Shown in pieces: positions 1 through 64,000 of a DNA stretch of 64,000 nt; within the stretch, counting starts at the first letter, position 1; each line of letters begins with the position of its first letter. This stretch comes from an uncultured Prochlorococcus sp. (lineage in GTDB: Bacteria > Cyanobacteriota > Cyanobacteriia > PCC-6307 > Cyanobiaceae). A program made the translations under genes and the position numbers. A model generated the notes under the pieces. It was not told the DNA's origin and made no database searches. It saw only the letters and a program-made list of their open reading frames with translations. Where the stretch lies: positions 1-64,000 of the forward strand of contig CACKJM010000004.1 of NCBI GenBank assembly GCA_902600475.1, read 5' to 3'.

Positions 1-45
1 GATCCTGATATTGAGTCCCATGCAGTTAATGCAATAATTTTTTGA
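1..45 (+). CDS. Possible 3' end of an upstream gene (partial)
   Basis: Frame 1 is open from the window edge to a TGA at 43-45 and encodes a 14-residue tail. The length is far too short to identify a family. A T-rich run follows at about 48-57. It could equally be non-coding sequence. Confidence 0.25.
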   Translation, partial: DPDIESHAVNAIIF

Positions 46-118
46 GATTTTTTTTTATATTTAACGAGGTCTGAAGGTAACATAAGAAATTTATGTATCT
101 TTTTTAATAAAGAATTGC

Positions 119-124
119 TAATAT
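119..124 (+). promoter_or_regulatory. Putative -10 element of the SRP RNA promoter
   Basis: TAATAT lies six bases upstream of the first base of the SRP RNA (131), the right distance for a sigma-70 -10 box. No clear -35 is seen, which is common in AT-rich cyanobacterial promoters. The position is inferred from the RNA 5' end. Confidence 0.45.
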
Positions 125-130
125 ATCACT

Positions 131-224
131 GACTCGGCCTTTCGCGGTTTTAACGCCTAAACCTGGTCAGGACCGGAAGGTAGCAGCCACAAGGGATGCT
201 TGAGGCAGGCGAGATAACCGAGTC
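131..224 (+). ncRNA. ffs: Signal recognition particle 4.5S RNA
   Basis: This is the small bacterial SRP RNA, which binds Ffh and targets nascent membrane proteins to the FtsY receptor. The conserved apical domain is visible at about 161-190, with the GGTCAGGACCGGAAGGTAGC signature containing the GGAA-type tetraloop and the asymmetric internal loop bound by the Ffh M domain. The ends GACTCGG and CCGAGTC are exact reverse complements and set the boundaries. Its protein partner Ffh is encoded at 26808. It converges on ftsZ, which ends 15 bases downstream on the other strand. Confidence 0.95.
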
Positions 225-239
225 ACTTTATTTTAACTA

Positions 240-1355
240 TTAATCAATATTTTTTTTAGTTTGCCTTAACCTTAAAAATTCTGGAATGTTTGCTCCTGAA
301 TCTTTGTTTTCGGAAACATTGTAGAAAGATTGATTTGATAATCTATTTTTAATTCTTTGTTGCTTTAATGGTTGTTTTGTATCAAAACCTGTTGCAATGA
401 CAGTAACTTGTATTTCACCATCCATATCTTCATTAACAGCTTGACCAACGATTATATTCGCATCTTGATCCACAACATCACTAATAACTTCACCAACTGA
501 ATTTACATCATCAAGAGTCAAATCTGTCCCCCCAGTGATATTTACAAGGCAACCTTTTGCTCCATCAATTCTTCCTGCTTCCAGTAATGGACTATTAATG
601 GCAGCTTGAGCAGCCTCTATGGCTCTAGAGCGACCTGACCCTATACCTACACCCAGAAGTGCTGTTCCAGCCTCAGTCATGACTGATCTCACATCAGCGA
701 AGTCAAGATTCACCTCACCAGGGCGGGTAATTACTTCACTTATACCTTGTACTCCCATTCTTAAAACATCATCCGCATTCATGAACGCTTCTTGAATAGA
801 GGCACCCGCAGAAACCTCTTTTAATCGATCATTAGGTATGACGATAAGAGTATCAACATTTTCTGCTAATCTTGCAATCCCTTCTTCTGCTTGACGCATT
901 CTTCTTTTGCCTTCAAAAGAAAAAGGTTTAGTTACTATTCCTATTGTTAATGCTCCGCTTTGTTTTGCAACTTCAGCGACAACAGGGGCTGCCCCTGTGC
1001 CTGTGCCTCCACCCATTCCTGCCGCTATAAATACTAAGTCGGCCCCTTCTAATGATTGCTGAAGTTCCTCTTTAGATTCTTCTGCAGCCTTTTGACCAAT
1101 ACTTGGATTTCCTCCAGCTCCAAGCCCTCTTGTTAAGTTCTGACCTAATTGGACTCTTCGCTCTGCGGAGGACTGAAGTAAGGCTTGCGCATCAGTATTA
1201 AGAACTCTGAATGAAACTCCTTCAAGATCACTATCAATCATCCTGTTTACAGCATTACTTCCTCCACCACCAACGCCAATTACTTCAATTTTGGCATTTT
1301 GACTTGGAAGGATGTCTTTTGATTGATCAAAGTTTGGATTGTTACCGAAGCTCAT
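240..1355 (-). CDS. ftsZ: Cell division protein FtsZ
   Basis: Tubulin-like GTPase that polymerises into the Z ring at midcell and recruits the divisome. The 371-residue protein has the glycine-rich nucleotide loop near residue 28 and the tubulin signature GGGTGTG at 115-121. The catalytic T7-loop region ([11 protein letters not shown]) lies near 216-226. A short linker leads to the C-terminal tail IPEFLRLRQ, the usual docking peptide for partners such as the Ftn2 protein encoded at 24655. It is the last gene of the minus-strand series from ddl through ftsQ, after a 179-base AT-rich gap that probably holds its own promoter. ATG start. Confidence 0.98.
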
Positions 1356-1534
1356 CTCTTAATAGGGGTCTAATACTTGTGTTGGATGCATTATGAACTT
1401 ACTAAGCTCATATTTAGGAATTTGTTGAGGAAAAACCTTAAATATTCATTTAATAAATATTTTTGTTTTAAATGCTAAACCCAATCCAACACTACAATAA
1501 TTAAAAAAAATTAATTAAAATCTTATCACAAATA

Positions 1535-2260
1535 TTAGGGTTTGAACACTTTTATTTTTGGTTTATTTGGATCGGTAAGATCAATATTATCTATTTTTTT
1601 TGAAAAATTATTTTTCTTTAATTCATTTTTTAGGTTATTAATTATCCGTAATTGATAATTTATTAAATTGGGATTAAAACCTAAGAATATTGTTTTTAAA
1701 TTTTTTTCCTCAAGAGTTAGAAACCCATTAGGTGAAAATGTTATTTTGACGATCTCAAATTCATAATTCTCTTGGGCAATAAATATTTGAGATAATAATT
1801 TTTTAAATTTTTCTTTCCAACCAAAAACTTGTATTTTTAAGCTTTTCAGATCTATTTCTGCAGCATTTTGTTTATTTATAAAAATCCCATCTTTATCAAT
1901 AAATCCTGATATTTTTTGGTCATCTAATATTCTCTCACCATAAGCAATTGGAGTTCTTGTCTCAACATAAACTTTCAAACCAAAGGGAAATAATTGTCTA
2001 CTGACTGAGACATTCTTGAGTGATAAATTTTGTTTTAACTCTTTTTCTAAAAAATGTGAATTAATTAAAATTAATCGGATTGGAAATTTTAAAGATGAAT
2101 TTTTTACGACATCATTCTGAGAGAATAATTCACTTCCAGCAATTTTAATGTCCTGAATATTAACCTTTTTTAGTGTTTTTAGGCTTATTAAACTTGTCGA
2201 AAATAAAAACAATATTAGTAAAAAAAAACTTTTATTGTTAATTTTTTTTTTATTTTTCAC
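1535..2260 (-). CDS. ftsQ: Cell division protein FtsQ/DivIB-like
   Basis: Bitopic divisome protein that links the Z ring to septal peptidoglycan synthesis. A lysine-rich N-terminus of about 10 residues is followed by one membrane helix (about 11-27). A POTRA-like segment with the typical IQDIKIAGSELFSQ pattern begins near residue 33, and the FtsQ domain follows. The length of 241 residues is normal for cyanobacterial FtsQ. Sequence conservation is low in this family, so position between ddl and ftsZ carries much of the weight. Its ATG overlaps the stop of the preceding gene by four bases, implying translational coupling. Confidence 0.85.
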   Translation of the reverse strand: MKNKKKINNKSFFLLILFLFSTSLISLKTLKKVNIQDIKIAGSELFSQNDVVKNSSLKFPIRLILINSHFLEKELKQNLSLKNVSVSRQLFPFGLKVYVETRTPIAYGERILDDQKISGFIDKDGIFINKQNAAEIDLKSLKIQVFGWKEKFKKLLSQIFIAQENYEFEIVKITFSPNGFLTLEEKNLKTIFLGFNPNLINYQLRIINNLKNELKKNNFSKKIDNIDLTDPNKPKIKVFKP

Positions 2261-2667
2261 AAATCACATCTAGCTTTTTCCATAAGTTTGTCCATCCATT
2301 CTCTCGCTTGCTCTGCATCTGAAAATGGTACATCCATCTCTTTCCCATCCCCTACTAATCTCAATCTGCATTTACCTTGAGATTCACTGGTTAGAGGAGC
2401 TTCTCCTGAAGTTAGTGCCATTAATTCAACTAATTCCAGTTTCTTGATTATAAAACAATCTTTTTCTTCAAATTTGCCAGCTTCAAAAGCGCTCCATTTT
2501 AACTCCCCATCTTTTAAGTAGGCTGCACTTGAACTGTCTAATTTGCACAGTTCAGAATCACTCGCCCAACTTCTAAAAAGATTTTGCCTCCTTCTTTCTA
2601 ACCATCCAAGTGCAGTTAATAAAATGAAGATTAAAAGTAATGGTAACCAAAGTAGTCCATGCAACAT
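2257..2667 (-). CDS. Small membrane-anchored protein between ddl and ftsQ
   Basis: A 136-residue protein of unknown function. One strongly hydrophobic N-terminal helix (about residues 4-20) is followed by an arginine-rich stop-transfer stretch (ERRRQ). The remaining soluble domain of about 110 residues is mixed acidic and basic. No catalytic motif is recognised. It sits 10 bases downstream of ddl and overlaps ftsQ by four bases, so it is almost certainly made with the division and cell-wall proteins; a role there is inference from context only. Confidence 0.75.
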   Translation of the reverse strand: MLHGLLWLPLLLIFILLTALGWLERRRQNLFRSWASDSELCKLDSSSAAYLKDGELKWSAFEAGKFEEKDCFIIKKLELVELMALTSGEAPLTSESQGKCRLRLVGDGKEMDVPFSDAEQAREWMDKLMEKARCDL

Positions 2668-2677
2668 TTGATTTAAA

Positions 2678-3745
2678 TTACAAATCTAAAGATATATCTA
2701 CCAGTTTAGCCACAAGTTGTTCAATTTTTAAACCTGAAGCTTCCCAAAGCATTGGAAACATACTGTTTTTTGTAAAACCAGGAATTGTATTTATTTCATT
2801 TAGCAAAATTTTATTTGAAGATTTTTCTAAAAAGAAATCTACTCTCGCAAAACCGAAAATATTTAGTGCTTTACAACTTTTAATAGCAATTTCTTTAATT
2901 TCTTTTGTGATTTTAGAATCTATTTCAGCTGGGATAATTATTTTATTATTTGAGTGATATTTTGCATCGTAATCGTACCAATCACTTTCGTAATTTACCT
3001 CGCCTATCTCAGAGCTTAAGAGTTTCGAATTCCCAATTATTCCACATTCAATCTCCCTTACCTCTAAACCTTCCTCTATTAAGATTCTTGGATCTATTTC
3101 CTGAGCCTTCTCTAATGCTTGTAATATTTCTGATTCATTTATAACTTTGGAGATGCCAAGAGATGATCCAGAGTTAGACGGTTTAACAAAAACAGGAAAA
3201 CTTAATTTTTTTAAAATTTCGTTAATTATTTTATTTTTTACTTCCCTATCTTTGAGATCTTCATTTTGAAAAACTAGATAATTAACTTGTGGAAGTTTAA
3301 GATTTGAGAAAATTGTTTTCATCAATATTTTATCCATTCCAAGTGCAGAGCCAATAATTCCACATCCGACTAAAGGTTTCTTTGTAAATCTGAGTAAGCC
3401 ATGAATTGATCCGTCTTCACCATTAAATCCATGTAAAAGAGGAAACCAAACATCAACATTTTGAAATTCAATTCCGTCAAGGAAGTTAATTTTTTCTTGA
3501 TTTAAAATTTCTTGTTTTTTTGTTTTATTCTTTTCGATTTCACCAATTAGGATCTTTTCTGAACAATCACTATCAAGCCAATCTCCATATTTGTTTATGT
3601 AAAAGGCTTTAACTGTAAAGCGTTCTTTATTGATATCTGAATTAAATGCTTGATAAACTGTTTTCGCAGAGGATATCGATACTTCATGTTCATTGGAATT
3701 CCCGCCAAATATTAACCCAATGCATTTTTTCTGACCCCCGATCAT
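2678..3745 (-). CDS. ddl: D-alanine--D-alanine ligase
   Basis: ATP-grasp enzyme that joins two D-Ala for the UDP-MurNAc pentapeptide of peptidoglycan. At 355 residues it has the family length. The N-terminal signature GGNSNEHEVSISSA (about 14-27) contains the glutamate that binds the first D-Ala. The central lid segment KPSNSGSSLGISKV is typical, and the metal-binding NEINTIPGF motif sits near 317-325. It lies 11 bases downstream of miaB and upstream of ftsQ and ftsZ, the conserved wall/division gene order. Confidence 0.96.
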   Translation of the reverse strand: MIGGQKKCIGLIFGGNSNEHEVSISSAKTVYQAFNSDINKERFTVKAFYINKYGDWLDSDCSEKILIGEIEKNKTKKQEILNQEKINFLDGIEFQNVDVWFPLLHGFNGEDGSIHGLLRFTKKPLVGCGIIGSALGMDKILMKTIFSNLKLPQVNYLVFQNEDLKDREVKNKIINEILKKLSFPVFVKPSNSGSSLGISKVINESEILQALEKAQEIDPRILIEEGLEVREIECGIIGNSKLLSSEIGEVNYESDWYDYDAKYHSNNKIIIPAEIDSKITKEIKEIAIKSCKALNIFGFARVDFFLEKSSNKILLNEINTIPGFTKNSMFPMLWEASGLKIEQLVAKLVDISLDL

Positions 3746-3756
3746 TTAGAAAAAAA

Positions 3757-5151
3757 TCATAAATAAAGTCCGCCTGTTAAAGAAAATGGTCTTGCTTCAT
3801 TTATTCTGACATCTACCTCATCTCCCAATGAAAAATCAAAGTTAACATTTTTTGGAATCTCTACGAAAGTTAATCTATTTGTTCTAGTTCTACCCATAAT
3901 TTGCGAGGCATTTTTTGGATTTAAACCCTCAATTAAAACGCTTTCGATATTATTGATATATCTTTGATTTCTACTCCTAGCAGTTTTCTCGACCAAATCA
4001 TTAATTTCCTGCAATCTAGCTTTTTTCACCTCTTCCGAAAGTTGATTCGACCAAACTGCTGCAGGCGTGTTTGGTCTTGGAGAGTATGCTGCTGTATTAA
4101 CTTGATCAAAGCCAATTTCTGATATTAGCTTTAATGTATCTTGATATTGTTGTTCGGTTTCTCCTGGGAAAGCAACTATTGCGTCAGCTGTGATTGAGGC
4201 ATCTGGCATTAATGATCTTATATTCTCAATAATATTTTTATATTTTTTGATAGTATATCCTCTGGACATTTGCTTTAAAATTTCATCATTTCCGCTTTGG
4301 AAGGGAATATGGAAATGTTCACAGACTTTTTCAAGTTCATAACAAGCTTGAATCAATCTTTTTGAGAAATATCTTGGATGACTAGTAGCAAATCTTATTC
4401 TGCGAATTCCTTTAACATCATGAATATAATATAAAAGATCAGTTAAGGTATTCTTTTTTCTCCCTTCTTTTGTAGTTCCAGGAAGGTCTCTACCATAAGC
4501 ATCAATGTTCTGACCCAAAAGAGTAATTTCTTTAAAATTATCATCAGCTAATTTTTGGATCTCACTTTTTATCGCATTTGGATATCTTGATTGCTCTGTT
4601 CCTCTGACAGAGGGGACTACACAATATGAACATCTTTCATTACATCCATAAATTATATTAACCCAGCCACAAATAGAGCTTTCTCTTCGGGCACTTGTTA
4701 TGTCTTCAGAAATGAAGGTTTCTTCAGTGGCAGAAACTTGATTTCCTAAATCAACTTTCCCCAAAAGATTCTCAAGATTATTTACGTGTTGAGGCCCCAT
4801 AACCAGATCAAGTTCTGGGACTCTCCTTAGTAAGGACTCTCCCTCTTGCTGGGCAAGACAACCTGCAACAACAAGTTTTAAACTGGGTTTTTTGTGCTTT
4901 CTTTTTGCTTGTCTTCCTAAGAAACTATAAACTTTTTGCTCCGCATTATCTCTGATTGTGCATGTATTGTATAAGACCAAATCGGCATTTAATTCATTAT
5001 CTGCTCTGGTATATCCCATTTTCTCTAATGTCCCAGCCATTCTCTCAGAATCAGCCTTGTTCATTTGGCATCCAAATGTAGTTATCCAATAACTGCTGGT
5101 AGTTGAATTCTTTTGAAAAAAATTTTTGTCTGGTTTTGTTTTTGTTAGCAC
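3757..5151 (-). CDS. miaB: tRNA-2-methylthio-N6-dimethylallyladenosine synthase MiaB
   Basis: Radical-SAM methylthiotransferase that converts i6A37 to ms2i6A in tRNAs reading U-starting codons. From the GTG at 5151 it is 464 residues. Cys28, Cys64 and Cys98 of the N-terminal MTTase domain bind the auxiliary cluster, and Cys170-x3-Cys174-x2-Cys177 bind the radical-SAM cluster. A TRAM domain ends the protein. The frame stays open upstream to 5280, but that would run through the tRNA-His gene, so GTG 5151 (followed by LTKTKPDKN) is the sensible start. There is no ATG before the first cluster cysteine. No clear Shine-Dalgarno is seen. Confidence 0.95.
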
Positions 5152-5221
5152 TTTATAGGACTTTTTATGATTCTTTAATTCAAAATTACAATTTAAAAAA
5201 TTTTTCTGCAATATTTTTGAG

Positions 5222-5295
5222 GGCGAGCGAGGGGATTCGAACCCCCGAATAGCGGCGCCACAAGCCGCTGCCTTAACCACTTGGCGACGCCCGCC
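5222..5295 (-). tRNA. tRNA-His (GTG)
   Basis: A complete cloverleaf can be folded on the minus strand. The seven-base loop TTGTGGC places GTG at the anticodon. The 5' end starts with an encoded extra G(-1) opposite C73, the identity element for histidyl-tRNA synthetase. U8 and the TTCGA loop are present. CCA is not encoded. It lies 70 bases upstream of miaB on the same strand. Confidence 0.95.
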
Positions 5296-5423
5296 TCACA
5301 TCTATAAATTTAACAACTCAAGGGTAATTTTTCATAATTATTTTTATCATTTAGCGAAATTTGAATTATTTTCTAATTCAGTAAAGTTTTTTAATGTTTT
5401 AAAATAAAAGAAAATTTAAAAAT

Positions 5424-6659
5424 TTGAGTAATTCCGGTACGGCTGAGGTACTTATTCCCAGAAGCCTTTGTTCAATAGAAGATTTTGATAACCTAATTAT
5501 CGATGTAGAGGATTTATGCTCAGTTTTCATAAGTTGGGAAGATGGATTTGTTTCTGAGTTAAAGCCATTAAAAAATAAAGTTACAAAACCAAAAAATATT
5601 TTATTCCCAAGATTCGTTGAAACGCATTCGCATGTTGATAAATCTTTTATATGGGCTGATTTTCCTAACCTAGAATCAAACTATCTTGGAGCATTATCAA
5701 CAAATCTTGAAGAACATAAAACTAGAACTACAGATAAAGTTCTTGAAAGAGTTGAGAAATCATTAAAACTTGCTATAAAAAATGGATACCGGGCTATAAG
5801 AAGTCATATTGATACCTATAACAATCAATCAATTAATGTTTGGATTGAACTTTTTAAATTACAAAAAAAATTTGCATCTGAATTGACTTTACAATTCGTT
5901 GCTCTAGCACCATTGGAATTCTGGGATACTTCTAGTGGAGAAGAGTTGGCAAAAATATTTTCCTCTTATGGAGGCATTTTAGGAGGTGTTATTGTACCCC
6001 CTTTCAATAAAAAAAATACAAGCAAATTTCTCACAAAGATGCTTCTTCTTGCGAGTAAATATAAATTAGAAATAGATTTGCATATAGATGAGTCAATTGT
6101 TAAGCCCGGAGCAGGAATAAAAGTTTTATTAGAAACAATCGAAAATTTAAAAATTAATAGTATTCCGATCACTTGTAGTCATTTGAGTAGTCTTATTTCT
6201 CTAAGTCATAGAGAGATTTTAAATTTTGGAGAAAAAATGGCTGAGAAAAATATTAAGGTTATTGCTTTACCTCTAACAAATTTTTGGCTACTCAATCGAA
6301 GTAATAAAACTACATCATTAAAAAGACCAGTTGCGCCAATAAAGCAATTACAAAAATCACATGTCGATGTATCTCTGGGTAGTGATAATGTTCAAGACCC
6401 TTGGTACCCATTTGGTAATTTTGACCCTTTTTATATGTTGTCTTGCTCAATACCTATGCTTCAACTAAATCCCTGGGAGAGAATGACTCTATCTTCTATT
6501 TTTTTAGCTCCAAGCAGATTATTAAATTTAAAATGGGATGGTTTAATTAAAAAAGGCTGCCCTGCTGACTTTGTGATTTTGGATGCACAAAAATGGGCAG
6601 ATGTTTTTTCGACTAATTTAAAGAGAAAAGTATATATAAAAGGCGATTTATATTGCTAA
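5424..6659 (+). CDS. Cytosine-deaminase-like amidohydrolase
   Basis: Metal-dependent TIM-barrel hydrolase of the amidohydrolase superfamily, closest in motif pattern to CodA. The expected metal and catalytic residues are all visible: His68-x-His70 (THSHVDK), His220 with Glu223 (HIDE), His253 (CSHLSSL) and Asp321 (GSDNVQDPWYPFG). The last motif is diagnostic of the CodA group and suggests a cyclic amide or amidine substrate; real cytosine deamination is not proven. The 411-residue length fits. It starts with TTG at 5424. The FAD-linked oxidase gene 38 bases downstream is probably cotranscribed, hinting at a two-step breakdown or salvage reaction. Confidence 0.8.
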   Translation: MSNSGTAEVLIPRSLCSIEDFDNLIIDVEDLCSVFISWEDGFVSELKPLKNKVTKPKNILFPRFVETHSHVDKSFIWADFPNLESNYLGALSTNLEEHKTRTTDKVLERVEKSLKLAIKNGYRAIRSHIDTYNNQSINVWIELFKLQKKFASELTLQFVALAPLEFWDTSSGEELAKIFSSYGGILGGVIVPPFNKKNTSKFLTKMLLLASKYKLEIDLHIDESIVKPGAGIKVLLETIENLKINSIPITCSHLSSLISLSHREILNFGEKMAEKNIKVIALPLTNFWLLNRSNKTTSLKRPVAPIKQLQKSHVDVSLGSDNVQDPWYPFGNFDPFYMLSCSIPMLQLNPWERMTLSSIFLAPSRLLNLKWDGLIKKGCPADFVILDAQKWADVFSTNLKRKVYIKGDLYC

Positions 6660-6697
6660 TCGACTAATTTATATATAAAACACAAGAAATTTTATTA

Positions 6698-8053
6698 ATG
6701 ACATCAAATAGTCTTAAATTTTTAGACAAAATGAGGGAAGTCAAAAACTTAGAGATTATTGAAATCCAATCCGACGTAAAAAGACTTTCAAAAGATTTTT
6801 ATAACTACTCGCCAATCCTTACTGAAAGATTAGACGAATGCATCGCTGATTTGGTGGTAAGACCTAGTGATCATAACGCGGTTATGAAAGTAGCAAAAAT
6901 TTGTTGGGAATTTTCTATCCCTCTTACTTTACGGGGTTCAGGGACAGGCAATTATGGACAAGCTGTCCCATTGTTTAAAGGAGTTGTAATGCATATGAGT
7001 AACTTTAATCAGTTAGAAGAATTTGATCCAGATACAGGTTTTGTGAAAGTACAGTCTGGATGTGTCATGGGAGATTTGAATAAACAATTAGAAAAATATG
7101 GAAGGGAATTAAGGTTGCTTCCTAGTACTTGGAAAACCGCTACAATTGGAGGCTTTATTGCAGGCGGGTCAGGAGGTATTGGGTCCATTAGGTGGGGATT
7201 TTTAAGAGATCCAGGTAATCTTATCGGGTTAGAGGCAGTGACTATGAATGAAAAACCTAATTTATTAAAATTTAATGCTGAAGAATCCGAACCTCTTAAT
7301 CATGCTTATGGGACTAATGGAATAATTACTTCTTTATTAATTGCTACTGATATTAAACGTAAGTGGTATTCAATAGTTATCGACTGTATTGAATTTGAAA
7401 AAACAATAGAAATATTAAAAACTCTTACAAGCGCAGCAATTGATCTGAAACTAGGAGCAATTCTTGAAGAAGAAATTGTAGCGCAAATGCCAAAATGGTT
7501 TAAAAGTAATTCTAGAAGTCACAAGGTATTAATTCAATCTACTCTTGGAGGAACAAAAACGATCGAGTTGATTTGTAAAAAGTTCAAAGTTGAATTTACC
7601 CTCCTTGGGGAAGAAGAAAAACTAGTAAATGGAATTTCTGAAATCGTATGGAATCATACAACTCTTCATATGAGGTCTAGGGACAAAAATTGGACGTATT
7701 TACAAATGCTTTTGCCACTTAATAATGAACTAGAGTTAATTAATTTTTTGAGAAAAAAATGGGGTAAAAAAGTTCTTTGGCATTTAGAGGCGGTTTCTCA
7801 ACAAGGATCACCGCGATTAGCAGCTTTGCCAGTATTAAGGTGGAATGGGATAGATGAATTAAATGAAATAATGGAAGATTGTAAGAAACTTGGTGCGTTT
7901 ATTTTTAATCCCCATGTTTTAACTGTTGAAGGCGGAGGCTTAGGAGTGGTTGACGCAGATCAAGTAAAAGCTAAATTAAAATTCGATCCTAAAGGGCTAT
8001 TAAATCCAGGAAAATTGGAAGGTTGGGAAGTAAAGGAACAATTTAATATTTAA
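6698..8053 (+). CDS. FAD-linked (GlcD/VAO-type) oxidase or dehydrogenase
   Basis: Flavoprotein of the vanillyl-alcohol-oxidase/PCMH fold. The FAD-binding half runs from about residue 47, where it begins with LVVRPSDHNAV. The pyrophosphate loop RGSGTGNYGQ is near 79-88, and a second glycine-rich stretch GGFIAGGSGGIGSIRWG sits near 151-167. The C-terminal substrate cap ends with the FDPKGLLNPGK motif usual in this family. At 451 residues it resembles the glycolate oxidase subunit D group, but no GlcE or GlcF partner is nearby. It follows the CodA-like gene, and its 3' end overlaps folC (opposite strand) by four bases. Substrate unknown. Confidence 0.8.
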   Translation: MTSNSLKFLDKMREVKNLEIIEIQSDVKRLSKDFYNYSPILTERLDECIADLVVRPSDHNAVMKVAKICWEFSIPLTLRGSGTGNYGQAVPLFKGVVMHMSNFNQLEEFDPDTGFVKVQSGCVMGDLNKQLEKYGRELRLLPSTWKTATIGGFIAGGSGGIGSIRWGFLRDPGNLIGLEAVTMNEKPNLLKFNAEESEPLNHAYGTNGIITSLLIATDIKRKWYSIVIDCIEFEKTIEILKTLTSAAIDLKLGAILEEEIVAQMPKWFKSNSRSHKVLIQSTLGGTKTIELICKKFKVEFTLLGEEEKLVNGISEIVWNHTTLHMRSRDKNWTYLQMLLPLNNELELINFLRKKWGKKVLWHLEAVSQQGSPRLAALPVLRWNGIDELNEIMEDCKKLGAFIFNPHVLTVEGGGLGVVDADQVKAKLKFDPKGLLNPGKLEGWEVKEQFNI

Positions 8054-9282
8054 CATTTCTGTTTATTTGCAAATTTAATAAATTCAGCAACTAAAAAAAT
8101 AGAACCTGTGAGAACCGGATGATTAGATGGCCATTTTTCTAGGGAAAATAAATACTCAATGGCAAGTTCAAAGGTTTTAAATTCAATTGTTTTTTGAAAG
8201 TCAATTTCTTTAATCTTAAAGAGATCGTTTAATTGCCAACTAGGTTGGTTTGGAACTGGTACAAGTAATAAGTAATCATTTTTCTTTAGAAGTGTTTTTA
8301 ATATTGCGTAAATATCTTTTTGTCTTTGGACACCTAAAATCCAATAAATTCCTTTATCTTCATTCTCCCAATTGCTTCGCTCATGAGAGAGTGCTTTTGC
8401 AGCAGGATAATTATGCGCACAATCCACAAGAATTTCTTTCTTCAAATAATTTATTATTTCTAGCCTTCCCTTCCAAGCTGTCTTTTGAAGACCTTCAGAT
8501 ATGTGTTTTTCTTTAATATTAAATCCCAAATTATTCAGTGCTTCAATTGCTCCAACAGCTACTGAAGCATTTTGCTTTTGGAAAATCCCTTTTAATCCAA
8601 GCTCATAGCTGTCTGAAATTGAATCTTTCCAGATAATTTTTGCTCCAACCTCTTTAACTTTTTTGGTTATTAAATTTTCAACTTGACTATTTTGTTTGCA
8701 AGAGATGACAATTGAGTTTTTTTCAATAACTGCTAATTTCTCTTTGGCAATTTTTTCAATGGTATCTCCAAGAAATTCTTTATGGTCTAGGCCAATATTC
8801 CCAATAGCAATTATTGGTCTAGATTTATGGGCTGTTGTCGCATCTAATCTTCCTCCTAATCCAGCTTCAAGAATGAGTAATTCAACTTTTTTATTGTCGA
8901 AAAAATTCAGTGCGCAGCAAATGATTTTTTCAAAAGGAGTTAATTCAAATGTTGAAATTTTTTTTTCTGTTAATCTATAGATTTTTTCAAAATCAGTTTT
9001 GTTAATATTTTGTTTATTAACTCTAATCCTCTCGCATATGTCCAAGAGATGGGGTGATGTCGTTACACCAAAATTCCTTTTAGATTCAAAAAGTATACTT
9101 TCTAAATATGCCGCGATTGATCCTTTCCCATTGGTTCCAATAATTTGTATCGCTGGAATATTCTCGCAAGGATTGCCAAGTTTTTGAAGTCCTTTTTTAA
9201 TTCTTGATAAACCTAAATTGATACTATCCCTTTCATATTTAGGTGATAACAATTCAAAAAATTTTAAATCTGCATTTTTCAA
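8050..9282 (-). CDS. folC: Folylpolyglutamate/dihydrofolate synthase
   Basis: Mur-ligase family enzyme that adds glutamate to folates, and in bacteria usually also makes dihydrofolate from dihydropteroate. The P-loop GTNGKGS lies at residues 49-55. LGGRLDATT (about 141-149) and the HKEFLGDT stretch are family signatures, and the C-terminal glutamate-ligase domain contains the DCAHNYPAA motif. Length 410. It starts 11 bases after argD on the same strand and is probably cotranscribed with it. Confidence 0.94.
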   Translation of the reverse strand: MKNADLKFFELLSPKYERDSINLGLSRIKKGLQKLGNPCENIPAIQIIGTNGKGSIAAYLESILFESKRNFGVTTSPHLLDICERIRVNKQNINKTDFEKIYRLTEKKISTFELTPFEKIICCALNFFDNKKVELLILEAGLGGRLDATTAHKSRPIIAIGNIGLDHKEFLGDTIEKIAKEKLAVIEKNSIVISCKQNSQVENLITKKVKEVGAKIIWKDSISDSYELGLKGIFQKQNASVAVGAIEALNNLGFNIKEKHISEGLQKTAWKGRLEIINYLKKEILVDCAHNYPAAKALSHERSNWENEDKGIYWILGVQRQKDIYAILKTLLKKNDYLLLVPVPNQPSWQLNDLFKIKEIDFQKTIEFKTFELAIEYLFSLEKWPSNHPVLTGSIFLVAEFIKFANKQKC

Positions 9283-9293
9283 AATTTAAATTG

Positions 9294-10469
9294 CTATAAC
9301 TCTTCAAAAATTGAATTTAGCTTATCCAAAAGAATATTAATTTCTCTTCGAGATATAACTAATGGTGGGACAATCCTTACAACATTTCCTCCTGCCGGAA
9401 CTACCAGTAACCCCTTATCAAAAGCTTTTAATGTAATTTTTTTTGCATCAGCATAATCTTCATTGATTACGAGGCCTTGTATTAAACCTAAACCTCTTTT
9501 ACCGGTAATAATATTAGGAAATTTTTTTGACAATTCTTCAAATCCAGCACTTAATTGTTCCCCTCTTAGATAAACATTATTGATAAGATTTCTTCTGTTT
9601 ATTTCTTCTAATACAGTTAGGGCAGCTTTACAGGCGAAAGGGTTACCCCCAAATGTACTAGCATGATCTCCTGGATAAAAAATATTGGCTTTTTCTTTTA
9701 CTAATAATGCTCCAATTGCATGACCTCCTCCTAATCCTTTAGCAAGGGTAAATCCATCAGGTTCAATTCCTAAATTCTCATAACCCCACATTTTCCCAGT
9801 TCGACCTACTCCACTTTGAACCTCATCTAAAATTAGGAGAGAATTATATTCATCACATATATCTCTCAGGCTTTTAAAAAATATTTTATTTCCAGGAATT
9901 ACGCCACCTTCACCTTGTATTGGTTCAACTAAAACTCCTGAAATTTTTTGATCATTATTATCACAATCTTCAAATAATTTTTTTACCGAATCAAAATTGT
10001 TAAATTTAAAAAATTTGAACCCTTGAATCAATGGTTCGAAGCCTTTTTGATATTTGGGCTGTCCAGTAGCACTCAATGCTGCCAGCGTCCTTCCATGAAA
10101 GCTGGATTCTGCGGCGAGAATAATTGATTCTTTACCCTTATGAATTCTATTACCATATTTTTTAATTAATTTAATTGCTGATTCATTTGCTTCCGCACCA
10201 CTGTTGCAGAAGAAGACACTTTTAGCACAACTAATATTTGTTAAAGTTCTGCTTAATTGTTCTTGTTCTTCAATGTTGTAGAGATTGGAAATGTGCTGAA
10301 TCTTTCTTAGTTGAGTTGATAGCCTTCTTCTTAAAACTCTATCGCTATGGCCAAGACTACAAGTTGCTATACCAGCTACTGCATCAAGATATTTTTTACC
10401 TTTTTTGTCCCAAAGCCAACAACCTCTTCCTTTTTTGAAAGATATATCGAATCTACTATAGGTATTCAT
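9294..10469 (-). CDS. argD: Acetylornithine aminotransferase
   Basis: PLP-dependent class III aminotransferase of arginine synthesis. The N-terminus NTYSRFDISF is characteristic of ArgD. Visible family features are the SGAEANESAIK segment, the pyridine-nitrogen aspartate in LILDEVQSGVGRTG, the Schiff-base lysine in TLAKGLGGG, and the STFGGNPFAC block. The start is the ATG at 10469, giving 391 residues; the frame stays open upstream, but only through the tRNA-Leu gene. That ATG is five bases after the tRNA 3' end and has no Shine-Dalgarno, so translation probably depends on the tRNA-linked transcript or is leaderless. The argF gene of the same pathway is at 47172. Confidence 0.95.
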   Translation of the reverse strand: MNTYSRFDISFKKGRGCWLWDKKGKKYLDAVAGIATCSLGHSDRVLRRRLSTQLRKIQHISNLYNIEEQEQLSRTLTNISCAKSVFFCNSGAEANESAIKLIKKYGNRIHKGKESIILAAESSFHGRTLAALSATGQPKYQKGFEPLIQGFKFFKFNNFDSVKKLFEDCDNNDQKISGVLVEPIQGEGGVIPGNKIFFKSLRDICDEYNSLLILDEVQSGVGRTGKMWGYENLGIEPDGFTLAKGLGGGHAIGALLVKEKANIFYPGDHASTFGGNPFACKAALTVLEEINRRNLINNVYLRGEQLSAGFEELSKKFPNIITGKRGLGLIQGLVINEDYADAKKITLKAFDKGLLVVPAGGNVVRIVPPLVISRREINILLDKLNSIFEEL

Positions 10470-10474
10470 CAAAG

Positions 10475-10556
10475 TGGGAGCGGTCGGACTTGAACCGACA
10501 TACCCGAAGGTGCCGCATTTTGAGTGCGGTGCGTCTACCAATTCCACCACGCTCCC
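10475..10556 (-). tRNA. tRNA-Leu (CAA)
   Basis: Class II tRNA with a long variable arm. The acceptor GGGAGCG pairs with CGCTCCC and the discriminator is A73. The anticodon stem CCGCA/TGCGG closes the loop CTCAAAA, giving anticodon CAA for UUG codons. The variable arm contains a CACCTTCGGGTA hairpin. CCA is not encoded. The argD ATG follows after only five bases. Confidence 0.95.
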
Positions 10557-10837
10557 AAGGCTTTTGCAAAAATGAACTTATTTTATTATAACAAAAATCA
10601 ACTCATTGACTATTGTTTTTGCTAATGAACAGCTATCAAGATAACGCTTGTTTATAGCTAAACTTTTTGCAAAAAAAATAGAATTATATTTATTGAATTT
10701 CTGACAATAATTAAGATTAAAATGGATTAATTAACATATATGATGCAATTATGTTACAGTTACCCAGTTTAAAACCTATTTACGGGAAGAAAACTTCATA
10801 TTCAGTAATATTATGTTATATTTATGGAAAACATTAA

Positions 10838-10945
10838 ATGTCTAAAATTAAAGCAAAAAAATTAACTTTAAGATTTGCTCCCTATCTTTTCATTGCAGTC
10901 ACAATTTTGACAGCATTTGGATCAAATAGTGGAACATGGGTATGA
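10838..10945 (+). CDS. Small single-helix membrane protein (35 aa)
   Basis: ATG at 10838 to TGA at 10943-10945. A basic N-terminus (KIKAKKLTLR) precedes one hydrophobic helix of about 17 residues (YLFIAVTILTAFG) and a short polar tail. This is the layout of the tiny subunits of photosystems, cytochrome b6f or NDH-1, but no known subunit is recognised. The stop overlaps the start of the next small gene (ATGA at 10942-10945), which argues that both are real. The pair lies alone on the plus strand between tRNA-Leu and murA. Confidence 0.6.
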   Translation: MSKIKAKKLTLRFAPYLFIAVTILTAFGSNSGTWV

Positions 10946-11052
10946 ATGATCTCAAGATTAGTGGTTTAAATAAAATTTGGTCTAGTCGCTTCTTAGTGTT
11001 GTTTCTCATATTTTTAGGCTGCATTTCACTTATTAATATTGCTTACGTTTAA
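10942..11052 (+). CDS. Small single-helix membrane protein (36 aa), coupled to the previous gene
   Basis: ATG at 10942 to TAA at 11050-11052. A polar N-terminus of about 16 residues is followed by a hydrophobic helix (FLVLFLIFLGCISLI) and a short end. Its ATG shares bases with the stop of the 35-residue gene upstream, so the two are translationally coupled and probably form a pair. A second ATG at 10946 is out of frame. Function unknown. It ends 30 bases from the convergent murA. Confidence 0.6.
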   Translation: MNDLKISGLNKIWSSRFLVLFLIFLGCISLINIAYV

Positions 11053-11081
11053 ATACTTTAAGTCTTTAAACTTGTTGCAAT

Positions 11082-12452
11082 TTAGGCAGCTTTGTATCGA
11101 GGAATATCTGCAGGATCTGAACTAGTCTTAAATTCCTTATTTTTCAAAGTTCTTTTGTTAAACTCTCTGTTTATTTTTATACCCAATATTTTTAGTTTTG
11201 ATTCAAAATTTTCATAACCTCTATCCAAATGCTCTAAACCAAAAATTGTACTAGTTCCTTCAGCTATAATCCCAGCAATTATTAATGCAGCTGAAGACCT
11301 CAAATCAGATCCAACTAGATCCATCCCCTTAAATTTTTTAACACCTTTGATGTGAGCTATGTTTTTGTTTAATTTTATATTCGCCCCCATTTTGTTAAGT
11401 AGATGAACATGGTTCATTCTGTTTTCGAAAATTGTTTCTGTAATCTTTGATTCGCCATTTGCGATTGCCATTAAAGTTGTAAATGGTGCTTGCAAATCAG
11501 TTGGAAATCCTGGGAAAGGAGCTGTTTCAATATCTACCCCTTTGATCTTATTACAGTTGATTGTAATTGAATTACCTTTAATCGTAATTTTACTTCCACT
11601 CTCTTGAAGCTTATTCGTTACAGCTTCAAGATGATTAGGAATTACAGGAGAAATTGTTATCGAAGAGGAAGTCGCAGCAGCTGCTATTAAAAAAGTGCCA
11701 GCCTCTATTCGATCTGGAATTACTTTATGACTACAACCACACAGCTCATTAACACCATCAATAATTATTTTTTCTTTGCCAGAGTCGTAAATTTTTGCCC
11801 CCATTTTATTTAGCATTTGGCATAGATCCTGAATTTCAGGTTCTCTTGCAGCATTCTCAATCGTAGTTCTTCCCTCTGCTAATGATGCGGCCATTATTAA
11901 AGTTTCAGTAGCTCCTACGCTTGGGCACTTTAATTTGATATTGGTACCAATTAATCTGCTTTTACCTCCTTTTATATTTGCTTTGACAATTTCCTCTTCA
12001 ATAAGAATTTCCGCTCCTAGTGCTTTAAGCCCGTTAATGTGTTCATCTATTGGCCTTGAACCAATATTGCACCCTCCAGGCAAAGGGACTTTAGCCTCTC
12101 CAAATTTACTTAATAGTGGACCGATACAAAAGAAACTTGCTCTTAGTCCATTAACAAGTTCATATGGAAGTTCTTTGATAGAAATATTTTGTGAATCTAT
12201 CTCTAATTGATTGTTTTTTTCTACTATTTTAACCCCTAAATTTCTAAGGATATTAGCCATTTTTTCAATATCAGTGAGGCGAGGAACATTTTGCAGAACT
12301 ATTCTTTCATTAGTTAGTAATGATGCAGCAAGCAAAACTAAGGCCGAATTCTTCGCACCACTTATTTCAACGATTCCATTTAATTTGCCTTGGCCAAAAA
12401 TCTTTAAATTTTGTGATTTAAGATATGACTTATTTTTGCTGCCGCAAATCAT
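11082..12452 (-). CDS. murA: UDP-N-acetylglucosamine 1-carboxyvinyltransferase
   Basis: First committed enzyme of peptidoglycan synthesis; it transfers enolpyruvate from PEP to UDP-GlcNAc in the cytoplasm and is the target of fosfomycin. Two EPSP-synthase-like domains. The substrate-binding SGAKNSAL is at 31-38 and the catalytic loop PLPGGCNIGSRPID places the reactive cysteine at Cys128. The C-terminal EHLDRGYENFESKL stretch is typical. The 456 residues slightly exceed the usual 420, owing to N- and C-terminal tails. The minus-strand promoter should lie in 12453-12600. Confidence 0.96.
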   Translation of the reverse strand: MICGSKNKSYLKSQNLKIFGQGKLNGIVEISGAKNSALVLLAASLLTNERIVLQNVPRLTDIEKMANILRNLGVKIVEKNNQLEIDSQNISIKELPYELVNGLRASFFCIGPLLSKFGEAKVPLPGGCNIGSRPIDEHINGLKALGAEILIEEEIVKANIKGGKSRLIGTNIKLKCPSVGATETLIMAASLAEGRTTIENAAREPEIQDLCQMLNKMGAKIYDSGKEKIIIDGVNELCGCSHKVIPDRIEAGTFLIAAAATSSSITISPVIPNHLEAVTNKLQESGSKITIKGNSITINCNKIKGVDIETAPFPGFPTDLQAPFTTLMAIANGESKITETIFENRMNHVHLLNKMGANIKLNKNIAHIKGVKKFKGMDLVGSDLRSSAALIIAGIIAEGTSTIFGLEHLDRGYENFESKLKILGIKINREFNKRTLKNKEFKTSSDPADIPRYKAA

Positions 12453-12642
12453 TAAGACTTAATTTATTAGATTCATGATGACAAACGAAAATTAGTAAGT
12501 CCACCCTATGTAACGTCTTGAATATTAATTAAAAGTGAAAATGTATTTTTTTTATTTCTTGGGAAATAAAAATTTAATAAATAATTGATCAAAATATTTA
12601 TGTAATTAAAATATAGTTGATAACGAATTTTTAAAATTACTC

Positions 12643-13488
12643 ATAGAAAATACTTTTTTAAAAATAACTAGTAAAAACAATAATCTAGTTAAAAGATTTA
12701 GATCATTTAAAAGCGGATCCTCTCGCAAAGATAAAGATTTTTTTTGTATAGAAGGTACTCATCTTATTGAGGAATTGCTTAAGTCTGGAAATTCTCCCTC
12801 CAAAATTTTAGTTACTGAAAAATGGCTAAAAAAGAACCAAAGTCTTAGCAAACACTTTGATGAATCATTATTAACTTTGGTCTCTGAGGAGGTTTTAGCT
12901 TCTGCTATTTCAACAATTAATCCAGATGGAATAGCAGCCTTAGTAAAGATTTCAGCAATATCTAATTATCAATTTAATAGAAAAGATGATTTTGTTCTTG
13001 TTCTCGACAGAATTCAAGATCCTGGGAATATGGGTAATCTTTTTAGAACTGCTTTAGCTGCTGGTGTTAATGCAATTTTTTTAGCTGGAGGTGCGCACCC
13101 ATTAGGCCAAAAGGTATTAAGGGCATCCTCTGGTGCAGTTTTTCATCTGCCATTTTTAAGATTTGATGGGACTGAAGAAGAAATATTAAATTCTTTACTT
13201 AAGTCTTTGTCTGAATTATCAAATGAAGGATTTAAGATTTTCTCTACTAGTAGCCATAATAAAATTTCAAAAAAACCTTCAAAACCTTACTGGGAAGTTG
13301 ATTGGTCTAGACGTACCGCATTAATCTTGGGTAATGAAGGTCGAGGTATTCATAAAAAAATTCAAGAAGCTTTTAATGAAACAATTACAATTCCGCATAG
13401 CGAGCTTGTAGAATCATTGAATGTGGCTTGTGTTGCAGTTCCGTTATTACTAGAACGAAAAAGAGTCGCATACACCTCTAATAAATAA
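12643..13488 (+). CDS. SpoU/TrmH-family RNA 2'-O-methyltransferase, start codon unclear
   Basis: SPOUT-fold methyltransferase acting on tRNA or rRNA ribose. The C-terminal knot has all three motifs: LDRIQDPGNMGNLFRTA, the NEGRG loop, and IPHSELVESLNVA. The first possible common start, TTG at 12775, would cut into the N-terminal substrate-binding domain, because the frame upstream reads VKRFRSFKSGSSRKDKDFF and then IEGTHLIEE, a classic SpoU N-terminus. The frame is open back to the stop at 12607, yet it holds no ATG, GTG or TTG before 12775. ATA at 12643 (followed by ENTFLKIT) is the best-placed candidate. The gene is otherwise intact, so an ATG-to-ATA change, an unusual start or a sequence error are all possible. 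Confidence 0.8.
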   Translation: MENTFLKITSKNNNLVKRFRSFKSGSSRKDKDFFCIEGTHLIEELLKSGNSPSKILVTEKWLKKNQSLSKHFDESLLTLVSEEVLASAISTINPDGIAALVKISAISNYQFNRKDDFVLVLDRIQDPGNMGNLFRTALAAGVNAIFLAGGAHPLGQKVLRASSGAVFHLPFLRFDGTEEEILNSLLKSLSELSNEGFKIFSTSSHNKISKKPSKPYWEVDWSRRTALILGNEGRGIHKKIQEAFNETITIPHSELVESLNVACVAVPLLLERKRVAYTSNK

Positions 13489-13495
13489 ATAAAAA

Positions 13496-14935
13496 GTGAC
13501 TGATTCAAGTTTTGATTTTGATTTAATTGTAATAGGAGCAGGATATGGAGGTTTTGATGCCGCTAAACATGCTGCTGGTAAGGGACTGAAAGTTGCAATA
13601 GTAGAATCTTCGGATATGGGAGGCACTTGTGTTAACAAGGGTTGTGTTCCATCTAAAGCTCTTTTGGCTGCAAGTGGAAAAGTTAGAGAAATAGCTGATT
13701 ATGAACATTTAGCTAAATTTGGTATTCATACTTCCCCAGTAAGGTTCGAGAGATCAAAAATTGCAGATCATGCAAATAATTTAGTTTTAAATGTTAGAGA
13801 AAATTTAACAAAAACTCTTAAAAGAAGTGGAGTTGAAATTATTTTGGGCATTGGCAGAATTGAAGGAAATCAAAAAGTAGGTATAAGAGATAAAAACGGA
13901 ATTGATAAAATTTTCACATGTAAGAATATTGTTATAGCAACAGGCTCTTCTCCTTTTGTGCCCAGTGGAATAACTTTGGATAATAGGACTGTATTTACTA
14001 GTGATGATGCGGTTAAACTTGAGTGGCTTCCAAGATGGATAGCAATTATTGGAAGCGGATATATAGGACTAGAATTTGCTGATGTTTATACTGCGCTTGG
14101 TTGTGAAGTTACAATGATCGAGGCTTTGGATAATATTATGCCAACATTTGATCCAGACATCACTAAAATTGCTAGGAAGAACCTTATTCAAGCAAGAGAT
14201 ATAGACACAAAATCAAACGTCTTTGCGACAAAAATAACACCAGGATGCCCTGTAAAAATAGAACTGACAGATGCAAAATCTAAGGAAGTTTTAGAAACTT
14301 TAGAAGTTGACGCTGTACTGGTTGCTACTGGCAGAAGTCCTAATAGTAATAACTTAAATCTTGAGTCGGTTGGTATCGAAACAGTAAAAGGTTTCATTCC
14401 TGTAGATGATCAAATGAGAGTTAAGAATGGTGATGAAATAATACCTAACATTTGGGCTGTTGGAGATGTGACGGGCAAACTAATGCTTGCCCATACAGCT
14501 GCAGCGCAGGGTACTATTGCTGTTGATAATATTTGCGGTGGTAATATCGAAATTAACTATAAAAGTATCCCCGCAGCAACCTTTACTCACCCAGAGATAA
14601 GTTCAGTTGGTCTCTCTGAAGTTGAAGCTAAAGAGATATCTATAAAAGAAAATTTTACTTTGGGAGTTGTCAAAAGTTTCTTTAAGGCTAATTCAAAAGC
14701 ATTGGCTGAATTAGAGAGTGATGGATTGCTAAAGTTGATTTTCAACAAAGATAATGGGAAAGTATTAGGGGCTCATATTTTTGGGTTACATGCAGCTGAT
14801 TTAATTCAAGAAATTTCGAACGCTATTGCAAGGGACCAAGATGTAATTGAATTATCTAAAGAAGTTCATACTCATCCTACTCTTAGTGAAGTAGTTGAGG
14901 TCGCATATAAACAGGCGGCTTCTCAAATAAAATAA
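13496..14935 (+). CDS. lpd: Dihydrolipoamide dehydrogenase (E3)
   Basis: FAD disulfide oxidoreductase that reoxidises the lipoyl groups of pyruvate dehydrogenase, whose E1 alpha subunit is encoded at 23469. The FAD-binding motif GAGYGGFDAA is at about 14-23, the redox-active Cys45-x4-Cys50 lies in GGTCVNKGCVPSK, and the second Rossmann motif GSGYIGLEFADVY is central. The C-terminal active-site HTHPTLSE pair is present. Length 479. It starts with GTG at 13496, seven bases after the SpoU gene, so the two are likely cotranscribed, with trpC next. Confidence 0.96.
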   Translation: MTDSSFDFDLIVIGAGYGGFDAAKHAAGKGLKVAIVESSDMGGTCVNKGCVPSKALLAASGKVREIADYEHLAKFGIHTSPVRFERSKIADHANNLVLNVRENLTKTLKRSGVEIILGIGRIEGNQKVGIRDKNGIDKIFTCKNIVIATGSSPFVPSGITLDNRTVFTSDDAVKLEWLPRWIAIIGSGYIGLEFADVYTALGCEVTMIEALDNIMPTFDPDITKIARKNLIQARDIDTKSNVFATKITPGCPVKIELTDAKSKEVLETLEVDAVLVATGRSPNSNNLNLESVGIETVKGFIPVDDQMRVKNGDEIIPNIWAVGDVTGKLMLAHTAAAQGTIAVDNICGGNIEINYKSIPAATFTHPEISSVGLSEVEAKEISIKENFTLGVVKSFFKANSKALAELESDGLLKLIFNKDNGKVLGAHIFGLHAADLIQEISNAIARDQDVIELSKEVHTHPTLSEVVEVAYKQAASQIK

Positions 14936-14947
14936 TATCTAAAATTC

Positions 14948-15835
14948 ATGGAGATAAGACGCAGGCCACCAAATCCAACAGTAAGGGTAGAAAATTTAGA
15001 ATATGCTGTACCCCATAGAGAAGCACAAGCAAAAAACATTCTGGAAGAAATTGTATGGCACAAGGATATTGAAATTAAGAATTTTAAAAAAATAGTCTCT
15101 TTAGAAGAGCTCATCAAAAAAATTGAAAAACTTCCTAATCCCAAAGATTTTTGCAAAAATATCTTGGAGTCAAAAATAAAACCAGGAGTTATTGCGGAAA
15201 TAAAAAAAGCTAGTCCAAGTAAAGGAGTTATTAGAAAAGATTTTAATCCTGAAAACATAGCAATTTGTTATGAAGGATTAGGTGCATCATGTATCTCAGT
15301 ACTAACTGATAAAAGGTTTTTTCAAGGTAGTTATGAAATACTCGAAACTGTAAGGAAATCAACTAATCTCCCTCTACTCTGCAAAGATTTTATTATTTCT
15401 GCTTATCAGATTTATAAAGCAAGGGTATCTGGTGCTGATGCAATATTATTAATCGCTGCGATTTTAAGTGATGATGATTTAATTTATTTAAAGAAAATAG
15501 CTGATAATTTAAAGATGAGTGTTCTTGTTGAAGTCCATAACTCTAATGAATTAGAAAGGATTCTAAAGTTAAAATCTTTTAATTTGATTGGAATAAATAA
15601 TAGGGACTTAAAGACTTTTAAAACGGATTTAAAAACATCAAAAGAATTGATGCATACATATGCAGATATATTTTTAAAACAAAATATTATTCCCATAAGT
15701 GAATCTGGAATTAATTGTGCCGAAGATTTAGAATCGCTTAGATCTATTGGAATCATGGGAGTATTAATTGGTGAAACTTTTATGAGAGAAACTGATATTG
15801 AACAATCGTTCAAGAAATTATTTAATTCAATTTAA
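14948..15835 (+). CDS. trpC: Indole-3-glycerol phosphate synthase
   Basis: TIM-barrel enzyme that closes the indole ring in tryptophan synthesis. It carries the cyanobacterial N-terminal extension starting [13 protein letters not shown]. Core motifs are [14 protein letters not shown] (with the catalytic glutamate and lysine), [39 protein letters not shown] and SESGI. Length 295, normal for cyanobacteria. It begins 12 bases after lpd; no other trp gene is in the window. Confidence 0.96.
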
Positions 15836-15890
15836 TATTGACTTCAAATCGTGCTATAAAATTGAATAAACTGAGTTGTACTGAATATAT

Positions 15891-16562
15891 ATGCAGGCTG
15901 TAATTTTAACAGGTATAGTAGCAGGATTTGTGCATGTAGTTAGTGGCGCTGATCATCTAATTGCAATGGCACCAGCAGCGATTAATAATCCCCAAAAAGC
16001 TCTTAAAAATAGTTTCTCATGGGGCTTGGGACATTCTTCAGGAGTTCTCTTGTTAGCTTTTCTAGCGATTTTTATCAAGGATATTACGCCATTAAACAAA
16101 TTTTCTAGTATTGCCGAATTCCTAGTTGGAATTTCACTTCTAATTGTTGGAGTATTTGCTATAAAAAATTCTTTTCAATTAAGTATCCACTCGCATTCCC
16201 ACAAGCATGAGAATGGAATTGCCCATCGTCACTTTCACTTGCATGTGAAGGAACAAAAAAATAATAATAAGCACTCACATGCTTTGACTGGTTTAGGCTT
16301 GCTTCACGGTGTAGCTGGAGGTTCACATTTTCTTGCAGTTCTTCCTGCTTTAGCACTACCTTTAACAAGCGCTTGCTTATATTTGATTTCATATTTGATT
16401 GGTTCAATCATAAGTATGAATCTTTTTACTTGTTTAATATCTTTTACTACCTTTAAAGCAAGTCAAAAATTTGTTAAAAGATTAATAGCTGTAGCAGGAG
16501 GGCTTTCCTTTTCTTTGGGATTATTTTGGATACAAAGAAGTGCTTCTGTTTTTTTGAATTAA
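15891..16562 (+). CDS. sodT: Putative nickel permease SodT
   Basis: Six-helix-type membrane protein of 223 residues related to NicO/UreH metal transporters. The first helix contains the metal-site motif SGADHLIA, followed by WGLGHSSG in helix 2. A long loop (about residues 101-128) is packed with histidines (HSHSHKH, HRHFHLH, KHSH), typical of nickel or cobalt handling. Its location beside sodN and sodX supports the SodT role proposed in marine cyanobacteria: supplying Ni to the superoxide dismutase. It is convergent with sodX and overlaps its 3' end by about 42 bases. Substrate is inferred from motifs and context. Confidence 0.85.
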   Translation: MQAVILTGIVAGFVHVVSGADHLIAMAPAAINNPQKALKNSFSWGLGHSSGVLLLAFLAIFIKDITPLNKFSSIAEFLVGISLLIVGVFAIKNSFQLSIHSHSHKHENGIAHRHFHLHVKEQKNNNKHSHALTGLGLLHGVAGGSHFLAVLPALALPLTSACLYLISYLIGSIISMNLFTCLISFTTFKASQKFVKRLIAVAGGLSFSLGLFWIQRSASVFLN

Positions 16563-16913
16563 AAAATTTTTTAATTTAGGAATAATTAATTTAGAGGTGA
16601 CAATCCCAATTATTTTTTCGTTATTGATTAATCCAAATTTATTACTATCTTCGCTAAATTCAATATTGTCGCCAATAACCTCAACGTTATTTTGATTTAC
16701 TGAATTTATCCTTTTTATTAGGTTTTTATTTTTAATTGGATGCTTAAAAATAATTATTTGTCGATTCTTTAGTATTGATTTATTCTTTATATATTTTTTA
16801 AAAAATACTATGTCACCTTCTTTTAGGTAAGGAAACATCGATTCACCACTAATAATCGCGGTTTTTCTTAAACCTAAAAAAAATAAAATAAAATCAAAAA
16901 AACTCTTGAAAAT
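16521..16913 (-). CDS. sodX: NiSOD maturation peptidase SodX (signal-peptidase-like), start unclear
   Basis: S26/S24-type serine peptidase thought to remove the NiSOD N-terminal propeptide so that His1 can bind nickel. The catalytic serine motif ISGESMFPYLKEGD and the downstream IIIFKHP and EVIGDN strands, with candidate catalytic lysine, are visible. The only ATG in frame near the N-terminus (16838) lies immediately after the catalytic serine, so translation must start upstream. The frame upstream (16839-16925) encodes a hydrophobic KSFFDFILFFLGLRK segment but has no ATG, GTG or TTG before the stop at 16926-16928. ATT at 16913, just behind CAGGG, is the best candidate. Directly downstream of sodN. 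Confidence 0.82.
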   Translation of the reverse strand: MFKSFFDFILFFLGLRKTAIISGESMFPYLKEGDIVFFKKYIKNKSILKNRQIIIFKHPIKNKNLIKRINSVNQNNVEVIGDNIEFSEDSNKFGLINNEKIIGIVTSKLIIPKLKNFLIQKNRSTSLYPK

Positions 16914-16921
16914 AACCCTGA

Positions 16922-17395
16922 TTAACTAGCTTTTACAAAAGCGTCTGATCTTCCTTTTGAAGCCCAGAAAATATTATGAATTTTTTCTACATAACTCATG
17001 AGTTCTTCAGCTTGGGCTAAGTCAATATTAACTTTGCATGCACTGCATAATTTGGCCGCTTTCCAAATGGTTTCATGTAAGTCTGGATAAGTTTCTAAGT
17101 GAACTGGTTTAAAGTAATCTGTCCACAAAATTAGAATCTCTTTCTTTGTTTCTTTTGCTTGCTCTTCTTTAACTGCAACATATCTAGAAAAAGTATTACT
17201 GTATGTAGCCCACTCTGCTGAATCAGTGCTAGAAGGAGCTTCTAATGCAATAAGTTTTTTTGTCATTGATAAAACTGCTTCAGCTGCAACTCTCGTAGAT
17301 GCTGGGTCGTAAACACCACAAGGACCATCGCAGTGAGCATGGACTGTCATTGGGGAAGTTTTATCTAGAAAAGAATTGATGAATTTACTTAGCAT
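16922..17395 (-). CDS. sodN: Nickel superoxide dismutase
   Basis: Cytoplasmic Ni-dependent enzyme that disproportionates superoxide; used by marine cyanobacteria in place of iron SOD. The nickel hook HCDGPCGVYDP begins at His21, so a 20-residue propeptide must be removed. His21, Cys22 and Cys26 then become the nickel ligands His1, Cys2 and Cys6. The remainder (about 137 residues) is the four-helix bundle. The maturation peptidase SodX and the putative nickel permease SodT are adjacent. It follows the FKBP gene on the same strand after a 78-base gap containing TATATATAT, a possible promoter. Confidence 0.97.
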   Translation of the reverse strand: MLSKFINSFLDKTSPMTVHAHCDGPCGVYDPASTRVAAEAVLSMTKKLIALEAPSSTDSAEWATYSNTFSRYVAVKEEQAKETKKEILILWTDYFKPVHLETYPDLHETIWKAAKLCSACKVNIDLAQAEELMSYVEKIHNIFWASKGRSDAFVKAS

Positions 17396-17473
17396 TTCAA
17401 ATATTTGGTGTTGTATATATATTACTTGGAGATTAACTAAATTGAAAAGTCTTAGATATTTTTCTTACTTAAT

Positions 17474-18046
17474 TTAATTGACTTTTAATAATTCAACTTC
17501 AAATATTAAAGTCGCATTAGCAGGTATTACATTTCCAGCTCCTCTTGATCCGTATCCAAGTTCCGGAGGTATTGTTAATTTTCTTTTGCCTCCAACTTTC
17601 ATGCCTGCTACACCTTCGTCCCAACCTTTTATTACTCGTCCAGCACCCAAGGGAAAGCTGAAGGGAGCTCTGCCGATACTGGTATCAAATTGTGTCCCGT
17701 CTTCTAGTGTTCCTGTGTAATTTACAGTAACTGTTTGCCCAGCACTAGCCTCATCTCCTTCCCCGTTTACTAAATCTGCAATAATTAGACCACTTTCTGT
17801 AGTCCTTGAATTGTTGTCTGATGGTGTTTCTTCTGCCATAGCGAAAAGTATAGGATTTGGATCTGATGGGTCTAGTTCAAATAAATTATTATTTGAGACA
17901 TTTGATGATTGTCCAACAGTTGTTCTTTGAACTGACTGAGTTTCTGATTCAGCAGCATTAACAACTTGAGGTGAATTAAATTGACTGAAAAGAGTTAATG
18001 AAAAACAAAAAACAAAAACTGCAAAACTAATAAAAACTTCTTTCAC
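17474..18046 (-). CDS. FKBP-type peptidyl-prolyl cis-trans isomerase, exported
   Basis: Catalyses cis-trans isomerisation of X-Pro bonds during folding. An N-terminal signal peptide (about 1-31, hydrophobic core [16 protein letters not shown], then VVNA) directs it to the periplasm or thylakoid lumen. A low-complexity polar linker (32-85) follows. The FKBP domain (about 86-190) contains [36 protein letters not shown] and the C-terminal [15 protein letters not shown]. Its divergent neighbour is lnt. It lies upstream of sodN on the same strand, though a functional link is not implied. Confidence 0.93.
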
Positions 18047-18132
18047 TTAATTTTGGAAAGTTACTAAAACATAGTCTACAGAATGAAGGTACAATAAACG
18101 GGTGATTATAAATTTAATTTCGTAATTTTAGA

Positions 18133-19620
18133 TTGTTAATCCCAACTCAAATTAAAAGTCTAAGAGAATATTTTTATCCTTGTTTAGGAGGGATATTAGG
18201 AGGAATTTCAGTTTCAACTCATTTTTGGCTGATTTTTATGCCAATATCATTATTTATTTTATGGAAGAGAAGTGAAAGGAGAATAGCAAATTTTTATTGG
18301 GGTTTTTTCTTTATCTTGATAAGTCATTCTTGGCTTTATGATCTTCATCCATTGACATGGCTTGGGTTTTCAAAGCTTGCAAGTTTAATTATTGCCATTT
18401 TAATATTATTATTTTGCGCTTTTTTGGGTGGGATATTAGTTTATTTATGGGGATTGTTAGTTGAAATTTTTCTCTGGAAAGGGGATGTTTTCAAAATGAA
18501 AATATTATCTTTAACAGTAAAAGTATTTTTTTTATCTTTGACTTGGGGTATTGGTGAATTGATACTTTCTCAAACACCTTTTTTTTGGATAGGTTTAGGA
18601 GAGAGTCTCATCCCAGGTGATATTTATCTTGCTGGTTTAGCAAGATGGATTGGTGCAAGTGGGTTATGCGTATTACAAATATTGATTGGATTCTGGATTT
18701 TTTATATTCAAGGTAGATGGGAAAGAAAACTTTACTTTAAGAAAATATTTCTTTTAGGACTTTTGGTTTTTATTTTCTTACATTTATTTGGAGGTTTAAC
18801 AACTCCAACAAAAAGAAATTATGAATTTCCAGTAGCTATTTGGCAAACTAATATACCAACAAGAGAAAAATTAAAAATAAATGATGAATTTATTGAAGAA
18901 AAGCTATCTATCGCTCAAAAATATGCTTTATCAAACAAAGCGAAACTTCTTGTTGCTCCAGAAGGAACTCTATCTAATAATTTTTATTTTTCTAAAGGCA
19001 TTAAGGTTAATACCTTGTCAGGAGGTTTCAGAAATTCAAATAATGAGTTAAGAAGTTCTTTACTCGGATTTCAAATTGGAGATAAATCTTTTACCACATT
19101 TATAGATAAAAATAGACTTGTTCCAATAGGTGAAAAAATACCTAGATTTCTAGATAGTTTTTCAAGAGGATTATCTGCAGTAGGAGGAATTCAACCAGGC
19201 TCTGATTCAAGATTTTTTGATCCTAAATTTTCACCGCCACTAGCAGTAGCTATATGTTATGAAATTAGTGATGGACTAGAAATAAGAAAGGCTATTAATA
19301 GCGGTGCAAAACTAATAATAACTGCAGCAAATTTAGATCCATATCCAGCTAAGCTTTATAATCAATTCCTATCTTTGGCTAGATTAAGAAGTATTGAAAA
19401 TAAGAAAAATAATTTACTAGTATCAAATACCGGCCCTTCGGGCTTAGTTCAAAATGATGGAAAAATAATTAAACTTTTAGATTATGATGTTGAGGAAAAT
19501 GAAATAGTGTTCCCTAATTTTTCATCTGAAAAGACTTTCTACACAAAATTTGGAGATAAACCTATTTTGTTTTTGTTTTTTTTATTTATGGGGTTAAATT
19601 TCTTTTGGAAAATTAACTAA
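18133..19620 (+). CDS. lnt: Apolipoprotein N-acyltransferase
   Basis: Inner-membrane enzyme that adds the third acyl chain to lipoproteins. Five to seven hydrophobic helices fill residues 1-225. A periplasmic nitrilase-fold domain follows, with the catalytic glutamate in VAPEGTLSN, and the nucleophile in [10 protein letters not shown] last helix ([13 protein letters not shown]) closes the protein. Length 495. TTG start at 18133. The 3' end overlaps mnmA on the other strand by eight bases. Confidence 0.92.
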
Positions 19621-20770
19621 TTAATCCACCACCTAATAAAATTTCTCCTTTATAAAAAACTGCAGCTTGTCCGGGCGTTACCGAACTTTGACTTTCTTCA
19701 AAAATTAATTTAAATGTTGTAATTGTATTATCTAAATTTTTCAAAGGTACTAATGTACCCTTTACTGGATTACTTCTATATCTGATTTGTGCTTCTACTT
19801 CTATCTCTTGCTCAGGTTCTTCGATTGAAACCCAGTTAACCTTACTAATTATTGCTTCTTTATTAAATAAATCACTTTTATCTGCTACATAAACTATGTT
19901 TTTTACCCTGTCTAAACTTTTTACATATAATGGTTCAGGCCAAGCAATGCCCAACCCTTTTCTCTGACCTACCGTAAAGTGCTGAATTCCATTGTGAGTC
20001 CCAAGGACTTTCCCATTTACATGCACAATTTTTCCTTCTTTGGGTTCTATGTGTTTGTCGATAAATATCTGCATTGATCCATAATGCTCAACTAAACATA
20101 AATCTTGACTTTCTGGTTTTTGAGCAGTTCTAAGGCCTAATCTGAGGGCTTCCCTTCTTGTTTCTTCTTTTTTCATTTCACCAAGAGGAAATTCTAATCT
20201 GCTTAGTACTTCTTGAGAAAGAGAATAAAGAAAATAACTTTGGTCTTTGTTTTCGTCAGCACCTCTGAGGAGTAGGAAGTCCTTAAATTTATAGTTCTCG
20301 TAATTAATGATTTTAGTAGAAGATGTTTTTTTAATCCTTGCGTAATGTCCTGTTGCAATATAAGTAAAGTCTTTTTTCTTCATTGCGTAATTAAGCATCT
20401 CTTCAAATTTCACATTCTTATTGCACATCGAACATGGAAGGGGAGTGAATCCTTTCTTATAGCTTTCAGTAGTTTTTTTAATTACCTCTCTTTCAAAAAT
20501 TTCTCTCGAGTCTATTATTTTATGCTGAATCCCTAAATCTTCACAAAGGCCAGCAGCATCTACTAATCCTTCAGAACAACAGGAGCCTTGTCCTTTCATT
20601 AGCCAAAGAGTTAGTCCCTCAACATTCCAGCCACTTTCTACAAGAAGAGCAGCTGAAAGGGAACTATCTACGCCACCAGAAAGACCTACAATAATATTTT
20701 TCTTATTTTTAGTTTTATTATTAGAAGAAAAAAAGTTCTTCAATTTTTTATCCTTTTGTGTCTTTAACAT
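19613..20770 (-). CDS. mnmA: tRNA-specific 2-thiouridylase MnmA
   Basis: Makes 2-thiouridine at the wobble position of tRNA Lys, Glu and Gln. The ATP pyrophosphatase loop GLSGGVDSS lies at about 29-37. The first catalytic cysteine is in [13 protein letters not shown], the recognition loop is [13 protein letters not shown], and the second catalytic cysteine is in [27 protein letters not shown] marks the central domain. Length 385. ATG start; divergent from nnrDE, 46 bases away. Confidence 0.96.
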
Positions 20771-20816
20771 GGAAGTTTAAATTTTTGAACAGTACTTCAA
20801 TTGCTTTATACTCATT

Positions 20817-22382
20817 ATGAATGAAATTGTATGGCCAACAATTGACTCTGAACATTTAATTGTTGATTCAAAGCAAATGTTGATATTAGAGAAAGAAATG
20901 TTTTCTGATGGAATGCCACAAGAAGCATTGATGGAAAAAGCTGGTATCCAAATTAGTAGATGGCTCTTAAAAAAGAAACCTCTTCTCAAGCATGGAATAA
21001 CTGTTTTTATTGGTCCTGGGCATAATGGCGGGGATGGTGCGGTAATAGCTAGAGAACTTTTTTTGAGAGGTTTTTATGTTCAGGTATGGTGTCCATTCCC
21101 GATAAAAAAAACATTAACAAATAACCACCTTAATTATCTTACATCTATTGGTGTCACAAAATTAGTAGAGCCTCCTGATGTAAATGGGAAAGAGCTTTGG
21201 ATTGATGCAGTTTTTGGTAATAATCAAACAAGAAAAGTTGATGATAAATTAATTAAACTGTTTAATCAAAAATTTCATAAAAAATATGGAAAGGTAATAA
21301 GTATTGATATTCCAACAGGATTATGTCCTGATAAAGGAGAGCCTTTTTTAGATAACGCAGTAAAGGCAGATTATACCTTGGCAATTGGTCTTTATAAGAT
21401 TGGGTTGACCCAAGATTCTGCTTTGCCTTTTATTGGAGAATTGCACCACATAGATGTTGGGATGACTACTAGTAAACTGTCCAAAGTTGATAAAAAGATT
21501 TTTAAGGTTACTTACAAAGATTTAAAAAAAATTGATTTACCTTCTTTACCAAAAAATTCCAATAAATATCAAAGAGGACGAACATTATTAATTGCTGGAA
21601 GTGAAAAATATCCTGGGGCTGCATACTTATCATTAAGAGGGGCAATATCTAGTGGAGCAGGTTTTATCTCTGCGGTCCTGCCTGAATTAGTAGCTGAATC
21701 TATTTGGAAAGTCGCTCCAGAAATAGTTTTAAAAGGAACTATGCAAACTAATCAAAATGGTAATTCATCTTTATTCAGTGCATTAAAAAATATTGATCTA
21801 AGTTTATATGATTCATTAGCTGTAGGCCCAGGAATAGGAATTGATAATGATGATTGGCAAAAATCAAAAGATTACCTAATAGGTTTTAAAGGATTATTGA
21901 TCTTAGATGCAGATGCACTTAATAGAATCTCTGAATCAAAATTAGGATCAAAATTCTTTTTAGAGAGAAAATTTCAAACATGGATTACACCTCATATTAA
22001 GGAATTTTCAAGGTTATTCCCTCATATAGAAAGTAAGACTAATGTTGGACTAGCTTTTAAAGCGGCCAAAGAATTTAATATAAGTGTTTTGTTAAAAGGA
22101 GCTAACAGCATAGTTGCTGATGATAAAAAAGCATGGCAACTTTATGGGACTGATTCTCAGACTGCTAGAGCAGGATTAGGTGATCTTTTATCCGGATTTA
22201 TAGCTGGCAGTTCTGCGATTGATTTGACCCTTTGTAAAAATTTAACAACTGATTTTTTTACTAAATACGTACTTCTACATTCATTTGCTGCTTCAAAGTG
22301 TAAAACAGGCTCAAATGCTCATGATATTGGTGATGAATTATCTAAGTTAATGAGAAATAGGAAAATGAGACAAATATCTTGA
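20817..22382 (+). CDS. nnrD: Bifunctional NAD(P)H-hydrate epimerase/dehydratase
   Basis: Repairs hydrated NADH and NADPH. The N-terminal YjeF domain (about 1-220) shows GPGHNGGDGAVIARELFLRGF and the SIDIPTGLCPDKGEP motif of the epimerase. The C-terminal ribokinase-like domain (about 235-515) shows LLIAGSEKYPGAAYLSLRGA, AVGPGIG, LDADALN and the ARAGLGDLLSGF anion hole of the ATP/ADP-dependent dehydratase. Length 521, typical for the fused form. It is followed by a 144-base gap before the sigma-factor gene. Confidence 0.95.
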   Translation: MNEIVWPTIDSEHLIVDSKQMLILEKEMFSDGMPQEALMEKAGIQISRWLLKKKPLLKHGITVFIGPGHNGGDGAVIARELFLRGFYVQVWCPFPIKKTLTNNHLNYLTSIGVTKLVEPPDVNGKELWIDAVFGNNQTRKVDDKLIKLFNQKFHKKYGKVISIDIPTGLCPDKGEPFLDNAVKADYTLAIGLYKIGLTQDSALPFIGELHHIDVGMTTSKLSKVDKKIFKVTYKDLKKIDLPSLPKNSNKYQRGRTLLIAGSEKYPGAAYLSLRGAISSGAGFISAVLPELVAESIWKVAPEIVLKGTMQTNQNGNSSLFSALKNIDLSLYDSLAVGPGIGIDNDDWQKSKDYLIGFKGLLILDADALNRISESKLGSKFFLERKFQTWITPHIKEFSRLFPHIESKTNVGLAFKAAKEFNISVLLKGANSIVADDKKAWQLYGTDSQTARAGLGDLLSGFIAGSSAIDLTLCKNLTTDFFTKYVLLHSFAASKCKTGSNAHDIGDELSKLMRNRKMRQIS

Positions 22383-22526
22383 AAGAAACAATTTAAGAGA
22401 GTTATTTCTAGCTTTAAACACATATATGTACAATTATGACCTGAAATCTGAAGCAGATATTAAATATTTGGCGATTTACTGAAAAGTATAGGAGAGTCTT
22501 AATACCTTAATTGTAGGTCAATTTCA

Positions 22527-23468
22527 ATGGTTTCATCAATACCAGCACAAGCAGAACCACCTAAAAGGAGAGGTAACGATCCTATTAGTTGGTACCTGCA
22601 AAATATTGGCAGAGTTCCTTTGTTAACACCTGCTGAAGAAATTGAATTGGGCAATCAAGTTCAAAAAATGATGATACTTACAGAAGATGGTCAAATAACT
22701 GAAAAAAATAAAGAATTTACAACTCAGCAAAAAAGAATTATAAAAATTGGAAGAAGAGCCAAAGAGAGAATGATGAAAGCTAATTTAAGATTAGTTGTTA
22801 GTGTGGCAAAAAAATACCAAGGCAAAGGACTAGAATTGCTTGACTTGGTCCAAGAAGGTTCTCTCGGTTTGGAGAGGGCTGTTGAAAAATTTGATCCTAC
22901 AAGAGGATATAAGTTTTCTACTTATGCTTTTTGGTGGATTCGACAAAGTATGACAAGAGCAATTGCTTGCCAATCAAGAACTATCCGTTTACCAGTTCAC
23001 TTAAGCGAAAGATTGGCATCTATTAGAAAAGTTAGTAGAGATTTAGCGCATAAACTTGGTGCTATGCCAAGCAGAATTGAGATTGCAGAAGCTTTGGATA
23101 TTGATGTGGAAGAATTAGATTCTGTTTTAAGACAAGCTTTATCAACAAGTAGTTTGGATGCTCCTGTTAATGGTGATGATGGCAGGAGCTTTCTAGGTGA
23201 TTTAATTGCAGATAGTAATAATGAAGAGCCTTTAGATCAAGTTGAACAGAAAATGCATCAAGAGCAACTTGGTAAGTGGTTAAGTCATCTAAGCGAGCAA
23301 GAACAACATGTACTTAAATTGAGATTTGGCCTAGATAGCAATGAGAGGCATACACTTGCTGAAATAGGAAGATTACTTGAAGTTTCTAGGGAGAGGGTAA
23401 GACAAGTTGAATTAAAGGCATTAAGAAAATTAAGAAATTTAACCAGAAAATTACCCAGTGGAATTTGA
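22527..23468 (+). CDS. Group 2 RNA polymerase sigma factor (RpoD/SigA-like)
   Basis: Primary-type sigma-70 factor of 313 residues without a long region 1.1, as in the alternative group 2 factors of cyanobacteria. Region 1.2 begins DPISWYLQNIGRVPLLT. Regions 2.1-2.4 include LRLVVSVAKKYQGKGLELLDLVQEG and the -10-recognising YAFWWIRQSMTRAIA. Region 3 follows, and region 4.2 contains the helix-turn-helix TLAEIGRLLEVSRERVRQVE. Such factors usually handle light, nutrient or stress responses. It ends exactly where convergent pdhA ends (23468/23469), so both probably share terminating sequences. Confidence 0.94.
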   Translation: MVSSIPAQAEPPKRRGNDPISWYLQNIGRVPLLTPAEEIELGNQVQKMMILTEDGQITEKNKEFTTQQKRIIKIGRRAKERMMKANLRLVVSVAKKYQGKGLELLDLVQEGSLGLERAVEKFDPTRGYKFSTYAFWWIRQSMTRAIACQSRTIRLPVHLSERLASIRKVSRDLAHKLGAMPSRIEIAEALDIDVEELDSVLRQALSTSSLDAPVNGDDGRSFLGDLIADSNNEEPLDQVEQKMHQEQLGKWLSHLSEQEQHVLKLRFGLDSNERHTLAEIGRLLEVSRERVRQVELKALRKLRNLTRKLPSGI

Positions 23469-24506
23469 CTAATCTTCAGCCCAAATATATTTAGTTAGCT
23501 CTTGAGATGGTGGTTCAGGTGCTTCTAAAGCATTTTTAACAGCATCAGTTATCTCTGTATCAATTTTCTTTTCAATACTCTTTAATTCTTCTTCCGTTGC
23601 GAATTTTCCATCAATAATTTCTTGAGCTAATTTCTTAATGGGATCTCTTTTCCCCCAAAATTCCTTCTCTTTTTCAGACCTTAATTCATCAGGATCTGCA
23701 AGTGAATGTCCCCTGTATCTGTAAGTCAAACATTCTAAAAGAGTGGGCCCCTCTCCTGCTCTAGCCCGCTCAATTGCCCTTTGCGCAGCCCCTCTAACCG
23801 CCAATACATCCATTCCGTCAACTTCCTCTCCATGCATCCCGAAAGCAGAGGCTTTTCTCCAGATTTCAGGATTGCTGGTTGCCCTATCATGAGCCATGCC
23901 AATTGCCCATTTATTATTCTCAACAACAAAAATTATTGGCAATTTCCATAATTGGGCCATATTTAAACATTCAAAAAATTGCCCATTATTGCAAGTCCCA
24001 TCTCCGAAAAAAGCTGCAGTTACTGAGTCACTTTTATTATTACCAGCAACTTCCTTTTTGTATTTACTTGAAAAAGCTGCTCCTAAAGCAACTGGAATGC
24101 CTTCACCAATAAATGCATATCCTCCCAATAAGTGATGCTCTCTTGAAAATAAGTGCATGGACCCCCCTCTGCCTTTACTACAACCTGTAGATTTACCGAA
24201 AAGCTCGCTCATTACTTCAAAAGAGGGAACACCTGCACTAAGTGCATGGACATGATCACGGTAGGTACTACAAAACCAATCGTGTTTCTTTTTCATGGCA
24301 CCAATTACTCCAGTACTAATGGCTTCTTGGCCGTTATATAGATGAACGAAACCAAACATTTTCCCTCTGTAGTACATTTCTGCACACTTATCTTCGAATC
24401 TGCGGCCAAGTATCATATCTTCATAGAGAAATAATCCGGTTTCTCGATCTAATTCGGCTTTTTTTACATCTTGAAGATTTGAAATTCTCTCTACGTGTGT
24501 TTCCAA
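23469..24506 (-). CDS. pdhA: Pyruvate dehydrogenase E1 component, alpha subunit
   Basis: TPP-dependent decarboxylase subunit of the pyruvate dehydrogenase complex, which feeds acetyl-CoA to lipid synthesis and the TCA branch. The phosphorylation-loop-like segment [14 protein letters not shown] and the TPP motif [23 protein letters not shown] (about 172-194) with the closing ENNKWAIGM are clear. The C-terminal [12 protein letters not shown] is typical. Length 345. The E3 partner lpd is at 13496; E1 beta and E2 are outside the window. Confidence 0.96.
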
Positions 24507-24654
24507 AAAAATACCTTAATGAAGTTTTGATTTGTTAACATTCTAAGCTGTGAAGGTCAATTTTCATGATTTTTTTTAATAACTCTGTAAGACCTTATGA
24601 AAAAAATTTTTAACTTGATAAAATTTGTCTAAGAATTTTCACTAGGATATTTGT

Positions 24655-26760
24655 TTGGAACTTCCCTTAGACCATTTTCGTTTAATTGGCGTAAGCCCCT
24701 CTGCAACATCAGAGGAAATATTAAGAGCTTTTCAATTGCGGTTGGATAAGACTCCTAATGAAGGCTTTACTTTTGAAGTTTTAACCCAAAGATCAGAGTT
24801 GCTTCGTCTTACCGCTGATTTGCTTACTGATCCAGAAAGTAGGAGAGAATACGAGAATTTATTATTAAATGAGCTAACTGGATTGGAATTTTCCTCAAAT
24901 AGAGAAGTAGCAGGCTTAATACTTCTTTGGGAATCAGGCTCCCCAAAAGAAGCTTTTAAAATTGCAAGAAAAGCTTTGCAGCCTCCACAAACTCCAGCCT
25001 TAGGAAGTAGTAGAGAAGCCGATCTAACTTTATTGGCTGCATTAACAGCAAGAGACTCAGCAATTCAGGAACAACAGCTTAGATCATATTCAAACGCTGC
25101 AGACTATCTACAAGAGGGTATACAACTTCTGCAAAGAATGGGAAAGCTTGTTGAAATTAGGAAAGATCTTGAAGAAGACTTGGTTTCTCTACTCCCTTAC
25201 AGGATCCTAGACTTACTTAGTAGGGATTTAAATGATCAAGAATCTCATAAAAAAGGTTTAAGTATGTTGGAAAATTTAATAATTAAAAGAGGGGGTTTGG
25301 AAGGTAACAATAAATCTGAATATGGAGATTACCTAAATCAACAAGAATTTGAAGCTTTTTTTCAACAAATAAAGTCATATTTGACATTAGAAGAACAGAT
25401 AGAGTTGTTTCTTGAATTACAAAAGAGAGGGTCATTAGAGGCTGGATTTTTGGCTTTTATATCTTTGACAGCACTAGGGTTTTCGAGAAGCAAGCCTGAA
25501 AAATTATTCGAAGCGAGAAGAATTCTAAAGAAACTAAATTTATCAGGACTTGATTCAATGCCTCTTATGGGTTGTTTAGACTTGCTTCTGGCAGATGTTG
25601 ATCAAGCCTCAGCGAGGTTCTTAAGTAGTTCTGATGATAATTTGCGAGATTGGCTCAATAACTATCCAGGAGATAAGCTAGAAGCAATATGTATTTATTG
25701 TAAAAACTGGTTAGAGAATGATGTTTTAGTTGGTTATAGAGATATTGAATCAAAAGACGTAGATTTAAATACTTGGTTTGAAGATAGGGAAATTCAAGAA
25801 TTTATTGAAAGATTAGAAAAGAAATCAAATAAAATTACATTTAAACAAAATTTTCAGAATCAACAAATCAATGAAGAATACACCACAAAAATTACTAAAG
25901 ATTTTGATAGCGCATTAAGTAATTTTGATGAAGGGAGATTACCTTTGCCAGGCGGCATAAAACAAGAATTCGAAAAACTCGATATCCAAGAAAACAAATT
26001 TAATGAGGAAATCTTTAAGAATAAAACATTAGATTTTTATAAGTATTTAATTGAAAAAATTGCTGAACTAAAGTTTGGTTTTGGGGAATTTTTGAATGAT
26101 CAACAAATTATTGCTAGGTCACCTTTATTAATTTATTTATATGCGTTTTTATTATTATTTGCATTTGGTATTGGCATTGGATTTTTAAGAAATAATTTTA
26201 AAAACTCTTTACAAGATGAAGCTATAGCAGATAAACCTTTAATAGCTTCAGATAAAAATCAAAAGTTAAACGATAACACTATTATTCAAGAAGTAAAAAA
26301 AAATCCTTCAAATAAATTAAAGTCTATCTCTTTAAAAACTACTGAAATTAATTCCTTCAAAGTTAAAGAACTTACTAAAGCCTCTCCTTCATTAGATGAT
26401 GTAAGTAGTTTAATTAATCAATGGTTATTAATTAAAAGTAATTATTTATCTGGAAAGGGTGAAATTAATCTTTCCCAAATTGTTAATAGTGGCTTGATTG
26501 ATAGAACCATCCAAGAACGAAAAAATGATATAGAGAAAGGAATCTATAAAGAAATTAATTCCCAAATGCTGAAAATAGATTTGGAATCTCAAACTTCGTC
26601 TAGGATAGTTGTTTTAGTTGAATTAGATTACTTAGAGAAAATAATAAAGAATTCCGGAGAATTTGTTAGTGAAACATCATTGACTCCGCTGAAAGTTAAA
26701 TATATTTTAGGTTTTTCTAATAAATCATGGAAATTGGTTGATTTTGTAAGTGGCTTGTGA
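24655..26760 (+). CDS. ftn2: Divisome assembly protein Ftn2/ZipN (ARC6-like)
   Basis: Cyanobacterial division protein, ancestor of chloroplast ARC6, that anchors and stabilises FtsZ at the membrane. The N-terminal J-like domain (about 1-70: PLDHFRLIGVSPSATSEEI) lacks a canonical HPD motif. A long alpha-helical middle part follows to about 400, then one membrane helix (about 491-510, LLIYLYAFLLLFAFGIGIGF) and a C-terminal IMS-like domain (about 585-701: INQWLLIKSNYLSG and the final WKLVDFVSG). Length 701. It starts with TTG at 24655. Confidence 0.92.
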   Translation: MELPLDHFRLIGVSPSATSEEILRAFQLRLDKTPNEGFTFEVLTQRSELLRLTADLLTDPESRREYENLLLNELTGLEFSSNREVAGLILLWESGSPKEAFKIARKALQPPQTPALGSSREADLTLLAALTARDSAIQEQQLRSYSNAADYLQEGIQLLQRMGKLVEIRKDLEEDLVSLLPYRILDLLSRDLNDQESHKKGLSMLENLIIKRGGLEGNNKSEYGDYLNQQEFEAFFQQIKSYLTLEEQIELFLELQKRGSLEAGFLAFISLTALGFSRSKPEKLFEARRILKKLNLSGLDSMPLMGCLDLLLADVDQASARFLSSSDDNLRDWLNNYPGDKLEAICIYCKNWLENDVLVGYRDIESKDVDLNTWFEDREIQEFIERLEKKSNKITFKQNFQNQQINEEYTTKITKDFDSALSNFDEGRLPLPGGIKQEFEKLDIQENKFNEEIFKNKTLDFYKYLIEKIAELKFGFGEFLNDQQIIARSPLLIYLYAFLLLFAFGIGIGFLRNNFKNSLQDEAIADKPLIASDKNQKLNDNTIIQEVKKNPSNKLKSISLKTTEINSFKVKELTKASPSLDDVSSLINQWLLIKSNYLSGKGEINLSQIVNSGLIDRTIQERKNDIEKGIYKEINSQMLKIDLESQTSSRIVVLVELDYLEKIIKNSGEFVSETSLTPLKVKYILGFSNKSWKLVDFVSGL

Positions 26761-26807
26761 ATATAAATTTGGAGATCCTTTATAATAATTAAAATTACTT
26801 TTTAATA

Positions 26808-28259
26808 ATGTTTGATGAACTCTCATCACGCTTTGAAGACGCGGTAAAAGGTTTAAGAGGCGAAGCAAAAATTAGTGAAAATAATATTAATGATGCCTTG
26901 AAGGAGGTGAAAAGAGCTCTTCTCGATGCGGATGTTAGTTTATCTGTAGTAAAAGAATTTATTTCGGATGTTAAAGATAAAGCTATAGGAGAAGAGGTGG
27001 TTAGAGGTGTAAACCCAGGTCAAAAGTTTATAGAAGTTGTAAATAAAGAATTGATTAATATTATGGGGAATGAAAATTCTCCACTAAATGAAAATGAAAC
27101 TAGTCCTTCTGTGATCCTAATGGCTGGACTTCAGGGAGCTGGAAAAACTACTGCAACAGGAAAATTAGGCCTTTTTCTGAAGGAAAAAGATAAAAAAGTT
27201 CTTTTAGTGGCTGCGGATACTTATCGACCAGCAGCTGTAGAGCAACTTAAAACATTAGGAAGTCAATATGACTTAGAAGTTTTTTCAGCTGATGGTAAAA
27301 ATAGCAAACCAGAAGACATAACAAAGGACGCGTTGAATTACGCGACTGAAAATAATTTTAATTCAATCATTATTGACACTGCGGGAAGATTACAAATTGA
27401 TGATTCAATGATGAGCGAAATGGTCCGGATCAAGGAAGTTTCTAATCCTGATGAAGTTTTGCTTGTTGTTGATTCAATGATTGGGCAAGAGGCTGCAGAC
27501 TTAACAAAGTCATTTCATGAAAAAGTAGGAATTTCAGGAGCGATATTAACTAAGTTGGATGGAGACTCAAGAGGCGGAGCTGCTTTATCAATAAGAAAAA
27601 TAAGTGGTAAACCAATTAAATTTATCGGTGTAGGAGAAAAGATAGAGGCACTGCAACCATTTCATCCAGAGAGAATGGCTAGCAGAATTTTAGGAATGGG
27701 TGATGTATTGACACTTGTTGAAAAAGCTCAAAAAGAAGTTGAACTTGCTGATGCAGAAGCGATGCAGAAGAAACTTCAAGAAGCGACATTTGATTTTAAT
27801 GATTTTGTTAAGCAAATGAGATTAATTAAAAGGATGGGATCACTTGGGGGATTGATTAAGTTGATTCCCGGAATGAATAAAATCGATGATGGGATGATAA
27901 AAGATGGCGAAGATCAACTTAAGAAGATAGAATCTATGATTTCTTCAATGACCCTTGAGGAGAAACAAAAACCTGAGGTTCTTGCTGCTCAGCCCTCAAG
28001 AAGACAAAGAATTGCTCAAGGTAGTGGTTATGAAGCAAAAGATGTGGATAAAGTATTAGCGGATTTTCAAAGAATGAGAGGTTTCATGAAACAAATGTCC
28101 AATGGAGGAATGCCAGGGATGGGAGGAATGCCAGGGATGGGAGGAATGGGAGGAATGCCAGGAATGGGAGGAATGCCAGGAATGGGAGGAATGGGTAATA
28201 ATAAACCCTTTAAAAAACAAAAAAATAATAAAAAGAAAAAAGGATTTGCTGATTTATAG
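26808..28259 (+). CDS. ffh: Signal recognition particle protein Ffh
   Basis: SRP54-type GTPase that binds signal sequences together with the SRP RNA at 131. The N domain comes first, with ALLDADVSLSVVKEFI. The G domain has the P-loop GLQGAGKTT (about 106-114), DTYRPAA, DTAGR and TKLDGDSRGG. The methionine-rich M domain starts near 310. The C-terminus (about 427-468) is a run of GMPGMGG-type repeats, then a lysine-rich tail. Length 483. The rpsP, phoH and BI-1 genes follow on the same strand. Confidence 0.97.
   Translation: MFDELSSRFEDAVKGLRGEAKISENNINDALKEVKRALLDADVSLSVVKEFISDVKDKAIGEEVVRGVNPGQKFIEVVNKELINIMGNENSPLNENETSPSVILMAGLQGAGKTTATGKLGLFLKEKDKKVLLVAADTYRPAAVEQLKTLGSQYDLEVFSADGKNSKPEDITKDALNYATENNFNSIIIDTAGRLQIDDSMMSEMVRIKEVSNPDEVLLVVDSMIGQEAADLTKSFHEKVGISGAILTKLDGDSRGGAALSIRKISGKPIKFIGVGEKIEALQPFHPERMASRILGMGDVLTLVEKAQKEVELADAEAMQKKLQEATFDFNDFVKQMRLIKRMGSLGGLIKLIPGMNKIDDGMIKDGEDQLKKIESMISSMTLEEKQKPEVLAAQPSRRQRIAQGSGYEAKDVDKVLADFQRMRGFMKQMSNGGMPGMGGMPGMGGMGGMPGMGGMPGMGGMGNNKPFKKQKNNKKKKGFADL
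28107..28197 (+). repeat. Tandem repeat encoding GM-rich tail of Ffh
   Basis: About 91 bases of degenerate tandem repeats based on GGAATGCCAGGGATGGGA with 9- and 18-base units, in frame within ffh. They encode repeated GMPGMGG units. Copy number could vary between strains by slippage. Confidence 0.85.
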
Positions 28260-28313
28260 TTTCTGAATTTTTACCTTTAAATGATATTATTATTAAAAAC
28301 ACATTAATTTAAG

Positions 28314-28679
28314 ATGATTAAATTGCGCCTGAAGCGCTTTGGTAAGAAAAAAGAGGCAAGTTTCAGGATTGTTGCGTGCAATAGTACTTCCAGAAGAGAT
28401 GGTAGACCTTTGCAAGAACTAGGTTTTTATAACCCAAGAACTAAAGAAACTAGGCTAGATACGGAATCTTTAAGAATAAGACTTACGCAAGGAGCTCAGC
28501 CAACTAATGTTGTTAGGACTTTATTAGAAAAAGGCGGACTTTTAGAAAAAGTAGAGAGACCTTCAATAGCCATTGGTAAGGCAAAGTTAGAGAAGGAAAA
28601 ATTAGCTAAAGCTAAAACAGATGATAAACAAAGTGATAATACTAAATCTGTAAGCGATAGTAATGAAGCTGAAAGCTAG
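28314..28679 (+). CDS. rpsP: 30S ribosomal protein S16
   Basis: Small-subunit ribosomal protein. The first 80 residues are the S16 fold: [23 protein letters not shown], then [14 protein letters not shown] and [14 protein letters not shown]. The 121-residue length includes a charged C-terminal extension of about 40 residues rich in Lys, Asp and Ser, usual in cyanobacteria. It lies 54 bases after ffh and 36 before phoH. Confidence 0.97.
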
Positions 28680-28715
28680 AAGTTTGATTTTTTTTTATTC
28701 CAATAAAATTACTAA

Positions 28716-29672
28716 ATGAAAGAAGTTTCCAAAACTGGTCACTTCACAATAGATTTGCCAAGCTCTGATGCTGCTACAGCATTATCTGGCCCAGGTAATT
28801 CTTTCTTAAAAAAGTTTGAGTCATTAACAGGAGTTTCTTTAACTATAAGAGGCTTACAACTTGAGATGAACGGTGTTATTTCTAAAATCGAAAGAGCCTC
28901 AGCATTAGTAGAATTAACAAGACCAATTTGGGAACAAGGGTTAGAAGTCCCAGAGGTAGATCTTAAAGCGGCTTTAAGTTCTCTTAATATAGGAGAATCA
29001 TCTTCACATGCTGAACTTGGGAAAAAGGTTCTTGCGCGTTCCAAAGAAGGAAAATATTTAAGACCAAGAACTATAAGTCAAAAAGAATATGTTGAATCAA
29101 TTGAAAATTTTGATCTTACGTTCGCAATTGGTCCCGCTGGGACTGGGAAGACATTTTTAGCAACTGTTTGCGCAGCGAGACTATTGAATGAGAAAAAAAT
29201 TGAAAAAATTATTCTAACCAGACCAGCTGTAGAAGCTGGGGAAAGTTTGGGATTTCTACCTGGTGATTTGCAACAAAAAGTAGATCCATATTTAAGACCA
29301 CTGTTTGATTCTTTAAATAGTATTTTTGGGTTTGATAGAACAAATTCGTTAATCGACAAGGGAATTATTGAAGTTGCTCCTTTAGCATTTATGAGAGGCA
29401 GAACCTTAGATAATTCTTTGATTATCTTGGATGAAGCGCAAAATACTACTTGCTCTCAAATGAGAATGTTTTTGACCAGATTAGGCGATAGATCTAAAAT
29501 GGTTGTTAATGGAGATATTACTCAAATTGATTTAAAAAAAGATCAGGAAAGCGGTCTGATAGAGGCATCAAGGATTTTCTCTGAAACTGAAGGTATAAAA
29601 TTTTGTTATTTAACAGTTCAAGATGTTGTTCGTCATCCTTTAGTTCAGAAAATTATTGAGGCTTATCAATAA
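28716..29672 (+). CDS. PhoH-like ATPase
   Basis: P-loop NTPase of the PhoH/YbeZ type, in bacteria linked to RNA metabolism, ribosome maturation and phosphate stress. The N-terminal 110 residues are KH-like. The ATPase domain then has the Walker A AIGPAGTGKTFLA (about 136-148), LTRPAVEAGESLGFLPGDL and the Walker B LIILDEAQNTT. The segment MVVNGDITQIDL is also typical. Length 318. ATG start. Confidence 0.94.
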   Translation: MKEVSKTGHFTIDLPSSDAATALSGPGNSFLKKFESLTGVSLTIRGLQLEMNGVISKIERASALVELTRPIWEQGLEVPEVDLKAALSSLNIGESSSHAELGKKVLARSKEGKYLRPRTISQKEYVESIENFDLTFAIGPAGTGKTFLATVCAARLLNEKKIEKIILTRPAVEAGESLGFLPGDLQQKVDPYLRPLFDSLNSIFGFDRTNSLIDKGIIEVAPLAFMRGRTLDNSLIILDEAQNTTCSQMRMFLTRLGDRSKMVVNGDITQIDLKKDQESGLIEASRIFSETEGIKFCYLTVQDVVRHPLVQKIIEAYQ

Positions 29673-29745
29673 ATTCATAACTATGGTGATCCGTACCCTG
29701 AAATTTTAAAAATCAAGTAGAATAAAGTCATATTTAATTTTAAAA

Positions 29746-30483
29746 ATGCCAGCAAGTAGTAATTTCAATCAAGCTATTCGTGAAGCACAAACTAGTTCAA
29801 TTGTTGGACCTAATGTTGTTCAAAAAGCTTTGCCTTACGTAGGTGGAGGTATGGTTCTAACTTCTTTAGGTGTTTTAGCAGGTGTCTCACTCATAGCAAC
29901 AAATCCTGGACTTTTCCAGCCTCTTTCAATAGTTGCATTAATTGCAGAATTAATATTGTTTTTTATAGCCACAAGCGCTGCAAATAATGCAAATAATGCG
30001 AAGGCTTTGCCTTTATTAACAGGCTTTAGTTTGTTAACTGGATTCACCTTAAGTGGAATAGTGGCTTTAGCAATAGGAACAATTGGTATTGGTTCGGTTG
30101 GAACAGCTGCCTTAGCTACAGGTATAACTTTCGTTATTGCCTCGTACACTGGTCAAAGAATGAGTGATAGTGTTGGTCAAGCACTAAGTGGAGTAGTTGG
30201 TCTTGGGTTAATTGGACTGCTCATAGCGATGTTTGTCCAATTAATTGGAGGATTCTTTGCTCCAGGAGTTTTTGGAGGTTCAGGACTTGAATTGATAATC
30301 GCAGGATTTGGAACAGTCTTGTTTGTTGCAATGTCCTTTGTAGACTTCTACACAATGCCCAGAAGATATAACGATGATCAATACCTTGCAGGGGCTTTAG
30401 GTATGTACCTAACTTATATAAATCTTTTCGTTTTTATATTGAGATTAATGATCGCACTTCAAGGCGGTGGAAGAAGAGACTAA
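29746..30483 (+). CDS. Bax inhibitor-1/YccA family membrane protein
   Basis: Polytopic membrane protein of 245 residues with about seven hydrophobic helices starting near residue 30. The C-terminal part contains the signature VDFYTMPRRYNDDQYLAGALGMYL with the acidic residues associated with the calcium-leak or pH sensor function known for BI-1 homologues. The real role in this cell is unknown. A strong terminator (30508-30538) follows. Confidence 0.88.
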   Translation: MPASSNFNQAIREAQTSSIVGPNVVQKALPYVGGGMVLTSLGVLAGVSLIATNPGLFQPLSIVALIAELILFFIATSAANNANNAKALPLLTGFSLLTGFTLSGIVALAIGTIGIGSVGTAALATGITFVIASYTGQRMSDSVGQALSGVVGLGLIGLLIAMFVQLIGGFFAPGVFGGSGLELIIAGFGTVLFVAMSFVDFYTMPRRYNDDQYLAGALGMYLTYINLFVFILRLMIALQGGGRRD

Positions 30484-30507
30484 ACACATTACGTAAATAA
30501 CTAACTT

Positions 30508-30538
30508 AAAGCGTAGATTTGTTTCTACGCTTTTTTTT
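30508..30538. terminator. Bidirectional intrinsic terminator
   Basis: A perfect stem AAGCGTAGA/TCTACGCTT with a short TTTGTT-type loop is followed by eight T on the plus strand, with A residues on the other side. It lies between the convergent BI-1 gene (ends 30483) and the minus-strand gene ending at 30537, so it can serve both. Confidence 0.88.
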
Positions 30539-31064
30539 ATTGGGCGATATCAAGAATTTGTTTTTTTATAAATTCCTTTTGTTTTGAGTCATATTTAACT
30601 AAATTATCAAAACTATTTCCCATATTATCTAATTCTCTAAGAACTTTATTGACAGACTTTGTAACTGACTTGGTTTCTAGCAGTCTCAAAATTGCCTTAC
30701 ATCTTTCTGAAATGTTTTCCGATGTTATCTCATATTCCTGATTATTATCTCTACGATGAATAATAATTTGAGCGGAACTCATTATTAAATTTTTTACTAC
30801 TATTTCTGTTACAGCATCACCACCTTCATTCAGCTTATAAATTAATGAAAAAGGAAGTTTATCTAACAATAAACAATCTTTATCTGATAAAGCATATGCA
30901 AAAAATCCTCTGAGCCCATTTCTTGTTTTAGTAAGCTCCGCGATTCTATCTGCTAGAACCTCTTCGCTGAGTAAATCTTCATCCCACTCTTTGCACCATT
31001 GTGCGGATATGTTTATTGCTTGCGTGAACGAAGCTTCTTTAAAATTTATTGTTTTTTTTTCCAT
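30537..31064 (-). CDS. Conserved-looking soluble protein of unknown function (175 aa)
   Basis: Not recognised. The protein is soluble, predicted mostly helical at both ends, with a central strand-rich part containing GGDAVTEIVVKNLIMSSAQ. The opening INFKEASFTQAINISAQWCKEWDEDLLSEEVLADRIAEL is amphipathic and acidic, and there is a single Cys in it. Normal codon use and an ATG start. Its 5' end overlaps the earliest possible start of era; with era beginning at 31088 the two are divergent with a 23-base gap. Confidence 0.7.
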   Translation of the reverse strand: MEKKTINFKEASFTQAINISAQWCKEWDEDLLSEEVLADRIAELTKTRNGLRGFFAYALSDKDCLLLDKLPFSLIYKLNEGGDAVTEIVVKNLIMSSAQIIIHRRDNNQEYEITSENISERCKAILRLLETKSVTKSVNKVLRELDNMGNSFDNLVKYDSKQKEFIKKQILDIAQ

Positions 31065-31087
31065 TTTTGATCAGAATTTTATTATTG

Positions 31088-32014
31088 ATGCATGAAAAGT
31101 CTTTGGCCAATTATAGATCTGGGTTCGTAACTTTACTAGGAAGGCCAAATGTCGGTAAATCTACTTTAATAAATAAATTGATTGGAGAAAAAATAACAAT
31201 TACTTCTCCAATAGCGCAAACTACTAGAAATAAATTAAAAGGAATACTTACTACAGAAAATGGGCAAATAATTTTTGTCGATACCCCAGGTGTTCATAAA
31301 CCTCATCATCGACTTGGAGAAATTTTAGTAAAAAATGCAAAATCTTCAATTAAAGGAGTTGATATGGTAATTTTTGTAATTGATTCAAGTGAAGAACCTG
31401 GTAGAGGTGATGAATATATTTTGAACTTTTTAAACGAAAATAAAACTGAATTTATAGTTGCATTAAATAAATGGGATTTGGTTAAAAAAGAATTTAGGAA
31501 TTTACGATTAGATCAATATAGAAGATTTTTTGGAAGTAATAGAAACATTCATATTGTAAGTGCTTTTCAAGGAGAAGGATGTACTGAACTAGTTGATAGG
31601 GCACTTGATTTTCTTCCAGAGGGACCAAAACTTTATGGCGAAGAGACGATTTGCGACCAACCATTAGATAACTTATTATCTGATTTAGTAAGAGAACAGG
31701 TTTTAAAAAATACAAGAGAAGAAGTACCTCATAGTGTTGCAGTAAAGATAGAAAAGAGAGAGGACATGAAAAGAAAAAATGGCAAAGTTTTTACAGCTAT
31801 TTTGGCTACTATTATTGTTGAAAGATCTACTCAAAAAGGTATTCTTATTGGGAAAAAAGGTTCAATGTTAAAAATGATTGGTCAGTCAGCAAGATCAAAT
31901 ATCTCAAAATTAATTGATGGTTCAGTTCACCTAGAGTTGTTTGTGAAAGTTGTTCCAAATTGGAGAAAAAAAGAATCAAGGTTAATTGAATTTGGTTATG
32001 AGGAAGATTATTAA
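31088..32014 (+). CDS. era: GTPase Era
   Basis: Essential GTPase that binds 16S rRNA near its 3' end and assists 30S assembly. G1 GRPNVGKST, the switch region ITSPIAQTTR, G3 DTPGVHKPHH and G4 NKWD are present in the first 135 residues. The C-terminal KH domain includes ERSTQKGILIGKKGSMLK. The ATG at 31088 (HEKSLANYRSGFV) gives 308 residues and is preferred over the upstream frame, which encodes an odd hydrophobic stretch. The stop is directly followed by the ATG of trmD. Confidence 0.96.
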   Translation: MHEKSLANYRSGFVTLLGRPNVGKSTLINKLIGEKITITSPIAQTTRNKLKGILTTENGQIIFVDTPGVHKPHHRLGEILVKNAKSSIKGVDMVIFVIDSSEEPGRGDEYILNFLNENKTEFIVALNKWDLVKKEFRNLRLDQYRRFFGSNRNIHIVSAFQGEGCTELVDRALDFLPEGPKLYGEETICDQPLDNLLSDLVREQVLKNTREEVPHSVAVKIEKREDMKRKNGKVFTAILATIIVERSTQKGILIGKKGSMLKMIGQSARSNISKLIDGSVHLELFVKVVPNWRKKESRLIEFGYEEDY

Positions 32015-32734
32015 ATGAGTAGTTTTAAATTTGATGTAATTACATTGTGCCCTAAAGCTTTTGAAATAATAAATAATTTAGGTGTTATTACGAGAGCTCT
32101 AGATAAGAATTTAATTGATGTGAATTTACATGATTTAAGAGATTTTGGAGAAGGTTCTTATAGGCAGGTAGATGATAAGCCTTATGGAGGTGGAGCAGGA
32201 ATGGTCTTAAAACCTGGCCCTATTTTTGAAGCGCATGAATCAATTAATAAATTTCCTAAAAGTAAAACTTTAATGATGACCCCACAGGGTAAAGTTTTAA
32301 AGCAAAAGGATCTTCTGCGATGGTCACGTTTGAATCAAATAATAATTATTTGTGGTCAATATGAAGGTTTTGATGAAAGAGTAAGATGCTTAGCCGATGA
32401 GGAGATATCAATAGGAGATTATGTACTTTCTGGAGGAGAAATTCCTGCTATATCAATAATTAACGGGTTGACTAGATTATTGCCCGGCACACTTGGAGAT
32501 CCAGATTCTTTGATCAATGAGAGTCATAATTCACCCTTATTAGAGTACCCACACTACACTAGGCCACAAGTTTTTAAAAATATGAAAGTACCTGATGTTC
32601 TTATTAGTGGAAATCATAAGGATATAGAACTATGGAGAGAAGAGCAAAGGTTAAAAAGAACTTATGCTAGAAGAAAAGATCTTTTAGATAATGGTCAATT
32701 TAGTAATAATGATTTAAATAATGATGGTGAGTAG
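32015..32734 (+). CDS. trmD: tRNA (guanine-37-N1)-methyltransferase
   Basis: Knotted SPOUT methyltransferase that makes m1G37 and prevents +1 frameshifting. Features are [38 protein letters not shown] and the knot [32 protein letters not shown] and the C-terminal helical domain follow. Length 239. It begins immediately after the era stop. Confidence 0.97.
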
Positions 32735-32829
32735 ATTAATTTTTTAATTCGATTTTTAAATGAATTTATAACCTTGATATTAATTATTTTCAACATATAT
32801 TAGTATAGTTATATTGAACGATTAGAGAT

Positions 32830-34104
32830 TTGTTTTTTTCATTAAAAAAATTTTCGAACTTTATATTTTTTATTATCTTTTTATGTCCTTTATCAACTGT
32901 AGAATTAGTTAAATCAGAAAATCTGAACCAAACTAGTGCAGTAAATACAAAAATTAATCCAAATTATTTGAATTCTAAAAAAGAATTACAGGATTACATA
33001 ATTGATAAAGGTGATAATTTATTTATTGAATTTTTTCCTGCGGAAGAGTTGAGCGACTTTTATTCTGTTAATGAAGAGGGGGAAGTTTACTTACCGAGAT
33101 TAAGAGAAACTAATGTAAGTGGGTTAACTACTTCAGAATTAGAAAAGCTTTTAGAAAAAAAATATGCTGAATATCTTATTTCACCAAAAATAAATATCAA
33201 AATTGCTATTTTTAGAAGTATTAATGTCACTATTGCTGGAGAGATAAGGTATCCAGGTATATATAAATTTCGCCCCTACCAATCATCCTCAATTCAAGAT
33301 TTTCAAAAAAATCTCACTTCAAATACTTTAAATAAAAAAGAATTATTGCAATCTTCAGGAGAGATTTTACCAATAGTTCCAATTCGGAATGAGACCTCTT
33401 CAGGCCAAAATCAATTGCTAAATGAAGGAAGAATAAAAGATAGAAATAATCCTTTTATTAACTATTTAGAAAAAGTTAAAGATGGAAACTTAACTAAAAT
33501 TTCAGATGTCATAAGAAAAGCAGGTGGTATTACATCTTCAAGTGATTTGAAAAGAATTCAGATAATTAGAAATATACCAGTTGATAAAGGTGGAGGAAAA
33601 AAAACAGCATTAGTTAATTTGGATGCGTTATTGGATGATGCTTATAACCCAAACGACATAAGACTTTTTGATGGAGATCATATTTATATACCTTCTCTTA
33701 ATAATTCAAACAAAGCTCAAGTCCCTAAATCTGTCATATCAGGTTTGTCACCCCGTTTTGTTAAGGTGAATGTATTTGGGAGGGTTAACAACCCTGGTCA
33801 ATTCATGCTTCCCTTAGAGGGTACCTTATCTGATGCTCTTGATATTACTGGTCCAATAAAACCACTATCAGGGAAAGTAGTATTAATTAGATATAATAAT
33901 GATGGGACGATTTTTAAGAAAAAAATAGCTTATTCTGCTAATGCTCCGAGAGGCTCTAGTAGAAACCCATATATAAAAGAAGGAGATTTAATAACTGTTA
34001 CTTCTAGTGTGTTTAGTAAAACTGCAGAGGTAATCAAAGAAATAACGGCCCCTTTCCAAGGAATATATTTTACAAAGGAATTGATTGAGGGCTTTAATGA
34101 TTAG
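32830..34104 (+). CDS. Polysaccharide export protein (Wza/OPX-like)
   Basis: Periplasmic or outer-membrane export factor of Wzx/Wzy-type polysaccharide secretion. An N-terminal signal sequence (about 1-30, FIFFIIFLCPLSTVELV) is followed by a poly-export domain (about 50-125, YIIDKGDNLFIEFFPAEEL...EEGEVYLPRL). Two SLBB-like domains lie around 225-290 and 310-385 (VFGRVNNPGQFMLPLEGTL). No lipobox cysteine is evident. Length 424, TTG start at 32830. The Wzz-type partner is 15 kb away at 48957. Confidence 0.85.
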   Translation: MFFSLKKFSNFIFFIIFLCPLSTVELVKSENLNQTSAVNTKINPNYLNSKKELQDYIIDKGDNLFIEFFPAEELSDFYSVNEEGEVYLPRLRETNVSGLTTSELEKLLEKKYAEYLISPKINIKIAIFRSINVTIAGEIRYPGIYKFRPYQSSSIQDFQKNLTSNTLNKKELLQSSGEILPIVPIRNETSSGQNQLLNEGRIKDRNNPFINYLEKVKDGNLTKISDVIRKAGGITSSSDLKRIQIIRNIPVDKGGGKKTALVNLDALLDDAYNPNDIRLFDGDHIYIPSLNNSNKAQVPKSVISGLSPRFVKVNVFGRVNNPGQFMLPLEGTLSDALDITGPIKPLSGKVVLIRYNNDGTIFKKKIAYSANAPRGSSRNPYIKEGDLITVTSSVFSKTAEVIKEITAPFQGIYFTKELIEGFND

Positions 34105-34148
34105 TTCTCTTAAATAAAATTTAAAATATAGGAGCTTTTTACCTTTAG

Positions 34149-34175
34149 AGTGTTTATAAAAAATTAAACACTTTT
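34149..34175 (+). terminator. Putative intrinsic terminator after the export gene
   Basis: An eight-base perfect stem AGTGTTTA/TAAACACT with an eight-base loop ends in TTT(T). It is AT-rich, so only moderately stable. It lies 45 bases downstream of the export gene and 70 before ispF. Confidence 0.5.
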
Positions 34176-34243
34176 AAACTGCATAAAATTTATCTAAGAT
34201 TGCCCTTCTATTTGCAAAATTTCAGAATTGAAAAAATAACATT

Positions 34244-34750
34244 ATGAAAAAATCATCTCCAAATTTTCGTATCGGTAATGGATATGATATTCACAGACTT
34301 GTAAAGGACAGAAATTTAATTATTGGAGGTGTAAAATTGCATCATCCTGAAAATTTAGGATTGTATGGACATAGTGATGCTGATGTTCTATGCCACTCAA
34401 TAATGGATGCCTTATTGGGAGCATTATCCCTTGGAGATATTGGTAAGTATTTCCCTCCTAATGAGGAAAAATGGAAAAATGCTGATAGTTTGTTTTTGTT
34501 ATCAAAAGTAATTGACTTGATAAGGCAAAATGGTTGGGAAATTAATAATATTGATAGTATTCTTATCGCTGAAAGGCCAAAAATCATGCCACATGTAAAA
34601 CAAATGAAAAAAAACATTTCTCAGATCTTAAATATTGATGAAAATTTAATTGGGATTAAAGCAACTACAAATGAAAAAATAGGTCCGGAAGGGAGAGAAG
34701 AGGGTATAAGTTGTCATTCTGTAGTATTACTAGAGAAAAATGAAATTTGA
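34244..34750 (+). CDS. ispF: 2-C-methyl-D-erythritol 2,4-cyclodiphosphate synthase
   Basis: Cyclises CDP-ME-2-phosphate in the MEP pathway, which supplies carotenoids, phytol and quinone tails. Motifs GNGYDIHRL with the zinc ligands, [28 protein letters not shown] and the C-terminal [25 protein letters not shown] are complete. Length 168. The next gene starts inside its last codons (34740), suggesting coupling. Confidence 0.96.
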
Positions 34751-35186
34751 TTTTAATTTAAATAGAAAATTTCAACGATTTTGTTTTTTATTCATTAGCT
34801 TGTTTATCTTGATTTTTCAAACTGATTTTTCTATCTCAAAAGCTCTTACTATGGATAATTATCAAGGTGAAATGGTTATAGAGGAATTAAGACTTAAAGT
34901 TCCTGCCGATTTAAAAGTAGCATGGTTGAATGCTGAAAAAGAAATATGGGAGCCATGGTTATCTTCTCAAGATGGTTTTTTGGGAAGACAATTATTTTGG
35001 GATAAAGAAAAAGAAGAGGCTTTAATATTGGTAAATTGGAAAAGTAAAAAACTATGGAAAAGTATACCTATGTCAGAAGTAAATATCATGCAAGAAAAAT
35101 TTGAAAATGATGTTAAGACTGCATTAAATATAACTGAAAATCCTTTTGAATTAATTTATGAGGGAGAGTTAGACAAACAAGTATGA
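34740..35186 (+). CDS. Exported ABM-like protein (TIGR03792 type)
   Basis: A 148-residue protein with an N-terminal signal or anchor (about 14-35, [19 protein letters not shown]). The small domain that follows matches the cyanobacterial TIGR03792 pattern: [43 protein letters not shown]. It then has [15 protein letters not shown]. This ferredoxin-like fold resembles antibiotic-biosynthesis monooxygenases, but no enzyme activity is established. It overlaps ispF by 11 bases and larB by four, so the three genes form one operon. Confidence 0.75.
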
Positions 35187-35839
35187 ATTTAGATATCAGG
35201 TTTGATTTTCAAAGAAGGGAAAGACTTGGACTCATTGAAGCAATTTGGGGACAAGATAAGAGTATCGACCAATTAAAGAGATTATCTGAAATTGTATTAA
35301 GTAAAAATGAGGTTGTTTTTATTACTAGGATCAATTGTGAAAAAGCTACTGGTCTTTTAGATTTGTATGATGATGCACGATTCTATGAAGAAGCAAATTG
35401 CCTAATAATTGGGAAAAATCTGAATAAAATAAATACAAAAAAAAAAGTTGCCATAATTTCAGGAGGATCAAGTGATTTGGCCGTAACACTTGAAACAAAA
35501 TTAGCTCTTGAAGTTTATGGAGTGAATTGTCAATCTTTTATTGATGTTGGAGTAGCTGGACTTCATCGATTAATGAGTCAGTTAGAAGAAATTAATAAAT
35601 ATAATGTATTAATAGTTTGCGCTGGAATGGAAGGAGCTTTGGCAACGGTTGTGGGAGGATTGTTGGCACAACCCATAATTGCAGTACCTGTCTCAGTAGG
35701 CTATGGCGTTAGTAAAGATGGGGTTACTGCTTTAAATAGTATGTTGTCAAGTTGTTCTCCAGGTATCGCAGTCATGAATATAGATAATGGTTACGGAGCA
35801 GCAATGGCGGCTCTGAGAATTATTAAAAGTATTTCCTAA
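35183..35839 (+). CDS. larB: LarB-like (PurE-related) carboxylase
   Basis: Protein of the LarB/NCAIR-mutase-related family. In other bacteria LarB carboxylates nicotinate adenine dinucleotide in nickel-pincer cofactor synthesis. The N-terminal REGLIEAIWG-like stretch (RERLGLIEAIWGQDKS) and the PurE-like core with AIISGGSSDLAVTLE, DVGVAGLHRL and VCAGMEGALATVVGGL are visible. The C-terminus PGIAVMNIDNGYGAAMAA is typical. Length 218. No larC or larE is in this window, so whether a complete cofactor pathway exists is unknown. Overlaps the previous gene by four bases. Confidence 0.82.
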   Translation: MNLDIRFDFQRRERLGLIEAIWGQDKSIDQLKRLSEIVLSKNEVVFITRINCEKATGLLDLYDDARFYEEANCLIIGKNLNKINTKKKVAIISGGSSDLAVTLETKLALEVYGVNCQSFIDVGVAGLHRLMSQLEEINKYNVLIVCAGMEGALATVVGGLLAQPIIAVPVSVGYGVSKDGVTALNSMLSSCSPGIAVMNIDNGYGAAMAALRIIKSIS

Positions 35840-35843
35840 ATAA

Positions 35844-35975
35844 TTACTTTTTTTCTATTTCTAATAGGTTTTCTATCCATAAATTAAGTTGTTTTGAAAG
35901 TATGCCTTCTTCTCTCATTTTAATTGCTTTTATTACGACTTCTGTGTTTACCCACTCGGGAAATCTTTTTGGCAT
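35844..35975 (-). CDS. Small charged protein (43 aa)
   Basis: ATG at 35975 to TAA at 35844-35846. The peptide starts PKRFPEWVNTEVV and is a plausible amphipathic helix rich in Glu, Lys and Ile. Function unknown. It converges on larB with a four-base gap. Length and codon use fit a genuine small gene, but without homologues it stays tentative. Confidence 0.5.
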   Translation of the reverse strand: MPKRFPEWVNTEVVIKAIKMREEGILSKQLNLWIENLLEIEKK

Positions 35976-36044
35976 TTATTTTTTTATATTCAGTAACTTT
36001 AATTTGGTATAAATTTTTATAAATACAAGATCTAAGTAACAAAT

Positions 36045-36212
36045 TTAATCTTTAATGTTTGATTTTGTACCTAATCTAGACAGCTCAGAGGAGGTATGTT
36101 CACTTTCTACATTTTTTAATCTTTCAATTAACTCAGAGAGATCTTTGTGTGCCAACTCCCCATTTTGCTCCCATTTCAAGGACCTCGAGTTATTATCAAT
36201 TTTTTCTTTCAT
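36045..36212 (-). CDS. Small hydrophilic protein (55 aa)
   Basis: ATG at 36212 to TAA at 36045-36047. A soluble, acidic and helical peptide (KWEQNGELAHKDLSELIERL), with no membrane segment. Function unknown. It sits between thiS and the 43-residue gene on the same strand with a 69-base gap, possibly cotranscribed with it. Confidence 0.5.
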   Translation of the reverse strand: MKEKIDNNSRSLKWEQNGELAHKDLSELIERLKNVESEHTSSELSRLGTKSNIKD

Positions 36213-36324
36213 TGGTCTAATTGAGTAATAAAAATATAAAACGAAAACAGGAAAAATATGGTTATTGTTTCAAGCTTAAACTTAAAAAATTATGAAGATT
36301 TTAATATTTCAAAAATTTTATCTA

Positions 36325-36534
36325 TTAACCGCCGCCAACTATTGAAACGATTTCTAAATTATCCCCATCTTTAAGTTTCACTGTTTCCCATTTTATTGAA
36401 TTAATTATTAAATTATTTAATTCTACGACAATTGTGTTGGGTTTATATCCCATTAAATTTAGAGCTTTAGATAGTAAAGCATTTTCTTGATCAAGTTCTA
36501 TTTTTTTTTCTTCTCCATTTACTTTAATTTTCAT
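36325..36534 (-). CDS. thiS: Sulfur carrier protein ThiS
   Basis: Ubiquitin-like carrier that donates sulfur to the thiamine thiazole. It is 69 residues and ends VSIVGGG, so the required C-terminal Gly-Gly is present for adenylation and thiocarboxylate formation. The core KVNGEEKKIEL and NTIVVELNNLII strands fit the beta-grasp fold. Its ATG lies inside the last codons of thiE (11-base overlap), so the two are translationally coupled. Confidence 0.93.
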   Translation of the reverse strand: MKIKVNGEEKKIELDQENALLSKALNLMGYKPNTIVVELNNLIINSIKWETVKLKDGDNLEIVSIVGGG

Positions 36535-37579
36535 GAGATAACTCTTTTAGAATCATAATAGCTTCTTCTTTAGGATCTTCAGAATTCATGAGTTGCGAAA
36601 CTAAGGCAACTTTTTTAATCCCATTGCTTTTTAAATATGAAATATTATTTGACTTGATTCCTCCGATAGCAAACCAAGGAATATCTAAATCTCTGGTTAA
36701 CGTTTTAATCTTTTCAATACCTATAGGTTTTTTGTCTTTTTTTGTTGCAGTTTCAAATACCGGTCCTATTCCTATGTAATCACAACCATCTTTATGAGCA
36801 TTAGAAATATCAATTTCATTATTTGCGCTTATACCAATAATTTTTGAATATCCTAATAATTTTCTCGCGCTTTTTAAGTCTAAATCATCTTGTCCAAGAT
36901 GAATTCCATCTGCATTAGATGCTAGAGCAATATCAAGTCTGTCGTTGATGATGAACAAAGAATTATATCTATTACATAGATTTTTAATCTGAATAGCTTC
37001 TTTAAGATGATCTTTATCAGTTCCTTTTTTAAATCTATGTTGAATGATCCTTACTCCCCCAATTAAAATCTCCTCAATTATTTGTAATAAATTATCTTTT
37101 TGATCAGTGATTACATATAAGTCATTTTCTTTTAAAATTTTTTCCGATTTCTTTAACTTGCTCAAACTTAATAAGTCTATCTCAATAGCATAAATTTCAT
37201 ATCTAATTTCCGAAGCGATTTTTGAAAGCTCATGATTATGTGGCCTTGAGAATTCTTCTATGACTCTTAAGGCTTCTTGAACTCTTCCAGAATTAGAACT
37301 TATAATTTGCTCAGAGGTTTTTCTGTTGATTTGCTCTTGATGAGTCAATCCTTTGCATTTGTCTTCAATATGATTTCTAGATTGTTTATAAATCTCTAAA
37401 TGATTTTTCCCTAAAATTTGTCTAAAATTTTTAATCCTTTCAACGTACTTTTTTTTGCTTATCCCAAATCTGGCCCAATCCTCTAGTACTCTTAGTCCTT
37501 CTCTAGCTCTGTCTAGATTAGCATCAATAATTTGATAAATTCTTAAATCTTCAGTGTTTGTGGTGTTTGAATTCAGCAT
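36524..37579 (-). CDS. thiE: Thiamine-phosphate synthase with cyanobacterial N-terminal domain
   Basis: Joins the HMP-pyrophosphate and thiazole-phosphate halves of thiamine. The C-terminal half (about 150-351) is the TIM-barrel ThiE: LYVITDQ, IRIIQHRFK-type (VRIIQHRFKKG), FIINDRLDIALASNADGIHLGQDD, DYIGIGPVFETATKK and PWFAIGGI. The first 140 residues (IIDANLDRAREGLRVLEDWARFG) form an all-helical domain fused to ThiE in cyanobacteria. Length 351. It is followed by thiS and preceded by ribF on the same strand, seven bases away. Confidence 0.95.
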   Translation of the reverse strand: MLNSNTTNTEDLRIYQIIDANLDRAREGLRVLEDWARFGISKKKYVERIKNFRQILGKNHLEIYKQSRNHIEDKCKGLTHQEQINRKTSEQIISSNSGRVQEALRVIEEFSRPHNHELSKIASEIRYEIYAIEIDLLSLSKLKKSEKILKENDLYVITDQKDNLLQIIEEILIGGVRIIQHRFKKGTDKDHLKEAIQIKNLCNRYNSLFIINDRLDIALASNADGIHLGQDDLDLKSARKLLGYSKIIGISANNEIDISNAHKDGCDYIGIGPVFETATKKDKKPIGIEKIKTLTRDLDIPWFAIGGIKSNNISYLKSNGIKKVALVSQLMNSEDPKEEAIMILKELSHEN

Positions 37580-37586
37580 TTGTGAG

Positions 37587-38570
37587 TTATTTTTTGTAGT
37601 TTTTAAAAATTCTTAGGGCATTATCTTTATCTTTATTAATTTGATTAGAAAGTTGATCTATATTGTTGAATTGGATTTGAGATCTAAGCTTTTCAACTGG
37701 TTCTACAGATAGATTTAAACCATACAGATCGATATCTTTATTTATTAAATGAACTTCAACTGCAGAAGGTAATAGAGGATTTATTGTTGGTTGAGAGCCA
37801 AGATTCATAACAGATTCAATTTTTTGGTTGGAATTTTCTATAGTAGTCCAAGATGCGTATACTCCTTCTCCAGGTAAAAATTTTCTGCCATCTATTTCAA
37901 GATTTGCGGTAGGCCATCCTATACTTTTCCCAATCCCTTTACCTTTAACAACCTTTCCATTAAAACTATAAGGCCTTTTAAGAATTTTGAAAGCATTTTT
38001 CAGATCACTTTTCTCTAATAAATCTCTTATTCTGCTGCTACTGATCCTACCTTCTTTGTCTTCTAAAATCGGAGTGATTTTTAGTTTAATATCCATATTC
38101 TTAATCGTATTTTTTATAGTATTAATGTCTCCACTTCTTCTGAAACCAAATTTAAAATTAGCACCCACGGAAATGTTTTTTGCTTGTAACTGATTTATCA
38201 AAATATCTCTTACGAATCTTTCCGCACTTAATTGAGATAGTTCCTTATCAAAAGGAATCAGAACTAATTGTTCAATCCCAAGTTCTTCAAGAATAGGTAG
38301 TTTTTCATGAGGGAGATCAAGTCTAAGACGTGTCTCTTTGTAAAGAACTTCTCTGGGGTGAGGCCAGAAGCTCGCAATTGTTGGAACATATTGATTTTCT
38401 TCAACTACACTTTTAATTAATTTTCTGTGTCCAGCATGTAGACCATCAAAACTTCCAATAGCTATTGAAGTAGGATTCTTAACTTCAGATGGCGATATTA
38501 AAGAGATCAAAAGATTACGTGCAATTTTATGATTTTGATGGCAAATTTGAATAGACTGTAGTTTATTCAA
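37587..38570 (-). CDS. ribF: Bifunctional riboflavin kinase/FAD synthetase
   Basis: Phosphorylates riboflavin to FMN and adenylates it to FAD. The adenylyltransferase domain has AIGSFDGLHAGHRKLI and the SSSRIRDLLE signature. The kinase domain (about 185-320) starts PYSFNGKVVKGKGIGKSIGWPTANLEI. Length 327 from a TTG at 38570. That start is only eight bases from the divergent DUF3611 gene, leaving no room for two promoters, so the true ribF start may be internal (for example just before the GSFDG block) or promoters overlap the coding sequence. The thiE and thiS genes lie downstream. Confidence 0.93.
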   Translation of the reverse strand: MNKLQSIQICHQNHKIARNLLISLISPSEVKNPTSIAIGSFDGLHAGHRKLIKSVVEENQYVPTIASFWPHPREVLYKETRLRLDLPHEKLPILEELGIEQLVLIPFDKELSQLSAERFVRDILINQLQAKNISVGANFKFGFRRSGDINTIKNTIKNMDIKLKITPILEDKEGRISSSRIRDLLEKSDLKNAFKILKRPYSFNGKVVKGKGIGKSIGWPTANLEIDGRKFLPGEGVYASWTTIENSNQKIESVMNLGSQPTINPLLPSAVEVHLINKDIDLYGLNLSVEPVEKLRSQIQFNNIDQLSNQINKDKDNALRIFKNYKK

Positions 38571-38578
38571 TCAAATGA

Positions 38579-39112
38579 ATGTCTGACAAAATTGATTTTC
38601 AGTCCCTTTCATTTGGAATGCGCCGCATTGGATGGATACGCTTTTGGTTTCAGTCCATTTTAGGTGTTGTCGTTGCAGCTGTTTTACTTTTTTCAAATGT
38701 TGTAAATAATAGCGAAGGTCAGCTCGGCTTAGCTCCTGGTTTATCACTTACAACAATATCCTTGATCTTACTACTTTTTAGTCTTTGGCAAGGTTGGTTA
38801 ATTGTTAAAACGGGAAGAGCAATCGCAAGCAATGCAAGACCCTCAAGAGGACAAACTAGTAAATTAATAAAAAGAGGTTTAATAGTTGATTTATTAGGTA
38901 TTTTGTTTGGATTAATTGGATATCAAGCTCTTATGGGCGCCCTATTTATACAAGCATCCTCTCAGACGACTGGACAATTGATAACTGCGACATCAGATAT
39001 CCCAATTACTGGACTTGAAATATTATCAGTTCTGAGTAACACACAAGTCATTGCAGCTCATTTTTTTGGACTTTGCTTTTCTTTGTGGCTTTTAAGAAGG
39101 ATTTACAAATGA
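38579..39112 (+). CDS. DUF3611 family membrane protein
   Basis: Cyanobacterial and plastid membrane protein of 177 residues with four hydrophobic helices (about 23-40, 54-75, 98-125, 150-173). The N-terminal [26 protein letters not shown] is the family signature. Function unknown; relatives are found in chloroplasts. The 3' end overlaps convergent surE by 21 bases. ATG at 38579; an ATG at 38575 is out of frame. Confidence 0.85.
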
Positions 39113-39901
39113 ATTATTAATTTTAGGTAAGTCTTCTAAATTGCCCCTCCAAAATAAATCTGGTTCTACAGGTGTAAGAGATATTTTATTATCCTGTATT
39201 TGAGATACATCACTAGGCCAATTCTTAGGTCCATAACCTTTTGATTTAAGATCTAAAACCACCTCGCCTGCTAACCAATAATAATCATCACCCCTCGGAT
39301 CTTCTCTTTTGGAAAATTGATTTTTATATTTTCTCACCGATAATCTTGTCCATGATAATTCTCTTATTTTGTTTTTATCGCAAGGGGGGATATTTAAATT
39401 TAATAGAAGTGAAGCAGGCCAACTATCCTCAATGGCTTGTTCGGCAATATTCATTGCAATTTCTCCAGCAAATTCAAAATTCTTCCATTTAAAACTAGCT
39501 ACACTTATCGCCATAGAAGGAACATTTTCTAAAGTGCCTTCCATGGCTGCCGCAACAGTTCCTGAACAAAAAATATCGGTCCCTAAATTGGGTCCGTGAT
39601 TTATTCCTGATAGAATTAGATCGGGTTTATTATCCAACAGTTCAGATAGTGCTAATTTGACGCAATCAGCAGGCGTGCCCGAACATCCCCAAGCTTCAAT
39701 TCCTTCCTCAAATAATTCGTCCGCTCTTTCAACTCTTAATGGAGACTGTAAAGTAAGACCATGGCCAGTAGCTGATCTTTCTTGGTCGGGGCATACTACT
39801 TTTACCTTATGTCCTCTTTTTTGTGCTGATTTTGCTAAAGCTCTTATTCCCGCTGCAAAAATACCATCATCATTGCTAATTAATATATTTAACGGTTTCA
39901 T
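39092..39901 (-). CDS. surE: 5'/3'-nucleotidase SurE
   Basis: Metal-dependent survival-protein family phosphatase that hydrolyses nucleoside monophosphates. The N-terminus [18 protein letters not shown] carries the metal-binding Asp-Asp pair. [53 protein letters not shown] and SVA follow. Length 269, standard. It overlaps the 3' end of the DUF3611 gene and is divergent from pheS. Confidence 0.95.
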
Positions 39902-39969
39902 TAATCAATAAATTTTATTTATGGACGATATTTAAGTAATATAAAGCAATACTTATTTTTACTATATCA

Positions 39970-40977
39970 GTGAGTCAGATTGAATCATTAAGTCAAATTG
40001 AGGAAAAACTAAATAATCTTTCTCTAACAGCAAAAAATAATATAGATAATGCTAATACTCATGAAGAACTAGATCAATTAAGAGTTTCCCTGCTTGGAAA
40101 AAAAGGTGACTTGTCAATAATTTTAAAAACGATGGGTCAATTATCTGCTACTGATAGACCAGTTGTTGGCCAGAAGGCAAATTTAATAAAGATAAATTTG
40201 CAAGAGTTAATAACGGAAAGAAAAAATCAACTTAATAGTGAAGCCTTAGATAAAAAGATTAAAACAGAAAAAATTGATGTAACTATACCTTCAATTGGAA
40301 CCCCCCCTGGAAATAAACATCCTTTAATTTCAACTCAAGATGAAATAATTGATATTTTTTGTGGTTTAGGGTACTCAGTTGAAAGTGGACCTGAAATAGA
40401 AACTGATTTTTATAATTTTGAGTCTCTGAATATACCTAAAAATCATCCTGCAAGAGACATGCAGGATACTTTCTACTTAGATGAAAATCGACTTTTGAGG
40501 ACCCATACTTCTCCTGTTCAGATAAGGTACTTAGAGAAAAATCCACCTCCAGTAAGAATTATTGCCCCAGGAAGAGTTTATAGGAGGGATGCTGTAGATG
40601 CTACTCATTCCCCAGTTTTTAATCAGGTTGAGGTTTTATGTATAGATCAAGATATCAACTTTAGTCATTTAAGAGGAACAGTTCTTACATTTTTAAAGAC
40701 CTTTTTTGGAGATATTCCTGTAAGATTTAGGGCTAGTTATTTCCCATTTACTGAACCTTCGGCAGAAGTAGATGTTCAATGGAAAGGTAAATGGTTAGAA
40801 GTAATGGGATGCGGAATGGTAGATCCAAAAGTCTTAGAAAAATTAGGAATAGATTCTGAAAAATGGACCGGATTCGCCGCTGGATTAGGAGTTGAAAGAT
40901 TTTGTATGGTAAGACATCAGATTGACGACATCAGAAAATTTTATACAAATGATCTCAGATTTTTAGAACAGTTCTAA
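39970..40977 (+). CDS. pheS: Phenylalanine--tRNA ligase, alpha subunit
   Basis: Catalytic subunit of the alpha2-beta2 synthetase. An N-terminal coiled-coil arm (about 1-90) is followed by the class II core: motif 2 [28 protein letters not shown] and motif 3 [30 protein letters not shown] and [11 protein letters not shown]-like residues ([11 protein letters not shown]) are present. Length 335, normal. It starts with GTG at 39970. The pheT gene is not adjacent, as is usual in cyanobacteria. Confidence 0.96.
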
Positions 40978-41048
40978 ATAAAGTTGAAATTTAAAATTAG
41001 GATTGTCTAGCAAATTAGTTTAATATATCTATAGTTTTACTTTTTTGA

Positions 41049-41957
41049 TTGATACGTAAAGCAGGGCTAATCGTTAATGATGGGAAAGAACTTGCTGTTC
41101 AAACTGCAAGTTCTGTTGAGAAGAAATTAGTAAAATCCAATTATGAAGTTGTAAGGGTTAGTAGCTCTGGTGGAATGGTTGGATTCGCTAATCCTGATCA
41201 ACATGTTCGTCCTTTGGGATATACGAACTGCGTTCCCGAGGGATTTGACTCGTCAATGGAATTTGCAGTTGTTCTTGGTGGAGATGGAACGGTGCTTTCT
41301 GCGGCAAGGCAAACAGCACCTGCTAAAATCCCAATCCTTACAATAAATACTGGACATTTAGGTTTTCTTGCGGAAGCTTATTTATCAAATCTTAATGAAG
41401 CAATAGATAAAATCATTGCTGGAAATTGGGATATTGAAGAAAGAACTTGCTTCATAGTAAGTGTAATGAGGAATGATCAGAGGAGATGGGAGTCTCTCTG
41501 CCTTAATGAGATGGCTCTTCATCGAGAACCTCTGACAAGTATGTGTCATTTTGAGATTTCTATAGGGCGACATGCTCCTGTGGATATCTCAGCTGATGGA
41601 GTAATTTTATCTACCCCAACTGGTTCTACTGCATATTCATTAAGTGCTGGAGGTCCAGTTATTACACCTGATTGCCCAGTTGTTCAATTAACCCCAATTG
41701 CTCCACATTCATTAGCCTCTAGGGCATTGGTTTTTAATGATTCAGAGCCTGTAACTGTTTTCCCCGCAACTCCTGAAAGATTGGTAATGGTTGTTGACGG
41801 AAATGCTGGTTGTTATGTTTGGCCTGAAGATAGAGTATTAATAAGAAAAAGTAAACACTCAGTAAAGTTTATTAGACTTGAAGATCATGAATTTTTCCAA
41901 GTTTTAAGAAATAAATTAGGTTGGGGGTTGCCTCATGTAGCTAAACCTGATAGATAA
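41049..41957 (+). CDS. nadK: NAD kinase
   Basis: Phosphorylates NAD to NADP, the electron acceptor of photosynthesis. The motif [12 protein letters not shown] with the catalytic aspartate lies near 76-87, [11 protein letters not shown] follows, then LNEMALHRE and the second signature [17 protein letters not shown]. Length 302 from the TTG at 41049. Cyanobacteria often have two NAD kinases; which paralogue this is cannot be told. Confidence 0.94.
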
Positions 41958-41971
41958 CAAATTATTTAAAT

Positions 41972-43249
41972 TTATTTTTTTCCTTTTAGTAAAAAAACAG
42001 GATTATTCGGTTCCAATCTCATTCCATCAGAGATACTTAAGCTTTTATAGGTCTGAATTAAATTTAAATTTGTTTTGAAATTTTTATCTTCTAATTCCTC
42101 TTTCAATTCTTTAATAGTTTGAAAGTCAATTATTGGGATAACGATAATATCTCCTGTACGCATAGCCTCAGCCAGTTTATTAATAATTTGAAGTTTAGTT
42201 TTTTTATCACAGCCTCCAATTACTAATCTATTAGGTTTTTCAAAAGGACTTAAATTTTTTGTATTCAAAATATTATTTATGTCTTCTTCACAAATAAATT
42301 TTGGTTTAACGCCAAGCCTTTCTGAGTTTTCTAGTATTAATGCTTTTGAGCCAAACCTTTTATCGATACAAAACAAATCTAAGTTAGGTCTTAATTTTAA
42401 TGCCTCTAATCCAATTGACCCACAACCTGCTCCTATATCCCATATTACGCCATTTTTTGGGAGCTCTAGATCAGCTAAGATTTGAATACGAACCTCCCTT
42501 TTAGTTAATAAGTTTGGTCTATCATCAAAAGTCTTAAAAATATGGTCACTGATTCCGAAAAGAGGGAGATTATCATTTGAGTAATTTTTCTTTGTTTTTG
42601 TAAGAACAACAATGTTCAAACTCGATATATCAGATGGTAATGATTCTTTAAGATTTAATTTTCTTATATTTTCCTTGTCGAAGCCTATTTCTTCACAGAG
42701 CCAAAAATCATAAAAGTCAATCAGATTTAATTCTGATAAGTTTTCTTTGATTATTTCTAAACTCTTATTATTTGAGTCTGTAATAATAGCCAAACTTGAA
42801 GGTCTTGCTTTAAGAGCCTCAACTAACTTAGTAGGATCTCTGCCGTGAATACTTACATTAACAGTATCTTGCCAGGGGATCTTTAACTTACTAAATGCTA
42901 ATTGAATGCAAGTATTTGAAGGGTAGAAATTTAATTCATCTTTTGAAAAATTTTCTAGTAATATTCTCCCAATTCCAAACCAAAGTGGATCTCCTCTTGA
43001 AATTAAAATAACATCAGTTTTTTGAGATCTAAGCCAGTTAACAAGTTCGTTATTACTTTTGCTCGAAAAAAATGATTTCTTTTTTAATAAACTATTTTCA
43101 CTCCATGATTTAATTTCTTCAAAATATGAATTTGGAACTGCAACATTAACTGTATTTAAAAATAGATCTTGTAATTTGGAAGGTAAGTCTTCAAATATGT
43201 ATGAATTAATCCCAATTACATGAATTTTTCTATTAACTTCAGTCATCAA
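41972..43249 (-). CDS. cobL: Precorrin-6Y C5,15-methyltransferase (decarboxylating)
   Basis: Fused CbiE-CbiT enzyme of cobalamin (pseudocobalamin in these organisms) synthesis. The N-terminal CbiE part (about 1-205) is a tetrapyrrole methylase with VILISRGDPLWFGIGR and NTCIQLAFSKLKIPWQDT. The C-terminal CbiT part (about 225-425) shows LTKREVRIQILADLELPKNGVIWDIGAGCGSIGLEAL, the SAM motif. RLVIGG also fits. Length 425. ATG start; divergent from the next gene. Confidence 0.94.
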   Translation of the reverse strand: MMTEVNRKIHVIGINSYIFEDLPSKLQDLFLNTVNVAVPNSYFEEIKSWSENSLLKKKSFFSSKSNNELVNWLRSQKTDVILISRGDPLWFGIGRILLENFSKDELNFYPSNTCIQLAFSKLKIPWQDTVNVSIHGRDPTKLVEALKARPSSLAIITDSNNKSLEIIKENLSELNLIDFYDFWLCEEIGFDKENIRKLNLKESLPSDISSLNIVVLTKTKKNYSNDNLPLFGISDHIFKTFDDRPNLLTKREVRIQILADLELPKNGVIWDIGAGCGSIGLEALKLRPNLDLFCIDKRFGSKALILENSERLGVKPKFICEEDINNILNTKNLSPFEKPNRLVIGGCDKKTKLQIINKLAEAMRTGDIIVIPIIDFQTIKELKEELEDKNFKTNLNLIQTYKSLSISDGMRLEPNNPVFLLKGKK

Positions 43250-43329
43250 TATTTAATGAAATAGAACTAAATCGTTTGAATGTTTTATTAAATTATCTTA
43301 TTATTATTCGAGTTATCATAGTAAATTAA

Positions 43330-43581
43330 TTGTCTGAAAGGAGAAAGAGATTACATGATTTATTGTTAACTCTAATTAATAAAGATAGTGAATTTGAGTT
43401 TATTGAGGAAGATTCTACCGATTTAACATCTAGCTATTCTGAAAAAGACACTTTGAATTTATCTCGAGTTATAGAAAAAAATCGTAAAATAATCAAAAGA
43501 TATCAAGCTATTGTAAGAACAGCTGTAACTCTAGATGCTCTGATGGATTCTGAAAATGAAGAAAATTACAAAATCAAATAA
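43330..43581 (+). CDS. Small charged protein (83 aa)
   Basis: Not recognised. Soluble, highly charged and probably helical, starting SERRKRLHDLLLTLINKD from a TTG at 43330. It contains an acidic middle (FEFIEEDSTD) and a lysine-rich amphipathic helix (VIEKNRKIIKRYQAIV). It overlaps the DUF3122 gene by 26 bases, suggesting coupled expression. Confidence 0.65.
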   Translation: MSERRKRLHDLLLTLINKDSEFEFIEEDSTDLTSSYSEKDTLNLSRVIEKNRKIIKRYQAIVRTAVTLDALMDSENEENYKIK

Positions 43582-44056
43582 AAAAAATTTTTTAAAAGGA
43601 ATATTACCTTTATTGTTACTGTTATCTTTTATTTTTAACCCATTAAAAGTATCTGCAGAAGTTGCAGAAACAGAAATAAATGGGGAATTAATAAATGCTA
43701 GTAGTGAGTTTTTAAGGGACTTAGACTTTGAAACTTGGCAATTAGTAGCTTACAAATCACCTCTTTTTGAAGATAAATTAATCTTGAGAGTAATAGGATA
43801 TCCAGGAAATCTCAGAATTGATCACCCCACTGACTTAAGGGTTGAATCAGGAAGAAAAATGTGGCTTTTAGATGATAAAACATTACTTAATGTGGAATTA
43901 GCAAATGATGGAAGACAAGCTGCTGCAGAATTTGATCTTGATGAATTGATACAAAATTTAGATAAAAATAGACCATTAAGATTATCTTTGTCAGGAGTTT
44001 TTTCTGAGTTGCCTGTGCCTCCTTTCGTTGTCAAAGAGTGGAGATCAATAAACTAA
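43556..44056 (+). CDS. DUF3122 family exported protein
   Basis: A 166-residue cyanobacterial protein with a signal peptide (about 1-34: FLKGILPLLLLLSFIFNPLKVSA). The mature beta-rich domain has DLDFETWQLVAYKSP, ILRVIGYPG and WLLDDKTLLNVELAND, and it ends PPFVVKEW. Probably periplasmic or lumenal; no function is established. It starts within the preceding small gene and is followed by ribD after nine bases. Confidence 0.78.
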   Translation: MKKITKSNKKNFLKGILPLLLLLSFIFNPLKVSAEVAETEINGELINASSEFLRDLDFETWQLVAYKSPLFEDKLILRVIGYPGNLRIDHPTDLRVESGRKMWLLDDKTLLNVELANDGRQAAAEFDLDELIQNLDKNRPLRLSLSGVFSELPVPPFVVKEWRSIN

Positions 44057-44065
44057 ATTTGATTT

Positions 44066-45175
44066 TTGGAGATGTCTGAAAAAAATATAAGCCATACAAA
44101 ATGGATGAAAAGAGCAATTTTTTTGGCTTCATTAGGCAATAATACAACTAGTCCTAACCCCCGGGTGGGGGCAGTGATACTTGATAAGAATGGAAGCCTC
44201 ATTTCAGAAGGGTTTCATTTTAAGGCAGGCATGCCTCATGCAGAGGCAATGGCCTTTAATAATTTAAAAAAGGATGCTAAAGGTGGAACTATGTATGTCA
44301 ATCTTGAACCTTGTTGCCATCATGGTAAAACACCTCCATGTGTAGAGAAAGTAATATCTTCTGGGATAAAAAAGGTATTTATATCTATTGAAGATCCTGA
44401 TAAAAGAGTCTCTGGTAAAGGTATTAAACTGCTAAAAGAAGCTGGAATAGAAGTCTACTTAGGATTATGTAAAAAAGAATCCTTAGATTTAAATAAGGCT
44501 TTCATTCATAGGAATATTACAAAAAAGGCATTTGGTGTTCTTAAATGGGCAATGAGTATTGATGGAAGAATAGCTTTAAAAAATGGAAAAAGTAAATGGA
44601 TTACTAATGAAAAATCAAGGATATTAGTCCACTCTTTTAGAGCAGAATTTGATGCAATAATAATTGGGGGAAACACATTAAGAAAAGATAACCCACTTTT
44701 GACTACTAGAGGTTTCAAAAATCCTGAGCCTTTGCGAGTTGTTTTTACAAAAAGTTTAGATCTCCCTTCAAAATCTTATCTTTGGGATTGTAGTAAGGCA
44801 AAAACATTAGTTATATATGATTCTTCTACAGCAAATGAAAGCTACCTCTCAAGGATTCCGAAATGTGTAGAGGTTGAGAAGGTATCATCAGATAATCCAG
44901 AGTTAATTTCAAAAATACTTGCAAAAAGAGGTTGTAATAAAGTTCTTTGGGAATGTGGCCCTAGATTAGCTACCGCCGCTATTAAATCTAACTGTATTCA
45001 GGAATTAATTACTTTTATTGCTCCAAAAATTTTAGGTGGAGAAAAATGTATGAATCCCTTTGGTGATTTTGAATTTGAAGAAATGCATGAAATTATTAAA
45101 TTAAATGATTCTCAATTTAGTTTGATTGGGAACGATATATGCGTTAAGAGTTCATTTAAAAATAAATTTTTATAG
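44066..45175 (+). CDS. ribD: Bifunctional riboflavin deaminase/reductase
   Basis: Performs the deaminase and reductase steps of riboflavin synthesis. The N-terminal zinc deaminase domain has HAEAMAF and EPCCHHGKTPPC with the three zinc ligands and the proton-shuttling glutamate. The C-terminal reductase domain (about 150-369) starts AFGVLKWAMSIDGRIAL and includes DAIIIGGNTLRKDNPLLTTR. Length 369. The first Met at 44066 is followed by EMSEKNISH; the Met at 44072 is also possible. It uses the same pathway as ribF at 37587. Confidence 0.95.
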   Translation: MEMSEKNISHTKWMKRAIFLASLGNNTTSPNPRVGAVILDKNGSLISEGFHFKAGMPHAEAMAFNNLKKDAKGGTMYVNLEPCCHHGKTPPCVEKVISSGIKKVFISIEDPDKRVSGKGIKLLKEAGIEVYLGLCKKESLDLNKAFIHRNITKKAFGVLKWAMSIDGRIALKNGKSKWITNEKSRILVHSFRAEFDAIIIGGNTLRKDNPLLTTRGFKNPEPLRVVFTKSLDLPSKSYLWDCSKAKTLVIYDSSTANESYLSRIPKCVEVEKVSSDNPELISKILAKRGCNKVLWECGPRLATAAIKSNCIQELITFIAPKILGGEKCMNPFGDFEFEEMHEIIKLNDSQFSLIGNDICVKSSFKNKFL

Positions 45176-45195
45176 GCTTTTCAATGGGTCAAAGT

Positions 45196-45205
45196 ACCGT
45201 ACGGT
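45196..45205. promoter_or_regulatory. Perfect 10-bp palindrome upstream of ftsH
   Basis: ACCGTACGGT is its own reverse complement and lies 76 bases before the ftsH ATG, in a GC-rich patch unusual for this AT-rich sequence. A related GGTACGG occurs about 30 bases downstream. It could be an operator, but no known regulator is recognised. Confidence 0.35.
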
Positions 45206-45280
45206 TCTTACCCAAAAAAAATAATACAGGTACGGAAACTCATCGTTTAGTTTATAATGAATTAATAAAGGGTAACAACT

Positions 45281-47143
45281 ATGCCAATAAGACAAGACGA
45301 TAATCAACCTAGTAGAAGATTTGGAATTGTAAATATAATTTTAATAGGAGTTGGAGCACTACTTTTATTTAGCAGCCTTTTCCCGAATCAAAATATGCAA
45401 ATTCCTAGAGTTCCTTACTCTTTATTTATAGATCAAGTTAATGATGGTGAAGTAAAGCGTGCCTACATCACTCAAGAACAAATAAGATATGAGTTGAATG
45501 GAGCTGAAGAAGGCGCACCTTCTGTTTTGGCAACCACACCTATTTTTGATATGGACCTCCCACAAAGGTTAGAAAGTAAAGGTGTCGAATTCGCTGCTGC
45601 TCCTCCAAAGAAACCTAATTTCTTCTCAACCATCTTAAGCTGGGTTGTTCCTCCTCTGATTTTTATATTAGTTTTACAGTTCTTTGCCAGAAGAAGTATG
45701 GGAGGCGGAGGTGCACAAGGAGCTCTTAGCTTCACTAAAAGTAAAGCTAAAGTTTATGTGCCTGATGATGAATCAAAAGTAACATTCGCTGACGTTGCTG
45801 GAGTTGATGAAGCTAAGGATGAATTAACAGAAATAGTTGATTTTCTAAAAAAACCAGAGAGATATACTGATATAGGTGCCCGAATACCTAAGGGAGTACT
45901 CCTTGTAGGGCCTCCAGGAACAGGAAAAACCCTTCTCTCAAAAGCTGTTGCTGGTGAAGCAGAGGTTCCTTTCTTCATTATTTCAGGTTCTGAATTTGTT
46001 GAGCTTTTTGTAGGTGCAGGTGCAGCAAGAGTAAGGGATTTATTTGAACAGGCTAAGAAAAAAGCCCCTTGCATAATTTTTATTGATGAACTAGATGCTA
46101 TTGGTAAAAGTCGTTCAGGATCAATGGGAGTAGTTGGTGGTAATGATGAGAGAGAGCAAACTTTAAATCAGCTACTTACAGAAATGGATGGATTTGCCTC
46201 TGCTGATAAGCCAGTAATAGTTCTTGCTGCTACAAACCAGCCCGAGGTGCTTGACGCAGCTCTCCTTCGACCAGGAAGATTTGATAGACAGGTTTTAGTC
46301 GATAGACCAGATCTATCCGGTAGAAAAACGATATTAGAAATCTACACAAAAAAGGTTAAACTCTCAGATTCAATTGATTTAGATTCAATTGCCCAAGCTA
46401 CTAGTGGATTCGCAGGTGCTGATTTGGCTAACATGGTAAATGAAGCTGCTTTACTTGCAGCTAGAGCCAAAAGAAAAAGTGTAGAGCAACAAGACTTAAG
46501 TGAAGCGATAGAGAGAGTAGTGGCTGGCTTGGAGAAGAAAAGTCGTGTTTTACAAGATGATGAAAAGAAAGTCGTTGCTTATCATGAAGTTGGTCATGCA
46601 ATAGTTGGTCATCTTATGCCCGGAGGTTCAAAAGTTGCAAAGATTTCAATAGTGCCAAGAGGTATGAGTGCACTAGGATATACACTTCAATTGCCCACTG
46701 AGGAAAGATTTCTTAACTCTAAAGAAGAATTAAAAGGGCAGATAGCAACCCTCCTAGGAGGACGTTCTGCTGAAGAGGTAGTTTTCGGGAAAATCACTAC
46801 AGGTGCTTCTAACGATTTACAAAGAGCTACGGATATAGCAGAACAAATGGTAGGTACATTTGGCATGAGTGATATCCTAGGCCCCTTAGCTTATGACAAA
46901 CAAGGTGGCGGACAATTTCTAGGTAATGGGAATAATCCAAGAAGATCTGTTAGTGACGCTACAGCTCAAGCAATAGATAAAGAAGTCAGAGATCTAGTTG
47001 ATGATGCTCATGAAACTGCACTAAATATTTTAAGGAATAACCTTCCTCTACTTGAATCAATTTCTCAAAAAATTCTTAAAGAAGAGGTTATAGAAGGTGA
47101 GGATTTAAAAAATCTACTTGCAGAGTCTAAAATGCCTGCATAG
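45281..47143 (+). CDS. ftsH: ATP-dependent zinc metalloprotease FtsH
   Basis: Membrane AAA+ protease that degrades damaged membrane proteins; in cyanobacteria this includes photodamaged PSII D1. Two membrane helices (about 14-36 and 113-135) flank a lumenal loop. The AAA domain has Walker A GPPGTGKT (about 211-218), Walker [12 protein letters not shown] and the SRH region. The protease site HEVGH (about 431-435) binds zinc. Length 620. Shine-Dalgarno-like AAAGGG lies upstream of the ATG. Confidence 0.98.
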
Positions 47144-47171
47144 TAGAATCTAAATCAAACTACAATTATTA

Positions 47172-48098
47172 ATGCTCAAACCAAATAAGCTTGCTAATAA
47201 GAATTTTTTATCAAGCTTGGATTTATCTAGTTCGGAGGTATTTCATCTTTTTGAGCTTGCAAAAAATTTTAAAAATAAAAAAATAAATATTGATCTTAAT
47301 AATAAAGTTTTGGGTTTAATTTTTGATAAGTCATCAACACGCACAAGAGTTAGTTTTCAAGTTGCTATGTCAAGACTTGGTGGAACAACTATTGATCTCA
47401 ATCCAACTACATCACAAATAGGAAGAGGAGAGCCAATAAAAGATACTGCAAGAGTTCTGAGTAGATATTGTGATGTTATTGCAATTAGGACTTTTGACCA
47501 TTCAAATTTGCAAGAATATGCAAAGTGGTCTACGAAGCCAGTTATTAATGCTCTGACAGACTTAGAACATCCATGCCAGGCATTGGCTGACTTTTTAACA
47601 ATTCATGAGGAATTTCTTAATTTTGAAGATGTAGTTTTGACATTTATAGGTGATGGTAATAATGTTGCAAATTCTCTTATTTTATGTGGCGCTTTGTTAG
47701 GGGTAGAAGTTAGAATTGCATGCCCTAAAGGTTATGAACCTAACCCATTGGTGATTAAAAAAGCATATGAAATATATAAAAATAAGGATCTATTGAAAAT
47801 TTGTCATGATCCTAATACTGCTGTTATAGGAGCAAATGTTCTTTATTCAGATGTTTGGTCATCTATGGGTGAAGAAAATCAAAAAGAAGAGAAAGATAAA
47901 AATTTTAATGGATTCACCATCGATAGTGATCTTGTAAGCAAAGCTAATAAAGACGCAATCGTTCTACATTGCCTTCCTGCATATAGATCTAAAGAGATAA
48001 CTGATGAAGTATTTGAAAGTAAAAAAAATAGAATTTTTGAACAAGCTGAAAATAGATTGCATGCTCAACAGGCACTTTTATCTTGCCTTCTAAATTAA
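47172..48098 (+). CDS. argF: Ornithine carbamoyltransferase
   Basis: Makes citrulline from ornithine and carbamoyl phosphate in arginine synthesis. The carbamoyl-phosphate motif SSTRTRVSFQVAM (about 54-66), the DLEHPCQALADFLTI block and the ornithine-binding HCLPAYR with its cysteine are present. Length 308, standard. It lies 28 bases after ftsH. The argD gene of the same pathway is at 9294. Confidence 0.96.
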   Translation: MLKPNKLANKNFLSSLDLSSSEVFHLFELAKNFKNKKINIDLNNKVLGLIFDKSSTRTRVSFQVAMSRLGGTTIDLNPTTSQIGRGEPIKDTARVLSRYCDVIAIRTFDHSNLQEYAKWSTKPVINALTDLEHPCQALADFLTIHEEFLNFEDVVLTFIGDGNNVANSLILCGALLGVEVRIACPKGYEPNPLVIKKAYEIYKNKDLLKICHDPNTAVIGANVLYSDVWSSMGEENQKEEKDKNFNGFTIDSDLVSKANKDAIVLHCLPAYRSKEITDEVFESKKNRIFEQAENRLHAQQALLSCLLN

Positions 48099-48126
48099 GG
48101 AATACTTGCAATCTAATTTAAAGAAG

Positions 48127-48140
48127 GGTACAAATGTATT
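48127..48140. promoter_or_regulatory. LexA-box-like site 1 upstream of lexA
   Basis: GGTACAAATGTATT matches the cyanobacterial SOS-box pattern AGTACnnnTGTACT at most positions. It lies 17 bases before the lexA ATG and suggests autorepression. Site 2 lies two bases further on. Confidence 0.65.
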
Positions 48141-48142
48141 AG

Positions 48143-48156
48143 AGTACATTTGTTTT
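48143..48156. promoter_or_regulatory. LexA-box-like site 2 abutting the lexA start
   Basis: AGTACATTTGTTTT matches the left half of the cyanobacterial SOS box perfectly and the right half partly. Together with site 1 it forms a perfect nine-base inverted repeat, ACAAATGTA/TACATTTGT with a six-base spacer (48130-48153). It touches the ATG, so bound LexA could block both transcription and ribosome access. Confidence 0.6.
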
Positions 48157-48774
48157 ATGGAAACTTCTTCAGAGGATAATCTTACACAGGCGCAAAATGA
48201 GCTTTATAAATGGATAAAAGATTATATGAAAAACTTTCAACATAGCCCATCCATTAGGCAGATGATGAAAGCTATGGGACTTAGATCTCCTGCTCCAATT
48301 CAAAGTCGATTAAAGCATTTGCAAGAAAAGGGATATATCTCTTGGCAAGAAGGTAAAGCAAGAACAATGCAAATAGTTGATGAAATTATGGAAGGAGTCC
48401 CAATTATGGGTTCAGTCGCAGCGGGAGGACTTATCGAAACTTATTCTGATGTTCAAGAGAATTTAGATATTTCAGAGGTATTAAAAAAGAAGGATGTTTT
48501 TGCACTTACTGTGAATGGAGATTCTATGATTGATGCTTGCATCGCTCATGGAGATATGGTTTTGATGGAGCCTATTAAAGACTCTTTTTCTCTGCGTAAT
48601 GGAACTATTATTAGCGCAATGGTTCCCGGTTTAGGAACAACCTTAAAATATTTTTTTAAAAGAAATAATAAAATTTATCTTGAGGCAGCAAATGCAGCCT
48701 ACGAGCCTATTGAACTTAATTTAGAAGATGTTGTTTTTCAAGGTAAACTTTTAGCTGTTTGGAGAAAAATATAA
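48157..48774 (+). CDS. lexA: LexA repressor
   Basis: SOS-type repressor with self-cleaving S24 domain. From the ATG at 48157 it is 205 residues. The winged helix-turn-helix (LTQAQNELYKWIKDY...PSIRQMMKAMGLRSPAPIQSRL) lies at 10-52. The cleavable Ala89-Gly90 bond is in SVAAGG, and the catalytic dyad is Ser123 (NGDSMID) and Lys164 (GTTLKYF). The frame is open back to 48106, but that stretch covers the two LexA-box-like sites, so the shorter start is preferred. All catalytic residues are present, so RecA-stimulated cleavage should be possible. Confidence 0.94.
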   Translation: METSSEDNLTQAQNELYKWIKDYMKNFQHSPSIRQMMKAMGLRSPAPIQSRLKHLQEKGYISWQEGKARTMQIVDEIMEGVPIMGSVAAGGLIETYSDVQENLDISEVLKKKDVFALTVNGDSMIDACIAHGDMVLMEPIKDSFSLRNGTIISAMVPGLGTTLKYFFKRNNKIYLEAANAAYEPIELNLEDVVFQGKLLAVWRKI

Positions 48775-48956
48775 TCTTTATTTGGCAATAAAAAATTTTT
48801 TAATATAGGTTATAATTAAGGTGTTTTTATACAGGTATTTAAAAAGTAAATCTACTTTTTTTTATATTTTTAGTCTTTTTTTAGATTAAATTTCTCCCTA
48901 CTTATTACAACTATTCTATAGTTATGGTATTAATGAAGTCTTAAAAAAAATAATAC

Positions 48957-50726
48957 ATGATAGATCCGAATTTAAATAATATGAATATTGAAGATATTGC
49001 AGATAGAAATGAATACGATATAAGAAATTTAATTAAATTCTTTATTAGAAATAAAAAAATAATTTGTTTACTGCCTGTACTTTCTTTCTTTTTAGGTTTT
49101 TTGTATGCATCAAGTATAAAGAAAGTGTGGGAAGGGCAATTTAGGATCGTTATTGAAGAGGAAAAAAGCAGTGGATCATCCCTTCTCTCTTTAGGTTCCT
49201 CTTTACCAAAAATTGCTGGGCTTGATGTAGGACAAGTACCTATAAAAACCGAAGTATCTATTCTTAATAGCCCTTCAGTTTTAATGCCTATTTATAAGTT
49301 TGCTACCTCCGATAAAAGGGATGTTCTTAATACTGATGAATTTTCAAAATGGAAAAAAAACTTAAATATTACTAAAGAGAGGAATACTAACGTAATAGCT
49401 GTTTACTTTAAAGATGAAAATAAAGAAAAAATTATTCCTGTATTAGAAAAAATAAGTAATTCATATCAAGCTTATTCTGGAAGAAGGTTAAAAAGGAGTC
49501 AAGAATTAAGCATTAAGTATTTAAAAAACCAAATATCACTTTATAAAATTAAAAGTGCCAATTCTTTGAAAAAGGCCCAAGAATTTGCTATTGATCAAGA
49601 AATATTTCTAAGCGAAACATTTGAAAATAAATTGAGTTTAGTTCCTCTGGATCAAAATTTTCAATTTAATCGTTTTCAACCAAGAAATATAAATCAATCA
49701 GATCCTACTTTTTTGAAAACTAATATTAATATTGAAAGTATTAGAGCAGCGGCATCTAACGACATTAGAAAGATTAACGCTCAGCTAAAGAAAGTCAACG
49801 AAATAAATGATCCACAGATACTCCAATTTATTGGTCTTGATATTTCAAATCCAAATTTGGATGAAGAAGGTGTGCAAGAAAAGTTGGAGAAACTTGAAAG
49901 TTATTTAGCTGAGCTTAGATCTAAATACCGTGAAGAAGATCCATTAATAAAAATTTCTTTAAAACAAAGAAAAAATTTGATTGAGGTATTGAAAAAAAGA
50001 AAAATTAATTATCTGAATGCCTCTAAATTAGAAGCAGAATCCAGATTAGAATCTTCGATTAGACCAAAAGGGGTTTTGTTAAAATATAAGGAACTTGTAA
50101 GAAATGCCGGAAGAGACGAAACTACTTTAGTTAGATTGGAAAATCAATTAAGGGCAATGGAATTAGAAAAGGCTAAAACTAAAGACCCCTGGGAAATAAT
50201 TACTAAACCTACTTTAAAAAGCATTCCTGTTTCACCTTCTAAAGCAAAAATATCATTTATATTTCTTTCCTTAGGACTTATCTTCTCAACACTTTTTGCC
50301 TTTTATAAAGAGAAAAAGGCAGATTTAATTTTTGACTTGGATAATATTTCGGAATTTTTGTCACTTAACTTTGTTGAAGTATTTGATAATAATTTAAATT
50401 CAAATAAATCTAATAGTTTTTTGTTTCTTAAAGAGTACATAAACAATCAATCTGGAGAGGTTATAAATCTTGTTCTAGCTAACGATGTAGATAATATAAA
50501 AGTTGAAATTCTTGCGAAATCATTAAAAGATAAAAAAATTAATAAGGAGGTAAACTTAATATGTTCTCCAGAAGAATTCAAAAATCTTGGCAAATCCAAT
50601 ATCAATATTTTAGTTTTATCTCGTGAATCCATAACATATTCTGAGATAAAATCATTTAAAAAGTATATGCAATTATTCAACTTTAATTTATTAGGTCTAT
50701 TCGCACTTAATCCAGTGAATAAATAA
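48957..50726 (+). CDS. Wzz-type polysaccharide chain-length determinant / copolymerase
   Basis: Inner-membrane polysaccharide co-polymerase of 589 residues. An N-terminal helix (about 35-52, IICLLPVLSFFLGFLYASSI) is followed by a Wzz domain and a long coiled-coil periplasmic region with many Lys/Glu heptads (about 150-400). A proline-rich turn (TLKSIPVSPSK) precedes the second helix (about 434-449, FIFLSLGLIFSTLFAFY). The cytoplasmic tail of about 140 residues shows no Walker motif, so it is not an active BY-kinase. It opens the surface-polysaccharide region and should work with the Wza-like exporter at 32830. Confidence 0.85.
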   Translation: MIDPNLNNMNIEDIADRNEYDIRNLIKFFIRNKKIICLLPVLSFFLGFLYASSIKKVWEGQFRIVIEEEKSSGSSLLSLGSSLPKIAGLDVGQVPIKTEVSILNSPSVLMPIYKFATSDKRDVLNTDEFSKWKKNLNITKERNTNVIAVYFKDENKEKIIPVLEKISNSYQAYSGRRLKRSQELSIKYLKNQISLYKIKSANSLKKAQEFAIDQEIFLSETFENKLSLVPLDQNFQFNRFQPRNINQSDPTFLKTNINIESIRAAASNDIRKINAQLKKVNEINDPQILQFIGLDISNPNLDEEGVQEKLEKLESYLAELRSKYREEDPLIKISLKQRKNLIEVLKKRKINYLNASKLEAESRLESSIRPKGVLLKYKELVRNAGRDETTLVRLENQLRAMELEKAKTKDPWEIITKPTLKSIPVSPSKAKISFIFLSLGLIFSTLFAFYKEKKADLIFDLDNISEFLSLNFVEVFDNNLNSNKSNSFLFLKEYINNQSGEVINLVLANDVDNIKVEILAKSLKDKKINKEVNLICSPEEFKNLGKSNINILVLSRESITYSEIKSFKKYMQLFNFNLLGLFALNPVNK

Positions 50727-50751
50727 ATTTTGATTTAATAAATTTACTTAA

Positions 50752-52506
50752 GTGATAAATTCTCATAATACTCAAATCTCAAATGTTCTTATAATTGGAT
50801 GCGGTGGGGCAGGTTTAAGGGCAGCAATAGCAGTCAAGATGGCAGGTCTACAAGTTTCAGTTTTAGGAAAAAGAAATAAAAAGGATGCTCACACTGTTTT
50901 AGCTGCAGGTGGAATTAACGCGGCATTTGGGAATGTAGATAATGATGATTCTTGGGAACATCATTTTGCTGATACTTATTTAGAGGGTTATGGCATTGGA
51001 GATGAATATCAAATTGAGATAATGGCTAAAGAGTCACCAAAGCTAGTTACTGAGATTGATAAATGGGGAGCAAATTTGGAGAAATTAAAAAATGGATGTT
51101 TAGATCAAAGATTTTTTGGTGCTCACACATATAGAAGAACTTGTTATGCAGGAGATTATACAGGTTTAACAATATTAAAAACTTTGCTTAATAAAGCTGA
51201 ATCTTTAAAAATCCCAATACATGATAGTCAATATGTTACTGAAATCTTAGTAAATGATAAAGTTTGCTTTGGTGCAATGTCATTTGATACTTCTACTGGA
51301 GAAAGAACAGCGCATTTAGCTGATGCAGTAATACTTTGTACAGGAGGACATACAAAAATATGGAGGAGAAGTTCTTCAAGGAAAAGAGAAAATACAGGTG
51401 ATGGATATTATTTAAGTCTAAAGGCAGGGTGTGAATTAATAGATATGGAAATGGTTCAATTTCATCCTTCAGGGATGCTTTACCCTGATGAATTTGCAGG
51501 AACACTTGTAACTGAAGCTGTTAGAGGGGAGGGAGGAATACTTTTAAATAATAAAGGGGAAAGATTTATGGTTAATTATGACAGTGATCGTATGGAACTT
51601 TCAACCAGAGATCGAGTAGCAATGGCAAATTATCAAGAGATAGCTGAAGGAAGAGGAACCTTTAAAGGAGGAGTTTATTTAGATATTAGTCATAAAAGTA
51701 AAGAATTTATCCTAGAAAAAATTCCTAGTATCTATAAACAATTTTTGGAAATTCAAAAGCTTGATATTTCAAAAGAGCCAATGGAGGTAGCCCCAACAGC
51801 TCATTATTCGATGGGCGGGATCTTTGTTCAGCCAAATGATCATTGCACATCAATTAGAGGTTTATTCGCAGCAGGGGAAGTTGCTGGAGGTCTTCATGGT
51901 GCAAATCGTCTCGGTGGAAATTCTTTGGCAGAGCTTTTAGTTTTTGGCCAAAGAGCTGGTTTAGCTGCTGTAAAGTATTCAAAAAAGTTAAAAATCCAGA
52001 TGAGATCAGATTGCTCAATTAAAGATGCACATGAAAAAATAAACAGTTTTTCTAAAAAAGGAAATCAGCTAGTAAAGCCTTTACAAGATAGATTAAGGAA
52101 TATTATGTGGGAAAATTGTGGTGTTGTCAAAAATGAAGGGCTATTAAAATCGGGTCTTAATAAAGTAAATGAAATAAAAAATATGATAAAAAATGTTGAT
52201 GTTCGTATTAGTTGTAAAAATCAAGAAGACCTAGTACAAATATTTGATTTAGAAGCATCTGTTTTTTCAGCCCAGGCTACAATGATTTCGGCTTTACAAA
52301 GACAGGAAAGTAGAGGTTCCCATCAAAGAGGCGATTTTCCTTTATTAAAAGACTCTGAAAACTGTAACTATAAAATAAAACTTAATAAAAATTCCTTTAA
52401 ATTAGAAATTTCTAAAAATAATAAAAAACCTTTAAAAAATAATCTTCAAGAAACTCTTAAAAAAGTTCAAAGAGTTAGTAATTTCAAAAATAAACTTCTG
52501 GAATAA
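50752..52506 (+). CDS. sdhA: Succinate dehydrogenase/fumarate reductase-type flavoprotein
   Basis: FAD-dependent oxidoreductase of 584 residues. The Rossmann motif GCGGAGLRAAIA is at about 16-27. AHTVLAAGGINAAFG carries His47 at the position of the covalent FAD histidine of SdhA/FrdA, which argues against L-aspartate oxidase. HTYRRTCYAGDYTG, TEAVRGEGGIL, HYSMGGIFV and RLGGNSLAELLVFG are also typical. The C-terminal helical domain follows. GTG start at 50752, 25 bases after the Wzz gene. No sdhB is next to it here; in cyanobacteria the subunits are often separate. Confidence 0.88.
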   Translation: MINSHNTQISNVLIIGCGGAGLRAAIAVKMAGLQVSVLGKRNKKDAHTVLAAGGINAAFGNVDNDDSWEHHFADTYLEGYGIGDEYQIEIMAKESPKLVTEIDKWGANLEKLKNGCLDQRFFGAHTYRRTCYAGDYTGLTILKTLLNKAESLKIPIHDSQYVTEILVNDKVCFGAMSFDTSTGERTAHLADAVILCTGGHTKIWRRSSSRKRENTGDGYYLSLKAGCELIDMEMVQFHPSGMLYPDEFAGTLVTEAVRGEGGILLNNKGERFMVNYDSDRMELSTRDRVAMANYQEIAEGRGTFKGGVYLDISHKSKEFILEKIPSIYKQFLEIQKLDISKEPMEVAPTAHYSMGGIFVQPNDHCTSIRGLFAAGEVAGGLHGANRLGGNSLAELLVFGQRAGLAAVKYSKKLKIQMRSDCSIKDAHEKINSFSKKGNQLVKPLQDRLRNIMWENCGVVKNEGLLKSGLNKVNEIKNMIKNVDVRISCKNQEDLVQIFDLEASVFSAQATMISALQRQESRGSHQRGDFPLLKDSENCNYKIKLNKNSFKLEISKNNKKPLKNNLQETLKKVQRVSNFKNKLLE

Positions 52507-52877
52507 TATAGATCTTAAAGACTTATCAAGATTTATAAAAAATTTCGGGAAAAACCATAAGATTATTTAATTTTTAAATCCTAGCTAATTTTTTAGAAAA
52601 AATCAAATGCAAACACTATGAAAGTCAATCAAGTAATAACTATTTAGTATTTGCTCTTTTAATTTAAGATTGAAAACTTTAGCTATGAATTAGATAATCA
52701 AATGGAGCCAAGTTGATTTTAATTCATGATCCATACAAGCCATGCAGATCCCAAATTTACCTATAACCAAGATTCATAAATATTTTTATTAGTGGTCGCA
52801 GAGTTTGCAGCTAAAAAAATAATGAAAGAAAAAAGGAATATGTTTTGTTAGGATTTTGTTAGAAAAGTTACGAAATT
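52507..52877. other. 371-base gap with a decayed tRNA-Ala fragment
   Basis: No coding frame of useful length is seen on either strand. The main content is a degenerate partial copy of tRNA-Ala at 52703-52755. The remainder is AT-rich and holds no clear terminator. Confidence 0.6.
52703..52755 (-). pseudogene. Decayed 3' part of a tRNA-Ala gene
   Basis: Aligning this stretch with tRNA-Ala (54131-54203) shows an identical 10-base 3' end (plus strand TGGAGCCAAG) and, after a one-base gap, an identical GCCATGCAG over the anticodon stem-loop. In between, nearly all differences are C-to-T or G-to-A in plus-strand terms, the direction expected of decay toward AT. The 5' half of the tRNA is not recognisable. 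It looks like the leftover of a duplicated tRNA or attachment site. Confidence 0.7.
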
Positions 52878-54077
52878 ATGCAGCAAATTTCTTATGCAAA
52901 GACTGTTTACGGCCAAGAAGAAATTGACGCTGTGGTCAAATGTCTTGGTGAGTCAACTCAGATGGGAAAATATTCAAGGAAATTTGAATCCAAAATTGCT
53001 AGTTTATTTAATAAAAAAAGTTGCTTATTTGTTAATTCAGGATCATCAGCTCTATATATTGGTATTGAGGCATTAGATTTGCCCGCTGGTGGAGAAGTTA
53101 TCACTCCAGCTCTCACATTCTCAACTACCATTGGATGTTTAGCAAAAAATAACTTAATACCCGTATTTGTTGATATTGAACCCTTAACTTATTGTATCGA
53201 TACTTCTCAAATAGAGGAAATGATTACAAAGAAAACAGTCGCAATATTAGCTCCTAATTTGATGGGAAACTTATGTAACTGGCCAAAGATCAGAGAAATA
53301 GCAAACAAATATAATCTTTTAGTTATTGAAGATTCTGCTGATACTTTAGGAGCAACTTTTAAAGATAATAAATCGACTGGATTTTATACTGATATGTCAA
53401 TAACAAGTTTTTACGGATCTCATATTATTAATTGCGCTGGGAATGGTGGAGCATTGACTCTAAATAATATAAAAGCAATAGAAAATGCCAAATTACTTAG
53501 ATCATGGGGCAGAAGTTCCTCATTGTTTGATGAGAAAAGCGAGTCAATCGAGAATCGCTTTAATGTAAATCTTGATGGTTTAGATTATGATGCCAAGTTT
53601 GTATTTGAAAAAGTTGGATACAATTTAGAAGGGAGCGAAATAGGCGCTGCTTTTGGTCTAGCTCAACTTAAAAAATTAGGAAACAATATTAAAACTAGAC
53701 AAAAAAATTTTAATCTTCAATGTAATTTCTTCAATAAATATAAAAATCTCTTTAGCAACCCTATAGAATTTCCAGGATGTAATACTGCTTGGTTGGCTTT
53801 CCCAATTCTTATTAAAAAAGAAGCTAACTTCAATCGCAAAGAATTTCAAATTTATCTCGAAGAAAGATCGATTCAGACAAGAGTTGTATTCACTGGTAAT
53901 GTTCTAAGGCAACCTATGTGCAAAGGGATTAAAAAAAGAATAAGAAAAGAAGGTTATCCTAATTCGGATTCGATTATGGAGAGAGGTGTATTGTTACCGC
54001 TGCATCATGGGATGACATCTGAAATGTTTCAAAGATTGCATAACTGTATAGATGAATTCGTAGCCAGAAAAAACTAA
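52878..54077 (+). CDS. RfbH/ColD-type PLP-dependent sugar dehydratase
   Basis: Fold-type I PLP protein of the DegT/DnrJ/EryC1/StrS family, 399 residues. The lysine that normally binds PLP is replaced by His182 in SFYGSHIIN, as in 3-dehydratases (RfbH/E1 and ColD), so it is unlikely to be a standard aminotransferase. Asp152 (IEDSADTLGA) should hold the PLP nitrogen. The C-terminal half follows RfbH in layout (GYNLEGSEIGAAFGLAQLKKL). However, the cysteine cluster that holds the RfbH [2Fe-2S] is absent from WGRSSSLFDEKSESIENRF (210-228). A 3-deoxysugar for LPS or another surface glycan is the likely product. It lies between a decayed and an intact tRNA-Ala. Confidence 0.82.
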   Translation: MQQISYAKTVYGQEEIDAVVKCLGESTQMGKYSRKFESKIASLFNKKSCLFVNSGSSALYIGIEALDLPAGGEVITPALTFSTTIGCLAKNNLIPVFVDIEPLTYCIDTSQIEEMITKKTVAILAPNLMGNLCNWPKIREIANKYNLLVIEDSADTLGATFKDNKSTGFYTDMSITSFYGSHIINCAGNGGALTLNNIKAIENAKLLRSWGRSSSLFDEKSESIENRFNVNLDGLDYDAKFVFEKVGYNLEGSEIGAAFGLAQLKKLGNNIKTRQKNFNLQCNFFNKYKNLFSNPIEFPGCNTAWLAFPILIKKEANFNRKEFQIYLEERSIQTRVVFTGNVLRQPMCKGIKKRIRKEGYPNSDSIMERGVLLPLHHGMTSEMFQRLHNCIDEFVARKN

Positions 54078-54130
54078 CTTTTATTATAAAAATATAGTCA
54101 ATAAATAGAAAATAAATTTCGCATTTAGAA

Positions 54131-54203
54131 TGGAGCCAAGCGGACTCGAACCGCTGGCCCCCTGCATGCCATGCAGGTGCTCTACCAGCTGAGCTATGGC
54201 CCC
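54131..54203 (-). tRNA. tRNA-Ala (GGC)
   Basis: A complete 73-base cloverleaf. The acceptor GGGGCCA pairs with TGGCTCC, including the G3-U70 pair that identifies alanine tRNAs, with discriminator A73. The anticodon stem CCTGC/GCAGG closes the loop ATGGCAT, giving GGC for GCC/GCU codons. CCA is not encoded. A decayed fragment of the same tRNA lies at 52703. Confidence 0.96.
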
Positions 54204-54682
54204 TTATCGCGAGATAACAGTTATATCAATCAATCTGGAGATTTCTTAAGTAACTGCCTTAACTCCTATAGTACTTTACAGAGTTTGATTAATGGACTCT
54301 CCATCTTGAAATGCACCAAAAGTTTTATAAGTTGTAGTATCCTTCATAGGGGTTTACTAAGGGGATCCCTTAGTTATTTTAAAAGGCATGTTGGATGTGG
54401 CTTCTAAAGAGAAAGAATGCAAATTAAAAATAATTTTTTTTGACTAGGAGTTTCTTTAGATATGACTCTTGCGAAAGAACTGTAGATTAATTGGATTAAG
54501 ATTTTAATTTTATAACTTTTATGTGATTTTAGGTCGCTTATTTAAAAGTAAAACTGATAAATTCTGGTAAAAATTTAAAAAAAATCTCATCACAAAATTA
54601 TAGAGGATATTTATACGGAAAATACACATCAGGAATTAATAAATTATCTTTAATATTTTTACTTATTGAACACACTCAGTAT
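54204..54682. other. 479-base gap without a supported gene
   Basis: The region holds the putative tRNA-Ala promoter, one GC-containing hairpin (54356-54374) and long AT-rich stretches. Frames on both strands are short or antisense to the tRNA. No gene is supported. Confidence 0.6.
54356..54380 (+). terminator. Hairpin with weak T tract
   Basis: A perfect eight-base stem ACTAAGGG/CCCTTAGT with a three-base loop (54356-54374) is followed by TATTTT. It may end a plus-strand transcript through tRNA-Ala, or be a relic. The T tract is short. Confidence 0.45.
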
Positions 54683-55543
54683 TTATATTTTTTTATATGC
54701 CGAAAAGATTCTCATCCCCAAATTTGTATGTCTGAGCAAAAAGTTAACTTGAGATTTTATGAAGGTTAATAGCTTGCTTTCAAAAGCAACTTTTTGATAA
54801 AAATTTTGTTTATCATTCCCAATGCTATTTTTGCTGTTATTTAGATATTCTAAAACTGCAGCAATACTAATATTTTCTGTATAGCTATAGATCTTTTTAA
54901 ATCCAAATCTATTCATGCAACTATCTAAAGTTTTCACAGTAAAATAACATAAATGTTCTGGATAACAAATAAATTCCCATTTCTCTTTAAAGAGTTTTCT
55001 TTCTAGTGAAGAAAAATTTGGTGTAGTTATATAAATAATTCCCTCATCAGATAAAATATTGTGAAAATGCGGCAGGCAATTTCTTTGCTCGGTAATATGT
55101 TCTATTACTTCTGTGAATATAATCATATCCATTTTTTCTTTATTTTTAAATTTTGGATATAATCCTGATTCAACTACTAAATGACCTTTTTTTCTCGCTA
55201 TGTCAGAAAGTCTGTTATCAAATTCAGTAGCAAAAGTAGTACAACCCAATTTTTTAAATTCATCCAAAAATAAGGCCTGTCCGCATCCGACATCTAATAC
55301 ATTATTTGGTTTATTAAGAAAAAAAAGGTGTTTTGTTATTTCTCTAATCTTGAATTTTGTAATCTCAGTAGGGGGGTGGTTTTCATAATTATAATTTGAA
55401 TAAACATCGATAATCTCTTCTTTTGTTGGTTTTTTATTAGAAAAAACTAAAGAACAATTTAAGCATTTAGATAAATGATTTTTTTTATAGTTTCTTAATT
55501 CAAATAAATTATTAGAATTACAAATAGGGCAATTTATAACCAT
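54683..55543 (-). CDS. SAM-dependent methyltransferase with N-terminal zinc ribbon
   Basis: A 286-residue class I methyltransferase typical of polysaccharide clusters. Residues 5-33 carry two Cys pairs (CPICNS and CLNC), a zinc ribbon. The SAM motif NVLDVGCGQALFLDEF lies near 79-94, with FTEVIEHI and GIIYITTPNFSSLERKLF as downstream motifs. It resembles C- or O-methyltransferases that act on sugars or lipid-linked intermediates; the substrate is unknown. Minus strand, like the next two genes upstream. Confidence 0.82.
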   Translation of the reverse strand: MVINCPICNSNNLFELRNYKKNHLSKCLNCSLVFSNKKPTKEEIIDVYSNYNYENHPPTEITKFKIREITKHLFFLNKPNNVLDVGCGQALFLDEFKKLGCTTFATEFDNRLSDIARKKGHLVVESGLYPKFKNKEKMDMIIFTEVIEHITEQRNCLPHFHNILSDEGIIYITTPNFSSLERKLFKEKWEFICYPEHLCYFTVKTLDSCMNRFGFKKIYSYTENISIAAVLEYLNNSKNSIGNDKQNFYQKVAFESKLLTFIKSQVNFLLRHTNLGMRIFSAYKKI

Positions 55544-55881
55544 CTAAAATTTTTATTTTAATTTTACATTAATTCAAATTTTTTAAGAAGTTTTTAAAAT
55601 TAATTTAAATTTATTTTTTAAATTTTCGCATGATAAACGCACTTGGCTTTTTCACAAGACTTAAACTATAAATTTATAACTAAAAATATAATATATATAA
55701 TATTTTGGGATTAAAATTTTTTGGAGTTGCATATTATGGCTATCCATTTGTTAAGTAAGCTCAATTAGACTTAATTTTGTTAATTCCTTAGTGGCAAAAA
55801 CTGTCTTAATCTTTATATTTTGATTATTTTCTAAGATAAAAATTAAAGAGATCTAAAATTGATTTTTTAGTACTTAAAAAT
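55544..55881. other. 338-base gap, AT-rich, no gene seen
   Basis: It separates two minus-strand methyltransferase genes. The sequence is mostly A and T with many stops in all frames. The promoter of the 54683-55543 gene is presumably in it (for example the TATATATAAT run at about 55690), but no clear element can be fixed. Confidence 0.5.
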
Positions 55882-56745
55882 TTATATATTTGAATTTTTT
55901 AAAAGAAGGTTTCTCCCCCTTAAAGTTTTATCTGGTTTTTCATCTTTTAGGATCTTAAATCCATTGTATAAAAGCTTATTTAATACTTTTTTTGATTCCT
56001 CGAAACCAGAATCTTCATAATAAATCTCTTCTGCATTTAATATAATTTCCTCAGCACCTTTGAAAACCAATTTTTCATTGCCATCTACATCAATTTTAAT
56101 TTTATTTGGCAACTTTAGTTTAAATTCTTTATATATGTAGTCCAAAGAGAATAATAATTGCGTTGTTTTATGCTTTCCATCGTAAAGCCTCGTTCCTAAA
56201 GGACTAGGTTTCCCAATTGTCTGAAAAGCATCACTTTTTGAACAAGATCTAAAGTAAATCAATTCTTTTTTATTAGAATCACCTGCAGCAAAGGGGATAA
56301 TTAAAACTTTCTCTTCAAAATTATTTAAAACTAAATTTTCTTTAAGTATTCCAATATTAATGGGATCTAGTTCTACAGCGCTTATATTATCGCACTTGCA
56401 GGCCGCCGCTAAAGTATAAATTCCACAATTTGCACCAATATCCAAAAAAATATCATCTCTTCTAAATTTACTCAACCATTTAATCATCAAACTTTCTTCT
56501 GTATCGAAAGTTTTTGCTCTCCATAGAAGTCTATTATGTCCAGTTATCCATTTGAATTTGATAGAATTGTCAATTTTACTTTTAACTAAAATAAAAGGAT
56601 TTACTTCCTCTAATATCCAATTAGAAATTTTATTCCTACCATTTATTCTTAAAAAGAAAAGTAAAATTTTTAAAATATATTTGAATATCCTCTCTTCTAA
56701 TGGAGCTTTATATCCGTAAAGGGCTTGGACATCATCATTATTCAT
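55882..56745 (-). CDS. FkbM family methyltransferase
   Basis: A 287-residue O-methyltransferase of the FkbM type, which methylates sugars or polyketides. The SAM-binding core starts DIFLDIGANCGIYTLAAA (about 96-113). AVELDPINIGILKENLVLN and IPFAAGDSNKKEL follow, then the SLDYIYKEF and IKIDVDGNEKLVFKGAEEI blocks characteristic of FkbM. It is likely to act on the surface glycan made by this cluster. ATG start. Confidence 0.87.
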   Translation of the reverse strand: MNNDDVQALYGYKAPLEERIFKYILKILLFFLRINGRNKISNWILEEVNPFILVKSKIDNSIKFKWITGHNRLLWRAKTFDTEESLMIKWLSKFRRDDIFLDIGANCGIYTLAAACKCDNISAVELDPINIGILKENLVLNNFEEKVLIIPFAAGDSNKKELIYFRSCSKSDAFQTIGKPSPLGTRLYDGKHKTTQLLFSLDYIYKEFKLKLPNKIKIDVDGNEKLVFKGAEEIILNAEEIYYEDSGFEESKKVLNKLLYNGFKILKDEKPDKTLRGRNLLLKNSNI

Positions 56746-56939
56746 GAATTTATTAACTGCGTGTTTAGAGTTTGTTTAAGGTTATTCTATATATGATTTA
56801 TTAGTAATATAAATTTCAATTAATATAGCTAAATAATTAGTCCATAAATAATTGTAAAATTTCTAGTAATTTTTTGAAATTTAAAATTAGTAAATTTAAA
56901 AAATAATTTAAAAATAAAAATTAGTAAAACAGGTTTTAT

Positions 56940-57815
56940 TTAAATAGATTTATTAAATTCTTTAAATTCATTTATTGCTTCAAACGGATTAGATGGCGAG
57001 TATCCAGCATTTAATGCAAGATCAATATTTATAGAAAAACCAAGATCTTTTTCTTGCCAATAAATAATTGACTTCGAGTCATATAATTTTAATGCGTATT
57101 CAATTAATTCTTCTAATTGACATGGTGGCGATGATGCAAGGTTCAGGATTGAATTTTTAAAGGATCCTTTTTTTAAAAGTTTCCTTATGAATTGTGCAAT
57201 ATTCTTTGAAGTTAAAACATTATTAAAAGAAGCTGAAGGTTTATATAAATTAATATCTTGATTTTTCTTAATTCCATCAAGAGCCTTTAAGAGGAAATTA
57301 TGAATTGGTTTTCCATTTGGAGAAAGGATGCCAGGAAGTCGCAAACTAATAAAATTTTCAATTTGGCATTTATTCTGAAAATCTTTAAGCATTAATTCAC
57401 ATTTATACTTAGATACGCCGTACAAATTAGTCGTAGTTTTTGGAGAATCTTCTCTTACTTCTTTGCCACATAACTCGTAATTATAAACAGCCATAGATGA
57501 TGCAAAAATAACATCTATTGAATTATTGAAATGACTTAGTTGATTAACAATACTTTTTAAATGGGATTGATTTGTATCAAATTGTTTACTCGTACTATTT
57601 GTTGGAGTTTTAGAAGAAAAATGAATAAGACAAGATCTGTTCATTCTTTCTTTATTTTTAATAAGATATTTATTATTTTTGTTTCTTAGTAATTTAAATA
57701 CCGGCAAATCATCAGATAATATTGAATATAAATGGCTTCCAACGCAACCATTAGTACCTGTTATAAAAATACGATCATAATGATGATTTAAATTTTTATT
57801 CACTTTCTTGGGCAA
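56940..57815 (-). CDS. NAD-dependent nucleotide-sugar epimerase/dehydratase (SDR)
   Basis: Extended short-chain dehydrogenase of 291 residues. The NAD-binding motif is TGTNGCVGSHL (about 18-28) instead of the usual TGxxGxxG spacing variants. The catalytic Ser is in VIFASSMAVY and the Tyr-x3-Lys is YGVSKYK (about 133-139). LRLPGIL and a C-terminal substrate domain follow. Probably acts on a nucleotide sugar of the surface glycan. Substrate unknown. Confidence 0.85.
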   Translation of the reverse strand: MPKKVNKNLNHHYDRIFITGTNGCVGSHLYSILSDDLPVFKLLRNKNNKYLIKNKERMNRSCLIHFSSKTPTNSTSKQFDTNQSHLKSIVNQLSHFNNSIDVIFASSMAVYNYELCGKEVREDSPKTTTNLYGVSKYKCELMLKDFQNKCQIENFISLRLPGILSPNGKPIHNFLLKALDGIKKNQDINLYKPSASFNNVLTSKNIAQFIRKLLKKGSFKNSILNLASSPPCQLEELIEYALKLYDSKSIIYWQEKDLGFSINIDLALNAGYSPSNPFEAINEFKEFNKSI

Positions 57816-58162
57816 AGTAAATTTAAAAGTAATAATTTTTTATTACCTTAAATATTTTAAATATTAATCTGTTAATTTTCAATCGAATTCTCTTATATTA
57901 TTTATTTTATTTTAGGACTCTGAAGTAATAATTTTGTTATTTTCAATCAATCAATCAATCAATTTGTAAAATATTTTTGAAATAATCTTTGCTAAAGAAT
58001 TTAAATTTAGATTCAATATTAAGAATAAATTGAAATTAAAGTTTTAAGTATTTTATAATTATTTTACGAATCTTTATTAAGTAATAAGAGATTATTGATA
58101 GTATTATAATATACCTGAACTTCAGTATAACTATTTTTATAAATAATTAAATGTAGATTTTT
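57816..58162. other. 347-base divergent intergenic region with a CAAT repeat
   Basis: It separates the minus-strand epimerase from the plus-strand membrane protein, so it should hold both promoters. It is very AT-rich with no open frame. Its only striking feature is the five-fold CAAT repeat at 57944-57963. Confidence 0.55.
57944..57963 (+). repeat. Tetranucleotide repeat (CAAT)x5
   Basis: Five perfect tandem copies of CAAT, about 200 bases before the membrane-protein start and 129 bases before the epimerase start. Such repeats can change copy number by slippage and alter promoter spacing, but no such role is shown here. Confidence 0.9.
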
Positions 58163-59419
58163 ATGATATCTATTCCTTTTTTAAATTTATTTTTTAAAAA
58201 AACAAGTAACTTTGAAAAAGTTTATATTGTAATTTTATTTTTTTTAATTTTTATCAGTTTTTTTGTAAGTTTTCCTACTGATACAACAAACATAGGTGTA
58301 TCTTCATCAAACTTAGCTATTGGTGATCGTGGATTTTACATTAACTCTTCTTCAATTGGATTTGGATCGGAAGACTATACTGGTAATATTTTATATCCAT
58401 TAATAATAAAAATAATCACTAATTTTTGTAGTTTTTTTGGGGCAGATCAATATTCAAAATTATGGAATTTTCTTCTTTTAACTATCACCTCATCTTTGTC
58501 GATAATTTCATTACATCTCTTGAGGAAATCTGCTTTGTTTATTTTTAGAGAAAGAGTTTCCGCATTAGTATGTGTGATTTATATGATCAACCCTTATACA
58601 TATTATTATTCATTATCTGGAGGCATCACAAATTTTCTAATTATTGGAGTAACCTTCCTTTTATATATTTTTGCTAAATCGATTAAAAATGAATATAGAC
58701 TATCAAAGTCTAATTTTTTTAAAGATATATTTTTAATAAATATTGGATGCTCATATTTGTCTTTTCTTAGACCAACTGGAGCAATTTTCAGCTTTATTAT
58801 ATTGCTATTCTTTCTTTACAGTAACTTGAAATTTTTGTTTTTTTGCCAATATTCAAAAAGGATTTTCGTAAATATTTTTATTTTACTAATTGGGATTTTC
58901 ATAGTTACTTATAATTTAAATTATTCATGGGATTATTCTATGAATCACATAAGTATATTTTCAAATGAAGGAGGTTTATATTTTGGATTTCCAAGAGCTG
59001 AATTGAGAGATAAATTGAGAATAGATAGTCCATATTTTTTTTATAACATTAAATATATTTTTTACAATATTCTATGGAAGAGCACTGACTTTATCGCAGG
59101 TTTATCTGATATTAGGGATTCTCATAACGCTAAAAATATCGAGCAAATTTTTCCCTTTTTAGCTAGAACATTTTGTGGGATCTTTATCATATTTCCTATA
59201 AATCTATTGAATTTATTTGGAATTCTAAGCAATATAAAATTAATATTTAAAAATGATTTATGGATTTTGTTGTTATCCTGTTTGATTGCGATATCTCCTA
59301 GTCTTATAGGAGTTGCAATGAGTAGATATTTAATGATGTTCTATACTCCATTTATTTTGTTTGGAGCAAAAGCTCTTGATAATATTTTTAGAATAAACCA
59401 TCAATCAAATATTTCATGA
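58163..59419 (+). CDS. Polytopic membrane protein, possible GT-C glycosyltransferase
   Basis: A 418-residue protein with about nine or ten hydrophobic helices, the first at residues 18-35. The first loop (about 36-70) is polar and contains acidic residues (GDRGFYI, GFGSEDYTG), as in GT-C glycosyltransferases that use lipid-linked sugars. No signature is conclusive; a flippase or polymerase role remains possible. Its stop overlaps the start of the GT2 gene by four bases, so the two are coupled and probably work on the same glycan. Confidence 0.65.
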   Translation: MISIPFLNLFFKKTSNFEKVYIVILFFLIFISFFVSFPTDTTNIGVSSSNLAIGDRGFYINSSSIGFGSEDYTGNILYPLIIKIITNFCSFFGADQYSKLWNFLLLTITSSLSIISLHLLRKSALFIFRERVSALVCVIYMINPYTYYYSLSGGITNFLIIGVTFLLYIFAKSIKNEYRLSKSNFFKDIFLINIGCSYLSFLRPTGAIFSFIILLFFLYSNLKFLFFCQYSKRIFVNIFILLIGIFIVTYNLNYSWDYSMNHISIFSNEGGLYFGFPRAELRDKLRIDSPYFFYNIKYIFYNILWKSTDFIAGLSDIRDSHNAKNIEQIFPFLARTFCGIFIIFPINLLNLFGILSNIKLIFKNDLWILLLSCLIAISPSLIGVAMSRYLMMFYTPFILFGAKALDNIFRINHQSNIS

Positions 59420-60357
59420 AAAAAATAGGAGTTGTTATCCCTTGCTTTATGGGAGGTGATATCACATTAAAACTAGTTGAAGATTTAAAGATTTTTGCTG
59501 ATTTGATTGTATTAGTGGATGACAAATGTCCTTTAAGAACTGGTAAAAAGATTAAAAAGAAATTTAATGAACCCAAGATAGAAATTATCTTTAATCAAGA
59601 AAATTTAGGTGTTGGGGGCGCTACTAAAATAGGATTTGATTTTTTATTAAAAGAGGGATGCGAAATTATTATAAAAATGGATGCAGATTACCAAATGGAT
59701 CCTAAGAATATTCCTAAATTAATTAACCCAATTATTAAAAAAGAATGTGATTCAACTAAAGGTAATAGATTTACAAACGCTGAAAGTCTATTAAAAATGC
59801 CACGGGTAAGACTTATTGGTAATACCTTTCTAAGCTACTTATCAAAACTATCTACTGGTTATTGGGAAATATTTGACCCAACTAATGGTTTTATAGCATT
59901 CAATTCTTATGCCTTAAAGAGAATAAACTACTCTAAAACAGATAATAGATATTTTTTTGAAACTGATATTTTATTTAGATGCTCACTGGAAAATATAAAT
60001 ATAAACAATGTATCTATTGATTCTGAATATAATAATCATTTCTCATCATTACAACCAGTCAAAGAAATAATTCCTTTTTTTATAAAGAATTTAAAATTAT
60101 TATTCAAAAGGATAATTTATCAATATTTTTTATTCGATTTTAATGTTGGTTCTGTAAACCTAATATTATCTTTATTATTTGGATTAACATCATTGTTTTA
60201 TTTAATTTTTTTATTGCTTAAAACTAATATTACTAATATTTATACATCTGCTGCAGAAGCAAGTTTCTTTTCCATAGTGAGCGTTATATCTATGCAATTC
60301 TTTCTCTCCTTTATATTTTATGATTGTAGTGTAAAAGTCTTTCTAAGAAAAAAGTAA
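59416..60357 (+). CDS. Family 2 glycosyltransferase with C-terminal membrane helices
   Basis: GT-A fold transferase of 313 residues, dolichyl-phosphate-mannose-synthase-like. The N-terminus VVIPCFMGG and NLGVGGATKIGF are typical. The metal-binding DxD lies in KMDADYQMDPKNI (about 93-105), and FDPTNGFIAFN follows. Two hydrophobic helices occupy about 245-270 and 278-300. It probably makes a lipid-linked sugar for the membrane partner upstream. ATG at 59416 overlaps the preceding stop. Confidence 0.87.
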   Translation: MKKIGVVIPCFMGGDITLKLVEDLKIFADLIVLVDDKCPLRTGKKIKKKFNEPKIEIIFNQENLGVGGATKIGFDFLLKEGCEIIIKMDADYQMDPKNIPKLINPIIKKECDSTKGNRFTNAESLLKMPRVRLIGNTFLSYLSKLSTGYWEIFDPTNGFIAFNSYALKRINYSKTDNRYFFETDILFRCSLENININNVSIDSEYNNHFSSLQPVKEIIPFFIKNLKLLFKRIIYQYFLFDFNVGSVNLILSLLFGLTSLFYLIFLLLKTNITNIYTSAAEASFFSIVSVISMQFFLSFIFYDCSVKVFLRKK

Positions 60358-60567
60358 ACTATAGATATTATTTTTAAAAATAAAAAGTCTCTGAACTAAA
60401 TAAGAGAAAATTGTAAGAAATAGCAATATTATTAAAGCTGCTAAATTTTTGGAATAATTATAAATTAAGGATAAATATTTTATCGAAAAAGAATCTAATT
60501 GATCTATGAAATATTTATTACGTAATTGTATTTCAAAAGTTTAAAGTTAACTGAATAAAAGATTAAT

Positions 60568-61750
60568 CTACTTTAGTTCAGGAAATTGATATTCTTTCCC
60601 TGGAACAACATTATCTTGCCCCCCTGACTTAAGTTCTTCTGCAATTATCATAGATTGTCTAATGCAATCATCTATATCTATTCCATAAAGATAAGAGCCA
60701 GCTCTTCCTATTGAATAAACTCCTTCAGGCATTAAATCATAGTATTGTTTTGCTAATAACTGTTGCGCTTTAAATGGGACGGGATATTCATATCCACCAT
60801 TAAGAGAGGGTATTTCCATTCCTATAAGCGAGGTATTTGATTTGTAATGTGTGAATTTTTTATATTCAACTAATCTAGTGAATGGTTCTTGGTTTGCGTA
60901 ATATAGAAAATATACATTTTCAGGAAAGACATATTCACTTGGGAATACAATTAATTTTAATTCTCTTCCAATTTATTTTAAAGGTCCTAATACTTCATTG
61001 AGAAAAACGTCGGGACCTATTGTTGATACGATAATATCGAATGATTTCTTTTCGCCTTCAATTAAAACTTCTTTTTTCTGAATATTAATAACTTCACAAG
61101 TAGTATTTAATAACACTTGAGTATTTTCTTTAGCTATGGGGAAATATTTGTCATACCCATCTAATGAATATGGATACCCAGAAATTGCAGTATCCCATGC
61201 TCTTTTTGGACCATCTTTTAGAGTGATACCTTTAGGAGACCAATTAAAAGTATCTATTTTTCTATTATCATCTACAAACCACATTTTTTTATTATATTTA
61301 TCAATCATTTTTGAATACAATGTTTCACCAACACTAGCTATCCAATACTCCTCAAGATTTTTTGCTGATTGGATTTTGCTGGGATCCTTACTTGATTGCA
61401 ATTCATGGTCAATCTTTTTGTAATCTGGCATTTTCCTTACATCTTGCATGTTAATTGGATAAGCATAGAACGAGTCATCCTTTTCCACGTAAGTTAAAAA
61501 TTCATATTCAGGGCATAATCTTATGGGAATAAATTATCTATATATTTAAATACTTCTTCGTAGGGAGTTAAAAAGTGTCTTGGTCCAAAAGTATAAGGAT
61601 GTCCTCCATACCATCTTGTTTTATTCCCAGCGCCTAAAAAACTTGATTTTTCAATTAGCGTCACATCCCAACCACCTTGTAAAGCTAACTGGTGAGCTGT
61701 TGCGCATCCAGCGAACCCCCTCCAATTATTAAAGCTGTTTTATTTTGCAT
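60568..61750 (-). pseudogene. Broken UDP-galactopyranose-mutase-like gene
   Basis: The conceptual protein of about 394 residues resembles FAD-dependent UGM: start NKTALIIGGGFAGCATAHQL, then GGHPYTFGPRHFLTPYEE, YPINMQDVRKMP and EEYWIASVGETLY. It is interrupted three times: one base seems missing in a C5 run (plus 61716-61720), one in a G3 run (plus 61525-61527), and an in-frame TAA at 60973-60975 sits where homologous context suggests Tyr (LK*IGREL). Intact stretches in three frames remain highly coding-like, so the decay is recent or partly sequencing error. The in-frame stop is not a homopolymer artefact. If intact it would have supplied a furanose-form sugar nucleotide. Confidence 0.85.
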
Positions 61751-61924
61751 ATTTAATAACAGTTTATGTTTGATAATTTTTAAGGATATCATCTTTAGCT
61801 ATTTAAATAATTAAATTCAACTAATTAGTACAAGTTTTAATTTAAAGAATAAGTGCAGATTTATTTTTTAATAGTTAATTGTAGTATTATTGTTTAAGTA
61901 AAATTCTTTTTAAAAATTAGAATT

Positions 61925-62758
61925 ATGAGTGTTGAGATAATTAAAAATGAGCAACTATCAAAAATTTCAAAATATCTAAGATATAAGACTATTAAAACTT
62001 CCCATGAAGCCTCTATACCGCATCTTGGCTCATGTTTATCATGCGTAGAAATTTTAGTTTATTTGTATTGGTCTGAATTAAATTTGGATCCTTTGAAATC
62101 GTCTTTTGAAGATAGAGATAGATTTATATTAAGCAAAGGCCATGGAGCTCCAATATTATTTCAGGTGCTGGCTGAGAGAAATTTTTTTGATAGTGATTTA
62201 TTAAAAACAGCAGGCGAGAATGGAAGTTATTTTCATGAACATCCACCTAAGCCAGGATATATTCCTGGTATAGAAGCTGCTACAGGCTCATTAGGTCATG
62301 GGTTCCCAATTGCTTTAGGAATGGCTCTTGGTGCGAAAATAAATAACAAATCTTATAGAACTTATGCATTATTAAGTGATGGAGAGTGTAATGAAGGAAC
62401 TATTTGGGAATCAGCAATGCTTGCGGCATCAAATTCTTTATTTAATTTAACTGTTTTAATTGATTTTAATAAATGGCAGGCGACAGGTAGAAGTAAAGAA
62501 ATAATGGCATTAGAACCTTTACTAGATAAATGGAAATCTTTTGGATGGCATAGCCAAGAAATTGATGGACATAATTTTAATGAAATAAGAAATTCCCTTA
62601 TAAATGCCAAAAAGAATGAACAACAACCAAGTGTAATTATTGCAAATACAGTAAAGGGTAAAGGTATTTCTTTTATGGAGGATAATAATAATTGGCACTA
62701 TAGAATACCTAATAAAAATGAGTTTTCAGAGGCTTTAAAAGAGTTAGAAATTATATAA
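61925..62758 (+). CDS. Transketolase, N-terminal (TPP-binding) subunit
   Basis: A 277-residue stand-alone N-terminal half of a transketolase. LSKGHGAPILFQ, TGSLGHGFPIALGMALGAK (about 120-138) and the TPP motif GDGECNEGTIWESAMLAASN (about 152-171) are complete. Its C-terminal partner is encoded at 63525, separated by a dioxygenase-like gene. It lies in a polysaccharide region, so moving a two-carbon unit onto or from a special sugar is more likely than a Calvin-cycle role; this is inference. ATG start. The 174-base upstream gap should hold the operon promoter. Confidence 0.9.
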   Translation: MSVEIIKNEQLSKISKYLRYKTIKTSHEASIPHLGSCLSCVEILVYLYWSELNLDPLKSSFEDRDRFILSKGHGAPILFQVLAERNFFDSDLLKTAGENGSYFHEHPPKPGYIPGIEAATGSLGHGFPIALGMALGAKINNKSYRTYALLSDGECNEGTIWESAMLAASNSLFNLTVLIDFNKWQATGRSKEIMALEPLLDKWKSFGWHSQEIDGHNFNEIRNSLINAKKNEQQPSVIIANTVKGKGISFMEDNNNWHYRIPNKNEFSEALKELEII

Positions 62759-62766
62759 TTATCCTT

Positions 62767-63528
62767 ATGAAAGACACTGCAGAAATTAATAAATATCCAA
62801 ATTTGGAGGGTTTTACTTTAGAAAATAAAATATCAGATGAGGAGTTAAATCAATTTAAAAAATTTATAAATGCCCAATGGTATGAAAGGATCGAACAAAT
62901 AAACCCTGAGGTAGCATCTGAAATAAAAAAAAAAGATATTAAAATTGACAACTACCATAAGATATCAAGTAGTCTAAAACATGAAAAAATTTGGAGTAAA
63001 TCAAATAGAATACTTCCTTTGAATTTTGTAAACTGGTTTAAAAATTCTAAATTCGCAAGATCACTGGAATCAAGATATGGTGAATATACAATCTCTGATG
63101 AAGATAATTTAGGTTGGCCAAATGTTTATTGGAGATTAGTAAGACCAGGTTTTTCAGAAGATGTTGGCCCATTGCATAGAGACTCATGGTTTTGGCAGTT
63201 AAATGATAAATTTCCGAAGCCAGTTTATAGTTTTTCTAGATTAAAAGTTTGGATTCCCATTTTTACAGAGAAAGGATCTAATGGCCTTTTAGTAGAGCCT
63301 TTTTCTCATAACAGAAAAGATATCGAATGGCATGGTGAGTCAAGGCATGGTATTAAAAAACCTACTTTAATAACAACTATTGATAAATTAAATCCTATTT
63401 TATTAAATACTGAAGTTGGTGATTCTGTAGTTTTTAATGATAACCTAATCCATGGAGGAGCTATTAATAAAGGATTGAAATGCAGAGTAAGTGTTGAATT
63501 TACAATGTTAATAAAAGAATTTAAATGA
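62767..63528 (+). CDS. Phytanoyl-CoA-dioxygenase-like Fe(II)/2OG enzyme
   Basis: A 253-residue protein with the jelly-roll iron-binding set: His137-x-Asp139 (GPLHRDSW), His229 (NLIHGGAI) and Arg240 at the expected 2-oxoglutarate-binding spacing. The fold family is PhyH-like and often hydroxylates small molecules or sugars. It starts eight bases after the transketolase N-subunit gene and overlaps the C-subunit gene by four bases. This implies a shared operon and perhaps a shared product. Substrate unknown. Confidence 0.78.
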   Translation: MKDTAEINKYPNLEGFTLENKISDEELNQFKKFINAQWYERIEQINPEVASEIKKKDIKIDNYHKISSSLKHEKIWSKSNRILPLNFVNWFKNSKFARSLESRYGEYTISDEDNLGWPNVYWRLVRPGFSEDVGPLHRDSWFWQLNDKFPKPVYSFSRLKVWIPIFTEKGSNGLLVEPFSHNRKDIEWHGESRHGIKKPTLITTIDKLNPILLNTEVGDSVVFNDNLIHGGAINKGLKCRVSVEFTMLIKEFK

Positions 63529-64000
63529 GAACTTTATTCCAAAAAAAAATTACTGCGCTAGCAAAAAAAAGAGATGATATTGTTCTTCTTTCTGGAGATA
63601 TAGGTAATAAAATGTTTGATGATTTTAAACAAATTGCACCAGAGAGATTTATTAATTGCGGGATAGCAGAAGCTAGTATGATGAGTGTAGCAGGAGGATT
63701 AGCTCTATCAGGTTTGAGACCAGTTGTATACACAATAACCCCCTTTGTAACTGCAAGATGCTTTGAACAAGCAAAAATTAGCGTTGGATATCATGAGGCA
63801 AATGTTGTAATAATAGGAACTGGCTCTGGTTTATCATATGCTGAATTAGGTGCTACTCATCATTCTTTAGATGATATATCAATAATGGGTTCTATCCCAA
63901 ATATGAGAGTTTTAGCCCCTTGTGATCCAAATCAGCTTGGTTTTTATTTAGATGAAGCATTAAATCTAAATGGTCCTACTTATATAAGAATAGGTAAAAA
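63525..64000 (+). CDS. Transketolase, C-terminal (pyrimidine-binding) subunit, partial
   Basis: ATG at 63525, overlapping the previous stop by four bases (ATGA), and running off the window at 64000. About 158 residues are visible: VLLSGDIGNKMF, RFINCGIAEASMMSVAGGLALSG (containing the catalytic glutamate of the GIAEA motif), TPFVTARCFEQ and ELGATHHSLDD. It pairs with the N-subunit at 61925. The C-terminal domain lies beyond the window edge. Confidence 0.9.
   Translation, partial: MRTLFQKKITALAKKRDDIVLLSGDIGNKMFDDFKQIAPERFINCGIAEASMMSVAGGLALSGLRPVVYTITPFVTARCFEQAKISVGYHEANVVIIGTGSGLSYAELGATHHSLDDISIMGSIPNMRVLAPCDPNQLGFYLDEALNLNGPTYIRIGK

Follow-up and report, generated by a model that had tools for sequence, protein, structure and literature searches.

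In a 64,000-nucleotide stretch of DNA from an uncultured Prochlorococcus sp. (hereinafter the window), two very short open reading frames, denoted A and B, are located on the plus strand (Table 1). The preliminary description of this region had reported two tiny frames that share an ATGA junction and stand alone amid minus-strand genes, and both observations hold: the genes for tRNA-Leu and an aminotransferase lie on one side of the pair, and murA lies on the other side. Judging from the sequences, we take the two protein-coding neighbors to be argD and murA. The mechanically compiled list of open reading frames starts B at position 10936; the ATG at this position is not conserved across the compared loci. 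The spacer upstream of A (window positions 10557-10804) extends for about 280 nt in an otherwise compact genome, with a nearly constant length in most loci, and shows good conservation at its ends only; in one locus (L056), an insertion has lengthened the distance from tRNA-Leu to ORF A to 1438 nt, compared with the usual about 280 nt. A 30-base A/T-rich stretch 5' of the pair (window positions 10702-10731) recurs elsewhere, at about 90 % identity, in several genomes.

Table 1 Features of the A/B locus and its neighborhood (coordinates in the window)
Feature	Position	Strand	Description
argD-like aminotransferase	9294-10469	-	start set at the ATG after the tRNA; the list of open reading frames has an earlier GTG
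tRNA-Leu(caa)	10474-10556	-	divergent neighbor of the pair
Core promoter block CTTCAT-17 nt-TATATT	10794-10822	+	conserved above its surroundings in a 36-locus alignment
Direct repeat GTAATATT-AT-GTTATATT, HLR1-like	10805-10822	+	overlaps the -10 box; at -33 from the start of A
ORF A	10838-10945	+	35 codons and TGA; Lys-rich N-terminus, one helix with PYLF; the TGA lies inside the ATGA overlap
ATGA stop-start overlap of A and B	10942-10945	+	4 nt; putative translational coupling
ORF B	10942 (ATG) to 11052 (TAA)	+	36 codons; WSxRFL followed by one helix running to the C-terminus
murA	11082-12452	-	convergent neighbor of the pair

When 266 genomes of the genus were searched at the DNA level, 219 contained similar DNA, some of it in the form of short chance matches, and in distant members of the genus the match narrows to the two ORFs. 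The pair was then read in 115 loci, one per genome (55 from the DNA searches and 60 fetched), which sample rather than exhaust the matching genomes; five further loci were dropped, either as contig-edge or chance matches without the pair (L050 and L058-L060) or, in the case of L061, as a repeat of L041. The overlap between A and B is 4 nt in 112 of the 115 loci and 10 nt in the other three, so that the stop-start overlap characteristic of a coupled pair has been maintained in evolution, which argues for joint synthesis of the two proteins at a fixed ratio. The lengths are nearly as stable, with 35 amino acids for A in 96 loci and 36 for B in 110, B being shortened to 34 in two. In both genes, the third codon positions are the most variable, and the Nei-Gojobori dN/dS values, computed by pS class, span 0.28-0.10 in A, for which 96 sequences were compared, and 0.24-0.12 in B, with 110 sequences. 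A and B are real genes that evolve under purifying selection.

Profile searches were run against 272 genomes of the family, at least 90 % complete except for the source genome of the window (83.6 %). Within the genus, B was identified in 79 of 88 genomes; outside it, the B profile yielded a single, chance-like match (G407, E 0.0086). The A profile produced strong matches in 79 genomes and weak ones in 17 more. Among the best 80 of the 161 relatives of B in named genomes, all are labelled Prochlorococcus or uncultured Synechococcaceae cyanobacterium, including the strains MIT 9302 and MIT 9314. Thus, the conservation in cyanobacterial relatives that the preliminary description had proposed to look for is apparent, and the pair does not extend beyond a single genus-level clade. 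Disrupted frames in relatives, which the same description had named as evidence against the genes, are rare: compared with the 79 genomes that possess the pair, there is one clean deletion (G120, see below), and in one of the 79 B is split over two frames (G193:C5:68990-69098), likely through a frameshift or a sequencing error.

Each of the two proteins contains one hydrophobic segment, with best 19-residue Kyte-Doolittle means of 1.72 for A and 2.59 for B, and AlphaFold models each as one helix (residues 4-29 of A, pLDDT 75.6; residues 3-35 of B, pLDDT 82.5), in full agreement with the single hydrophobic helix per protein that had been noted at the outset. The N-terminal side carries a net positive charge in all 115 A sequences and in 111 of the 115 B sequences, which under the positive-inside rule predicts for both proteins a topology with the positive N-terminus in the cytoplasm. 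A and B are unrelated, and the possibility that they are duplicates of each other was rejected (hhalign probability 0.2). Searches of Pfam and NCBIfam with A and B recovered no family beyond chance, and no chain in the PDB matched either protein at E values up to 1, so that neither can be assigned to the known one-helix subunits of PSI, PSII, b6f or NDH-1. The preliminary description had suggested that the pair might be subunits of a photosynthetic or respiratory membrane complex; for the known complexes this suggestion is unsupported given the lack of matches and the restriction of the pair to one clade, whereas the core one-helix subunits of PSI, PSII, b6f and NDH-1 are found across cyanobacteria.

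The evolutionary origin of the pair was traced through its genomic neighborhood. Nine of the 88 genomes of the genus lack B. In four of these (G024, G026, G105 and G120), murA is followed by tRNA-Leu(caa) with nothing of the pair in between; the other five (G018, G037, G041, G175 and G246) yielded no close murA, the matching contig of G037 stopping at this point, and are therefore uninformative on the absence of the pair. In two genomes of the genus g22 and in five genomes from other genera (G267, G269, G270, G272 and G274), murA adjoins tRNA-Leu(caa) as it does in the basal members of the genus, so that both these basal members and the other genera examined have the two genes side by side without the pair; G270 additionally contains a second murA-like locus (L227) without the tRNA. 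Of the 59 rows in a murA tree, the 48 with the pair form one group together with G120 (SH-aLRT 97), and accordingly two changes, one gain and one loss in G120, are enough to account for the distribution. In G120, the pair and its promoter have been cleanly deleted from the spacer (L207), the neighboring genes being whole, and the nearest row in the tree (G147) retains the pair. Because this is a quick tree in which long branches meet near the base, the position of the gain is less certain than its singleness. The genomes that we take to be those of MED4 (G033) and MIT9515 (G023) both belong to the pair-bearing group, which is therefore probably the high-light clade. On the murA tree, then, the pair was gained once, between murA and tRNA-Leu and close to the root of the high-light lineages of Prochlorococcus, and was lost once.

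Inside the promoter block upstream of A, the 36-locus alignment displays the direct repeat GTAATATT-NN-GTTATATT, that is, two 8-mers with a 10-bp period. The mRNA start is estimated to lie 6-9 nt past the promoter block, leaving a leader of about 10 nt. A consensus promoter scan identified 5 promoter-like sites against 4.6 expected, so the scan by itself is no evidence of a promoter. The repeat resembles the HLR1 element, the binding site of RpaB, which is given as KTTACAWW-N2-KTTACAWW and mediates repression when it overlaps the core promoter, according to two articles (PMC13421787, PMC6331805). The element of the pair matches the published consensus in 13 of the 16 positions, which is the chance level: with 3 mismatches, 98 occurrences are found in the window and 107 are expected, and among 3000 random window segments, 205 reach 13 of 16 positions, 24 reach 14 and none reaches 15. 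Words matching 14-15 of the 16 positions precede 5 of the 22 hli frames listed for the source genome and the presumed MED4 genome; in four cases the word lies at -30 to -34 and in the fifth at -52. Many of the other hli frames are inner genes of clusters.

With one mismatch allowed, the exact repeat is present at the pair in each of the six genomes searched and has no other occurrence in four of them, and hence was rejected as a regulon word. A relaxed pattern, KTWAYAWWNNKTWAYAWW, was detected at 6, 12 and 13 places in three genomes. Of these places, 3, 5 and 6, respectively, lie upstream of an hli frame at a distance of at most 140 nt, and each genome has one before the pair; most of the remaining ones are A/T-only words, and the genes that follow them include pth, argB and a 64-aa frame. 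The reversed-pattern control gives raw counts that are as high or higher, so it is the places of the pattern, not their number, that count as evidence. Given that the relaxed pattern was defined after the pair had been seen, a matrix built from hli words only provides a fairer test: the element of the pair scores 10.57 bits (14-20 for hli) and ranks 9th of 127,966 positions in the window, its score is reached at 3 of the 24,516 intergenic positions (under a strict ORF mask), and 1 of the 55 other gene starts scores above the pair. Near the start of A, the relaxed pattern is kept in 91 of the 115 loci and missing in 24. There is thus moderate evidence that the promoter of the pair carries a candidate HLR1-like element placed as it is before hli genes, and the pair is probably controlled by RpaB and derepressed in strong light. 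Elsewhere, a perfect relaxed HLR1-like word is found at -21 from a 64-aa frame that starts with MTRIIPYITFLCLTGF and is located near an hli cluster (L374; G033:C1:772194-772211); this frame is another candidate light-stress small protein.

The preliminary description had also pointed to a light-responsive transcript as a means of verification, and such a transcript very probably exists. In Prochlorococcus MED4, the ORF PMED4_14671, located opposite the 3'UTR of PMM1300, has been reported to be up-regulated 14-fold with rising light (Steglich et al. 2008; PMC2518516, sections examined). The adjacent number, PMM1301, has been annotated as an ornithine transaminase in MED4 (PMC2242806), and the PMM numbers given with coordinates in Table 1 of PMC2518516 place PMM1300 near 1.25 Mb. 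In this part of the genome that we take to be that of MED4 (1,657,990 bp), the order of genes is murA, the pair (convergent with murA and 8 bp from it), tRNA-Leu and the aminotransferase. Gene order, rather than a coordinate match, indicates that PMM1300 is murA and that PMED4_14671 is most probably A or B; through this identification, the pair is probably light-induced, a strong inference, and one of its ORFs was probably seen already in 2008. In the sections of that article examined, PMED4_14671 figures as one ORF, with no mention of a pair, the overlap, the clade restriction or the promoter repeat, and a full-text literature search that covered few subscription papers found neither the pair nor its overlap or clade restriction described.

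Two groups of known small proteins invite comparison. Similar to A and B, the high-light-inducible proteins (HLIPs) encoded by hli genes are short and contain one helix, and HLR1-like elements lie at a comparable distance upstream of their genes. However, HLIPs possess the chlorophyll-binding signature ExxNGRxAM, which was seen in the hli loci examined and is absent from the A and B alignments, and 32 members each of A and B gave no match to PF00504; we therefore reject the possibility that A and B belong to this one-helix LHC family. SliP4 (first named HliR1), a 37-aa protein of Synechocystis 6803, is described in the examined part of PMC12850537 as light-induced, controlled by RpaB and helping NDH-1 to associate with PSI or PSII. 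It shares with A and B the single predicted helix, the restriction to one lineage, the light induction and the RpaB control, the last two being probable for the pair; unlike the pair, it is encoded by a single gene upstream of sodB and is reported from Synechocystis only, and its N-terminal sequence, deduced from a primer only, does not resemble A or B. The best reading is that the pair is an analog of SliP4 and HLIPs, without being an HLIP and probably without kinship to SliP4.

Resemblance of a different kind was noticed between A and short Prochlorococcus 'LKxxPYxF' proteins, which comprise a 33-aa group (A3) and a 26-aa group (A4) and display the basic start and the PYxF helix typical of A. 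The hhalign probabilities of A against A3 and A4 are 95.5 and 95.0, respectively, values that are not independent because both groups were found by searching with A. Members of the two groups are encoded at other loci and have no overlapping B partner, and the 6 upstream regions inspected for the 33-aa group contained no HLR1-like element. Possibly, A and these groups represent a wider kind of protein organized around K-x-x-P-Y-x-F. A 33-aa one-helix protein that is weakly similar to A (MSKNN..LKVVPYIFISITAI...; center of L194-L203 and L206) is present in many genomes of the genus, with another short hydrophobic frame about 80 bp downstream. In the genus g22, a conserved 26-aa frame, MKLVPYIFMAVAIFSEVSTIATTPII, is found near PTOX-like and hli-like frames (center of L182-L191). 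Weak matches to residues 11-24 of A in 14 g22 genomes were rejected as orthologs because the 10 places fetched are devoid of tRNA-Leu and thus represent another locus; where the ORFs were printed, these places are near a gene that we take to be PTOX-like.

Several alternative explanations of the pair have to be weighed. The accidental occurrence of open frames within a non-coding RNA might account for the strong DNA conservation, and 89 unclassified transcripts have been reported in MED4, but the codon pattern, the stops and the overlap are conserved, no Rfam family was found in the ORFs, and the locus is not among the MED4 non-coding RNAs in Table 1 of PMC2518516, one of the sections examined, so this explanation is hardly credible. 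Two short overlapping ORFs with one-helix products are also reminiscent of toxin-antitoxin or phage-derived modules. Such a nature of the pair is very improbable given the fixed, single locus and the single gain: no PADLOC model matches A or B, PHROGs produced nothing for A and, for B, a chance-like best E value of 0.015 for one of 32 members, and scans of IMG/VR with both profiles together with tblastn searches of phage records revealed no phage or viral relative (a 24-residue phage match to B, E 2, was discarded).

The other two alternatives deserve more consideration, although we regard both as unlikely. A and B could be a two-part membrane regulator, as the preliminary description had also envisaged, or a pair of signal peptides, either of which might modulate, for instance, a protease, a transporter or a kinase in the membrane under stress, without involvement of a photosynthetic complex. 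Small one-helix proteins often act as membrane regulators, and neither the neighbors of the pair nor any other observation names a target; the light-type promoter and the light response, on the other hand, point, indirectly, to photosynthesis. Slightly less likely still, high-light Prochlorococcus might possess a photosynthetic or respiratory complex of its own in which the two proteins serve as constitutive accessory subunits, their light response being incidental. The size, the single helix, the purifying selection and the fixed stoichiometry implied by the overlap all fit structural subunits. Against this possibility stand the lack of matches among the solved chains, which include cyanobacterial photosystems and NDH-1, the clade restriction, the similarity of the promoter to hli promoters and, if the identification of PMED4_14671 holds, the 14-fold light response.

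The reading that we favor, to which we give about an even chance of being correct, is that A and B are co-translated one-helix proteins, induced by light through release of RpaB repression, that serve high-light acclimation at the photosynthetic membrane and were acquired in a single event. Under this scenario, A and B would be two subunits of one small membrane unit, translated from one short-leader mRNA in which the ATGA junction couples the translation of B to that of A. At moderate light, RpaB would occupy the HLR1-like repeat over the -10 box and block transcription; when light rises, RpaB would leave, and A and B would be made together and inserted into the membrane with the positive N-terminus in the cytoplasm. 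In the photosynthetic membrane, they might function as accessory proteins that reorganize a complex or protect it while the cell acclimates to high light. The single gain seen on the murA tree, close to the root of the high-light lineages, would mark the arrival of this unit between murA and tRNA-Leu. Whereas the genes, their overlap, the purifying selection, the single gain on the murA tree and the conservation of the promoter are established, the RpaB control, the topology, the partnership of A and B and their role in high-light acclimation are the inferred parts of this scheme. The origin in the high-light branch and a promoter resembling those of light-stress genes suggest that the pair probably helps the cell to cope with strong light, and an action on a photosynthetic complex is suggested by the analogy with SliP4.

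High-light Prochlorococcus are among the most abundant photosynthetic organisms, and their life in bright surface water has so far been explained mainly by gene counts, such as the hli expansion. The pair is a small but concrete candidate for a contribution to this lifestyle, being clade-specific, probably light-induced, encoded by overlapping genes and easily missed by annotation. Tentatively, and with rather more doubt than confidence, we suggest that it arose de novo, or by transfer without surviving relatives, when the high-light Prochlorococcus lineage first emerged, was wired to RpaB and became a new obligate one-helix hetero-oligomer that remodels or shields a photosynthetic complex. 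If so, the origin of this pair would be an identifiable molecular step in the move to bright surface water.
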